DNA of 36,715 nt from Hyphomicrobiales bacterium. GTDB taxonomy: Bacteria; Pseudomonadota; Alphaproteobacteria; Rhizobiales; Beijerinckiaceae. This document shows positions 1 to 36,715 of this stretch, piece after piece. The number at the start of each line of letters is the position of its first letter. Positions within the stretch are counted from its first letter, which is position 1. Below the pieces are notes generated by a model, which was not told the DNA's origin, ran no database searches, and saw only the letters and a program-made list of their open reading frames with translations. Both the position numbers and the translations under genes were made by a program. The DNA is taken from positions 1-36,715 of the forward strand of contig CANFLM010000021.1 in NCBI GenBank assembly GCA_947447895.1. Direction: 5' to 3'.

Positions 1-1493
1 CCCTCGCCGCGCTGGGCCAGCATGTCGGAATAGCCACCGGCATACAGCGTCCATTGCCCGTTGCCCTCCGACATCAGAATGGCCGTGCAGACACGGTCGA
101 GACAGTCGCGGTCATGGCTGACGATCAGAACGGTTCCGGCATAATCGGCGACCAGTTCCTCGAGCAGATCGAGGGTTTCGAGATCGAGATCATTGGTCGG
201 CTCATCCAGCACCAGCAGGTTGGAGGGCGCGGCCAGCGCACGCGCCAGCAACAGCCTTGCCCGCTCGCCACCCGACAAAGCAGCCACCGGTTGGCGGGCT
301 TGCGGAGGCGAAAACAGAAAATCCTTCAAATAGCCCATCACATGCCGCTGGATGCCGTTGACCGTCAGCATGTCACCGCGCCCGCCGGTCAGCACATCCA
401 TGACGGAGGCTTTCTCGTCAAGGGCGGCACGGCGCTGGTCGAGCACGACTTTTTCCAGACGGGTGCCAAGCCGCACCTCACCCGAATCGGGCGCCAATTC
501 ACCGGTCATCAAATTGATCAGCGTGGTCTTGCCCGCGCCATTGGCGCCGACAATGCCGATCCGGTCGCGCCGCATGATCCGCATCGACAAATCTTTGACA
601 ATGCTCCGCTCGCCATAGGATTTGCCGACATGATCAAGCACCACCACCTGTTCGCCGGACTGGTCCGCCTCGCTGGCTGCCATTTTGACGTCGCCGGTCA
701 GCTTGCGCGCTGTGCTGCGCTTTTCACGCAGATCGGCGAGATCGGCCATGCGCCGCACATTGCGTTTGCGCCGTGCCGTAACGCCGTAACGCACCCAATC
801 TTCTTCACGGGCAATCTGACGGTCGAGCTTGTGGGCCTCGATTTCCTCCTGCTCGATCTGCAGGTCGCGCCATGCCTCGAAGGCGGCAAAACCCTGATCA
901 AGCCGGCGCGAGCGCCCGCGATCCAGCCACACCGTGTTGCGGGACAGATTTTGCAAGAACCGCCGGTCATGGCTGATGATCACCATCGCCGACCGCAAGC
1001 CTGACAATTCCTCTTCCAGCCAGGTGATGGCCGGCAGATCGAGATGGTTGGTGGGCTCGTCCAGCAACAGGATATCGGGGGCGGGCGCCAATGTCCGGGC
1101 CAGCGCGGCGCGGCGTGTTTCCCCGCCCGACAGGCGCTTGGGATCCTCGTCGCCGTTCAGACCCAGCTGGGTTAGCAGATGCTGGGCGCGATAGGGATCA
1201 TCCCCGGGGGCCAGCCCCTCCTCGACATAGGCCAGAACTGTCGGATAGGCGGACAGATCAGGCTCTTGCGGCAGATAGCGCACAGTGGCACCGGGCTGCA
1301 AAAACCGTGTTCCGCCATCGGCTTCCACCAATCCGGCCGCAATTTTCAGCAGTGTCGATTTGCCCGACCCGTTGCGACCCACAAGGGCCACGCGCTCGCC
1401 GAGGCCGACAGCAAGCTCGGCGCCGTCAAGCAAGGGAGTGCCACCGAAGGTCAGGCGGATATTTTGCAAATGCAGGAGAGGAGGTGCAGCCAT
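1..1493 (-). CDS. uup: ABC-F family ATPase, Uup-like (3' end beyond the window)
   Basis: This is a soluble ABC protein with two tandem ATPase domains and no membrane segments, as in the ABC-F group, which acts on ribosomes (family knowledge). Reading from ATG 1493, about 497 codons stay open to the window edge. Domain 1 has Walker A GRNGSGKS at residues 39-46, an LSGGE signature and Walker B LLLDEPTNHLD. A charged linker with the ABC-F 'arm' features follows. Domain 2 has GANGAGKTT, LSGGERARL and LVLDEPTNDLD. LDEPTN is the usual ABC-F Walker B form. Family members are about 600 residues long, so the missing part should be the end of domain 2 and the C-terminal coiled coil. I see no clear Shine-Dalgarno (SD) sequence before ATG 1493; the start was chosen because homology begins immediately after it. 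Uup is the best guess; another ABC-F subtype such as EttA is less likely given the short N-terminus. Confidence 0.85.
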   Translation of the reverse strand, partial: MAAPPLLHLQNIRLTFGGTPLLDGAELAVGLGERVALVGRNGSGKSTLLKIAAGLVEADGGTRFLQPGATVRYLPQEPDLSAYPTVLAYVEEGLAPGDDPYRAQHLLTQLGLNGDEDPKRLSGGETRRAALARTLAPAPDILLLDEPTNHLDLPAITWLEEELSGLRSAMVIISHDRRFLQNLSRNTVWLDRGRSRRLDQGFAAFEAWRDLQIEQEEIEAHKLDRQIAREEDWVRYGVTARRKRNVRRMADLADLREKRSTARKLTGDVKMAASEADQSGEQVVVLDHVGKSYGERSIVKDLSMRIMRRDRIGIVGANGAGKTTLINLMTGELAPDSGEVRLGTRLEKVVLDQRRAALDEKASVMDVLTGGRGDMLTVNGIQRHVMGYLKDFLFSPPQARQPVAALSGGERARLLLARALAAPSNLLVLDEPTNDLDLETLDLLEELVADYAGTVLIVSHDRDCLDRVCTAILMSEGNGQWTLYAGGYSDMLAQRGE

Positions 1494-1578
1494 GGCCAAG
1501 GGTGTGCCAGAGCGCGCCTGTTCATGCAAGCCGTCTTGAGCGAAATTAAAATTCTTCGAACTCTTCTTGCCGTAAACC

Positions 1579-2940
1579 TTACAACAAATGGCTGTTTCGG
1601 GTCTCGCGCACCGCTTTGTGACGCAGCAATTGCCGCACCTCAGCGGAGGCCACCACCTCGCCTTTATTGGTAAAGGCCTCGTGATTGCTCTCGATCGAGT
1701 CGAGATCATAGAGATAGTTCACCATCACCGCATGGGCCTGCGCCAATCCTTTGGGCGACGGATCAGCCATCACATTGATGCGCTCCAACCGCGCGCCGTT
1801 GCCGAGATGGAACCGTGCGACCGGATCGATCACCCGCCCCGATGCCGTGCGTGCCTGCAACAGATAGCGTGCGGCCAAACCGCGCAACAACGGCGCGAGC
1901 AATTCGACCGAGACCGAATTCGTGGCCCAGGCCGGATCATCGAGCATATCGAGCGTTTGTTTCAGCTCCGGCGTCACAAAATCGGATTCAGCCTGTTTGC
2001 GCTCGCGTCCGAGCCAACCGGCAAAACCGGGAACGGGCGACAGGGTCACAAAGGTTTTCAGGCCGAAGCCCTGACGGGTCAACTCCTCCACCACCTGCTT
2101 GATCAGGAAATTGCCGAAGGAAATGCCGCGCAAACCCTCCTGGCAATTCGAGATGGAATAGAACACCGCCGTTGTCGCCTTTTTCGGATCCAGTTGCACC
2201 CGGTTCTCGGTCAGCACATCGGTGATCGAGGCGGGGATGTCGGCGGTCAGGGCCACTTCGACAAAGATCAGCGGATCATCGACAATCTGCGGATGGAAAA
2301 AGGCAAAGCAACGCCGGTCGGGCGGTGCCAGCCGGCTGCGCAGATCATCCCAGCTTTTGATGGCATGGACAGCCTCGTAACGGATGATCTTTTCCAGAAT
2401 ATTGGCCGGCGTCTGCCAGTCAATCGGCCTGAGCACCAGAAAACCGCGATTGAACCATGAGGAAAACAGATGCCGGAAATCGGCATCCAGCGCCGCAAGG
2501 CCGGGATGGGCCTTTTCGAAGCGGAACAGATCCTCGCGCATCCGCACCAGATTTTGCGTGCCGCCCGAGGAGAGATTCAACCGGCGGATCAGTTCCTGGC
2601 GGCGTGGTTCGGCCGCCTGGTGCAGCGCCATCAGATGCTGGTGATCGGGTTTGGCCTGATAGGCGGCAATCGCCTCGGCCAAGGCCGCCTCGTCGGCCCC
2701 GAACTGGTCGACCAGCATGCACAGAAAACCGCATTTTTCGGTATCATCCATGCGGGCATAGCGGGCGAGGATTATGGTGGCCAGAGCCACGCCGGAGGCT
2801 TCACCACGGCTGGACAGCAAAGCATCACACATCTCGCTGACAGGCGGAAGATCACGCCGTCCCCCGACCCACTGCGCCTGTTCGACCAGCGCACGGCCCC
2901 GTTGCGAAATGCTCGAAATCAAATCCGTGAGAAACGACAT
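1579..2940 (-). CDS. Malonyl-CoA decarboxylase
   Basis: Predicted to convert malonyl-CoA to acetyl-CoA and CO2. At 453 residues it has the normal bacterial length. Residues 1-150 are the helical N-terminal domain. The C-terminal acyltransferase-like domain carries FFHPQ...DDPLIFVEVAL (about 214-231), the AVFYSISNCQ...GISFGNFLIKQVV block (258-284), the catalytic Ser in TLSPVPGF (S301) and the catalytic His in FHLGNGA (H378), equivalent to the Ser/His pair of human MLYCD. The start at ATG 2940 has an AGGA-type SD five bases upstream. The usual partners of the rhizobial mat operon (malonyl-CoA synthetase, malonate carrier) are absent here, so the role is either malonate use with distant partners or control of malonyl-CoA level. 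A 14-bp palindrome sits about 67-80 bases upstream. Confidence 0.93.
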   Translation of the reverse strand: MSFLTDLISSISQRGRALVEQAQWVGGRRDLPPVSEMCDALLSSRGEASGVALATIILARYARMDDTEKCGFLCMLVDQFGADEAALAEAIAAYQAKPDHQHLMALHQAAEPRRQELIRRLNLSSGGTQNLVRMREDLFRFEKAHPGLAALDADFRHLFSSWFNRGFLVLRPIDWQTPANILEKIIRYEAVHAIKSWDDLRSRLAPPDRRCFAFFHPQIVDDPLIFVEVALTADIPASITDVLTENRVQLDPKKATTAVFYSISNCQEGLRGISFGNFLIKQVVEELTRQGFGLKTFVTLSPVPGFAGWLGRERKQAESDFVTPELKQTLDMLDDPAWATNSVSVELLAPLLRGLAARYLLQARTASGRVIDPVARFHLGNGARLERINVMADPSPKGLAQAHAVMVNYLYDLDSIESNHEAFTNKGEVVASAEVRQLLRHKAVRETRNSHLL

Positions 2941-3006
2941 GCCATTCCTGCCCTATCAAAGCCAAACGCTTATGGTGCAGCGCATCAACATTCGTAGACT
3001 AAGGGC

Positions 3007-3020
3007 AAATTTGCAAATTT
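3007..3020. promoter_or_regulatory. Perfect palindrome upstream of malonyl-CoA decarboxylase
   Basis: AAATTTGCAAATTT reads the same on both strands and lies in the 107-bp gap between the RpiR gene and the decarboxylase start. Its position and symmetry fit an operator for a dimeric regulator. No matching regulator gene is adjacent, and AT-rich palindromes also arise by chance. Confidence 0.3.
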
Positions 3021-3047
3021 CAAACCGGAAATGATCAGGCACGTGGC

Positions 3048-4019
3048 TTATAAAGGTGGCTCGTCATCGCCCAGCAAAGGCCGCCAGCCCCAATGCAGCA
3101 AAGAGGGATCGTCGCTATCCACGCCATGGGTCTGCAGAATGTCATGGATTTCACGCAACCGGCCAATCACGGCGGGGCCGCGCAACAGGCCAGTCATCAC
3201 CATCAGCATTTCGATGACCAGCAGTTGCACCACATAGGCCTCGGTGCCGACCCGCATCGTGGCATCGCGCGGCACATCGCTGGCCAAGACGATATCGGCC
3301 AAAGCGGCCAGTGGCGTGTGGCCTCGTGTGATGGCAATAATGGTGGCACCGCGCGCTTTGGCCAGCCGCACCACTTCCAGCAGAGACGGCATACGCCCGA
3401 CAAAGGAGATCGCCACCACCACATCGGCAGGAGTCAGTGTCGCTGCGGCCACCAGCTGGAAATGCGCATCCGAATAGGCGGTGGTGTTCAGATCAAGCCG
3501 GAACAGACGGGCCTGCAAATCCTGCGCAAGAAAATTCGAGGTCGCACCGGTGCCATAGCAATCGATACGGCGCGCGGCATTGATGGCCTTGGCCGCGCGG
3601 TCGATGAAAGTTGGGTCGATCAACCGCTGCCATTCCGACAGCACGGCCGTCAGACTGCCCACGACGTTGCGCACCACATCATAGGCACTGTCGCCCTCAC
3701 TGACACCGCGATGCAGATAGGGTGTGCCGCGTGCCAGATCGCCGGCGAGTTTCAGCTTGAAATCCTTGACCCCCTCGCAGCCCACCGTGCGGCAGAACCG
3801 GACAATTGTCGGAGCGCTGACTTCGGCGGCGCGCGCCAATTCCTCGACATTGGTGCTGACAGCCCAGCTCGGGTTCTCCAGCACCAGTTCGGCAATCCGT
3901 TTCTGCCCGCTCGACAGGCTATCCATCGCCTGCCGGATGGCACGCAATACATCGGGCGTCTCCAATCCGTCGGAATGGAACGGGGCCTCTTCGGCAACAG
4001 GGACCGGGGCGTGATCCAT
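3048..4019 (-). CDS. MurR/RpiR family transcriptional regulator (HTH + SIS)
   Basis: A 323-residue regulator. The N-terminal RpiR-type helix-turn-helix covers about residues 22-100, with the recognition region around EELARAAEVSAPTIVRFCRTVG and the following GVKDFKLKLAGDLA. A C-terminal SIS (sugar isomerase) domain covers about 135-275, with the phosphosugar-binding loop GTGATSNFLAQDLQARL and a second block VVVAISFVGRMPSLLEV. SIS domains of this family sense phosphorylated sugars or sugar acids, and MurR itself senses MurNAc-6-phosphate. The gene begins directly after the stop of the upstream ATPase gene with no gap, so it is the last gene of the ABC transporter operon and should control it, probably along with the divergent catabolic operon. 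The family call is firm; the effector is inferred from context only. Confidence 0.9.
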   Translation of the reverse strand: MDHAPVPVAEEAPFHSDGLETPDVLRAIRQAMDSLSSGQKRIAELVLENPSWAVSTNVEELARAAEVSAPTIVRFCRTVGCEGVKDFKLKLAGDLARGTPYLHRGVSEGDSAYDVVRNVVGSLTAVLSEWQRLIDPTFIDRAAKAINAARRIDCYGTGATSNFLAQDLQARLFRLDLNTTAYSDAHFQLVAAATLTPADVVVAISFVGRMPSLLEVVRLAKARGATIIAITRGHTPLAALADIVLASDVPRDATMRVGTEAYVVQLLVIEMLMVMTGLLRGPAVIGRLREIHDILQTHGVDSDDPSLLHWGWRPLLGDDEPPL

Positions 4020-4982
4020 TCAGATCGACTCCTCGGCGGCCAGATCGAAATGGCAGGCGAATTGATGCCCGTCCTGCTCGTGCCGCAACTGGGGCCGATC
4101 CTGCGCACAGAGGCTTTGGGCCTGCGGGCAGCGGGTGCGGAAAACACAGCCTGACGGTGGATCGAGTGGGGAAGGAATATCCCCCATGATCAACCGGCGC
4201 GCTTTGGGCCCATCGGGATCCGCTTTGGGGGAGGCGGCCAGCAAGGCGCGGGTATAGGGATGGCGCGGGTGGCGCATCACACGCTCGGTCGGCCCCATTT
4301 CCATGACGCGGCCGAGATAGAGCACCGCGACCCGCTCGCACAGCAATTCGACAATATCCAGATCATGCGAGATGAACAGCAAGGCCAGACCGAAGCGCGC
4401 CCGCAAATCCTGCAGCAGATTGATGATCTGGGCCTGCACCGACACATCCAGTGCCGACACCGGCTCATCGGCAATGATCAGTTTCGGTTCAACCGCCAAG
4501 GCTCTCGCAATGCCGATGCGCTGGCGTTGCCCGCCGGAAAATTCATGCGGAAACCGGTCGGCATGGGCTTTCTGCAAGCCCACCATCTCCAGCAATTCAC
4601 CGATCCGTTCGCCGCGGCGGTCCTGCGCAATCGCATGGGTATCGAGCGCCTCGCCGATGATGTCACGCACCCGCAAGCGCGGATTGAGCGAGGCGAAGGG
4701 ATCCTGGAACACCATCTGCGCCTGCGCCCGAAACGGCTTCAACTGCCGCTCCGACAGACCGTCAATCGCCTGCCCGTCAAAGCTGACCTGCCCGGTGCTT
4801 GAAGCAATCAGCCGCAAGACCAGCCGCCCGATGGTGCTTTTGCCCGAACCCGATTCACCGACCAGCCCGAAAGCCTCGCCCGCCCCGATCTCGAAACTCA
4901 CATCCTCGACCGCCCGCAACCGGCCCTTGGCGGTCACAAATTCCTTGCCCAGATGCGAAACCGACAACAATGCTTTTTTCAT
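4020..4982 (-). CDS. Oligopeptide/dipeptide-type ABC transporter ATPase (DppF/OppF-like)
   Basis: One of two ATPases powering the importer encoded at 4020-9490. Walker [10 protein letters not shown] lies near residue 40-48, followed by the Q-loop VFQDPFASLNPR, signature FSGGQRQRIGIARAL and Walker B LIIADEPVSALDVS. The C-terminal oligo_HPY region (about 230-310) contains the Cys-rich stretch CVFRTRCPQAQSLC, which in Dpp/Opp ATPases has been linked to an iron-sulfur site. Length 320 is typical. The start overlaps the stop of the preceding ATPase gene by four bases (ATGA), giving translational coupling. Dpp/Opp-type systems import peptides but also muropeptides and chito-oligosaccharides, so family membership does not fix the substrate. 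Confidence 0.92.
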   Translation of the reverse strand: MKKALLSVSHLGKEFVTAKGRLRAVEDVSFEIGAGEAFGLVGESGSGKSTIGRLVLRLIASSTGQVSFDGQAIDGLSERQLKPFRAQAQMVFQDPFASLNPRLRVRDIIGEALDTHAIAQDRRGERIGELLEMVGLQKAHADRFPHEFSGGQRQRIGIARALAVEPKLIIADEPVSALDVSVQAQIINLLQDLRARFGLALLFISHDLDIVELLCERVAVLYLGRVMEMGPTERVMRHPRHPYTRALLAASPKADPDGPKARRLIMGDIPSPLDPPSGCVFRTRCPQAQSLCAQDRPQLRHEQDGHQFACHFDLAAEESI

Positions 4983-5986
4983 GCCCAGTCCCTCCAGCGC
5001 AGGCAGCGAATATCGCCCGCACCGTCCGCTTCCAGCACGGGGGGCGTGCTCTGGCAGTGGTCTTGCGCCATCGGGCAGCGCGGCGCAAAGGCGCAGGCGG
5101 GGCCGAAATCACCGGGCTGGCCCGCAATCGCCTGGATCACCCGCCGCCCGTCTCGCACAACCGCGCGGGCCGGCAGACAGGACAGCAGAGCCTTGGTATA
5201 AGGATGGCGCGGGGCGCGGAACAGTGGCGCGGTCAGCCCGCTTTCCACCACCTGCCCGCCATACATCACGGCCACACGATCGGCGATTTCCGAGACCACG
5301 CCGAGATTATGGGTAATGAACAGGACCGCCATGCCTGTTTCGCGGCGCAGGCGGTCAATCAAAGCCAGAATTTGCGCCTGAATGGTCACATCCAGCGCGG
5401 TGGTCGGCTCGTCGGCGATCAACAGAGCCGGATTGCAGGACATGGCCAGCGCGATCATCACCCGCTGGCGCATACCGCCCGACATCTGGTGCGGATAGTC
5501 ATCCATCCGGCGTCCGGCATCGGGGATTTCAACCAGATCAAGCATGTCCCTGACCCGTTTGCGGGTGGCCTGTCCGTCCAGCCGCAGATGCAGGCGCACC
5601 GATTCCGCAATCTGTTCGCCGATCGTCAGAACCGGATTGAGGCTGGTCATCGGCTCCTGGAAGATCATCGCCATTTCGGTGCCGCGCAACTGCCGCAGCC
5701 GGTCCTGCTCCAGCGCACCGAGATCGAGTGTCTGGTTCTGCCTGGTCCGGAAACGGATCTGGCCCGCCGAAATGAAACCGGAAGCCCGCGGCAAAAGGCC
5801 CATGACCGCGAGGCTGGTGACGGATTTGCCCGAACCCGATTCCCCGACCACCGCCAGCGTCTCGCCGGCCTGCAGTTCGAGCGAGACACCGCGCACCGGC
5901 GTGACAACTCCACTCTCGGTCCGGAACGACACCGAGAGCCGGTCGATCTGCAACAAAGGCTGGTGCGGTTGAACGGTCATACTCAC
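4979..5986 (-). CDS. Oligopeptide/dipeptide-type ABC transporter ATPase (DppD/OppD-like)
   Basis: The second ATPase of the importer, 335 residues. Features in order: Walker A GESGSGKS (about 51-58), [13 protein letters not shown]-loop, signature [15 protein letters not shown], Walker [16 protein letters not shown]-loop FITHNLGVV, then the oligo_HPY tail with [14 protein letters not shown] and a further Cys. The gene overlaps the permease gene before it (5983-5986) and the ATPase gene after it (4979-4982) by four bases each, so the operon is tightly coupled. It forms a heterodimeric motor with the product of 4020-4982 (family knowledge). Confidence 0.92.
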
Positions 5987-6849
5987 AACGCCTTGCGCAA
6001 TTTGGGGTCGAGCATATCGCGCAACCCGTCACCGATCAGTTGCAACGACAGCGCCGCCAGCACAATCGCCAGCCCGGGAAACAGCACGACCCAGAAGGCA
6101 TCATCGGCATATTGCTGGCCCGAAGCGATCATCGTGCCCCAGGTCGGCACCTCGGGCGGCACCCCTGCTCCCAGAAAAGACAGGCCGGCTTCGGCCAGCA
6201 CCGCATAGGCAAAAATAAAGGTCGCCTGCACCAGAATGGGCGAGGCGACATTGAGCAGGACATGCACCCGCAAAATCCGGAAGGTCGAAACACCCAGTGC
6301 CCGAGCGGCCTCGACAAACGGCAATTCGCTGACCACCAGGGTCGAGGCCCGCACCACGCGCACCACGCGAGGGGCATAGACAATCGACAGAGCCAGCACG
6401 ACATTGCCGGAGGACGGCCCCAAAATCGCCACCAGAAAAATCGCCAGCAGAATATCGGGCAAGGCCATCATGGCATCGGCCAAGCGCATGATCAGTGCAT
6501 CCAGCCCCTTTACATAGCCCGCCAGCAGGCCGAACAGCGTGCCGATGCTCATCGACAGCAACACCACAGCCGCGCCGATACCGAGCGAGGCCCGCCCGCC
6601 GTAAATCATGCGCGAGAGAATGTCGCGGCCGAACTCGTCGGTGCCCAGCCAGTTGATGTCGCTTGGGGGTTTCAAGCGGCGCGCCATCCGCATCGCATCG
6701 GGCTTGAACGGCGCCACCCAGGGCGCCAGCAAAGCGGCCAGCACGATCACGCCCAGCACCAGCGTGGCGATCAGCACCAGTTTGCGCCGGAACAACCGCT
6801 TGAAAAACAGGCGGACAGGACTGGCCTGGGCCATGACCATCGCATCCAT
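5983..6849 (-). CDS. ABC transporter permease (DppC/OppC-like)
   Basis: Integral inner-membrane permease of 288 residues. It has the N-terminal OppC-type TM segment (LVLIATLVLGVIVLAALLAPWVAP), the NWLGTDEFGRDILSRMIYGGR motif typical of the DppC/OppC group, about five further TM segments, and the EAA loop region EAARALGVSTFRILRVHVLLN that docks onto the ATPases. Its start shares one base with the stop of the upstream permease gene. It pairs with the product of 6849-7793. Confidence 0.93.
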   Translation of the reverse strand: MDAMVMAQASPVRLFFKRLFRRKLVLIATLVLGVIVLAALLAPWVAPFKPDAMRMARRLKPPSDINWLGTDEFGRDILSRMIYGGRASLGIGAAVVLLSMSIGTLFGLLAGYVKGLDALIMRLADAMMALPDILLAIFLVAILGPSSGNVVLALSIVYAPRVVRVVRASTLVVSELPFVEAARALGVSTFRILRVHVLLNVASPILVQATFIFAYAVLAEAGLSFLGAGVPPEVPTWGTMIASGQQYADDAFWVVLFPGLAIVLAALSLQLIGDGLRDMLDPKLRKAL

Positions 6850-7793
6850 CAGCCGGCCCTCACACGCGGGTCAGCCAGCGCATAGATCAGATCCACTGCC
6901 AGATTGATCAGCACATAGACGGCGGCCACCACAATCAGCGCGCCCTGGATGACCGGATAATCGCGCCGCAGCACCGCCGAAACCACCAGATTGCCGATGC
7001 CGGGCAGCCCGAACACGGTTTCGGTGACAATCGCGCCACCCACCAGCAAAGCCGCCGTCAGGCCCACCACGGTGATCACCGGAATCAGCGCATTGCCGAA
7101 AGCGTGACGCCAGATCACCACCCGCTCGGCCAGACCTTTGGACCGCGCCGTCCGGATAAAATCCTCGCTCAGAATATCGAGCATGCTGGCACGGGTGAAG
7201 CGGGTGATCAGCGCGGAATTCACAATGCCCAACACACTGGCCGGCAGGACCAGATGCTGCAAGCGCACCAGAAACGGGGCTCCCGGATCGCCATATCCGG
7301 CCACCGGAAACCAGCCCAGCTTGACCGCAAACAGCTGGATGAAAATCAGCCCGAGCCAAAAGCTCGGGATATTGGCGGCCACCATCGCCAGACCGCTCAG
7401 ACACTGGTCAAGCCAGCGGCCGCGCCAGACCGCCGAAGCAATCCCCGCCGGAATGCCGATCAAAGCGGCTATCGAGACCGAAAACAAGGCGAGGAAAAAG
7501 GTCGGCTCGGCCCGCTCGCTCAAGGCTTGCGTGACAGGGCGTTGCAGGAAAATCGACTGGCCCAGATTGCCCGAGAGGATTTCCTTCACCCACAAACCGA
7601 ATTGCACCAGCAAAGGCTGGTCGAGCCCATAGGTCGCCCGCAATTTGGCAATATCCTGCACGGTCGCCTGGTCGCCCAGCATCAAAGCCGCCGGATCACC
7701 CGGTGCAAGGCGTGTCAGGAAGAACACCATGGTGGCCACCAGGGCCATCACGATCAGCAAACCGGCCAGCCTGCGCAGAAAGAACCGTGCCAT
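6849..7793 (-). CDS. ABC transporter permease (DppB/OppB-like)
   Basis: Inner-membrane permease of about 314 residues. I place the start at ATG 7793, because the protein then begins MARFFLRRLAGLLIVM as in DppB relatives and a GGGAGCAG SD lies about ten bases upstream; the reading frame itself is open to 7841. Family marks are an N-terminal TM helix, FLTRLAPGDPAALMLGD, TYGLDQPLLVQFGLWV, the conserved periplasmic segment with about six TM helices, and a C-terminal EAA-like loop ARSKGLAERVVIWRHAFGNALIPV. It is separated from the binding-protein gene by 137 bases containing a strong hairpin. Confidence 0.92.
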   Translation of the reverse strand: MARFFLRRLAGLLIVMALVATMVFFLTRLAPGDPAALMLGDQATVQDIAKLRATYGLDQPLLVQFGLWVKEILSGNLGQSIFLQRPVTQALSERAEPTFFLALFSVSIAALIGIPAGIASAVWRGRWLDQCLSGLAMVAANIPSFWLGLIFIQLFAVKLGWFPVAGYGDPGAPFLVRLQHLVLPASVLGIVNSALITRFTRASMLDILSEDFIRTARSKGLAERVVIWRHAFGNALIPVITVVGLTAALLVGGAIVTETVFGLPGIGNLVVSAVLRRDYPVIQGALIVVAAVYVLINLAVDLIYALADPRVRAG

Positions 7794-7891
7794 TGCCGAA
7801 CTCTGCTCCCGCCTGAATAAAACCCCTGGCGCACACTGCATGCGCCGGAAATCGTCTCAAATGAATGAATAAAACGCTAGACATGAATAAG

Positions 7892-7914
7892 GGGCGGCAG
7901 AGTGACTGCCGCCC
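7892..7914 (-). terminator. Stem-loop between binding-protein and permease genes (attenuator or mRNA stabiliser)
   Basis: A perfect 9-bp stem GGGCGGCAG/CTGCCGCCC with a 5-base loop starts 16 bases beyond the binding-protein stop codon. There is no good U-run on the minus strand, so it is better read as a processing/stabilising hairpin or partial terminator. Such elements commonly leave more binding-protein mRNA than permease mRNA in ABC importer operons. Confidence 0.6.
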
Positions 7915-7930
7915 GATTGTCAAAGCCCGA

Positions 7931-9490
7931 TCAGGGCGTGATGCTCACATTCCAGAACGCTGGCCATGGCATCGGCGCATAGCCTTTCATCTTGTTCGAC
8001 ACCCCCGAAAGGGCCGCGAAATTGCCGACGCGGATATAGGGCACCTCGTCATAGACCGTCTGCTGCACCTTGGCCCACAAGGCACCGCGCTTTGCCGCAT
8101 CTGGCTCGGAGTTGAAGGCCGCCAGGGCCGCATCCTTGGCCGGCGACTTCCAGCCACCGGGAGCGCCGTCACCCAATTGCGGGGGCGACAGCATCGGCTC
8201 CGGCAGGAAGGCGGAATGGGTCACATAGACATCCCAGACAGCCGGATCGGCGCGGCGCTGCACCAAGGTGGCCCAATCGACCACATCCAGTGTCACGGCA
8301 AAGCCCGCCGCCTTCAGCTGCTCGGCCATCACCAGAGCCATGCGGTGGTGGTAGTCATATTGCTTGGAATTGAGGATGCGGATCGGCGTGCCGTCATATT
8401 TGGCTTCGGCCAACAACTTTTTGGCCCCTGCCGCATCACCCTTGTTGTACTGGCCCTTGCCAGCCTCGGAATAGAACGGCGAGCCCTTGGGGAAATGCTC
8501 GGCACTGACGGCAAAGAATTTCGGATCGCCGAAACCGGCCATCAGGATTTCCTCGTCATTCAAAGCCATCTGGAAGGCCTGGCGGATTTTGACATCCTTC
8601 ATCGGCCCCTGCACCGTATTGGTGGGGAAATAGGGGAAGCCGTAAGGCATGGTCAGCACGGGGCTGACATTGCTGGCCGCCGATACCTTCTTGTTGCTTT
8701 CGACAGGCAGCTGGTCGGCGAAGTGGTACTGACCGGCAATCACGCCTTCGGTGCGGGTGTTGGCATTGGGCACCGGAATGAACCGCAATTCATCCACCTT
8801 GGCTTCGCGCTTGCCCGCATAGCCGCTGGGCGCTTCCGAGCGCGCATTGTAGCCGTCATGCTTCACGAGAACGACGAACTGGTCGGGCTTTCGCTCGCGG
8901 AATTTATAGGGACCGGTCCCGACAAATTCGACCAGCGGGGTGGCAATCGATTCCTTGGCCATGATCCCGGCAAAGCCCGACGGCAGTGCCAGATGCGCCA
9001 GCAAAGCCGGCTGGACATCGGACAGGCTGATCTCGATGCTATTGGCACCCTTGGCGACAATACCGGTGATGCTCTTGCCCAGGGCCTTGCCACGCGGGGT
9101 CATCTCGACCCACCGCTTCAGCGAGGCAACGACATCGTCGGCATCCAGATCACGGCCATTGTGCAGTTTCACGCCCTTGCGGATCTCGATGCTGTAGTTT
9201 TTGCCATCGGCGCTGATTTTGGGCATGTCGACTGCCAGCATCGGCTTGACGACCCATTTGTCATCGAATGTATAAAGCGGCTCATAGACATGCTGCATGA
9301 TGATGGACACCAGATCAGCGGTCGACGCCATCGGGTCGAGTGATTGCGGCTCGCCGATCATCGCCAGATTGGCACTGGTCTGCGCCAAGGCGGGCAGAGG
9401 GGCGGACAGGCTTGCCAGCGCGGCAAGTCCCGCAGCGCCCAGCACATGCCTGCGGTTCAAAACATCCAATAGTGAAAACGACTTTGACAT
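7931..9490 (-). CDS. ABC transporter substrate-binding protein, family 5 (peptide/nickel/oligosaccharide type)
   Basis: Periplasmic solute-binding protein of 519 residues and first gene of the transporter operon. The N-terminus has a twin-arginine-like signal (NRRHVLGAAGLAALASL, ending near PALAQ), suggesting Tat export. The mature part has the SBP_bac_5 hallmarks: EPQSLDPMAST, MQHVYEPLYTFDDKW, the DGKNYSIEIRKGVKLHNGRDLDADDVV block at about 95-125, and a C-terminal lobe ending AFWNVSITP. Members bind di/oligopeptides, nickel, opines, glutathione, muropeptides or chito-oligosaccharides; sequence inspection cannot choose among these. The neighbouring catabolic genes favour an amino-sugar-derived ligand. 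The promoter region is shared with the divergent amidohydrolase operon. Confidence 0.9.
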   Translation of the reverse strand: MSKSFSLLDVLNRRHVLGAAGLAALASLSAPLPALAQTSANLAMIGEPQSLDPMASTADLVSIIMQHVYEPLYTFDDKWVVKPMLAVDMPKISADGKNYSIEIRKGVKLHNGRDLDADDVVASLKRWVEMTPRGKALGKSITGIVAKGANSIEISLSDVQPALLAHLALPSGFAGIMAKESIATPLVEFVGTGPYKFRERKPDQFVVLVKHDGYNARSEAPSGYAGKREAKVDELRFIPVPNANTRTEGVIAGQYHFADQLPVESNKKVSAASNVSPVLTMPYGFPYFPTNTVQGPMKDVKIRQAFQMALNDEEILMAGFGDPKFFAVSAEHFPKGSPFYSEAGKGQYNKGDAAGAKKLLAEAKYDGTPIRILNSKQYDYHHRMALVMAEQLKAAGFAVTLDVVDWATLVQRRADPAVWDVYVTHSAFLPEPMLSPPQLGDGAPGGWKSPAKDAALAAFNSEPDAAKRGALWAKVQQTVYDEVPYIRVGNFAALSGVSNKMKGYAPMPWPAFWNVSITP

Positions 9491-9541
9491 TCAAATTCCC
9501 CCCTTGATTTTGCACCGTGATGCAATGGTGACTTATATGAA

Positions 9542-9571
9542 AATTTATTAAGACATCGGATCCGCTGTCAA
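9542..9571 (-). promoter_or_regulatory. Candidate promoter of the ABC transporter operon
   Basis: On the minus strand a perfect -35 TTGACA (9571-9566) is followed after 18 bases by TAAATT (9547-9542, four of six matches to TATAAT). It lies about 50 bases upstream of the binding-protein ATG. The -35 is strong and the -10 weak, which would fit a regulated promoter. Confidence 0.4.
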
Positions 9572-9620
9572 TGCGAATTTTGGCAATTATCGTCATATTG
9601 CAGCGCAAAAATCAGCACTA

Positions 9621-9648
9621 TTGACCAGTGCATGTTTTTTTATGTAAT
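9621..9648 (+). promoter_or_regulatory. Candidate promoter of the deacetylase-RidA-PLP-aldolase-kinase operon
   Basis: TTGACC (9621-9626), a 16-base spacer and TGTAAT (9643-9648) each match the sigma-70 consensus at five of six positions. It faces away from the transporter promoter about 50 bases away. The -10 runs into an AT-rich stretch (TGTAATTTTTTTCCAT, 9643-9658) of the kind bound by RpiR-family regulators, making this the most likely place for the operator of the RpiR protein at 3048-4019. Confidence 0.5.
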
Positions 9649-9711
9649 TTTTTTCCATATGAAGCACAATCTGCTCGACGGGCCGGGCACAGTATGGGGA
9701 GTTTGAGGCGC

Positions 9712-10845
9712 ATGGTATTTGATCTTGTTCTGACAGGCGGTCGGGTGATCGACCCGTCCCAATCGATTGACCGTGTGACCGATGTGGCCTTTCAGAGCGG
9801 CAAGGTGGTGGCTGTCGGCGACGGACTGGCCGCGCAAGCCGCCACGGTCGAACATGTGGAAGGCAAGATTGTCACACCCGGCCTGATTGACCTGCACACC
9901 CACACCTATTGGGGCGGCACCTCGCTGGGGGTCGATCCGGTCATTCTCGGCAAAGGCGGATGCACCACGGTGGTGGATACCGGATCGGCAGGCCCAGGGA
10001 ACTATCCGGGCTTTCTCGAACATGTGATCAAGCCCTCGCCCATCCGGATCATTGCCTATCTGAATGTCTCGTTTGCGGGCATTTACGGCTTCTCCAAACG
10101 GATCATGGTGGGTGAAAGCGGCGATTTACGGCTGATGGCGCCGCTCGACACCGTCGATGTCGCCCTGGCCCATCGCGATACGCTCGCCGGCATCAAGGTG
10201 CGGGTCGGCTTCCATGCCTCGGGCAATTCCGGCCTCGTGCCGCTCGACATTGCCAGACAGGTGGCCGACGAGGTCGGTATGCCTTTGATGGTGCACATCG
10301 ATTATCCGCCGCCCACCCTGCCGGATGTGCTGGCCCGGCTGCGCAAGGGCGACATCCTGACCCATTGCTTCCGCCCCTTCCCCAACTCTCCCGCCACCGC
10401 TGCAGGCGGCGTGATTCCGGAAGTGTTGGACGCGCGCCAGCGCGGGGTGATTTTCGACATCGGACACGGCATGGGGTCGTTCTCCTTCGCCACGGCCCGC
10501 ACCATGCTGAAGAACAATTTCATGCCCGACTGCATCTCCTCCGATGTGCATGCCCTGTGCATCGACGGACCGGCCTATGACCTGTTGACCACCATGTCGA
10601 AATTCATCGAACTCGGCATGCCGCTGGTCGAAGTGATCCGCTCGGCCACCCAAAATGCCGCCCATGCCCTGAACCGTCCCGATCTCGGCACCTTCAAGGC
10701 AGGCAGTGCGGGCGATGCCACGGTCATTGACTGGCGCGAGGGCTCATTCGACTATGTCGACTCGACAGGCGAGCAACTGGCTGGCAAAACCCGTCTGCTG
10801 GCCTCCCATGTCATCGTCAACGGGGCCTTGTGGCACAAAGCGTAA
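9712..10845 (+). CDS. Amidohydrolase/deacetylase family metallohydrolase (EF_0837/AHA_3915-like)
   Basis: A predicted TIM-barrel amidohydrolase of 377 residues. From ATG 9712 it begins MVFDLVLTGGRVIDP, as in dihydroorotase-like deacetylases; GGGGAG lies about ten bases upstream, so I prefer this start to the upstream frame opening at 9628. Metal-site motifs: HTH (H62, H64) in LIDLHTHTYWG, the probable carboxylated Lys in GIKVRVG, then MVHIDYPP, ILTHCF and the catalytic Asp in SSDVHAL. Relatives deacetylate N-acyl-D-amino acids or related amides and sit beside KDPG-type aldolase genes. Here it leads the operon, so it probably removes an acetyl (acyl) group from an amino sugar acid before the PLP enzyme acts. 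The fold is well supported; the substrate is inferred. Confidence 0.87.
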   Translation: MVFDLVLTGGRVIDPSQSIDRVTDVAFQSGKVVAVGDGLAAQAATVEHVEGKIVTPGLIDLHTHTYWGGTSLGVDPVILGKGGCTTVVDTGSAGPGNYPGFLEHVIKPSPIRIIAYLNVSFAGIYGFSKRIMVGESGDLRLMAPLDTVDVALAHRDTLAGIKVRVGFHASGNSGLVPLDIARQVADEVGMPLMVHIDYPPPTLPDVLARLRKGDILTHCFRPFPNSPATAAGGVIPEVLDARQRGVIFDIGHGMGSFSFATARTMLKNNFMPDCISSDVHALCIDGPAYDLLTTMSKFIELGMPLVEVIRSATQNAAHALNRPDLGTFKAGSAGDATVIDWREGSFDYVDSTGEQLAGKTRLLASHVIVNGALWHKA

Positions 10846-10856
10846 GGACAACAATC

Positions 10857-11318
10857 ATGACACCCGAACAACGTCTGGAAGCCCTTGGCCTGACCTTGCC
10901 TGACATGCCGATACCGGTGGCCAATTATGTGCCTTACCGCTGGGCGGGCAATCTGCTCTATCTGTCGGGCCAGGGTCCGAAGCGAACGGACGGCACCTAC
11001 CGGGTCGGCCGGCTGGGCCGCGACATCACCATCGAGGAAGCCTATCAGGAAGCGCGTCTGACCGGTCTCAATCTGCTGGCCGCCACAAAAGCCGCCGTGG
11101 GTGATCTGTCCCGCGTCGAAGCGGTGGTGAAGCTCTTGGGCATGGTCAATGCGGAACCGGATTTTTCCGACCATCCGAAAGTGATTAACGGCTGCTCCGA
11201 CCTGTTTGTCGACGTGTTGGGTGAAGCCGGTCGCCATGCCCGTTCGGCTGTCGGCATGGGCTCGCTGCCCAACCGCATGTCGGTCGAAATCGAAGCCATC
11301 CTGCTGATCCGCAACTGA
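10857..11318 (+). CDS. RidA family protein (enamine/imine deaminase)
   Basis: A 153-residue YjgF/YER057c/UK114 protein, starting at ATG 10857 after TAAGGA. The conserved core LLYLSGQGP and the C-terminal GRHARSAVGMGSLPNRMSVEIEAILL contain the Arg and the Glu that in active RidA proteins hydrolyse enamines/imines released by PLP dehydratases. The gene lies 11 bases after the amidohydrolase and 26 bases before a PLP lyase, so it most likely finishes the deamination started by that enzyme. It belongs to the subgroup with the YxPYRxAGNLLYLSG N-terminus rather than the short housekeeping RidA. Confidence 0.88.
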   Translation: MTPEQRLEALGLTLPDMPIPVANYVPYRWAGNLLYLSGQGPKRTDGTYRVGRLGRDITIEEAYQEARLTGLNLLAATKAAVGDLSRVEAVVKLLGMVNAEPDFSDHPKVINGCSDLFVDVLGEAGRHARSAVGMGSLPNRMSVEIEAILLIRN

Positions 11319-11344
11319 TCCACATATCCGAAGGAGGCACCCCG

Positions 11345-12430
11345 ATGGGCCTGTCACAGCTGAAAGCGCAGATCGCGCGCGACTATGGCACTCCCGCCAT
11401 GGTGATCGACCTCAACGTGGTTGAAAACAATATCGCCCGCGTCCAGGCCATGTGTGATGCGGTCGGCGTGGCCAACCGCCCGCACATCAAAACCCATAAA
11501 AGCCCGATCATTGCCAAAATGCAGATCGAGGCGGGTGCCAAAGGCATCACCTGCCAGAAGATCGGCGAGGCCGAGGTGATGGCGGATGCCGGCATCGACG
11601 ATATTTTTATCAGCTACAATCTGCTGGGAGAACAAAAGATCGGCCGTCTTGGCCAGCTGCTCAAGCGTGTCAAAATGCGGGTGGCTTGCGACAACCAAAC
11701 GGTTCTTGATGGCCTGCCCGAAGCGGGCATCATCGCCGGACGCCCGCTCGAGGTGATGGTGGAATGCGATACGGGCCGCAAGCGCGCCGGTGTCGAAACC
11801 CCGCAAGAGGCCATTGATCTGGCCAAACAGATAGCGGCCAACAAGCATCTGAGCTTTGCCGGACTGATGATGTATCCGCCCGAAAGCAAAATGACCGAAA
11901 CGGAAGATTTCATCGCCACCGTGCGCGCCGGCTTGCGCGAAGCAGGCATCGAGATCAACGAAGTCTCGTCGGGCGGCACGCCCAATCTGGTCAATCTGGG
12001 CAAGATCAAAGCGGCGACCGAACACCGCGCGGGCACCTGCATTTTCAATGACCGGATGATGATGCGCAACGGTCACGCCAGCCTCGCTGATTGCGCGCTC
12101 AACGTCTATGCCACCGTGGTCTCACGCGCCGGTGCCGAGCGCGGCATTCTCGATTCGGGATCGAAAACCCTGACCGCCGACACCGGCGGCGGGCTGGACG
12201 GCTTCGGCCTGATCCTCGAACATCCGCAGGCCCGCATCGCACAGTTTGCCGAAGAGCATGGCTTTCTCGATCTGTCGGCCTGCAATGACCGTCCGGTGGT
12301 GGGCGATGTCGTGCGCATCATCCCCAACCATGTCTGCGTTGTGGTCAATATGGTGGATCGTCTGGTGGTGGTGCGCGGGCATGAATTGATCGGTGACTGG
12401 CCGGTAGCGGCGCGCGGCCGCATCGTCTAA
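11345..12430 (+). CDS. D-threonine aldolase/D-serine dehydratase-fold PLP enzyme, probable amino sugar acid dehydratase
   Basis: A fold-type III PLP enzyme of 361 residues with an alanine racemase-like N-terminal barrel and a C-terminal D-Ser-dehydratase-like domain. The PLP lysine is K49 in RPHIKTHKS. A His-x-Cys pair (H329, C331 in PNHVC) near the C-terminus matches the metal ligands described for eukaryotic-type D-serine dehydratase. An AAGGAGG SD precedes ATG 11345. The family includes D-threonine aldolases, D-serine dehydratases and 3-hydroxyaspartate dehydratases. Next to RidA and a KDPG-type aldolase, the best reading is alpha,beta-elimination of a 2-amino-3-hydroxy sugar acid (for example D-glucosaminate) to a 2-keto-3-deoxy acid plus ammonia. 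True D-threonine aldolase activity cannot be excluded. Confidence 0.85.
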   Translation: MGLSQLKAQIARDYGTPAMVIDLNVVENNIARVQAMCDAVGVANRPHIKTHKSPIIAKMQIEAGAKGITCQKIGEAEVMADAGIDDIFISYNLLGEQKIGRLGQLLKRVKMRVACDNQTVLDGLPEAGIIAGRPLEVMVECDTGRKRAGVETPQEAIDLAKQIAANKHLSFAGLMMYPPESKMTETEDFIATVRAGLREAGIEINEVSSGGTPNLVNLGKIKAATEHRAGTCIFNDRMMMRNGHASLADCALNVYATVVSRAGAERGILDSGSKTLTADTGGGLDGFGLILEHPQARIAQFAEEHGFLDLSACNDRPVVGDVVRIIPNHVCVVVNMVDRLVVVRGHELIGDWPVAARGRIV

Positions 12431-12439
12431 TCTGCCGCA

Positions 12440-13093
12440 ATGAGCACACACCAAGCCAACCGGCTGGCCTTCGACCAGCATTTCGAGCGTTGCCCGCTGA
12501 TTGCGATCTTGCGCGGCATTACCCCGTCCGAAGTGGTCGCGGTCGGCGAAGCCCTTGTGGCAGCCGGGATCACGCTGATCGAGGTGCCGTTGAATTCGCC
12601 CGATCCGCTGGAGAGTATTGCCCTGATGGCGCGCCATTTCGAAGGACGCGCGATGATCGGGGCGGGCACGGTTCTGAGCGTGCAGGATGTCAAGGAGGTG
12701 CAAGCCCATGGCGGCACGCTGATCGTATCGCCCAACTGCAATGCAAGCGTGATTGCTCAGACCAAACAAATGGGGCTGGTATCGGCGCCCGGCGTGTTCA
12801 CCGCTTCCGAGGCCTTTGTCGCGCATGAGACAGGCGCCGATCTCGCCAAACTGTTTCCCGGCGAATTGATGTCGCCTGCCGGCATCCGCGCGCTGTCGGC
12901 GGTGCTGCCCAAATCCCTGCGGCTGCTGCTGGTCGGCGGTGTCGGGCTCGAGACAGCCGAACACTATCGCGAGACGCCGCTGGCAGGCATGGGCATCGGC
13001 TCGTCCCTCTACAAACCCGGCGTCAGCGCCGGGGAAGTGGGCAAGCGCGCAAGCCACTTTGTCGAGAGCTGGCGCAAAGTGCATCCACGGTAA
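12440..13093 (+). CDS. 2-dehydro-3-deoxy-6-phospho(gluc/galact)onate aldolase, DgoA/Eda type
   Basis: A class I aldolase of 217 residues cleaving a 2-keto-3-deoxy-6-phospho sugar acid to pyruvate and glyceraldehyde 3-phosphate. [12 protein letters not shown] (18-29), the catalytic Glu in IEVPLNSP (E48), GAGTVL (74-79) and the Schiff-base Lys in AKLFPGE (K137) are all in place. The pattern is closer to DgoA (KDPGal aldolase) than to Eda, but stereochemical preference cannot be read from sequence. It starts nine bases after the PLP enzyme gene and ends ten bases before the kinase gene. It would take the phosphorylated product of the pathway proposed here. Confidence 0.9.
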
Positions 13094-13103
13094 AGGGCTG
13101 GGT

Positions 13104-14012
13104 ATGATCACCGTCTTCGGTTCCATCAATGTCGATTTTGTGACCCGCGTTGCCCATATTGCCCAAGCGGGCGAAACCGTGCTGGGTCCCGATTATCAGG
13201 TCTTTGCAGGCGGGAAAGGCGGCAACCAGGCTTTGGCTGCCGTGCGCGCCGGCGCGCCGACAAGGATGGTGGGGGCTGTCGGCCGCGATCCTTTTGCGGA
13301 ACTCGGCCTGCAACCGCTTGAACAGGCCGGCGTCGACCTGTCCTGCATCCAGCGCGTCGATGCACCGACAGGGGCGGCCTTTATTGCGGTCAGTGATGCG
13401 GGCGAGAACGCGATTACAGTGGCCTCCGGTGCCAATAGGCTGGCCACAGCCGATGCGCTGTCGGGCCTTACGCTCTCGCCATCTGATCTTGTCCTCTTGC
13501 AGCGCGAACTGCCCGATGCGCAAACCCTTGCTGCCGCCCGCTGGGCCAGGCAGCAGGGCGCGCGGGTGATCCTCAACATCGCGCCCGCCGGACAGCTGGA
13601 CCCCGCTTTGCTGACCTTTATTGACGTGCTGATCGCCAATGAGGGCGAGATCCTGTCGCTGGCCGAACAATTCGGCATGACAGTCACCAGCCCCGACGAC
13701 ATCGCCAGGCAGATGGACCGGGACCACGCCATCACCACTGTTGTGACGATGGGAGAACAGGGCGTGGTGGCCTGGTCGGACGGTGTCCGTCGGCAGATCG
13801 ACGCGCTGCCGATCGAGGTGGTCGACACAACGGCGGCGGGCGATTCCTTTTGCGGGGCCTTTGCAGCCGCCCTGCATCGCGGCTTCGGACTGACGGGCGC
13901 ATTGCAACGCGGCGTGGCGGCAGGCAGTCTCGCCTGCACGCAACTGGGGGCACAAAGCTCGATCCCCTTACTGGCTGCCATCGAGACAGCGCTGGACGGC
14001 CAATTCGCCTGA
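13104..14012 (+). CDS. PfkB/ribokinase family sugar (acid) kinase
   Basis: A 302-residue PfkB-family kinase starting at ATG 13104, the first residue of the typical ITVFGSINVDFV strand. The substrate-binding GGKGGNQA motif and the C-terminal anion-hole/catalytic motif DTTAAGDSFCGAFAAAL (DTTAAGD in place of the common DTTGAGD) are intact. It resembles ribokinase more than classical KdgK. In this operon, directly after the KDPG-type aldolase, it most plausibly phosphorylates the 2-keto-3-deoxy acid at C6. It is the last gene of the plus-strand operon and ends 12 bases from the stop of the convergent phosphatase gene, leaving no room for a separate terminator. Confidence 0.88.
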   Translation: MITVFGSINVDFVTRVAHIAQAGETVLGPDYQVFAGGKGGNQALAAVRAGAPTRMVGAVGRDPFAELGLQPLEQAGVDLSCIQRVDAPTGAAFIAVSDAGENAITVASGANRLATADALSGLTLSPSDLVLLQRELPDAQTLAAARWARQQGARVILNIAPAGQLDPALLTFIDVLIANEGEILSLAEQFGMTVTSPDDIARQMDRDHAITTVVTMGEQGVVAWSDGVRRQIDALPIEVVDTTAAGDSFCGAFAAALHRGFGLTGALQRGVAAGSLACTQLGAQSSIPLLAAIETALDGQFA

Positions 14013-14024
14013 CCTGAAAACGGA

Positions 14025-14576
14025 TTACGAGACCGGCAGCAGCGGCTGATAAACGGCCTGTTCCTGCGCCTCGGTTTCGATGGTGCCCGGACGCGCCTGA
14101 CGCACCGCGGCAATGGCCTTTTGCGGGGTGAGGCCGGAGGTCACCAGCAATTGGGCGGCAAAGGTCCCGGTGCGGCCCAAGCCTGCCGCGCAATGCACCA
14201 CTGCCACGCCGTCATTGCGCAAGTCACGCAACAGGTCTGGCACTTCCAAGGCCATACGCTGGCGCGTCACGCTTCCTGCCACTGCCATATCGGCAACAGG
14301 CCAATGATGCCAGATCAGGCCATGCGTTGCGACACGATGGGGCAGATCCTCGACACCATAGAGGGCAAATTCGCTTTCCTCGATCAGCGTGACCAGATGC
14401 GAAGCCCCGAAAGCCTTGATCGCCTGCAGATCCTCATCGAGATTGCGGGCCCAGAGGCGGCTATGGCTATCCCAGCCACAGCGTCCCGGACAATGCACCA
14501 AGCCCAGTCTGCCTCCCTTGGGCAGAGCTATCGTGTCAATCTGCAAGGCACCATTGACGGATAGATCGTCAGACAT
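14025..14576 (-). CDS. Tyrosine/dual-specificity protein phosphatase-like protein
   Basis: A 183-residue protein with the cysteine-phosphatase P-loop HCAAGLGRTGTF: catalytic C129 and R135 (CX5R), with a candidate general-acid Asp at D96 in WPVADMA. The fold resembles the CDKN3/KAP-type and bacterial atypical dual-specificity phosphatases. It is the second gene of a minus-strand pair with the lactonase at 14610-15497 (33-base gap). A protein phosphatase in a sugar-acid operon is unusual; some CX5R enzymes act on sugars or inositol phosphates instead of proteins, so a small-molecule substrate is possible. The motif call is firm; the role is unknown. Confidence 0.85.
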   Translation of the reverse strand: MSDDLSVNGALQIDTIALPKGGRLGLVHCPGRCGWDSHSRLWARNLDEDLQAIKAFGASHLVTLIEESEFALYGVEDLPHRVATHGLIWHHWPVADMAVAGSVTRQRMALEVPDLLRDLRNDGVAVVHCAAGLGRTGTFAAQLLVTSGLTPQKAIAAVRQARPGTIETEAQEQAVYQPLLPVS

Positions 14577-14609
14577 GTGAACGCGTTACTCCACTTGAAT
14601 TCGGGCGGA

Positions 14610-15497
14610 TCAGGCCAGCGGCTCGCCGAAGCGCGCAACGGGCGCACCGGGCACATCAACCTCGAAGGACACAATCGTGCCTGCATAATCATGACCGTCG
14701 ACCTGTTTGGCCAACGAAGTCACATACAGGGTTTTCATGTCTGGCCCGGCAAAGCAGGGCATGGTCGGGGCCGGAAACGGCAGCATGACCTTGCGGTCCA
14801 GCGTGCCATCGGGGGCAATCCGGTTCAGGCAGCCCGCGGTCACGCCCGCCGCCCAATAATAGCCCTCGGCATCGCAAGCCGCGCCGTCGGGGCGCCCTTC
14901 GGCCTCGGGCAGCATCCGCAGGATACGCTGGCGCGAGAGATCACCGGTCTTCACATCGAAATCGAATGCTTGCGCATAGGGACCACGGCTGTCGGCATGG
15001 TACATCGTGCGGTGGTCGGGCGACCAGGCCAGACCATTCGAGATGATCAGCCCATCCACCATCTTGTCGCAGCGTCCATCGGTGTCGATGCGGTACAGTG
15101 CAGCCACCGCCTCCTTGGTCGGGCGGTCATCCATCGAGCCAACCCAGAAGCGTCCGTCGGGACCGACCTTGCCGTCGTTCAGGCGATTGGTCGGACGGTC
15201 CGGCTCGGGGCGGACCAGCAACGACAACGCCTCTGTCGCCGGATCGAACCAATAAACCCCGTCGCGCAGCGCAACCACCATGCGGCCATCCCTGGCCAGA
15301 CCGAAACTGCCGATATCGCTCGGCATGGCCCATTCGCGCAGGGCCTTGCTCGCCAGATCAAGCCGGTAGAGTTTGGGGGCCAGAATATCGACAAAATACA
15401 GCGCATTTTCTGCAGCCGACCAGCACGGACCTTCACCGAGTTTGAGCGGTGTGTCGATGACAGTGGTCAACTCGGGGTGATCGATACGCAACAGCAT
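14610..15497 (-). CDS. SMP-30/gluconolactonase/LRE family lactonase
   Basis: A six-bladed beta-propeller sugar lactonase of about 295 residues. Metal-ligand motifs are the Glu in LGEGPCW near the N-terminus, the Asn in NRLNDGKVGPDGRFWVG, the SNGLAWSPD block and the Asp in RPDGAACDAEG. The start is uncertain. ATG 15497 follows a strong GGAGGA by zero bases, too close; TTG 15491, two codons downstream, has ideal spacing from the same SD; ATG 15524 is a further option. Family enzymes open sugar-1,4/1,5-lactones. Here the expected role is hydrolysis of an aldonolactone, such as an N-acetylglucosamino-lactone, feeding the deacetylase at 9712-10845. Confidence 0.87.
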   Translation of the reverse strand: MLLRIDHPELTTVIDTPLKLGEGPCWSAAENALYFVDILAPKLYRLDLASKALREWAMPSDIGSFGLARDGRMVVALRDGVYWFDPATEALSLLVRPEPDRPTNRLNDGKVGPDGRFWVGSMDDRPTKEAVAALYRIDTDGRCDKMVDGLIISNGLAWSPDHRTMYHADSRGPYAQAFDFDVKTGDLSRQRILRMLPEAEGRPDGAACDAEGYYWAAGVTAGCLNRIAPDGTLDRKVMLPFPAPTMPCFAGPDMKTLYVTSLAKQVDGHDYAGTIVSFEVDVPGAPVARFGEPLA

Positions 15498-15565
15498 TCC
15501 TCCGTTATTACAGCAGCCGATCATGCCAGTCCCGGCTGGCAGACGCAAGACGCCCCGGCAAGCAT

Positions 15566-15580
15566 ACCCATCCTATGGGT
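15566..15580. promoter_or_regulatory. Inverted repeat in the divergent lactonase/AnmK promoter region
   Basis: ACCCAT-CCT-ATGGGT is a perfect 6-bp inverted repeat with a 3-base centre in the 207-bp gap between the divergent lactonase and AnmK genes. Just beyond it GGGTCTT occurs twice (15577-15583 and 15590-15596). This fits an operator serving both genes, although it does not resemble the AT-rich element at 9643-9658. Confidence 0.35.
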
Positions 15581-15704
15581 CTTTCCGAAGGGTCTTATCG
15601 ATGGGACGGGGTAATAGGACGGGACGTTGGGCTACGACATAGAAATTGCACGGCCTCGCGCAGTGGTTTATCGCTAGGGTAGACAAAAGGATCTGTAAAT
15701 TCGC

Positions 15705-16799
15705 ATGTTTACCAGCAAGACCCGAACCGTCATCGGCACCATCAGCGGCACATCGATGGATGGCATCGACATCGCCATCTTGCGCACCGATGGGCAAACC
15801 CTTGTGGAAGCGGGCTTCGGCGCGACCCTGCCCTATCCCGAAGCCTTGCGGAACAGACTGCTGGATTTTCTGCAAGACCCCAGCCGCGCCATGTCGGACC
15901 CACTGACCCACCTGGAACAGGATGTCACCGATGCCTTCAGCGCGGCGATCGGACAATTCCTGGAGCAGAACCGCATCAACCCAAAAGATATCGAATTGAT
16001 CGGGCTGCACGGCCAGACGGTCTACCACCGGCCCGAACTGGGTTTTACCCGCCAGCTGGGCGACGGGCGGCGGATGGCCGCACAACTGGGCATTACGGTC
16101 GTCGACCAGTTCCGCCTCGCCGATGTCAAAGCCGGCGGTCAGGGCGCACCGCTGGTGCCGGTTTATCATCACGCGCTGGCAAGCCGCCTGCAACAGCCGG
16201 TGATGATCCTGAATTGGGGCGGGGTCGGCAATGTCACCTATCTCGACGGCTCGACGATTCTGGCCTTTGACACGGGTCCGGCATCGGCGCTTTGCGATGA
16301 TTGGGTGCGCAGACATTTCGGCCTGCCCTATGATGAAGGCGGACGCTTGAGCCAGCTCGGTCAGGTCAACCGCAGCGTGCTGGGCCGGTTGCTCGACAAT
16401 CCTTTTTTTGCCACGCGTCCGCCCAAATCTCTGGATCGCAACGACTTCCACGAGCGCGCCCGCATTGTCGAAAGCCTGTCCCCGCATGATGGCCTGGCCA
16501 CCCTTGCCGCCTTTACCATCGAGGCCACCTGCCGGGCATTGGACCACGTGCCGACCCCGCCGCTGCAATGGTTTGTGGCCGGCGGTGGACGCCATAATCT
16601 GCATTTCATGGAGGGGCTTGCCCAACGGCTCGCCGTGCATGTCGTCCCGGTCGAAAGCATCGGGTGGGATGGGGATTTTCTGGAGGCGCAATGTTTCGGC
16701 TATCTGGCGGTGCGTTCCAAATTGGGCCTGCCGCTGAGCCTTCCCAGCACCACGGGCGTCAAAGTGCCGATGACGGGCGGGCGGATCTGGCCCGCCTGA
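15705..16799 (+). CDS. anmK: Anhydro-N-acetylmuramic acid kinase
   Basis: A 364-residue sugar kinase of the ASKHA superfamily that phosphorylates and hydrolyses 1,6-anhydro-MurNAc to MurNAc-6-phosphate (family knowledge). Seen here: the nucleotide-binding start GTISGTSMDGIDIA (11-24), the IGLHGQTVYHRP block, the NWGGVGNVTYL block, the catalytic Asp in FDTGPASALCDDW, YDEGG, and the C-terminal VAGGGRHN. Length is normal. No murQ, nagZ or amgK is seen nearby. Its placement beside an RpiR (MurR-type) regulated amino-sugar cluster suggests cell-wall sugar input, or an AnmK-like kinase recruited for another anhydro or lactone sugar. The 3' end overlaps the convergent DCC-family gene by 41 bases. 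Confidence 0.92.
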   Translation: MFTSKTRTVIGTISGTSMDGIDIAILRTDGQTLVEAGFGATLPYPEALRNRLLDFLQDPSRAMSDPLTHLEQDVTDAFSAAIGQFLEQNRINPKDIELIGLHGQTVYHRPELGFTRQLGDGRRMAAQLGITVVDQFRLADVKAGGQGAPLVPVYHHALASRLQQPVMILNWGGVGNVTYLDGSTILAFDTGPASALCDDWVRRHFGLPYDEGGRLSQLGQVNRSVLGRLLDNPFFATRPPKSLDRNDFHERARIVESLSPHDGLATLAAFTIEATCRALDHVPTPPLQWFVAGGGRHNLHFMEGLAQRLAVHVVPVESIGWDGDFLEAQCFGYLAVRSKLGLPLSLPSTTGVKVPMTGGRIWPA

Positions 16800-17172
16800 C
16801 CAGGAGCCGCGCAATCCGCGAGCGCCAGGGCAGAAACAGTACATAGAGACGTTCAAGGATGGGCAGAACCCTCGGATGTCCCGCAAAACGGGCCAGCCAG
16901 CGCCAGCGCGGCAAGACTTGCCACAAGGCGACAAAACCCGCCGCACCCGACCGCAAGGAGCCATCCGCGAGGCGCACATGGAACCGCGCCATCGCCTGTT
17001 CGCGATCAAGATCGGCCGTCAGGACAGTTCCGGCATCCGACACATCGACAAAGGCAATTTCGCCCGCCCCCTGGCAGGACTGATAATGGGCTATCTCGAT
17101 GCTGCACAAGGGGCAGCTTCCGTCGAAATAGACAACAGGGCAGTGTGGAGGAGCCGATGCAATTTTTTCCAT
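16759..17172 (-). CDS. DCC family (DUF393) thiol-disulfide oxidoreductase-like protein
   Basis: About 137 residues from ATG 17172; the frame is open to a GTG at 17262, but homology begins at CPVVYFDGSCPLC. The family motif is YFDGSCPLC with C20 and C23, the CxxC of this thioredoxin-like group, followed by EIAFVDVSD and a hydrophobic/basic C-terminus (WRWLARFAGHPRVLPILERLYVLFLPWR) that may associate with the membrane. The function of DCC proteins is poorly defined. The tail overlaps the end of anmK on the opposite strand. The SD is weak (GGAA close to the ATG). Confidence 0.8.
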   Translation of the reverse strand: MEKIASAPPHCPVVYFDGSCPLCSIEIAHYQSCQGAGEIAFVDVSDAGTVLTADLDREQAMARFHVRLADGSLRSGAAGFVALWQVLPRWRWLARFAGHPRVLPILERLYVLFLPWRSRIARLLVRRARSARPSSAL

Positions 17173-17318
17173 AGTTCCAATACGATCAATGATCGGGTTT
17201 GGACCTATGGAGATGAGCCGACGAGATGCATGGACCCAAAGCCGATCACACGTTATAATCACCTCATAAATTATGATTGTTCTGTGTTTTTGGCCCTTTG
17301 TGGTGGAGTCTTTGTTTC

Positions 17319-17492
17319 GTGGACAAAATTAAAAAATTTCTGGCGGAAAAGCCCCAAACCGCCAAAGCCGCCCAAAGGCTGGTCGAGCGCACCGTGACCG
17401 AGCCGAAACCCGTTGCGGAAGGCATCACACTGGAACGCGTCGCCGGAATTATGGCGCGCATGGGAAAAACACCCCCCAAAACAAAGCATTAA
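17319..17492 (+). CDS. Small basic protein of unknown function
   Basis: A 57-residue reading frame from GTG 17319 (VDKIKKFLAEKPQTAKAAQ...), with GGTGGAG about 12 bases upstream; the frame also runs back to a TTG at 17277. The sequence is Lys/Pro-rich, amphipathic and without a signal peptide or recognisable domain. It lies between the divergent DCC gene and the histidine kinase gene, in the same direction as the latter and 84 bases before it. The composition looks like genuine coding sequence, but there is no functional clue. Confidence 0.5.
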   Translation: MDKIKKFLAEKPQTAKAAQRLVERTVTEPKPVAEGITLERVAGIMARMGKTPPKTKH

Positions 17493-17576
17493 TCTCGCCC
17501 TCGCCCCGATAACCGTCCAATTCCCGCGTGCTTTTTGTTTCATTCGTTGTTGCGTATTCCCCAATGGGAGCCATTG

Positions 17577-19508
17577 ATGAACCGCCTCAAAGATTATTTT
17601 AACGCCTCGAGCCTTGCTGTGACAGGCATCGCCGTATTGCTGTTTGTGTTCTACCTGTCGTTCAGTTCCGGCGGAGATCAACCCAACACGGTCATCAATC
17701 AAGGACAAGTGCAGCAGTTCCAGTGCGATGACCCGCACAAATCCCTGACCGGGTGGACCAAGATCACTCTGCCCCATTGGGAGATCGGCAAAGAAACACC
17801 GGTGCGTTGCCTGCGGATGACCACCACCTTGACCCGTGCACAATTGAGCGTCGAGAACGGGCCAGCCAAATTGATGATCAATGCCATGACAAGCCTGGGC
17901 AGGGTCTGGCTCAATGGCGAGAAAATCGACGAGATCCTCCATTCCGATTTACGGCAACGGGTGAAATGGTTTCGTCCCTATGCCGTGGCCATTCCCGCAC
18001 ATCTGGTGCGTGACACCAATGTGATGACCTTCGAGTATTTCAATCATGACCCGCTGTTCCAGCTCGGCGAATTGCATATCGGCAGCGAGCCCGCCATCGA
18101 AAACATGATGCGGCAGGTCCTGTTTCTCACCAAGATCACGATCAATGGCTCGAATGTCCTGTTCGGAACGTTGGGCGCCTTTTTGATCAGCTTCAGCATG
18201 CTGTTCAAGCGGGAACGGCTGATCGGACTGGCGGGCATGACCATGTTCGGCTGGGCGTTCTTTTTCAACATGCTGATGATCGTCTCGGTCCCAGCCGAGT
18301 ATTACGCGATCTGGCAGGCCTTGATCTATGGCTTTCTCGCCTGGGCGGTTTTTTCGTTTGCCGATTTCATGAAAGTCATTGCCGAGATCAAATCCAATCC
18401 AGTGCGGACAAAAATACGCAATCTGTTCGGTATTTCTGCTTCCGTCATCTGCCTGTATTTCGGCAATGAGAGCGCCTATTATCTCAATCTCTATTGGGTG
18501 CCGGGGACAATCGCCTATTTGATTTCCGTGCTGATGCGCTGCGTTCTTCTTGAAAATATTTTCCTTAAAAACGAAGGGAAAATGCTGATCCTGCAATCAT
18601 CATTGATGGTGGCCCTGACGTTCCACGATTATCTGGTGTCATCGGGACAGATGAAATACGCCTTTGCCATGCTGGGGGACTATCTGCCGCATATCTGGTT
18701 TGAAGAAATCTATCTGATGCAATTCAGCATGACGGCGTTGCTGATGGTGACGGGCATCATTGTGTTCAAACGTTACCGCACCTCGCAGAATTACCAGATG
18801 GCCGAAGCCACCCGCATCACCAAAGCGCTGCAACACAGCGAAGAGCGGTTACGCGAAGTGCTGCAGAAACAGCATGCCATCAACAATATCCGGCTGATCC
18901 AGTCCGAGCGCGAACGGCTGCTGATGGAAATCCATGACGGAGTCGGCTCGCAACTGATTTCGGGCATGCTGCTGGCCAAGAAACAGGACCTCAGTCAGGC
19001 TGCCGTGCTCGACATGTTCCAGGTCTGCATGGATGACGTAAGGGTGATCATCGACTGCATCTCGCTTGGCAAACCGGCCAATGCTGCAAAAATGATCGGG
19101 GCGCTGCTCGAACGCCAGCGCACCCGGTTGAAAGGCCTCGGCATCGAGCTGGAATTCATCCCTGGCAAAAAACGCAATGCCACCAACCAGAATATTTCCG
19201 ATGCCCAATGTCTGCATGCCAGCCGCATTGTTCAGGAATGCATTGCCAATGCGATCAAACATGCCGAATGCAGCAAAATCACCGTTCATTTGCGCCAGTA
19301 TCGCGACCATCTCATGGTGGTCATCCGCGACAATGGCGAAGGACTGGCACCCATCGACCGGATGGAACTGGGCCGCGGGCTCAAGAATATGCGCAAGCGC
19401 GCCCGTCTGCTGGCCGGACAAATCCGCTTTCTTTCACGCCATGATGGCTTCAGCGTGATGCTGCGTTTCAGAAACACAACCACCGATGGCTGGAAGGCCG
19501 CAGCCTGA
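17577..19508 (+). CDS. Membrane sensor histidine kinase, 7TMR-DISM type with HisKA_3 core
   Basis: A 643-residue sensor. I start it at ATG 17577, preceded by GGGAG at a 6-base spacing. In order: a TM helix (AVTGIAVLLFVFYLSF), a periplasmic beta-rich 7TMR-DISMED-like domain (about 35-190, with VWLNGEKI and YAVAIPAHLV), about seven TM helices (195-430), a coiled coil, then the NarL-type kinase core. H453 lies in ERLLMEIHDGVGSQL, the N-box N558 in CIANAIKHA, and the G boxes are DNGEGL (D585) and GRGLKNMRKRARLL. The His-Asp-Gly pattern is the HisKA_3 phosphoacceptor type that normally pairs with a LuxR-type regulator, but no response regulator gene is adjacent. The ligand is unknown; related periplasmic domains are thought to bind carbohydrates. 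Confidence 0.9.
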   Translation: MNRLKDYFNASSLAVTGIAVLLFVFYLSFSSGGDQPNTVINQGQVQQFQCDDPHKSLTGWTKITLPHWEIGKETPVRCLRMTTTLTRAQLSVENGPAKLMINAMTSLGRVWLNGEKIDEILHSDLRQRVKWFRPYAVAIPAHLVRDTNVMTFEYFNHDPLFQLGELHIGSEPAIENMMRQVLFLTKITINGSNVLFGTLGAFLISFSMLFKRERLIGLAGMTMFGWAFFFNMLMIVSVPAEYYAIWQALIYGFLAWAVFSFADFMKVIAEIKSNPVRTKIRNLFGISASVICLYFGNESAYYLNLYWVPGTIAYLISVLMRCVLLENIFLKNEGKMLILQSSLMVALTFHDYLVSSGQMKYAFAMLGDYLPHIWFEEIYLMQFSMTALLMVTGIIVFKRYRTSQNYQMAEATRITKALQHSEERLREVLQKQHAINNIRLIQSERERLLMEIHDGVGSQLISGMLLAKKQDLSQAAVLDMFQVCMDDVRVIIDCISLGKPANAAKMIGALLERQRTRLKGLGIELEFIPGKKRNATNQNISDAQCLHASRIVQECIANAIKHAECSKITVHLRQYRDHLMVVIRDNGEGLAPIDRMELGRGLKNMRKRARLLAGQIRFLSRHDGFSVMLRFRNTTTDGWKAAA

Positions 19509-19523
19509 CTCTTGGGCATGAGA

Positions 19524-19558
19524 AATAAAAAAGGACGCTTTGTTGTCAAAGCGTCCTT
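19524..19558 (-). terminator. Intrinsic terminator of the small secreted protein gene 19593-19880
   Basis: A 12-bp perfect stem AAGGACGCTTTG/CAAAGCGTCCTT with loop TTGT is followed on the minus strand by a run of T residues (the A-run at 19527-19532). On the plus strand no T-run follows, so it serves the minus-strand gene; the hairpin may also protect the 3' end of the histidine kinase mRNA. Confidence 0.85.
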
Positions 19559-19592
19559 AAATGGCCGTGATCCTGAACAAGGATCAGACGGC

Positions 19593-19880
19593 TTACTTCT
19601 TTGCCTTTTTGGCGGCTGCAGGCGCTGCAACCGGAGCAGGAGCCGGTGCGGAGTAGCTGTCATAGATCTTGTAGATGGCATAGACGCCAGCAGCCACACC
19701 CACGCCAACACCGGCGGTAGCCAGAGCGGTGGTTGATGCCATGGTATTCCAGAAGATAACCGAAGCAGCACCACCGGAAATACCGGCTGCACCCACTTCG
19801 CGGGTATCCCGTGCGGTCTGCGCCTGAGCAGAGCCCATCAAAGCCAAACCCAAAACGGCGGCGGTGACGATCTTTTTCAT
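19593..19880 (-). CDS. Small secreted/membrane-anchored protein, unknown function
   Basis: A 95-residue protein with a clear Sec signal peptide (MKKIVTAAVLGLALMGSAQAQ, cleavage expected near AQA-QT). A Gly/Ala-rich hydrophobic segment (TALATAGVGVGVAAGVYAIY) could insert in a membrane, and the tail is Pro/Ala and Lys-rich (APAPAPVAAPAAAKKAKK). A good GGGGAG SD lies six bases before the ATG, and the gene has its own strong terminator, so it looks like an independently and well expressed monocistron. A perfect -35-like TTGACA lies on the minus strand about 70 bases upstream (19951-19946) and a 12-bp palindrome GCCTGATCAGGC at 19969-19980. No family recognised. Confidence 0.75.
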   Translation of the reverse strand: MKKIVTAAVLGLALMGSAQAQTARDTREVGAAGISGGAASVIFWNTMASTTALATAGVGVGVAAGVYAIYKIYDSYSAPAPAPVAAPAAAKKAKK

Positions 19881-20004
19881 TTGAATCTCCCCAATGTCAC
19901 GTCAAGTGATGACGAATTTTCGTATTTTGCCCTTGATCATGCACTTGTCAACGCCCTGCCGCAAAAATGCCTGATCAGGCGTTAACATCACCCCTTGCAC
20001 AGAC

Positions 20005-20031
20005 AAAAAGCGCCGGCTTTGCAGCCAGCGC
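20005..20031 (-). terminator. Intrinsic terminator of gene 20098-20442
   Basis: On the minus strand the stem GCGCTGGCT/AGCCGGCGC (one G-U pair) with a GCAA tetraloop is followed directly by TTTTTGT. It lies 67 bases after the stop codon of the small secreted protein gene. Confidence 0.8.
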
Positions 20032-20097
20032 CTCTTGCAGGGGATCATAGCAAGGACCGAAGGGGGGAACATGTCCTGTCCTTGCACAAGTGGAGCA

Positions 20098-20442
20098 TCA
20101 GGACTTCGGTGCCACAGTCGGGGTTGTCGCGACAGCTTTGGCATCGGCCTTCGGTGAAGTCTGAGCTGCAGCCTGGGGTGCCTCAGGAACCGGCTTCTTC
20201 TCGGTCTTTGCCGCATCCGTCTTCAGCGCATGATTGCCAACGTGGGTCTGATCTTTGAGGGCTTTATGCTCGACGGTCTTTGCTTTGCTGTCGACACCCT
20301 TGCCATTGGCTGGAGCCGTAATGGCAGGAGTTGTTGCGGCATTGCCGGTAGCAGGGGCTGGCGTCTGCGCAAAAGCGGCGCCAAGGCCAAGAGCACTGAT
20401 CAGGGTAACGGTCGAAACGAGACGGGTCAGGGACTTTGTCAT
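20098..20442 (-). CDS. Small secreted Ala/Pro/Lys-rich protein, unknown function
   Basis: A 114-residue protein with a signal peptide (SLTRLVSTVTLISALGLGAAFAQ, cleavage near AFA-QT). The mature part is low-complexity, rich in Ala, Pro, Thr and Lys (APATGNAATTPAITAPANGKG; KTDAAKTEKKPVPEAPQAA). No Cys, no TM segment and no domain is visible. The SD AAGGAGAG lies seven bases before ATG 20442 and a terminator follows, so the gene is real although its composition gives no functional hint. It could be a periplasmic disordered or cell-envelope-associated protein. The similar size and organisation of the neighbour at 19593-19880 is notable, but they do not look homologous. Confidence 0.72.
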   Translation of the reverse strand: MTKSLTRLVSTVTLISALGLGAAFAQTPAPATGNAATTPAITAPANGKGVDSKAKTVEHKALKDQTHVGNHALKTDAAKTEKKPVPEAPQAAAQTSPKADAKAVATTPTVAPKS

Positions 20443-20620
20443 GGTACTCTCTCCTTGTGGTGGCCTGAATGATCAGGGCCGGTTGCCCGATCAGCTCCGG
20501 GGTTTTGTGTGTCCCGTCTGATCGTTAAAAGGAGATTAGCCGCCCCGCGCTGAACGATGCCTGAGCCCGCGCTTCATAATCCGTTCATCCGCATTTTTTT
20601 GCGATTTTTTTATAGACATG

Positions 20621-20645
20621 AAAAAGGGGGCCGAAGCCCCCTTTT
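20621..20645 (-). terminator. Intrinsic terminator of the NCS2 permease gene
   Basis: A symmetrical element AAAAGGGGGC-CGAA-GCCCCCTTTT lies 17 bases beyond the permease stop. The stem is six GC pairs extended by A-T pairs, with T-runs on both strands, so it could work in both directions. On the minus strand it is read immediately after the permease gene. Confidence 0.85.
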
Positions 20646-20661
20646 GTTGGAGCCCTGATCT

Positions 20662-22014
20662 TCAGGCGTGATCACTGGCCGAGGCCGAGCTGGCGGCGTC
20701 TTTGGCGCTTCCCGATGCGCCGTTGAACCAGGCATTCAGGATCACGGCGGCTATGGAGGCCAGCACGATGCCCGAATTGAGGATCGGTTCGAGGTCTTTC
20801 GGCAGCTTGGAGAAAAAGGCCGGTGCGACCAGCGGGATCAGGCCGAAGCCGATGGAGACCGCGACGATATAGAGGTTGAAGCGGTTGGTTTTGAAATCGA
20901 CATTGGACAGGATCCGCACGCCGGTGGCCGCAACCATGCCGAACATGACAATCCCTGCCCCGCCCAGCACGAAGACCGGAACCGCCGTCATCACCGCACC
21001 CAATTTGGGGATCAACCCCAAAGCCAGCAGGATCACCCCGCCTACAGCCGTCACAAAACGCGACCGCACGCCGGTGACACCAACCAGACCGACATTCTGC
21101 GAGAAGGAGGTATAGGGAAAGGTGTTGAAAATCCCGCCGATCAGCGTCCCCAATCCGTCGGTCAGCAGGCCGCGCTTCAGATCGGGCTCGTGCACGGGGC
21201 GGTCGGTCATTTCACCGACAGCCAGAAACATGCCGGTCGATTCCACCATCACCACCAGCATCACCAGACACATCGAGATGGCAGCAAACAGATCGAAGGT
21301 GGGGGTGGCGAGTTGGAACGGATAGATCAGACCGAACGGCTCGGCCTTGGCCACCGCATCAAAATTCACTTTGCCCAGAGCATAGGCAATCGCAAAGCCG
21401 ACAATCGTGCCCAGCAGCACCGCAATATTGGTGACAAAACCCTTGCCATAACGCATCAGCGCCAAAATCACGATGAGCGTCAAGCCTGCCACCGTCAGAT
21501 GCAACGGGTCGCCATAACCGGGCAAAGTCGGTGCTGCCGCCCCCGCGGCCCAATTCACACCGATCCGCATCAACGATATGCCGATCACCAGAATGATCGT
21601 GCCTGTGACAACAGGCGGAAAGAAGGCCAGCATGCGGCTGACAAAGGGCGCGACCAACAGGCCAAAAATACCCGATATGATCACAGCGCCATAAATGCCG
21701 CCCAGGCCGATCGCCGGATTGGTCGCCATCACCAGCATCGGCGACACCGATGCAAAGGTAACCCCCATCATGATCGGCAAGCGGATGCCGAACGGGCCGA
21801 CCCCGATACACTGGATCAATGTGACCAACCCGCAGGCAAACAAATCGGCATTGACCAAAATGCCTACCTGATCGGGCGGCAGTTTCAATGCGCGGCCAAT
21901 GATCAGCGGCACCGCCACCGCGCCTGCATACATCACAAGCACATGTTGCAGGCCCAAAGCCGCCATGCGCCCAAACGGCAATTGTTGATCCACTGGATGG
22001 ATGTGATCGCTCAT
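20662..22014 (-). CDS. NCS2 family nucleobase:cation symporter (urate/xanthine permease type)
   Basis: A 450-residue inner-membrane permease with 12-14 hydrophobic segments. NCS2 marks: GLQHVLVMYAGAVAVPLIIG at the N-terminus (the conserved QH motif), FGIRLPIMMGVTFASVSPM, MVESTGMFLAVGEMTDRPV in the TM8 region, and the signature FSQNVGLVGVTGVRSR (QNxGxxxxT). This set fits proton-driven purine uptake; the UacT/XanQ branch is more likely than uracil permease. A G-rich SD (GAGGGGGG) precedes ATG 22014. No purine catabolic genes are adjacent, so regulation and exact substrate are open. Confidence 0.92.
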   Translation of the reverse strand: MSDHIHPVDQQLPFGRMAALGLQHVLVMYAGAVAVPLIIGRALKLPPDQVGILVNADLFACGLVTLIQCIGVGPFGIRLPIMMGVTFASVSPMLVMATNPAIGLGGIYGAVIISGIFGLLVAPFVSRMLAFFPPVVTGTIILVIGISLMRIGVNWAAGAAAPTLPGYGDPLHLTVAGLTLIVILALMRYGKGFVTNIAVLLGTIVGFAIAYALGKVNFDAVAKAEPFGLIYPFQLATPTFDLFAAISMCLVMLVVMVESTGMFLAVGEMTDRPVHEPDLKRGLLTDGLGTLIGGIFNTFPYTSFSQNVGLVGVTGVRSRFVTAVGGVILLALGLIPKLGAVMTAVPVFVLGGAGIVMFGMVAATGVRILSNVDFKTNRFNLYIVAVSIGFGLIPLVAPAFFSKLPKDLEPILNSGIVLASIAAVILNAWFNGASGSAKDAASSASASDHA

Positions 22015-22243
22015 CTCGAGCCCCCCTCTTCAGCCTGCGAGATTCATCAGGCTTTCCCATGGACCATGCTAACCAAGCCCGAGAGTGTGGCAAGTCTAGA
22101 TCTTGTTGCGATTGCACAGATATGTGGCGCTGCAGCATATCGGAATGATGATATTGCGGGCAGCTTCGATGCCATATCCCGGAACAGCATGATTTCTTGT
22201 CACAGCACCTTGCAGCCGGACACAACTCGCTTAAAATCGACAC

Positions 22244-22813
22244 ATGATGAAGCGCCGCACCTTTATGGGATTGTGTCTGGCTGCTGCCTGTGCCGCGGGC
22301 ACACCAGCTCAGGCACAGCTGCGCAGCAAACCAGACCCGACCCTCGATCATCTGTTCGAGCGGCTGGCCAAGGCACAGGCTCCTGCCCAAGCCCGGCAGA
22401 TCGCGGAGACAATCGGGCGGCGGCTTGCCCGCTCAGGCAGCGATACCGTCGATTTGCTAGTCTCGCGCGCCAATGGCGCCCTTGCAGCCGATGATCCCGC
22501 TCTGGCGATCGAATTGCTCGACCGCGCCATCATGCTGCGTCCGCAATGGGCGGAAGGGTGGAACACCCGCGCTCTGGTGTTTTTCGCCCTCGACGATCTG
22601 ACCCGTGCCATGGCAGATCTGGTCGAGGTCTTGCGCCTGGAACCACGCCATTATCAGGCCATGATGGGCCTTGGGGCCATCATGCAACAACGCGGGCAGG
22701 TTAAAGCGGCCTACCACCTTTTCCAACGCGCCCAAGCCATCTATCCGCTCTACGACAAGAGCAACGAGGCCCTCGAAAAGCTGCGTCCGCAGGTGGAAGG
22801 CCTCGATCTGTAA
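22244..22813 (+). CDS. Exported TPR-repeat protein
   Basis: A 189-residue protein. The N-terminus MMKRRTFMGLCLAAACAAGTPAQAQ is a signal peptide with a twin-arginine-like RRTFMG, so export by Tat or Sec is likely. The rest is about three tetratricopeptide repeats (NGALAADDPALAIELLDRAIMLRP; ALVFFALDDLTRAMADLVEVLRLEP; GAIMQQRGQVKAAYHLFQRAQAIYP), a scaffold for protein-protein contact in the periplasm. No clear SD is seen upstream; ATG 22244 and ATG 22247 are both possible. Its 3' end is ten bases from the convergent SDR gene. Confidence 0.82.
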   Translation: MMKRRTFMGLCLAAACAAGTPAQAQLRSKPDPTLDHLFERLAKAQAPAQARQIAETIGRRLARSGSDTVDLLVSRANGALAADDPALAIELLDRAIMLRPQWAEGWNTRALVFFALDDLTRAMADLVEVLRLEPRHYQAMMGLGAIMQQRGQVKAAYHLFQRAQAIYPLYDKSNEALEKLRPQVEGLDL

Positions 22814-22822
22814 CAGCGGCGT

Positions 22823-23614
22823 TCAGCCGTTGCGGCGCTGTTTGCGCAACGAGACCAGTCCGATGCCGGTGGCATCAAAACCGCCATCCACCGCCAGTGT
22901 CTGGCCAGTGATATAGCTCGAGCGGCTCGAGCACAGGAAAAACACAGCCTCGGCAATCTCCTCTTCCAGCCCGTAACGGTTGAGCGGAATGGCATCGTGA
23001 TAATCGGCACGAATCTCGGCGCTGTGGACCGCTTTGGCCATCGCGGTATCCACGGGCCCCGGAGCAACCGCATTGACCCTGATCCCGATTGCGCCGAATT
23101 CGGCAGCCTGCTGCTTGGTCAGATGCACCAGAGCGGCTTTGCTGGTGCCATAGGCTACCCGCAAGGTCGAGGCCCGCAAGCCGGAAATCGAGGCAATATT
23201 GACGATGCTGCCGCCACCCGTCTCACGCATCAACAGAGCGGCCGCCTGGGCAGCAAAAAACGGACCGGACAGATTGACATCCAGCACCCTCTGCCACTCT
23301 TCGGGTGTGGTTTCGAGGATCGGCTTGAACACGGCCACGCCCGCATTGTTGACCAGGGCATCGAGCCGCGAAAAATGCGATGCGACAGTCAGGATCGCCG
23401 CCTGGACCGCCCGCACATCCGCCACATCGCACCGGATCGCCAGAACATCATCGGGCTGGCCGATATCGGCCTGCGTCTGCGTCAAGGTCTCCGCATCGAT
23501 ATCCAGCAGGACAACCCGCCAGCCTTCGGCCAGAAAACGCCGCGCCGTGGCCAAACCGATGCCCCGCGCGGCACCTGTGATGAGAGCAACCGAAGATTGG
23601 ACTGGTGTAGACAA
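22823..23614 (-). CDS. Short-chain dehydrogenase/reductase (FabG-like SDR)
   Basis: A classical SDR of 263 residues: nucleotide-binding TGAARGIG (13-20), acidic DID after beta-2 (38-40; favours NAD over NADP), NNAGV (89-93), catalytic Ser in ASISG, and YGTSK with Y155 and K159. The C-terminal ITGQTLAVDGGF is typical of 3-ketoacyl-reductase or sugar/polyol dehydrogenase-like members. The family call is certain, the substrate unknown. It stands alone on the minus strand, without operon partners. It might supply an oxidation step for the upstream sugar cluster, but nothing except distance-limited co-occurrence supports that. Confidence 0.9.
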   Translation of the reverse strand: MSTPVQSSVALITGAARGIGLATARRFLAEGWRVVLLDIDAETLTQTQADIGQPDDVLAIRCDVADVRAVQAAILTVASHFSRLDALVNNAGVAVFKPILETTPEEWQRVLDVNLSGPFFAAQAAALLMRETGGGSIVNIASISGLRASTLRVAYGTSKAALVHLTKQQAAEFGAIGIRVNAVAPGPVDTAMAKAVHSAEIRADYHDAIPLNRYGLEEEIAEAVFFLCSSRSSYITGQTLAVDGGFDATGIGLVSLRKQRRNG

Positions 23615-23733
23615 AGGGACAGGCTCCTCGAAAATCGATCAGGGTCAATCAGCAAGGCCGACCATTGCACCATCATGCCAAAAACCAGCCCGCGCAACAA
23701 TCGGTCTCGTGCAAAGTGGTTAAGCGCGTCCCG

Positions 23734-26700
23734 TCAGCGTTTGATGGTCAGCATGACATTGTTGCGCGCCGCCTGATCCAGCGCAGCCCGATTGGCATTG
23801 ATGTTGGCTTGGGTATCAATGACGTTCAGCGTGAAGAAATTGCGCAGGCTGCTGAAGGAATCCTTCAGGGTCGGCAGCACATAGGCATCCGAACAGTCGA
23901 ATTGCAGCACTTTGGACGTTATGCCCAGCTTAAGCCCCAGTGCATTGCTCATATCGGCGGGATAGCTGACGCTGATCGGCGTCTGGTCGTTCGACGTCAG
24001 ACTGACACCACCCGAGACCGTGCCGTCTGTGGTGGCTTTGATGCCCAACTTATTGCCATTGGCATCCCTGGCATCATTGATGGCTTTGGTAATATTGACC
24101 ATATTCGTCGCGATGTCGCGGCCCAATGTAACAGGCACGATGGTTGGCAGTCTTGTCGCCGTATAGCCGACCAGCTCATTGGTCGCCGCACCTGTCGCCC
24201 AGCCGGTCATGGTGCCGGAGAAGACGCCATCGGCGGCCGGTGTGATGGAGGTCGAAACCGTACCGTCAGCAATATTGGCAAACGCCGACGCCACCTGCTC
24301 TTTAGTCAGATCGACATTGGCCTTGAAGGTCAGGCCCGCCAGCGTCACCGAGGCTCCCGATTTCAAAGCGGTGAAGGTCACGTCGGCCTGTGTTGTCGCA
24401 CCGGGTTTCAAGGCGACTGCCGGCACGGAAGTGGCAGTGGTTGTGGCCACAAGCCCGCTGTCAAGGCTGATCGAGCCCTTGATCGAGCCTGTCGGGGCTG
24501 TCATCGGCACGCCATTGACGCGGGCACCCGACACGCCGAAATTCAGACCGGTAAAGGCCGTGATATTGGACATGTCCTTGACCTCGATGGCCGAGGTCGC
24601 GTTGGAATAAAGCACAATACCGGTGCCGGCCACATTGAGTTCGGCATGGATATCCACCAGACTTTCAGGGGTCCGCAGCACCAGATTATGCGCAGTGATC
24701 TGCTGGTTGTAATCCGCCACGGCTGTGTTGATAGTATCCTTGATGGTTGCCAAATCCGATCCCGCAGGAATGACCACGGGCACGCCATTGATGCTCAGAT
24801 TGGCATCGAGCGTTGAAGGCGCGACAACAGGCACGCCCGGCACATCTGAAATACCCTGCAGCATATCGATCTGGTCGGATGTGGTGTTCGAATCCACCAG
24901 AATATTCACCTTCAGCACCTTGCTGATGCTCTTGAGCACATCGACATGGGTGAATGTGGAAGGATCGGTACTCTTATAGATCGTGTCGATCGGGCTGTTG
25001 ATCAGGATCTGCTTCACATTGCTGCTGGCATCGGCAAATTGGGCATCGCCCCATTTGACCCCGCTCACAGTCATGCCGGAATTGGTCAGCACAGAAATGC
25101 CGTCATTGCTGATCGTATTATCGGCATCGGCAATCGAGAAATTCGATTTGATCGCCGACAAATCAGCCGACTTGGCAAGCACATTGGCCACCGTATCCTT
25201 AATGCTGAATTGGGTTTTGACGGTTTTGAGCTGCTTGCCGAATTGCAAGATCTTATCGACCGTCGAATCCGTCAGATTCAGTGTGTAAGGCTTGGTGATC
25301 GTGCCGAGATTGTTGGTCCGCGCCGCAACATTGCCTGTTGTATCCTTGATGGTCATCGTGAAGGATTTCGGCAAAGTATTCAGCGTTTTGGCATAAAGCA
25401 AAGCCTGATCGACCGTATCCTGTACCGTGAAATCGACCACATGGGCGTTTTTCTGAAGGGCGAGCGCATCCCTGGCTTTGGCCTCGGTAATGCGCGCCAC
25501 GTAATTGACAGGCAGCTTGTTGATGATCGACAGATCGACACCACCCTGTGCCACAGTCAAACCGGGCTTGGAGGCCAGGATACGGCTGGCTGTGCCGCCG
25601 ATCACCAGATCGGCCACATTGTCACCCACAACCGTGCTCTTGTAACTGACAACGCCGCCAGCGCCGCGCGTCACCTCGTAACCGGTCAAGGTTCCGGTCA
25701 GTGTCGCAATGCTCGTATCGGCTGGCGGAGTTCCTGCGAAAGCATCGGCCACTTCATTGGCGGTCAGGCTCTTGCCGGCTTTCACTGTCAGGGTCTGCCC
25801 GGCCACGGTCAGGGTCAGATCAGTGGCTCCGGCCGTAATCGCCTTGTAATTGACCTGCGCCACTTCGGTTGATTTCAACTGGGAAGCTTTCAGCACCAGC
25901 GGGATGGTTTTTCCGGTCGGATTGACGAATTGATCGGTCAGGCTGACGGAATTGATCGATTTCAGAGTGGATATCTGGTCGAAATTATCCTGGACGGCCT
26001 GAACCGTATCGCTGATATTGACCGAGAATTTGGAGACCTGCCCGGGGAGAAGAGTTTCCGTGCTCAACAACTGGTTGATTTCTGCCAGATTGGTCACCGC
26101 ATCCTGGGCAGTCAGGCTGATATTGACATTCTTGATCTTGGAAATCAGTGCAGGCGGCAAAGAGAGGATTTGATCGGCCGTAAACGAACCCTTGGCATCG
26201 ATCGCAAACAGTACCGGCGGCGTACGGCCCGATGTCAGCAGATTGAGGGCCTCGGCAGCATTGGCGACCTGTGTGGCCGTCAGGGACAGGACCGCAGGGC
26301 GTGTATCCGTCAGTTTGATTGTGGGAGCGTAGCCTCCGGCCACCATCTCCTGCAGCGCGTCAATATTTTCGACAATGGACAAGGATCGGTCGACGATATC
26401 GATCGGCGTAAAGCTGGCGAGTGTCCCGGCATCTCTGGCTGCAAGATAAGCGGCCGTATTGGTACCCGCCGTACGGTCAAGCGAGTCGATCGGCCGCGTC
26501 ATCAGCGCCGAGGGCAGTGAAAGATTACCCGCCGCATCGCGCAGATAAACGCTTAGACTGAGGCTTTCCGAGCCGTTATAGGCTCCGGTCTTGGCGATGA
26601 ACTGGCTCAGTCCATACGCCGAAAATGTGTCGGACGCCCCCGCACCATAGACCTGCACACCGCCACTGTTGGGATCACCATCCCAGATTTCAACCGTCGT

Positions 26701-27291
26701 ATTGGGTTCGGGTGCCGCCAGGGTAATGATCCGGCTTGATGCACCGGTACCCTGGGTGGCACGCGGCGTCGCGGGCGGGGTCGTATCAAGCTTGACTGCC
26801 ACAACATTGGAATTGATCGATTCCGGATCGTATGAGGCAGGTCCAAGATATTTGCTGACCGTAAATGTAAGGCTGGAAGCCGTCTTGCCGTTAAAAGCCA
26901 GATTATTGGCAACGATACTTAAAGTACCACCCGCGGCCCCGGATATTCCCGCCGGAGTGGTGGCCGCCGAATATCCGGCAAATTTGCTGGTAATGTCTTT
27001 GGTGCCGTCATAAATCCGGATCACATCATTGGCATTCAGAGTTCCTGGCACACTCTCGGTGATGGTCAGCGTGTTCCCGGAGACAGCCAGTGTCGCAGGA
27101 TTGACGGGCTTGCTCGCAAGTGCATAGGCCGTAGCCATCGACAGGCTGCTGGCAGACAGGGAGATCGACACGGACGATTGCGACGGTGAAGCGCTGCTGT
27201 TAGGCGCAGCTGCACTGCCGCCGACCGATGGGGTCTGCGTTGTGTTATAGGTCGTCAGATAGGGATTTACACCACTGGAAATGGTCGTCAT
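23734..27291 (-). CDS. Large Ser/Thr-rich repeat protein with flagellin-hook-IN-like segments, probable surface protein
   Basis: A protein of 1185 residues, rich in Thr, Ser, Ala, Val and Asp and nearly free of Cys (one near the C-terminus). There is no N-terminal signal peptide; the start is low-complexity Ser/Thr. An Ig-like region with TTPPATP and LRDAAGNLSLP follows (about 165-265). The middle carries degenerate 25-45-residue repeats of the form DTV-x-NL/AL (SDTVQAVQDNF, QDTVDQALLYA, KDTVANVLAKS, TIKDTTGNVAAR). Two copies of a module with VAGQTLTVKAG...LTANEVADAF and LAGLTFKANVDLTKEQVASAF lie about 350-400 residues apart. Near the C-terminus SINGVPVVIPAGSDLATIKDTIN and DIATNMVNITKAINDARDANG resemble flagellin hook IN motifs. 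It may be exported by a non-Sec route (type I or flagellar-type). The exact family is unknown to me. Confidence 0.7.
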   Translation of the reverse strand: MTTISSGVNPYLTTYNTTQTPSVGGSAAAPNSSASPSQSSVSISLSASSLSMATAYALASKPVNPATLAVSGNTLTITESVPGTLNANDVIRIYDGTKDITSKFAGYSAATTPAGISGAAGGTLSIVANNLAFNGKTASSLTFTVSKYLGPASYDPESINSNVVAVKLDTTPPATPRATQGTGASSRIITLAAPEPNTTVEIWDGDPNSGGVQVYGAGASDTFSAYGLSQFIAKTGAYNGSESLSLSVYLRDAAGNLSLPSALMTRPIDSLDRTAGTNTAAYLAARDAGTLASFTPIDIVDRSLSIVENIDALQEMVAGGYAPTIKLTDTRPAVLSLTATQVANAAEALNLLTSGRTPPVLFAIDAKGSFTADQILSLPPALISKIKNVNISLTAQDAVTNLAEINQLLSTETLLPGQVSKFSVNISDTVQAVQDNFDQISTLKSINSVSLTDQFVNPTGKTIPLVLKASQLKSTEVAQVNYKAITAGATDLTLTVAGQTLTVKAGKSLTANEVADAFAGTPPADTSIATLTGTLTGYEVTRGAGGVVSYKSTVVGDNVADLVIGGTASRILASKPGLTVAQGGVDLSIINKLPVNYVARITEAKARDALALQKNAHVVDFTVQDTVDQALLYAKTLNTLPKSFTMTIKDTTGNVAARTNNLGTITKPYTLNLTDSTVDKILQFGKQLKTVKTQFSIKDTVANVLAKSADLSAIKSNFSIADADNTISNDGISVLTNSGMTVSGVKWGDAQFADASSNVKQILINSPIDTIYKSTDPSTFTHVDVLKSISKVLKVNILVDSNTTSDQIDMLQGISDVPGVPVVAPSTLDANLSINGVPVVIPAGSDLATIKDTINTAVADYNQQITAHNLVLRTPESLVDIHAELNVAGTGIVLYSNATSAIEVKDMSNITAFTGLNFGVSGARVNGVPMTAPTGSIKGSISLDSGLVATTTATSVPAVALKPGATTQADVTFTALKSGASVTLAGLTFKANVDLTKEQVASAFANIADGTVSTSITPAADGVFSGTMTGWATGAATNELVGYTATRLPTIVPVTLGRDIATNMVNITKAINDARDANGNKLGIKATTDGTVSGGVSLTSNDQTPISVSYPADMSNALGLKLGITSKVLQFDCSDAYVLPTLKDSFSSLRNFFTLNVIDTQANINANRAALDQAARNNVMLTIKR

Positions 27292-27701
27292 CGCCTGACT
27301 TCTGGTCTCCGTTACGCCACATGCTCTCCCACGGGACTCGCAATTCCTGTGCCAAAAACGGAATCAATCCTGCCTGACCAGCCCCCTGAGGCCCCTCGAC
27401 ACACGAAATACAAATAAGCCACTCATTTCACTCGGGTTTTTAGACTAAAGCAGAAGCCTGACGCCTTTGATTGCCGACACCAGGCAGGCCAGGGCCACCC
27501 CCCTATCCCTGCAAAAACCCGCCATCCAGACAAGCCAGCCCGTCTGATACCGCCCCGAAGGACAACACCCGAACTGGACCCCTCGCGCAAACCAGCACTG
27601 GACCAGCAATTTCGAGGCCAAGCGGGCTTTGACACAGGACGATCATTATGGGCGTAACGGCCTGAAGCAGGAATAAATTGATGGATTGGCAGCATAGGGT
27701 C
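27292..27701. other. Non-coding stretch between the large repeat protein and the tRNA promoter
   Basis: About 410 bases with only short, unconvincing open frames (one of 90 codons at 27423-27695 on the minus strand has no recognisable protein character). No hairpin terminator, tRNA or repeat stands out. The minus-strand promoter of the large protein must lie at the left end, but I cannot name good -35/-10 boxes. Confidence 0.4.
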
Positions 27702-27729
27702 TTGTCATAGCGGCATGTATGACTATAGT
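27702..27729 (+). promoter_or_regulatory. Candidate promoter of tRNA-Ser
   Basis: TTGTCA, a 16-base spacer and TATAGT match the sigma-70 boxes at five of six positions each, followed by a GC-rich discriminator (GCGCGC) as in stringently controlled stable-RNA promoters. It lies about 130 bases upstream of the mature tRNA, so a long leader would have to be removed. Confidence 0.45.
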
Positions 27730-27858
27730 GCGCGCTCTTTCCGGTGCTGCGCAAGCGGTCCCTCGATATCCCGCAAGCTCCTGACCAGGGCCAGAGACAG
27801 CGGAACAAAGGGCGGACGGAAGACAAAAGAGACCCCGGTGCGGCTGAAGCACCAAGAC

Positions 27859-27948
27859 GGAGGGGTGGCCGAGTGGTTGAAGGCGCACGCCTGGAAAGTG
27901 TGTATACGGGAAACCGTATCGCGGGTTCGAATCCCGCTCCCTCCGCCA
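27859..27948 (+). tRNA. tRNA-Ser (anticodon GGA)
   Basis: A complete 90-base class II tRNA with encoded CCA. The acceptor stem GGAGGGG pairs with TCCCTCC (last pair G-U), followed by discriminator G and CCA at 27946-27948. The anticodon stem CACGC/GTGTG encloses loop CTGGAAA, anticodon GGA, reading UCC/UCU Ser codons. A long variable arm (about TATACGGGAAACCGTAT) confirms a serine-type tRNA, and the T arm is GCGGG-TTCGAAT-CCCGC. Its 3' end coincides with the change from GC-rich core to AT-rich DNA, so it probably served as an integration site. Confidence 0.97.
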
Positions 27949-28257
27949 GTTACAATGTTGCGAACTCTCAAACGCACCCATAAATGACCCAAATTCCTTT
28001 TGATTTCAAAAGGGTTTAGCATAATCGAATTGACCTTAGAGAATGTGCAACACAGCCAAAATCGCTCTGTAAAGGGCCTTGGTCTCATTCCACATTGACT
28101 AGAGACAATTTAGTAAACTCTCCAAAAATCATTATTTTTCAATATGTTAGCTGTTTTAATGAAATCGGCATTTCGCAACCGTATTTTTGGTTCGAAAAGT
28201 AACAAACCCGCACTCAATTATGTGTGAGACACGCAATGGCGCGTAACTGCCCTAGGG
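27949..28257. other. AT-rich non-coding junction after tRNA-Ser
   Basis: No gene is visible. The stretch is clearly richer in A and T than everything to its left. It contains the palindrome CCTTTTGATTTCAAAAGG at 27996-28013, which could be a weak tRNA terminator (no U-run follows) or part of an attachment or recombination site. No second copy of the tRNA 3' end occurs in the window, so any attR lies outside. Confidence 0.5.
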
Positions 28258-28392
28258 GATAAGGCGCTGCTCCGAAAGGTCTCCGAGCGCACCGTCAACG
28301 GTCTGTGGGCCGCGATCGGTCGCATCATCGATCTCTTACCGCCCGCCGAATGTGCAAACTACTTCAACGCCGCAGGCTACGATGCAACCTGA
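28258..28392 (+). pseudogene. IS630-family transposase remnant (C-terminal end)
   Basis: A 44-codon open stretch ending at TGA 28390-28392 reads [21 protein letters not shown] and continues through [13 protein letters not shown]. The ERTVxGLWxAIGR...ECANYFxAAGYD pattern is the C-terminus of IS630-type DDE transposases. A stop codon lies just upstream in frame (TAG at 28253-28255), and the rest of the gene is absent, so only about the last 45 residues survive. It marks past mobile-element activity directly beside the tRNA-Ser integration site. Confidence 0.75.
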
Positions 28393-28622
28393 TAGGATTC
28401 TGCTCTAGTCTACTGGAATTCTCGGCGGTTGAGTGGGCCCGCAACCACAGACATTGCACGCTTGAGTGCCTAATTTTATGTATTAGCAATGTGTTTGAGG
28501 CTATCAGTCTATTGTCTGAGACAAAAAAGAATTTTTATACAGATGATTAAAAAACATAAAACTTGCACTTAGTAGGATAAAATTGCGATTTTTTACTTAT
28601 GATCATATGTCAGAATATTGGA

Positions 28623-29336
28623 CTATTCAAAATCAATCAGTATAGCAACCTTGGCTGCTTCGCGCCGCCACATTGCGTAACATTCCTGCATGGCCGAACG
28701 TGCCGCATCCGGCTCACGATCGCGCATTGATTGAACGACATTCAGATAAGCTGCACCGCTGCGGCCGAATGCGCCACGGACCGGCGCGATAATGTTCGCC
28801 CGCCTACCGAGGACTTCACGTATGACGCTTGCAATCCCATTCATCAGAATGACTATAACAGGGTTGCGGGTGGCGCGTGCTATAACGGTATGAAACTGCA
28901 ATTGATCGTCGATAATAGCATCGACTCGATCCGCTTGTGCGATAGACTTGGCGATTGTTTCCAAGTCGTTGAAATCTGACGGGTCTGCGTTCAGCGCGGC
29001 ATTGCTCGCAATCTCACATCCCAGCATCTCGAGCGCGCCTTGGATCTGCTCGACGGTGACAAAGCCAAGACTGAGCGCAACCTCGAAATAGAATTGCAGA
29101 AACCGTGAATTGGGGAGTGCCAGATAGGTGCCGCTGCCCTGCGTACGCTGCACAAACCCCATCGTCTGGAGTACCGTGAGGCGCTCGCGCAAAGTCATGC
29201 GTTGTACGCCTAGCAATTCGGCTAGATCGCGCTCTGGCGGAAGGCGGATGCGACCGTCCGGATCCGGATTGAGCTCAACGGCGATCGCCACGATCCGTCC
29301 GAGAAGATCATCGCTCGCCATGCTCATGGTTGCCAT
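28623..29336 (-). CDS. GntR family regulator, FadR/FCD subfamily
   Basis: A 237-residue repressor-type regulator. The winged helix-turn-helix covers about residues 8-75 (RLPPERDLAELLGVQRMTLRERLTVLQTMGFV, wing QGSGTYL), followed by an all-helical FCD ligand domain with conserved D/H positions (DDQLQFHTVIARATRN). ATG 29336 is preceded by AAGGAG at a 4-base spacing. It is the last gene of the TRAP/aldolase/dehydrogenase/kinase operon, 15 bases after the kinase stop, so it is likely autoregulated. FCD regulators recognise TGGT-N3-ACCA-type sites, and two such sites lie upstream of the operon's first gene. The effector should be the imported sugar acid or polyol, or a derivative. Confidence 0.9.
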   Translation of the reverse strand: MATMSMASDDLLGRIVAIAVELNPDPDGRIRLPPERDLAELLGVQRMTLRERLTVLQTMGFVQRTQGSGTYLALPNSRFLQFYFEVALSLGFVTVEQIQGALEMLGCEIASNAALNADPSDFNDLETIAKSIAQADRVDAIIDDQLQFHTVIARATRNPVIVILMNGIASVIREVLGRRANIIAPVRGAFGRSGAAYLNVVQSMRDREPDAARSAMQECYAMWRREAAKVAILIDFE

Positions 29337-29351
29337 CCGGCTCCTTTGTTT

Positions 29352-30854
29352 TCAGGGCGCGGACAGGGCGCCAAGTTTATGCATCGTAGCCCGCAGCTGG
29401 CCATAGAGCGTGTCGTAAATGGCGAAGGCTTGCTCATAAACGTGGCGGCGGTATTTGGCGCCAGGTTTGAACGGTGACGATGTCGCTTGTATGCGCGGAA
29501 GTTCCGGATCGGTCAAGTTTGCATAGGCCCCGGCCGCAACCCCGCCCATGAGGGCGGCCCCGAGCGCAGCCGCGTCGGCCATATCGGCCGTCCTATATTC
29601 AATGCCGAGAATGTCGGCCTTCATTTGGGCAATGAAACGGCTTCGCGCACCTCCCCCTACCCCCATGAGATATGCAGGCTGCCAATCCCAACGGGTCCGC
29701 GCATGATCGAAGATCTGGCGCAGACCGAAGGTCGTCCCTTCAAAGACCGCGCGAATCATATCAGGGCGACTGTGGCTCAGTCGCAGGCCCAGCCAGCCGC
29801 CACTAGCCGCAGTGTCCCAATGCGGACTGCGCTCGCCAGCCAAATAGGGCAAGAAGACGAGCCCATTGGCCCCTGGCACCGACTCTTCGGCAAGCCGCTC
29901 AAGATCGGCGAAAAAGCGCAGCTCTGGCCAGATCTTGCTGTTGAGCCATCCAAATGCACCGCCAAGCGTCGACATCGCACCATGGGCGAGCCATAGATTG
30001 GGCAGGACATGGTAGCGGTTCATGAACGTGTCATCGAAATCCGGTCGATCAAGGCAGACTGTCAGAACTCCTGACGTGCCAATGGATTCGAACGCATCCT
30101 TATTACGGCTCAAACCCACGGCGAGTGAGGCAGCAGCCGTATCAGCCGCACCCAGACTGACGGGTATTCCGGCCGGTAGCGCCCCGCCATAGTCAGCCAC
30201 GGTTTGACCGATCGGTCGATTGGCGTACTGAATGGCCGGCAGCAAATGCGGATCGACCTGCCAGAGTTTCATAAGATCGTCCGACCACGCAGGCTCCGCT
30301 TTCCGAACATCGACTAGGCCCGAATAGGACATCTGGGTCGGGTCGATACCCCATTGGCCCGTAAGCTTAAAAGCGAGCCATGAATTGAGCATCGCAATGC
30401 GATTCACGCGCGACCATGCGGAAGGATCATTTCGACGCATCCAAAGAGCATGCGACGCCCACACCGTCGAGACGCTTGCACGATTTCCAGTGTGTTGCGC
30501 ATAAAGGCCCGCGTCCGCACCAAGCACGTCATAGATCAGCCCATCCGTACGCCCATCCAGATAAACCGGTGCCGGCGCGATAGGACGGTCATTGGCATCA
30601 AGCGCAATCATCGTCGGACACGTCGTGGCGAACCCGATACCTGCCACATTCGACACTCGCGCGCCAACATCGCGGAGCGCGTCGGAGACAAGTTCCCAAT
30701 ATCGCTCGACATCAATTTCCGCCCAAAGCGGATAAGGCGTCATCAGCGGGACATTGCGCTGCGCCTTCGCGAGCAAGCGACCCTCGCGATCAAAGGCGCA
30801 AACCTTGACCGCACTAGTGCCCGCATCGATACCAATCAGCGTTTCATGCGTCAC
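29352..30854 (-). CDS. FGGY family carbohydrate kinase (xylulokinase-like)
   Basis: A 500-residue two-domain sugar kinase: N-terminal FGGY_N with IGIDAGTSAVKVCAFD (phosphate-1 motif) and the WAEIDVERYWE block, C-terminal FGGY_C with GTSGVL, FLPYLAGERSPHWD and the adenosine motif MGVGGGARS. It is closest in look to the xylulokinase branch; FGGY kinases also act on ribulose, erythritol, L-fuculose, D-apionate derivatives and AI-2. The start overlaps the end of the dehydrogenase gene by 11 bases. It probably phosphorylates the keto sugar made by that dehydrogenase before aldol cleavage. Confidence 0.92.
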   Translation of the reverse strand: MTHETLIGIDAGTSAVKVCAFDREGRLLAKAQRNVPLMTPYPLWAEIDVERYWELVSDALRDVGARVSNVAGIGFATTCPTMIALDANDRPIAPAPVYLDGRTDGLIYDVLGADAGLYAQHTGNRASVSTVWASHALWMRRNDPSAWSRVNRIAMLNSWLAFKLTGQWGIDPTQMSYSGLVDVRKAEPAWSDDLMKLWQVDPHLLPAIQYANRPIGQTVADYGGALPAGIPVSLGAADTAAASLAVGLSRNKDAFESIGTSGVLTVCLDRPDFDDTFMNRYHVLPNLWLAHGAMSTLGGAFGWLNSKIWPELRFFADLERLAEESVPGANGLVFLPYLAGERSPHWDTAASGGWLGLRLSHSRPDMIRAVFEGTTFGLRQIFDHARTRWDWQPAYLMGVGGGARSRFIAQMKADILGIEYRTADMADAAALGAALMGGVAAGAYANLTDPELPRIQATSSPFKPGAKYRRHVYEQAFAIYDTLYGQLRATMHKLGALSAP

Positions 30855-31884
30855 GTATTAGCACCTTCAAGGCACGGCCACTTTCAGCCTCCGCGAAAGC
30901 GGCAGGCGCTTCATCGACCGTAAATTCGTGCGTAATGAGTGTATCACCATTGATCTGACCGGAAGCGAGAAGGTTGAGGGCCGTTTCATATCCCTGCCTC
31001 GTCAATGCACTCGCGCCCGTAACAATGATTTCATTGTAATGGATCAAATTGACATCCATCGGCGGCATGTCGCCTGTCGAGAACCCGGCGAACAGATTGA
31101 CATTACCGCCCTTGCGCACAAGCGCCAGCGCATCGTTTGCAAGCGAAGGGACGCCTATAGCGAGGATGGCAACGTCGGCACCAAGTCCGTCTGTAAGCCC
31201 TTTTAACTTAGCAGCGAGGTCTTCTTTTTCCGGATCACATACATGCGTGACGCCACGTGCAAGCGCCGCATCCCGCCGCATCCCATTAGGATCGCTGATA
31301 AGAACAAACCGAGCGCCTGCAAGCCGCGCGAGTTCGGCATGCATCAGACCGATCGGACCTGCCCCGAGAATCACGACCGCATCACCAAGCTTCACACCAG
31401 CATTACGAAAGCCATTAACGCAACAAGCAAGCGGCTCGGCCAGCGCCGCGGCACGATAATCGAGTGAAGCCGGAACCGGGAAAACATTCCCTGCTTCAAT
31501 TGCAACCGCAGGCACTTTTAGATATTCGGCAAAAGCGCCATCGAATTCATAGCCGATGGCCTGTCGATTTAGGCAGACATTCTCCATCCCAATTCGGCAA
31601 TAGGCGCAAGCGCGGCACGGCACGACGGGATCGACAGAGACCCGATCTGTGCATTTGAATCGTGTCACGCCTTGACCGACATCGACAACTTCACCTGCAA
31701 ATTCATGCCCAAGCACAGATGGAAAGCGTACACCTTTCGTCTTTTTCCCGCGCAGGATTCGAATATCGGTGCCGCAAATCGTTGCCGCTTTTACCTTGAT
31801 CACGATCTCGCCCGGTCCCGCCTTCGGCGTTTCGACCGTACCAACACGAAAATCATTTGGGCCGTGAAGAATGGCCGCTTTCAT
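30844..31884 (-). CDS. Zinc-dependent medium-chain dehydrogenase (sorbitol/threonine dehydrogenase-like)
   Basis: An MDR-superfamily enzyme of 346 residues. Catalytic zinc ligands are C37 (CGTD), H60 and E61 (GHE); the structural zinc site is C90, C93, C96 and C104 in CRACAYCRIGMENVC. The Rossmann motif GAGPIG (about 172-177) binds the dinucleotide, and the acidic ISDPN after beta-2 suggests NAD. Such enzymes oxidise a secondary alcohol of a polyol or sugar acid to a ketone. It starts five bases after the aldolase stop codon and overlaps the kinase gene by 11 bases, consistent with a stepwise pathway. Confidence 0.92.
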   Translation of the reverse strand: MKAAILHGPNDFRVGTVETPKAGPGEIVIKVKAATICGTDIRILRGKKTKGVRFPSVLGHEFAGEVVDVGQGVTRFKCTDRVSVDPVVPCRACAYCRIGMENVCLNRQAIGYEFDGAFAEYLKVPAVAIEAGNVFPVPASLDYRAAALAEPLACCVNGFRNAGVKLGDAVVILGAGPIGLMHAELARLAGARFVLISDPNGMRRDAALARGVTHVCDPEKEDLAAKLKGLTDGLGADVAILAIGVPSLANDALALVRKGGNVNLFAGFSTGDMPPMDVNLIHYNEIIVTGASALTRQGYETALNLLASGQINGDTLITHEFTVDEAPAAFAEAESGRALKVLIRDA

Positions 31885-31889
31885 TTCAA

Positions 31890-32699
31890 TTATCCTTCCT
31901 TCACCGCGCGCTCATACACCTTGAGCGAATCGCCAACGCTCGCATCGTCATGGATCAAGGCGGCAAGAGATTTGATAACGGCGCTCGTATGCGGGTGCTG
32001 CCATACGAAGCGGCCGTAAGTAACGCCGCCCAGCCCGATATCGAGCGCCTGGCGGGTCATTTTCAGATAATCTTGGAGTGTTTCGCCCATTTCACCGCCC
32101 GCAAGAGCAACGATGGATGGACACGCAGCAACGACTTCCTTGAAGCTTTCGGCTGAACCGGTCCACATCGTCTTGATGATGTCGACGCCAAGCTCTGCAC
32201 CGGCGCGCACTGCATAAGCCATCACCTTGGCATCATGCTGATCATTGATCAGCGCACCCTTCGGATAAATATGGGCGACAAGCGGCATACCGGCAGACGC
32301 TGCATGCTTCGAGATCTGCCCGAGGAAGGTGAGCTGCTGGGCTTGATCAGGTCCGCCCACGATGCAGCCGACCGAAATCGCATCAGCACCAAGACGCACA
32401 GCTTCTTCGACATCGGCAACCGGCGTGTCATAGGTCGGATGGTAATGCACCGAATAAGCGGTTGCCTTCATGATGATGGCGGCACGGCCAGCATAGGGCG
32501 GAAACACTTTTTCTGCGATGCCCTTATGCATGGTGATCGCATCCGGGCTGCCTGCGACAACATTCTTCATCGTCGTACGAATGTCGACAAGGCCCGGCAT
32601 GATCCCGCGCGTGATGGGGTGGTCGACGGTAATCGCCAACATGCGGCCCGATTTGCGGTTAAGCAGACGCGAGAGGCGGATTTCTTTGCCGAGAAACAT
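31890..32699 (-). CDS. DhnA/LacD-type class I aldolase family protein
   Basis: A TIM-barrel protein of 269 residues resembling class I (Schiff-base) fructose-bisphosphate aldolases of the DhnA group and LsrF. Markers are LAITVDHPITRG (21-32), DAITMHKG, DAISVGCIVGG, and the presumed Schiff-base Lys K176 in GVDIIKTMWTGSAESF, followed by VALAGGEMG and a phosphate-binding GLGGVTYGRFVWQ. It probably cleaves the phosphorylated keto sugar formed by the FGGY kinase, giving a three-carbon phosphate and an aldehyde. A thiolase-type reaction as in LsrF is an alternative. It sits 16 bases downstream of the TRAP large permease gene. Confidence 0.88.
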   Translation of the reverse strand: MFLGKEIRLSRLLNRKSGRMLAITVDHPITRGIMPGLVDIRTTMKNVVAGSPDAITMHKGIAEKVFPPYAGRAAIIMKATAYSVHYHPTYDTPVADVEEAVRLGADAISVGCIVGGPDQAQQLTFLGQISKHAASAGMPLVAHIYPKGALINDQHDAKVMAYAVRAGAELGVDIIKTMWTGSAESFKEVVAACPSIVALAGGEMGETLQDYLKMTRQALDIGLGGVTYGRFVWQHPHTSAVIKSLAALIHDDASVGDSLKVYERAVKEG

Positions 32700-32715
32700 G
32701 AGACGATAGCTCCGA

Positions 32716-33993
32716 TCAATAAAGACCCATCAGACGCAAAGGTCCGATAGTGAGGACAGGGAAGAGGACGAGGGCGAAGATGGCGATAATCAGCACCGAA
32801 ACAGGGCCGACTGCGCCTTTAATGACATCTTCTATCGACATTTTAGCAACCTGTGCAGCAGCGAACAGGCAGACGCCGACAGGCGGTGTCACAAGTCCGA
32901 GTGTGAGGGTCACAACGACGACAACGAGGAAGTGAATAGGATCAATGCCGACCTTCATCGCCGGTCCTAATAGGACGGGTATGAGAATGAACATCGCCGC
33001 AATCGCATCCATGAACATGCCGACGAGAATGAGGAACAGGAATATGATTACCATCACAAGTGTCGGACTGTCCGACATGGTGCTGAGTAGATTGGCCACT
33101 TTCAAAGGTAATCCGTCATAAGCGAAAATCCAACCCGCGAGTTTTGCCGTCGCAGCAATGAAGAGGATATTACCGCTGGTGCGCGCTGTCCCAATCATGA
33201 TACCCGGCAGTTCGCCCAAACCGATCTGGCGAAAGACGAACACTGCAAGCACCATTGTGTAGAGCACCGCAATGGCTGCCGCTTCTGTCGGTGTAAAGAA
33301 ACCGTCAAGAATGCCGACAAGTAAGATGACGGGCGTCAACATTGGCAATAATGCGCGCAGACCCGTGCGCACAAAAGTCTGGAATTTGAAGGGCGTTGCC
33401 TTCATGCCGTGGCGGACACTGTAGATATGGTTGTAGACCATAAAAGCGAAAGCGATAAAAAGACCAGGCACGAGACCCGCAATCAGCAGCAAGCCGATCG
33501 ATGCGTTCGCAATCGAGCCCGCTATCACCATCAGGATCGACGGCGGTATGATCGACGATAATGTCGATGTCGCAAGTGTCATACCGACGGCATAACCCTT
33601 GTCGAACCCATGACGCGTCATCGATTTGATTTCGACAGCGCCAAGCGACGCAATATCAGCGACCGATGAGCCGGAAATACCACCAAAAATTACGGAAGAC
33701 GCGACGTTCACATGACCAAGGCCACCCGGCAGCCAGCCAACCATTGATTGTGCGAAATCAAAAATCCGATCAGCCACCCCGCCGCGTTCCATCAATTGTC
33801 CAACCAGAATGAACAGCGGAACAGCAACCAGTAGAAAAGAATTCATCGCCGAAAACATGCTTTCGGAGAGGAGCCCAATCGGCGTTGACGTGTAAAGAAC
33901 AAGAGCCGTAACGGACGATAATCCAAGCGCGATAGCAATGGGAACGCCAACAGTGCAAAGAATAAGGAAGGAACAGAGGAGAAAAATACTCAT
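32716..33993 (-). CDS. dctM: TRAP transporter large permease (DctM)
   Basis: A 425-residue membrane protein of the TRAP large-subunit family, with about 12 hydrophobic segments. Typical stretches are PIAIALGLSS near the start, FSAMNSFLLVAVPLFILVGQLMERGG, FGGISGSSVADIASLGAVEIKSM, FFTPTEAAAIAVLYTM, and LGLVTPPVGVCLFAAAQVAK near the C-terminus. It couples sodium flow to uptake of the ligand delivered by the binding protein at 34579-35580. The gene shares one base with the end of dctQ. Confidence 0.94.
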   Translation of the reverse strand: MSIFLLCSFLILCTVGVPIAIALGLSSVTALVLYTSTPIGLLSESMFSAMNSFLLVAVPLFILVGQLMERGGVADRIFDFAQSMVGWLPGGLGHVNVASSVIFGGISGSSVADIASLGAVEIKSMTRHGFDKGYAVGMTLATSTLSSIIPPSILMVIAGSIANASIGLLLIAGLVPGLFIAFAFMVYNHIYSVRHGMKATPFKFQTFVRTGLRALLPMLTPVILLVGILDGFFTPTEAAAIAVLYTMVLAVFVFRQIGLGELPGIMIGTARTSGNILFIAATAKLAGWIFAYDGLPLKVANLLSTMSDSPTLVMVIIFLFLILVGMFMDAIAAMFILIPVLLGPAMKVGIDPIHFLVVVVVTLTLGLVTPPVGVCLFAAAQVAKMSIEDVIKGAVGPVSVLIIAIFALVLFPVLTIGPLRLMGLY

Positions 33994-34520
33994 CAGAGCG
34001 TCTCCTCAGAAGGCGAAACCTTTGCGTCGATAACGCCACGGTAGTTTCTAACCGATGAAATTACAGCGAGGATACCGATCAAGGCTGAGACAGGCATCAT
34101 CAACCCAACCATCCAAGTAGAAATCGAAAGCGTCGCAAACGTCTCGTTCATCATGAACTGCTGCCGGACCATGCCAATGCCTGTCCAACCCATCAGAGCA
34201 AAAAATGTAAAGCAAGACACAACATAGATGGGCATGACGAGCCGTTCGCAGAATTTAGGCATCCAATTAAGAAAAACCGTCACACGCGCTGCATCCGCCG
34301 TACGCATCGAAGCACCCATGCCGAGAAAGACCATCCACATGAAGAAGACGCGCGTGGCCTCCTCCGTCCATGAGAACGGCATGTTAAGCAGGCGGCCCAC
34401 GACCTGTGCGAGTACGATCACCATGACCATGAGCGCGGCAATGCCGGATCCGACATCGGCGATGGAAGTGACGAGCCGCGACAGGAGGTGACTCTGATGG
34501 GGATACGAAATCGCAGACAC
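33993..34520 (-). CDS. dctQ: TRAP transporter small permease (DctQ)
   Basis: A four-TM small membrane subunit of the TRAP transporter. Key motifs: MVMVIVLAQVVGRLLNMPFSWTEE (first TM and the conserved W-E-E), MWMVFLGMGASMRTADAARV (the LG...R block) and two further TM segments. The frame is open to a TTG at 34595, which would overlap the binding-protein gene. I prefer GTG 34520 (175 residues), since it follows GGAGAA by four bases and gives the usual short N-terminus. The choice of start is not certain. Confidence 0.85.
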   Translation of the reverse strand: MSAISYPHQSHLLSRLVTSIADVGSGIAALMVMVIVLAQVVGRLLNMPFSWTEEATRVFFMWMVFLGMGASMRTADAARVTVFLNWMPKFCERLVMPIYVVSCFTFFALMGWTGIGMVRQQFMMNETFATLSISTWMVGLMMPVSALIGILAVISSVRNYRGVIDAKVSPSEETL

Positions 34521-34578
34521 GAGCTTCTCCGAAAAGAACAATATCCGAGGCGACCGATAGCCGCCCCGAACGCTTGCT

Positions 34579-35580
34579 TTATTTCTTGCCGACAAAAATT
34601 AACGTCTTGTCGAAGAACGCTGGATCCTTCACCAATTCAGCAAACTTTGGAAAGAGTCCCTTGGCGACGATCACGAATGATTGATGTTGCGCGGGCGTCA
34701 ATTCGCCAACTTCCATTCCCTTTTCCTTCAGGAGGGCAATCGACTTACCGGCATCGGTTGCATCATTCGCCACCTTCCAGGCTTCCGCTTCCTTCGCGGC
34801 AGCACGGAGGACCGCCTGCTGATCAGCCGTTAGCGTTTTGAATTTTGCCGGATTAATTCCAAGCACCCATCCATCGGCCATGTGGTTCGACATCGTCGCG
34901 TATTTCTGCACTTCGTAGAATTTCGCAACGACAGGAATGTTGATCGGATTTTCCTGCCCGTCGACGACCTTCAGCTGCAACGCATTGTAGACTTCGCCGA
35001 ATGCCATCGGGGTGGGTACTGCACCCATCGCCTTAAAAAACTCTACCCAGAGTGGATTGTTCGGCACACGAAACTTCATGCCTTCGAGATCCTTGGGACC
35101 AGTGATTGCGCGCTTGGAATTCGTCATCTGGCGGAACGGGCGCGGCCACATGCCGAGGCCTGTGATCCCAATTTTGTCCAGATCGGCGATCAATTCCTGC
35201 CCTTGCGGACCATTCAGATAGTCTTGCAACTGCTTATTGCTGTCAAAGAGGTACGGGATCGAGATCGCCGTAAACTTCGGATTGAAGTTCGCATAAAGCG
35301 ACGTCGATAGCAGCAGCATATCGAGAGATCCGGCCGCCAGTTGGCGGACGCCCGCCGACGGATCGCCGCCATAGAGCTGACCATTGGCGAAAACCTTGAT
35401 TTCGACTTCACCATTCGTCTTGGCAATGACGAGTTCGGCAAATTTTTGGGCCGCGACGGTGATTTCAGATCCATCCGGATCAGGCGTAGACAGGGTGAAT
35501 GTCGTCTTGGCGGATGCCATCGAAATCGACAATCCCATAACCGCAGCGACGACCCCGCCTGTTAAAGCTTTGAAAAGCAT
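34579..35580 (-). CDS. dctP: TRAP transporter substrate-binding protein (DctP family)
   Basis: A periplasmic binding protein of 333 residues, starting at ATG 35580 with AGGAGG seven bases upstream; a signal peptide follows (MLFKALTGGVVAAVMGLSIS, cleavage near ASA-KT). DctP marks: GSEITVAAQKFAELV, EVEIKVFANGQLYGGDPS, the RQMTNSKRAITGPKDLEGMKFRVP block with the ligand-carboxylate Arg (RVP), and VDGQENPINIPVVAKFYEVQKY. TRAP systems usually carry carboxylates (sugar acids, C4-diacids). With a dehydrogenase, kinase and aldolase in the same operon, a sugar acid or polyol-type ligand is likely. It is the first gene of the operon. Confidence 0.93.
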   Translation of the reverse strand: MLFKALTGGVVAAVMGLSISMASAKTTFTLSTPDPDGSEITVAAQKFAELVIAKTNGEVEIKVFANGQLYGGDPSAGVRQLAAGSLDMLLLSTSLYANFNPKFTAISIPYLFDSNKQLQDYLNGPQGQELIADLDKIGITGLGMWPRPFRQMTNSKRAITGPKDLEGMKFRVPNNPLWVEFFKAMGAVPTPMAFGEVYNALQLKVVDGQENPINIPVVAKFYEVQKYATMSNHMADGWVLGINPAKFKTLTADQQAVLRAAAKEAEAWKVANDATDAGKSIALLKEKGMEVGELTPAQHQSFVIVAKGLFPKFAELVKDPAFFDKTLIFVGKK

Positions 35581-35621
35581 AGGGTTTCCTCCTGAGAAAC
35601 ACTGATATGAAGGAGTTTTTT

Positions 35622-35638
35622 TATTGGTTGTACCAATA
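35622..35638. promoter_or_regulatory. GntR/FCD-type operator 1 upstream of the TRAP operon
   Basis: TATTGGTTGTACCAATA is a 17-bp palindrome: seven-base arms around a TGT centre, in the TGGT-N3-ACCA format bound by FadR/FCD regulators. It lies 42 bases upstream of the dctP ATG, just past a possible -10 (TAAATA, minus strand), a position fit for repression. The operon's own GntR gene (28623-29336) is the obvious partner. Confidence 0.7.
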
Positions 35639-35666
35639 TTTAAACTGTTTTTTATGAAATATGCAA

Positions 35667-35680
35667 GTGGTTGTACCAAT
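35667..35680. promoter_or_regulatory. GntR/FCD-type operator 2 upstream of the TRAP operon
   Basis: GTGGTTGTACCAAT repeats the core TGGT-TGT-ACCA of operator 1. Centres are 43 bp apart, about four helical turns, so bound dimers would face the same side of the helix and could interact. A further half-site TTGGTTGT follows at 35681-35688. Confidence 0.65.
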
Positions 35681-35735
35681 TTGGTTGTCAGAACTGATCT
35701 TAACAGCAATCTCTGACTTCCTATCGAGCAATCGG

Positions 35736-35849
35736 CTAGCGCTGATAGGCTTTCTCATACCAAGCATAATCAAGCAGCGAAGATACCTTCTTTGCCTTTG
35801 GCCTTTTGATTTTCAGTTGCTCGCGTGGGCTTTTTATTGTTTTCGCCAT
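35736..35849 (-). CDS. Possible very small basic protein (37 residues)
   Basis: A 37-codon frame from ATG 35849 to TAG 35736-35738 encodes a Lys-rich peptide starting MAKTIKSPREQLKIKRPKAKK and ending SLLDYAWYEKAYQR. AAGGG lies a few bases upstream. The sequence looks protein-like, not random, and has no family I recognise. It lies in the non-coding stretch between the TRAP operon promoter and the recombinase. It may be a real small gene, or the start of a truncated one. Evidence is thin. Confidence 0.3.
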   Translation of the reverse strand: MAKTIKSPREQLKIKRPKAKKVSSLLDYAWYEKAYQR

Positions 35850-36054
35850 TTTCCCTTTTTAGCCCTTCAGCGGATCACTGTCACTATCGAACCCAGCCGG
35901 CACTTCATTGCTGCATATCAAACATCCTCCCCATCTGCTCCACTCAAGAACGATCCGTAACACCGATCATGGGCGAAATCCTGTAGGCGTTAGAGATGAC
36001 TGCGGCAATAAGAAAAATTTAATTGATGACACTGTCGAAATATATTTGGTAAAT

Positions 36055-36204
36055 ATGAGACTTATTTTTCGTTCAATCTCCAATCTATATTCTGATCCTA
36101 CAAATAATCATCGAACTATTGTTATTATTCATCTTGCTAGTTCTAAAAAAATAAGCCTACCTAAAGGAGTTATTGGCTTAATAGTTGGATGCTTGCAGAA
36201 ATGA
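36055..36204 (+). CDS. Possible small protein translationally coupled to the recombinase
   Basis: An AT-rich frame from ATG 36055 (open further back to 35908) encodes 49 residues ending KKISLPKGVIGLIVGCLQK. Its stop overlaps ATG 36201, a possible recombinase start, in the ATGA arrangement typical of coupled genes. There is no domain to recognise and the SD is poor. It could also be the tail of a gene broken further upstream. Confidence 0.35.
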   Translation: MRLIFRSISNLYSDPTNNHRTIVIIHLASSKKISLPKGVIGLIVGCLQK

Positions 36205-36572
36205 CGGTAACAGATCAGCAATTACCTTTTCGCCGTGCGGCACAATATGTCCGCATGTCTACCGAACATCAGCAATATTCAACCGAAAACCAAGGCGACA
36301 AAATTCTTGAATATGCCTTAAGTCACGGCTTGGAAATTGTCCGCACTTACGCTGATGAAGGCAAGAGTGGATTAAACATAGGCGGACGAAGTGGTTTGCA
36401 GATGTTGTTGGCCGACGTAGAAGCTCAAAGGACCGACTTCGAATTTGTTCTCGTCTATGATGTCAGCCGATGGGGTAGATTTCAGGATGCGGATGAGAGT
36501 GCGCACTACGAATATGTCTGCAAAAAAGCCGGCATCAAGGTTATTTATTGTGCAGAGCAGTTCGAAAGGTAA
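36189..36572 (+). pseudogene. Serine recombinase, truncated after the start of the resolvase domain
   Basis: The N-terminal part of a large serine recombinase of the Tn3-resolvase/invertase superfamily. The catalytic Ser lies in QYVRMSTEHQ (S24 from ATG 36189, S20 from ATG 36201), followed by QYSTENQ, the IVRTYADEGKSGL block and DFEFVLVYDVSRWGRFQDADE, which carries the conserved DxxRWGR arginines. The frame stops (TAA 36570-36572) right after YCAEQFE, where relatives continue EQFENDGS for several hundred residues including the zinc-ribbon recombinase domain. The break coincides with the start of IS3-family sequence, so the gene was most likely cut by insertion at about 36567. Confidence 0.82.
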
Positions 36573-36715
36573 TCCCCCCGTTTTTAACGGGGCACATTTG
36601 TAGAATTTAAGCGGCCATTTTCAACTTCTGCGCGGGTGTTATCCCGCCGATACCCATGTTGGGACGTTCGTTATTATAAGTCCACAGCCATTGCGTTGCG
36701 TGATGCTGCGCCTCC
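36567..36715. mobile_element. IS3-family insertion sequence, one end (continues beyond the window)
   Basis: The end of an insertion sequence inserted in the recombinase gene. The junction is placed at about 36567-36572, where recombinase homology ends. An inverted repeat CCCCGTT-TTT-AACGGGG at 36576-36592 lies between the junction and the transposase stop. The exact terminal repeat and target duplication cannot be defined because the other end is outside the window. Confidence 0.7.
36607..36715 (-). CDS. IS3-family transposase OrfB, C-terminal end (partial)
   Basis: The minus strand reads EAQHHATQWLWTYNNERPNMG and then GITPAQKLKMAA before TAA (36609-36607). The WLWTYNNERPNMGIGGITPAQKL pattern is the conserved end of the DDE integrase core (rve) of IS3-family OrfB. 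The rest of the gene lies beyond the right edge. It is oriented toward the interrupted recombinase. Confidence 0.88.
   Translation of the reverse strand, partial: EAQHHATQWLWTYNNERPNMGIGGITPAQKLKMAA

Follow-up and report, generated by a model that had tools for sequence, protein, structure and literature searches.

A Rid-linked enzyme of the 'D-TA family' in Hyphomicrobiales is predicted to be a dehydratase of D-beta-hydroxy-amino acids

In the window, by which we mean the whole 36,715-nucleotide stretch of Hyphomicrobiales DNA that was analysed, a Rid gene is followed by a gene for a fold-type III PLP enzyme whose relatives carry aldolase names. Judged by its active-site residues this enzyme is very likely an eliminative dehydratase and not a retro-aldolase, and the elimination is well supported. 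The best overall explanation of the locus, which we consider probable from its sequence, is a metal-assisted dehydratase of a D-beta-hydroxy-amino acid that would act with a Rid helper protein in what may be an amino-aldonate operon.

The home genome comprises 2.54 Mb in 104 contigs and is 94.8% complete. By PLP protein, the nearest named loci (96-97% identity) belong to metagenome-assembled Hyphomicrobiales/Rhizobiales, and their sample names suggest lakes as the source; an uncultured Rhizobiales (80%) comes next, then Microvirga, Alsobacter and Bosea. The original prediction had paired a Rid gene with the PLP enzyme gene, and the two indeed lie on the same strand, Rid upstream, 26 bases apart. 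They belong to a closely packed row of plus-strand genes encoding an amidohydrolase, the Rid protein, the PLP enzyme, an aldolase and a PfkB kinase, with spacings of 9 and 10 bases between the last three (Table 1). The predicted deacetylase, which we take to be labelled COG3964, has a solved relative in 2ogj (8.5e-56). With respect to gluconate versus galactonate, the aldolase passes the galactonate-type subfamily model only and stays below the eda model TIGR01182 (117.6 versus a cut-off of 156.05), and the kinase is under the cut-off of every specific model (ribokinase 266.4 against 299.65; KDG-kinase NF052444 30 against 400 bits). The AnmK gene has this place beside the operon in the genus's other genomes too. 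A small protein with a dual-specificity/tyrosine phosphatase domain is encoded at 14025-14576 on the minus strand (PF22784, 48 bits, cut-off 27) and occupies the same location in several genomes of the genus.

Table 1. Coordinates of the operon, its divergent partner and neighbouring genes in the window.
Feature	Position	Strand	Evidence
Divergent operon: peptide-type ABC importer and MurR/RpiR-type (RpiR/SIS) regulator	3048..9490	-	
MurR/RpiR-type regulator	3048-4019	-	
ABC importer ATPases	4979-5986 and 4020-4982	-	
ABC importer permeases	6849-7841 and 5983-6849	-	
ABC importer binding protein	7931-9490	-	
PRK09237-type amidohydrolase, predicted N-deacetylase, first gene of the operon	9712..10845	+	NF006689 402.9 bits (cut-off 371)
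Rid protein, 153 aa, predicted imine/enamine hydrolase	10857..11318	+	PF14588, Arg129, Glu144/Glu146 retained
Fold-type III PLP enzyme, 361 aa, predicted D-beta-hydroxy-amino-acid dehydratase	11345..12430	+	Ala_racemase_N and D-ser_dehydrat
K49 codon, PLP lysine, aligned with AxDTA Lys59	11489..11491	+	K in 196/196 rows
H329-V330-C331 codons, predicted metal ligands	12329..12337	+	C in 157/157 H-x-C rows, D in 39/39 others
KDPG/KDPGal-type aldolase (PRK09140, 2-dehydro-3-deoxy-6-phosphogalactonate aldolase)	12440..13093	+	257.6 bits (cut-off 207)
PfkB-family sugar kinase, predicted 2-keto-3-deoxy-aldonate kinase	13104..14012	+	PF00294 175.3 bits
SMP-30/gluconolactonase-like protein, possible lactonase, pathway link uncertain	14610..15548	-	PF08450 284.5 bits
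Anhydro-MurNAc kinase AnmK, operon neighbour, link uncertain	15705..16799	+	NF007141 455.3 bits (cut-off 352)

The PLP enzyme matches PF01168 (78.3 bits, cut-off 24.1) and PF14031, D-ser_dehydrat (79.8 bits, cut-off 22), and is the sole PF14031 match found in the home genome. An AlphaFold2 model (mean pLDDT 96.4, pTM 0.93) is closest to the D-threonine aldolase 4v15 (Z 42.9, rmsd 2.0, 348 aligned, 36% identity), and phmmer likewise ranked aldolases first among solved proteins. The comparison with dehydratase structures that had been proposed thus bore out a common fold (3wqc, Z 40.2, 29% identity; 3anv, Z 39.8) but placed an aldolase nearer. On this model the fold is one that aldolases and dehydratases share, and fold ranking cannot separate them. 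Since the nearest solved proteins by overall sequence and fold are D-threonine aldolases, the case for a dehydratase is built on active-site residues. The same overall similarity may be why relatives bear the name expected from the outset, 'D-TA family PLP-dependent enzyme' (L022, L023 and L024); one, L025, is named 'alanine racemase'.

In the D-threonine aldolase of Alcaligenes (AxDTA), PLP is held by Lys59 and the metal by His347 and Asp349, and the base is most likely His193, whereas chicken D-serine dehydratase binds zinc through His and Cys and is without an AxDTA-type His193 (PMC4401734). The AxDTA numbering was confirmed on the chain sequence. The H-x-C pair to which the original prediction had pointed, H329/C331, is present and is the only H-x-C/D of the protein, and at the AxDTA His193 column the alignment has a gap in the window enzyme.

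For the family-wide comparison, 205 loci were scanned and 198 had a family match, giving 199 sequences, of which 191 including the window were kept after 8 repeats, with no difference in the stretch compared, had been dropped; loci L001-L021, L066-L072 and L153-L172 lie outside this count. Since sequences entered the sample for their similarity to the window enzyme, it is no census of the fold. Together with five solved enzymes the alignment holds 196 rows. The PLP lysine is invariant in all of them, 157 combine H-x-C with absence of the His193 equivalent, 39 combine H-x-D with that His, and mixed rows number 0 of 196. H-x-D plus His is found in all four solved aldolase-side enzymes (4v15, 7dib, 7yqa and 6qkb), and H-x-C in the solved D-threo-3-hydroxyaspartate dehydratase 3wqc. 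On a tree computed with the ligand and base columns removed, by a quick method that gave warnings and long branches, the motif needs a single change, and the split of the H-x-D group has a support of 84. The two active-site positions and the placement on the tree put the window enzyme on the dehydratase side. The initial proposal of a dehydratase rather than an aldolase is hence favoured by ligand and base agreeing in 196/196 rows with one change on the tree.

The predicted reaction would run as follows. The ABC importer would bring in an N-acetyl precursor and the deacetylase would free its amine. With PLP held by K49, the substrate would form the external aldimine on this lysine, and a divalent metal on H329 and C331 would bind its C3 (beta) hydroxyl; the alpha proton would be lost and hydroxide would then leave. 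The enamine/imine so released would give a 2-keto-3-deoxy acid and ammonia, its hydrolysis being sped up by the adjoining Rid protein, and kinase and aldolase would convert the 2-keto-3-deoxy product to pyruvate and glyceraldehyde-3-phosphate. The metal and lysine roles proposed here follow the mechanisms of related enzymes (PMC4401734).

Because the deacetylase would supply the amine, and kinase and aldolase would consume a 2-keto-3-deoxy product, a 2-amino-2-deoxy-aldonate appears the likeliest substrate. By analogy we lean, with modest confidence, towards this class (D-glucosaminate or D-galactosaminate), and do so for the window's genus alone: of the 97 closest sequences, 5 have aldolase and kinase within 4 kb of the PLP gene, all of them from this genus, so the substrate is not transferable to the whole family. 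The alternative that deserves most weight, although we judge it unlikely, is that the enzyme dehydrates ordinary D-amino acids (D-serine, D-threonine, D-hydroxyaspartate) obtained from N-acyl-D-amino acids or peptides, with aldolase and kinase serving another sugar acid. It would fit the peptide-type importer, the activity of the ong-cluster deaminase OngC on D-Ser and D-Thr as well (PMC9537276), a relative (L044) whose neighbours include a diaminopropionate ammonia-lyase and a nitrilase-type amidase, and the 92 of 97 close sequences whose 4-kb surroundings yielded no aldolase plus kinase. However, the two genes directly follow the PLP gene in all five distinct loci of the window's genus, nearly abutting it in the window, and a KDG route needs both, whereas a pyruvate-yielding D-serine route would not.

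The Rid protein had been described as an active-type RidA. The first half of this description stands, as Arg129 (R129, aligned with 3d01 and PA0814) and the glutamates of the VEIE motif, E144 and E146, are kept; the second does not, the protein scoring 25.4 with TIGR00004 against a cut-off of 106.25 for RidA in the narrow sense. It matches PF14588 (94.8, cut-off 35) and PF01042 (46, cut-off 27.3), and phmmer finds 3d01, 2otm, PA0814 (9bk9) and ACIAD3089 (9bkb) as its solved relatives. The last two are listed as Rid1 and were assayed as imine deaminases, and an equivalent of Arg-105 predicts Rid activity (PMC5619798). Judged by these relatives, the window protein is nearer to Rid1 than to RidA, and 'active type' is a fair description.

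Neighbourhoods in this GC-rich DNA with long shadow ORFs were read with a codon-scored gene caller, which overlooked the PLP gene at two loci of 132 (L054 and L061); the final Rid counts are profile matches over all ORFs, and two full 4-kb flanks are available for 130 of the 156 H-x-C and 30 of the 35 H-x-D genes. A Rid gene lies within 4 kb of 50 of the 156 H-x-C genes versus 0 of the 35 H-x-D genes, a difference that is uncorrected for common descent and amounts to one contrast, the motif having changed just once on the tree; Fisher values of 9e-6 (within 4 kb) and 2.7e-4 (adjacent) ignore kinship and are not used as probabilities. Sorted by identity to the window enzyme, the H-x-C genes have Rid within 4 kb in 30/97 cases (at least 58%, window included), 16/49 (40-58%) and 4/10 (below 40%). 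All 30 cases of the closest group have Rid immediately upstream in the same orientation. Among the 20 cases of the two remaining groups, 9 have Rid next to the PLP gene in the same orientation (4 upstream, 5 downstream), 9 have it on the opposite strand and 2 have it at a greater distance on the same strand, so that over all groups 39 of 50 are adjacent on the same strand. All 50 neighbouring Rid proteins retain the Arg and a Glu. In-house profiles assign 30 of them to the window type and 20 to a shorter type, the two profiles overlapping with 35 of 46 matches in common; Pfam, applied to five, gave PF14588 for the window and L110 and PF01042 only for L052, L025 and L023. The label 'Rid nearby' changes 20 times on the tree, at least 11 times on starred branches, always on the H-x-C side. 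Chance neighbourhood was considered and rejected in view of the recurrence (30 of 97 directly upstream on the same strand) compared with four distinct Rid loci in the home genome of 2.5 Mb. Among the 97 closest sequences, 67 showed no Rid gene in the 4-kb range, which some of the flanks do not span in full. Rid is thus a frequent partner of the PLP enzyme and is neither a condition for it nor diagnostic alone.

A deacetylase gene lies within 4 kb of 27 of the 97 closest sequences and of 1 of the 35 H-x-D genes; at some Bosea and Microvirga loci it forms a row with Rid and the PLP gene. That the Rid protein has its role with another enzyme or in general stress, and is an incidental neighbour of the PLP gene, we regard as improbable. 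Rid proteins do act broadly on imines (PMC5619798), many close relatives have no Rid neighbour, and 11 of the 50 Rid genes lie on the other strand or at a distance; against this stand the uniform upstream position in the closest group, the 11 or more changes that the tree forces within the H-x-C group, the presence of two Rid types in the same role and the occurrence of Rid at 25 of the 27 deacetylase-linked loci as well.

Checked against ligand, base, tree and a curated model, the reading of the enzyme as a D-threonine or hydroxyaspartate aldolase in which Cys merely substitutes for Asp as metal ligand is very improbable: it agrees with the aldolases being the nearest solved sequences and folds, with the NCBI label 'D-TA family' on relatives and with BhcC as the only NCBIfam match, but ligand and His193 position are both unlike all 39 aldolase-side rows, the score with the curated BhcC model NF045642 (184.7 bits) is far below the cut-off of 690, and no Rid gene was found within 4 kb of any of the 35 H-x-D genes.

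Loci L052 and L054 speak for the Rid-assisted dehydratase that we prefer. Counterparts of the window's regulator (60%), deacetylase (67-68%) and importer (binding protein 72-74%, permeases 77-80%) occur in both loci, but Rid and PLP enzyme come from another pair of genes, a short-type Rid and an H-x-C PLP enzyme of 46-48% identity, at the end of the importer operon. There (L052:8806-18098, L054:8935-18253) the Rid-dehydratase pair has apparently been replaced, the functions being kept together though both proteins differ. In L044 (8709-13598) a diaminopropionate ammonia-lyase (457 bits, cut-off 276), a nitrilase-type amidase, a deacetylase, Rid and the PLP gene stand in a row, and the two PLP lyases should both release enamines. 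The PLP gene of L130 (4349-10080) is accompanied by Rid, a TRAP transporter and an enolase-superfamily protein resembling sugar-acid dehydratases, and that of L077 (4274-10086), without Rid, by a TRAP transporter and a galactarate-dehydratase-like protein. As the surroundings differ in these other genera, the family probably handles several D-beta-hydroxy-amino acids. Most close relatives, the Bradyrhizobium set for example, have the H-x-C PLP gene without a Rid neighbour, and the Bradyrhizobium enzyme is suggested to be used independently of one. The Bradyrhizobium loci L139, L134 and L147 (from 9001) have constant surroundings, with an ABC-type ATPase gene upstream and neither Rid nor deacetylase gene; the ATPase gene upstream of the H-x-C enzyme was checked with Pfam in L115.

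A broader proposal, which is possible but which we advance tentatively, is that the large alphaproteobacterial 'D-TA family' consists of D-beta-hydroxy-amino-acid dehydratases that recruited a Rid partner many times, and that in the window's genus the enzyme is a 2-amino-2-deoxy-aldonate dehydratase of an ong-like route with a different deacetylase family and importer. Non-phosphorylated D-glucosaminate dehydratase activity is known from alphaproteobacteria. If the proposal is true, a gene would be assigned to this activity and the window's deacetylase family would gain a physiological substrate. The automatic name would be wrong for the clade, 146 distinct H-x-C sequences (at least 40% identity) being dehydratases, and two residues would be enough to tell both reactions apart in annotation. 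A Hyphomicrobiales lineage whose home genome yielded no LPMO would also have reassembled an amino-sugar-acid route around another kind of deacetylase, and a Rid protein would be placed beside the dehydratase in a route where the role of the Rid protein OngD is open (PMC9537276). Among the matches listed from the open-licence literature, no paper was found on a Rid and PLP gene pair in alphaproteobacteria.

Among known enzymes, chicken D-serine dehydratase (3anu) and D-threo-3-hydroxyaspartate dehydratase of Delftia (3wqc) agree with the window enzyme in fold, PLP lysine, His and Cys ligands and absence of His193; they have 27-29% identity and act on small D-amino acids. With both Pfam domains, the His and Cys ligands and no AxDTA-type base His, the window enzyme shares these sequence features with D-serine-dehydratase-like proteins. 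The D-threonine aldolases (4v15, 7dib, 7yqa) and BhcC (6qkb) share its fold and have the highest overall identity, up to 36%, but carry His and Asp ligands and the catalytic His193, and the window enzyme is without this Asp and this His. The Rid1 proteins PA0814 and ACIAD3089, relatives of the window Rid protein and shown to be imine deaminases, differ in that the available part of PMC5619798 gives them no tie to a D-amino-acid dehydratase.

The closest known system is the ong cluster of Pseudoalteromonas prydzensis, in which OngB removes the acetyl group of N-acetylglucosaminate (GlcNAc1A), OngC forms KDG and ammonia from glucosaminate and accepts D-Ser and D-Thr as further substrates for deamination, and KDG is phosphorylated by KdgK, so that OngB, OngC and KdgK together turn GlcNAc1A into KDG-6-P and ammonia (PMC9537276). 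The Rid protein OngD is described there as essential for growth and its function as unknown, and OngC without OngD still gave ammonia and KDG in vitro (PMC9537276). For this reason a missing effect of Rid on product formation would not count against a dehydratase. The search for ong-like clusters, with query P0002 against 274 genomes and D-aminoacylase against 252 genomes, all from a different class of the same phylum (that of G759, presumably Gammaproteobacteria), found L174, L176 and L177, and none of the ong-like clusters from these searches was from a named Pseudoalteromonas. In L176 and L177, which combine D-aminoacylase and Rid, the PLP enzymes are far relatives (about 101 bits with the family profile) that have His and Cys too. 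L174 (26-11545) combines, in one stretch, a D-aminoacylase with a pair of differing H-x-C PLP enzymes and two matches to Rid. An oxidative chitin route as such was rejected for the window's organism, since no match to the chitin LPMO family AA10 (PF03067, LPMO_10) at E 0.001 was found in its 94.8%-complete genome.

The window's operon differs from the ong cluster in its PRK09237-type deacetylase, in place of the D-aminoacylase-like OngB (PpOngB aligns with it over residues 7-116 only, at 21.6 bits), in an ABC peptide-type importer in place of an SSS symporter, in its ribokinase-like kinase and in its PF14588/Rid1-like Rid protein. What both share is a deacetylase, a fold-type III PLP enzyme, a Rid protein, a sugar kinase and a MurR/RpiR regulator, and a KDG-6-P aldolase is added in some ong clusters, much as the window's operon has its KDPG/KDPGal-type aldolase (PMC9537276). 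The locus is thus a correctable misnaming together with a variant of a known pathway cluster, and not a new kind of system.
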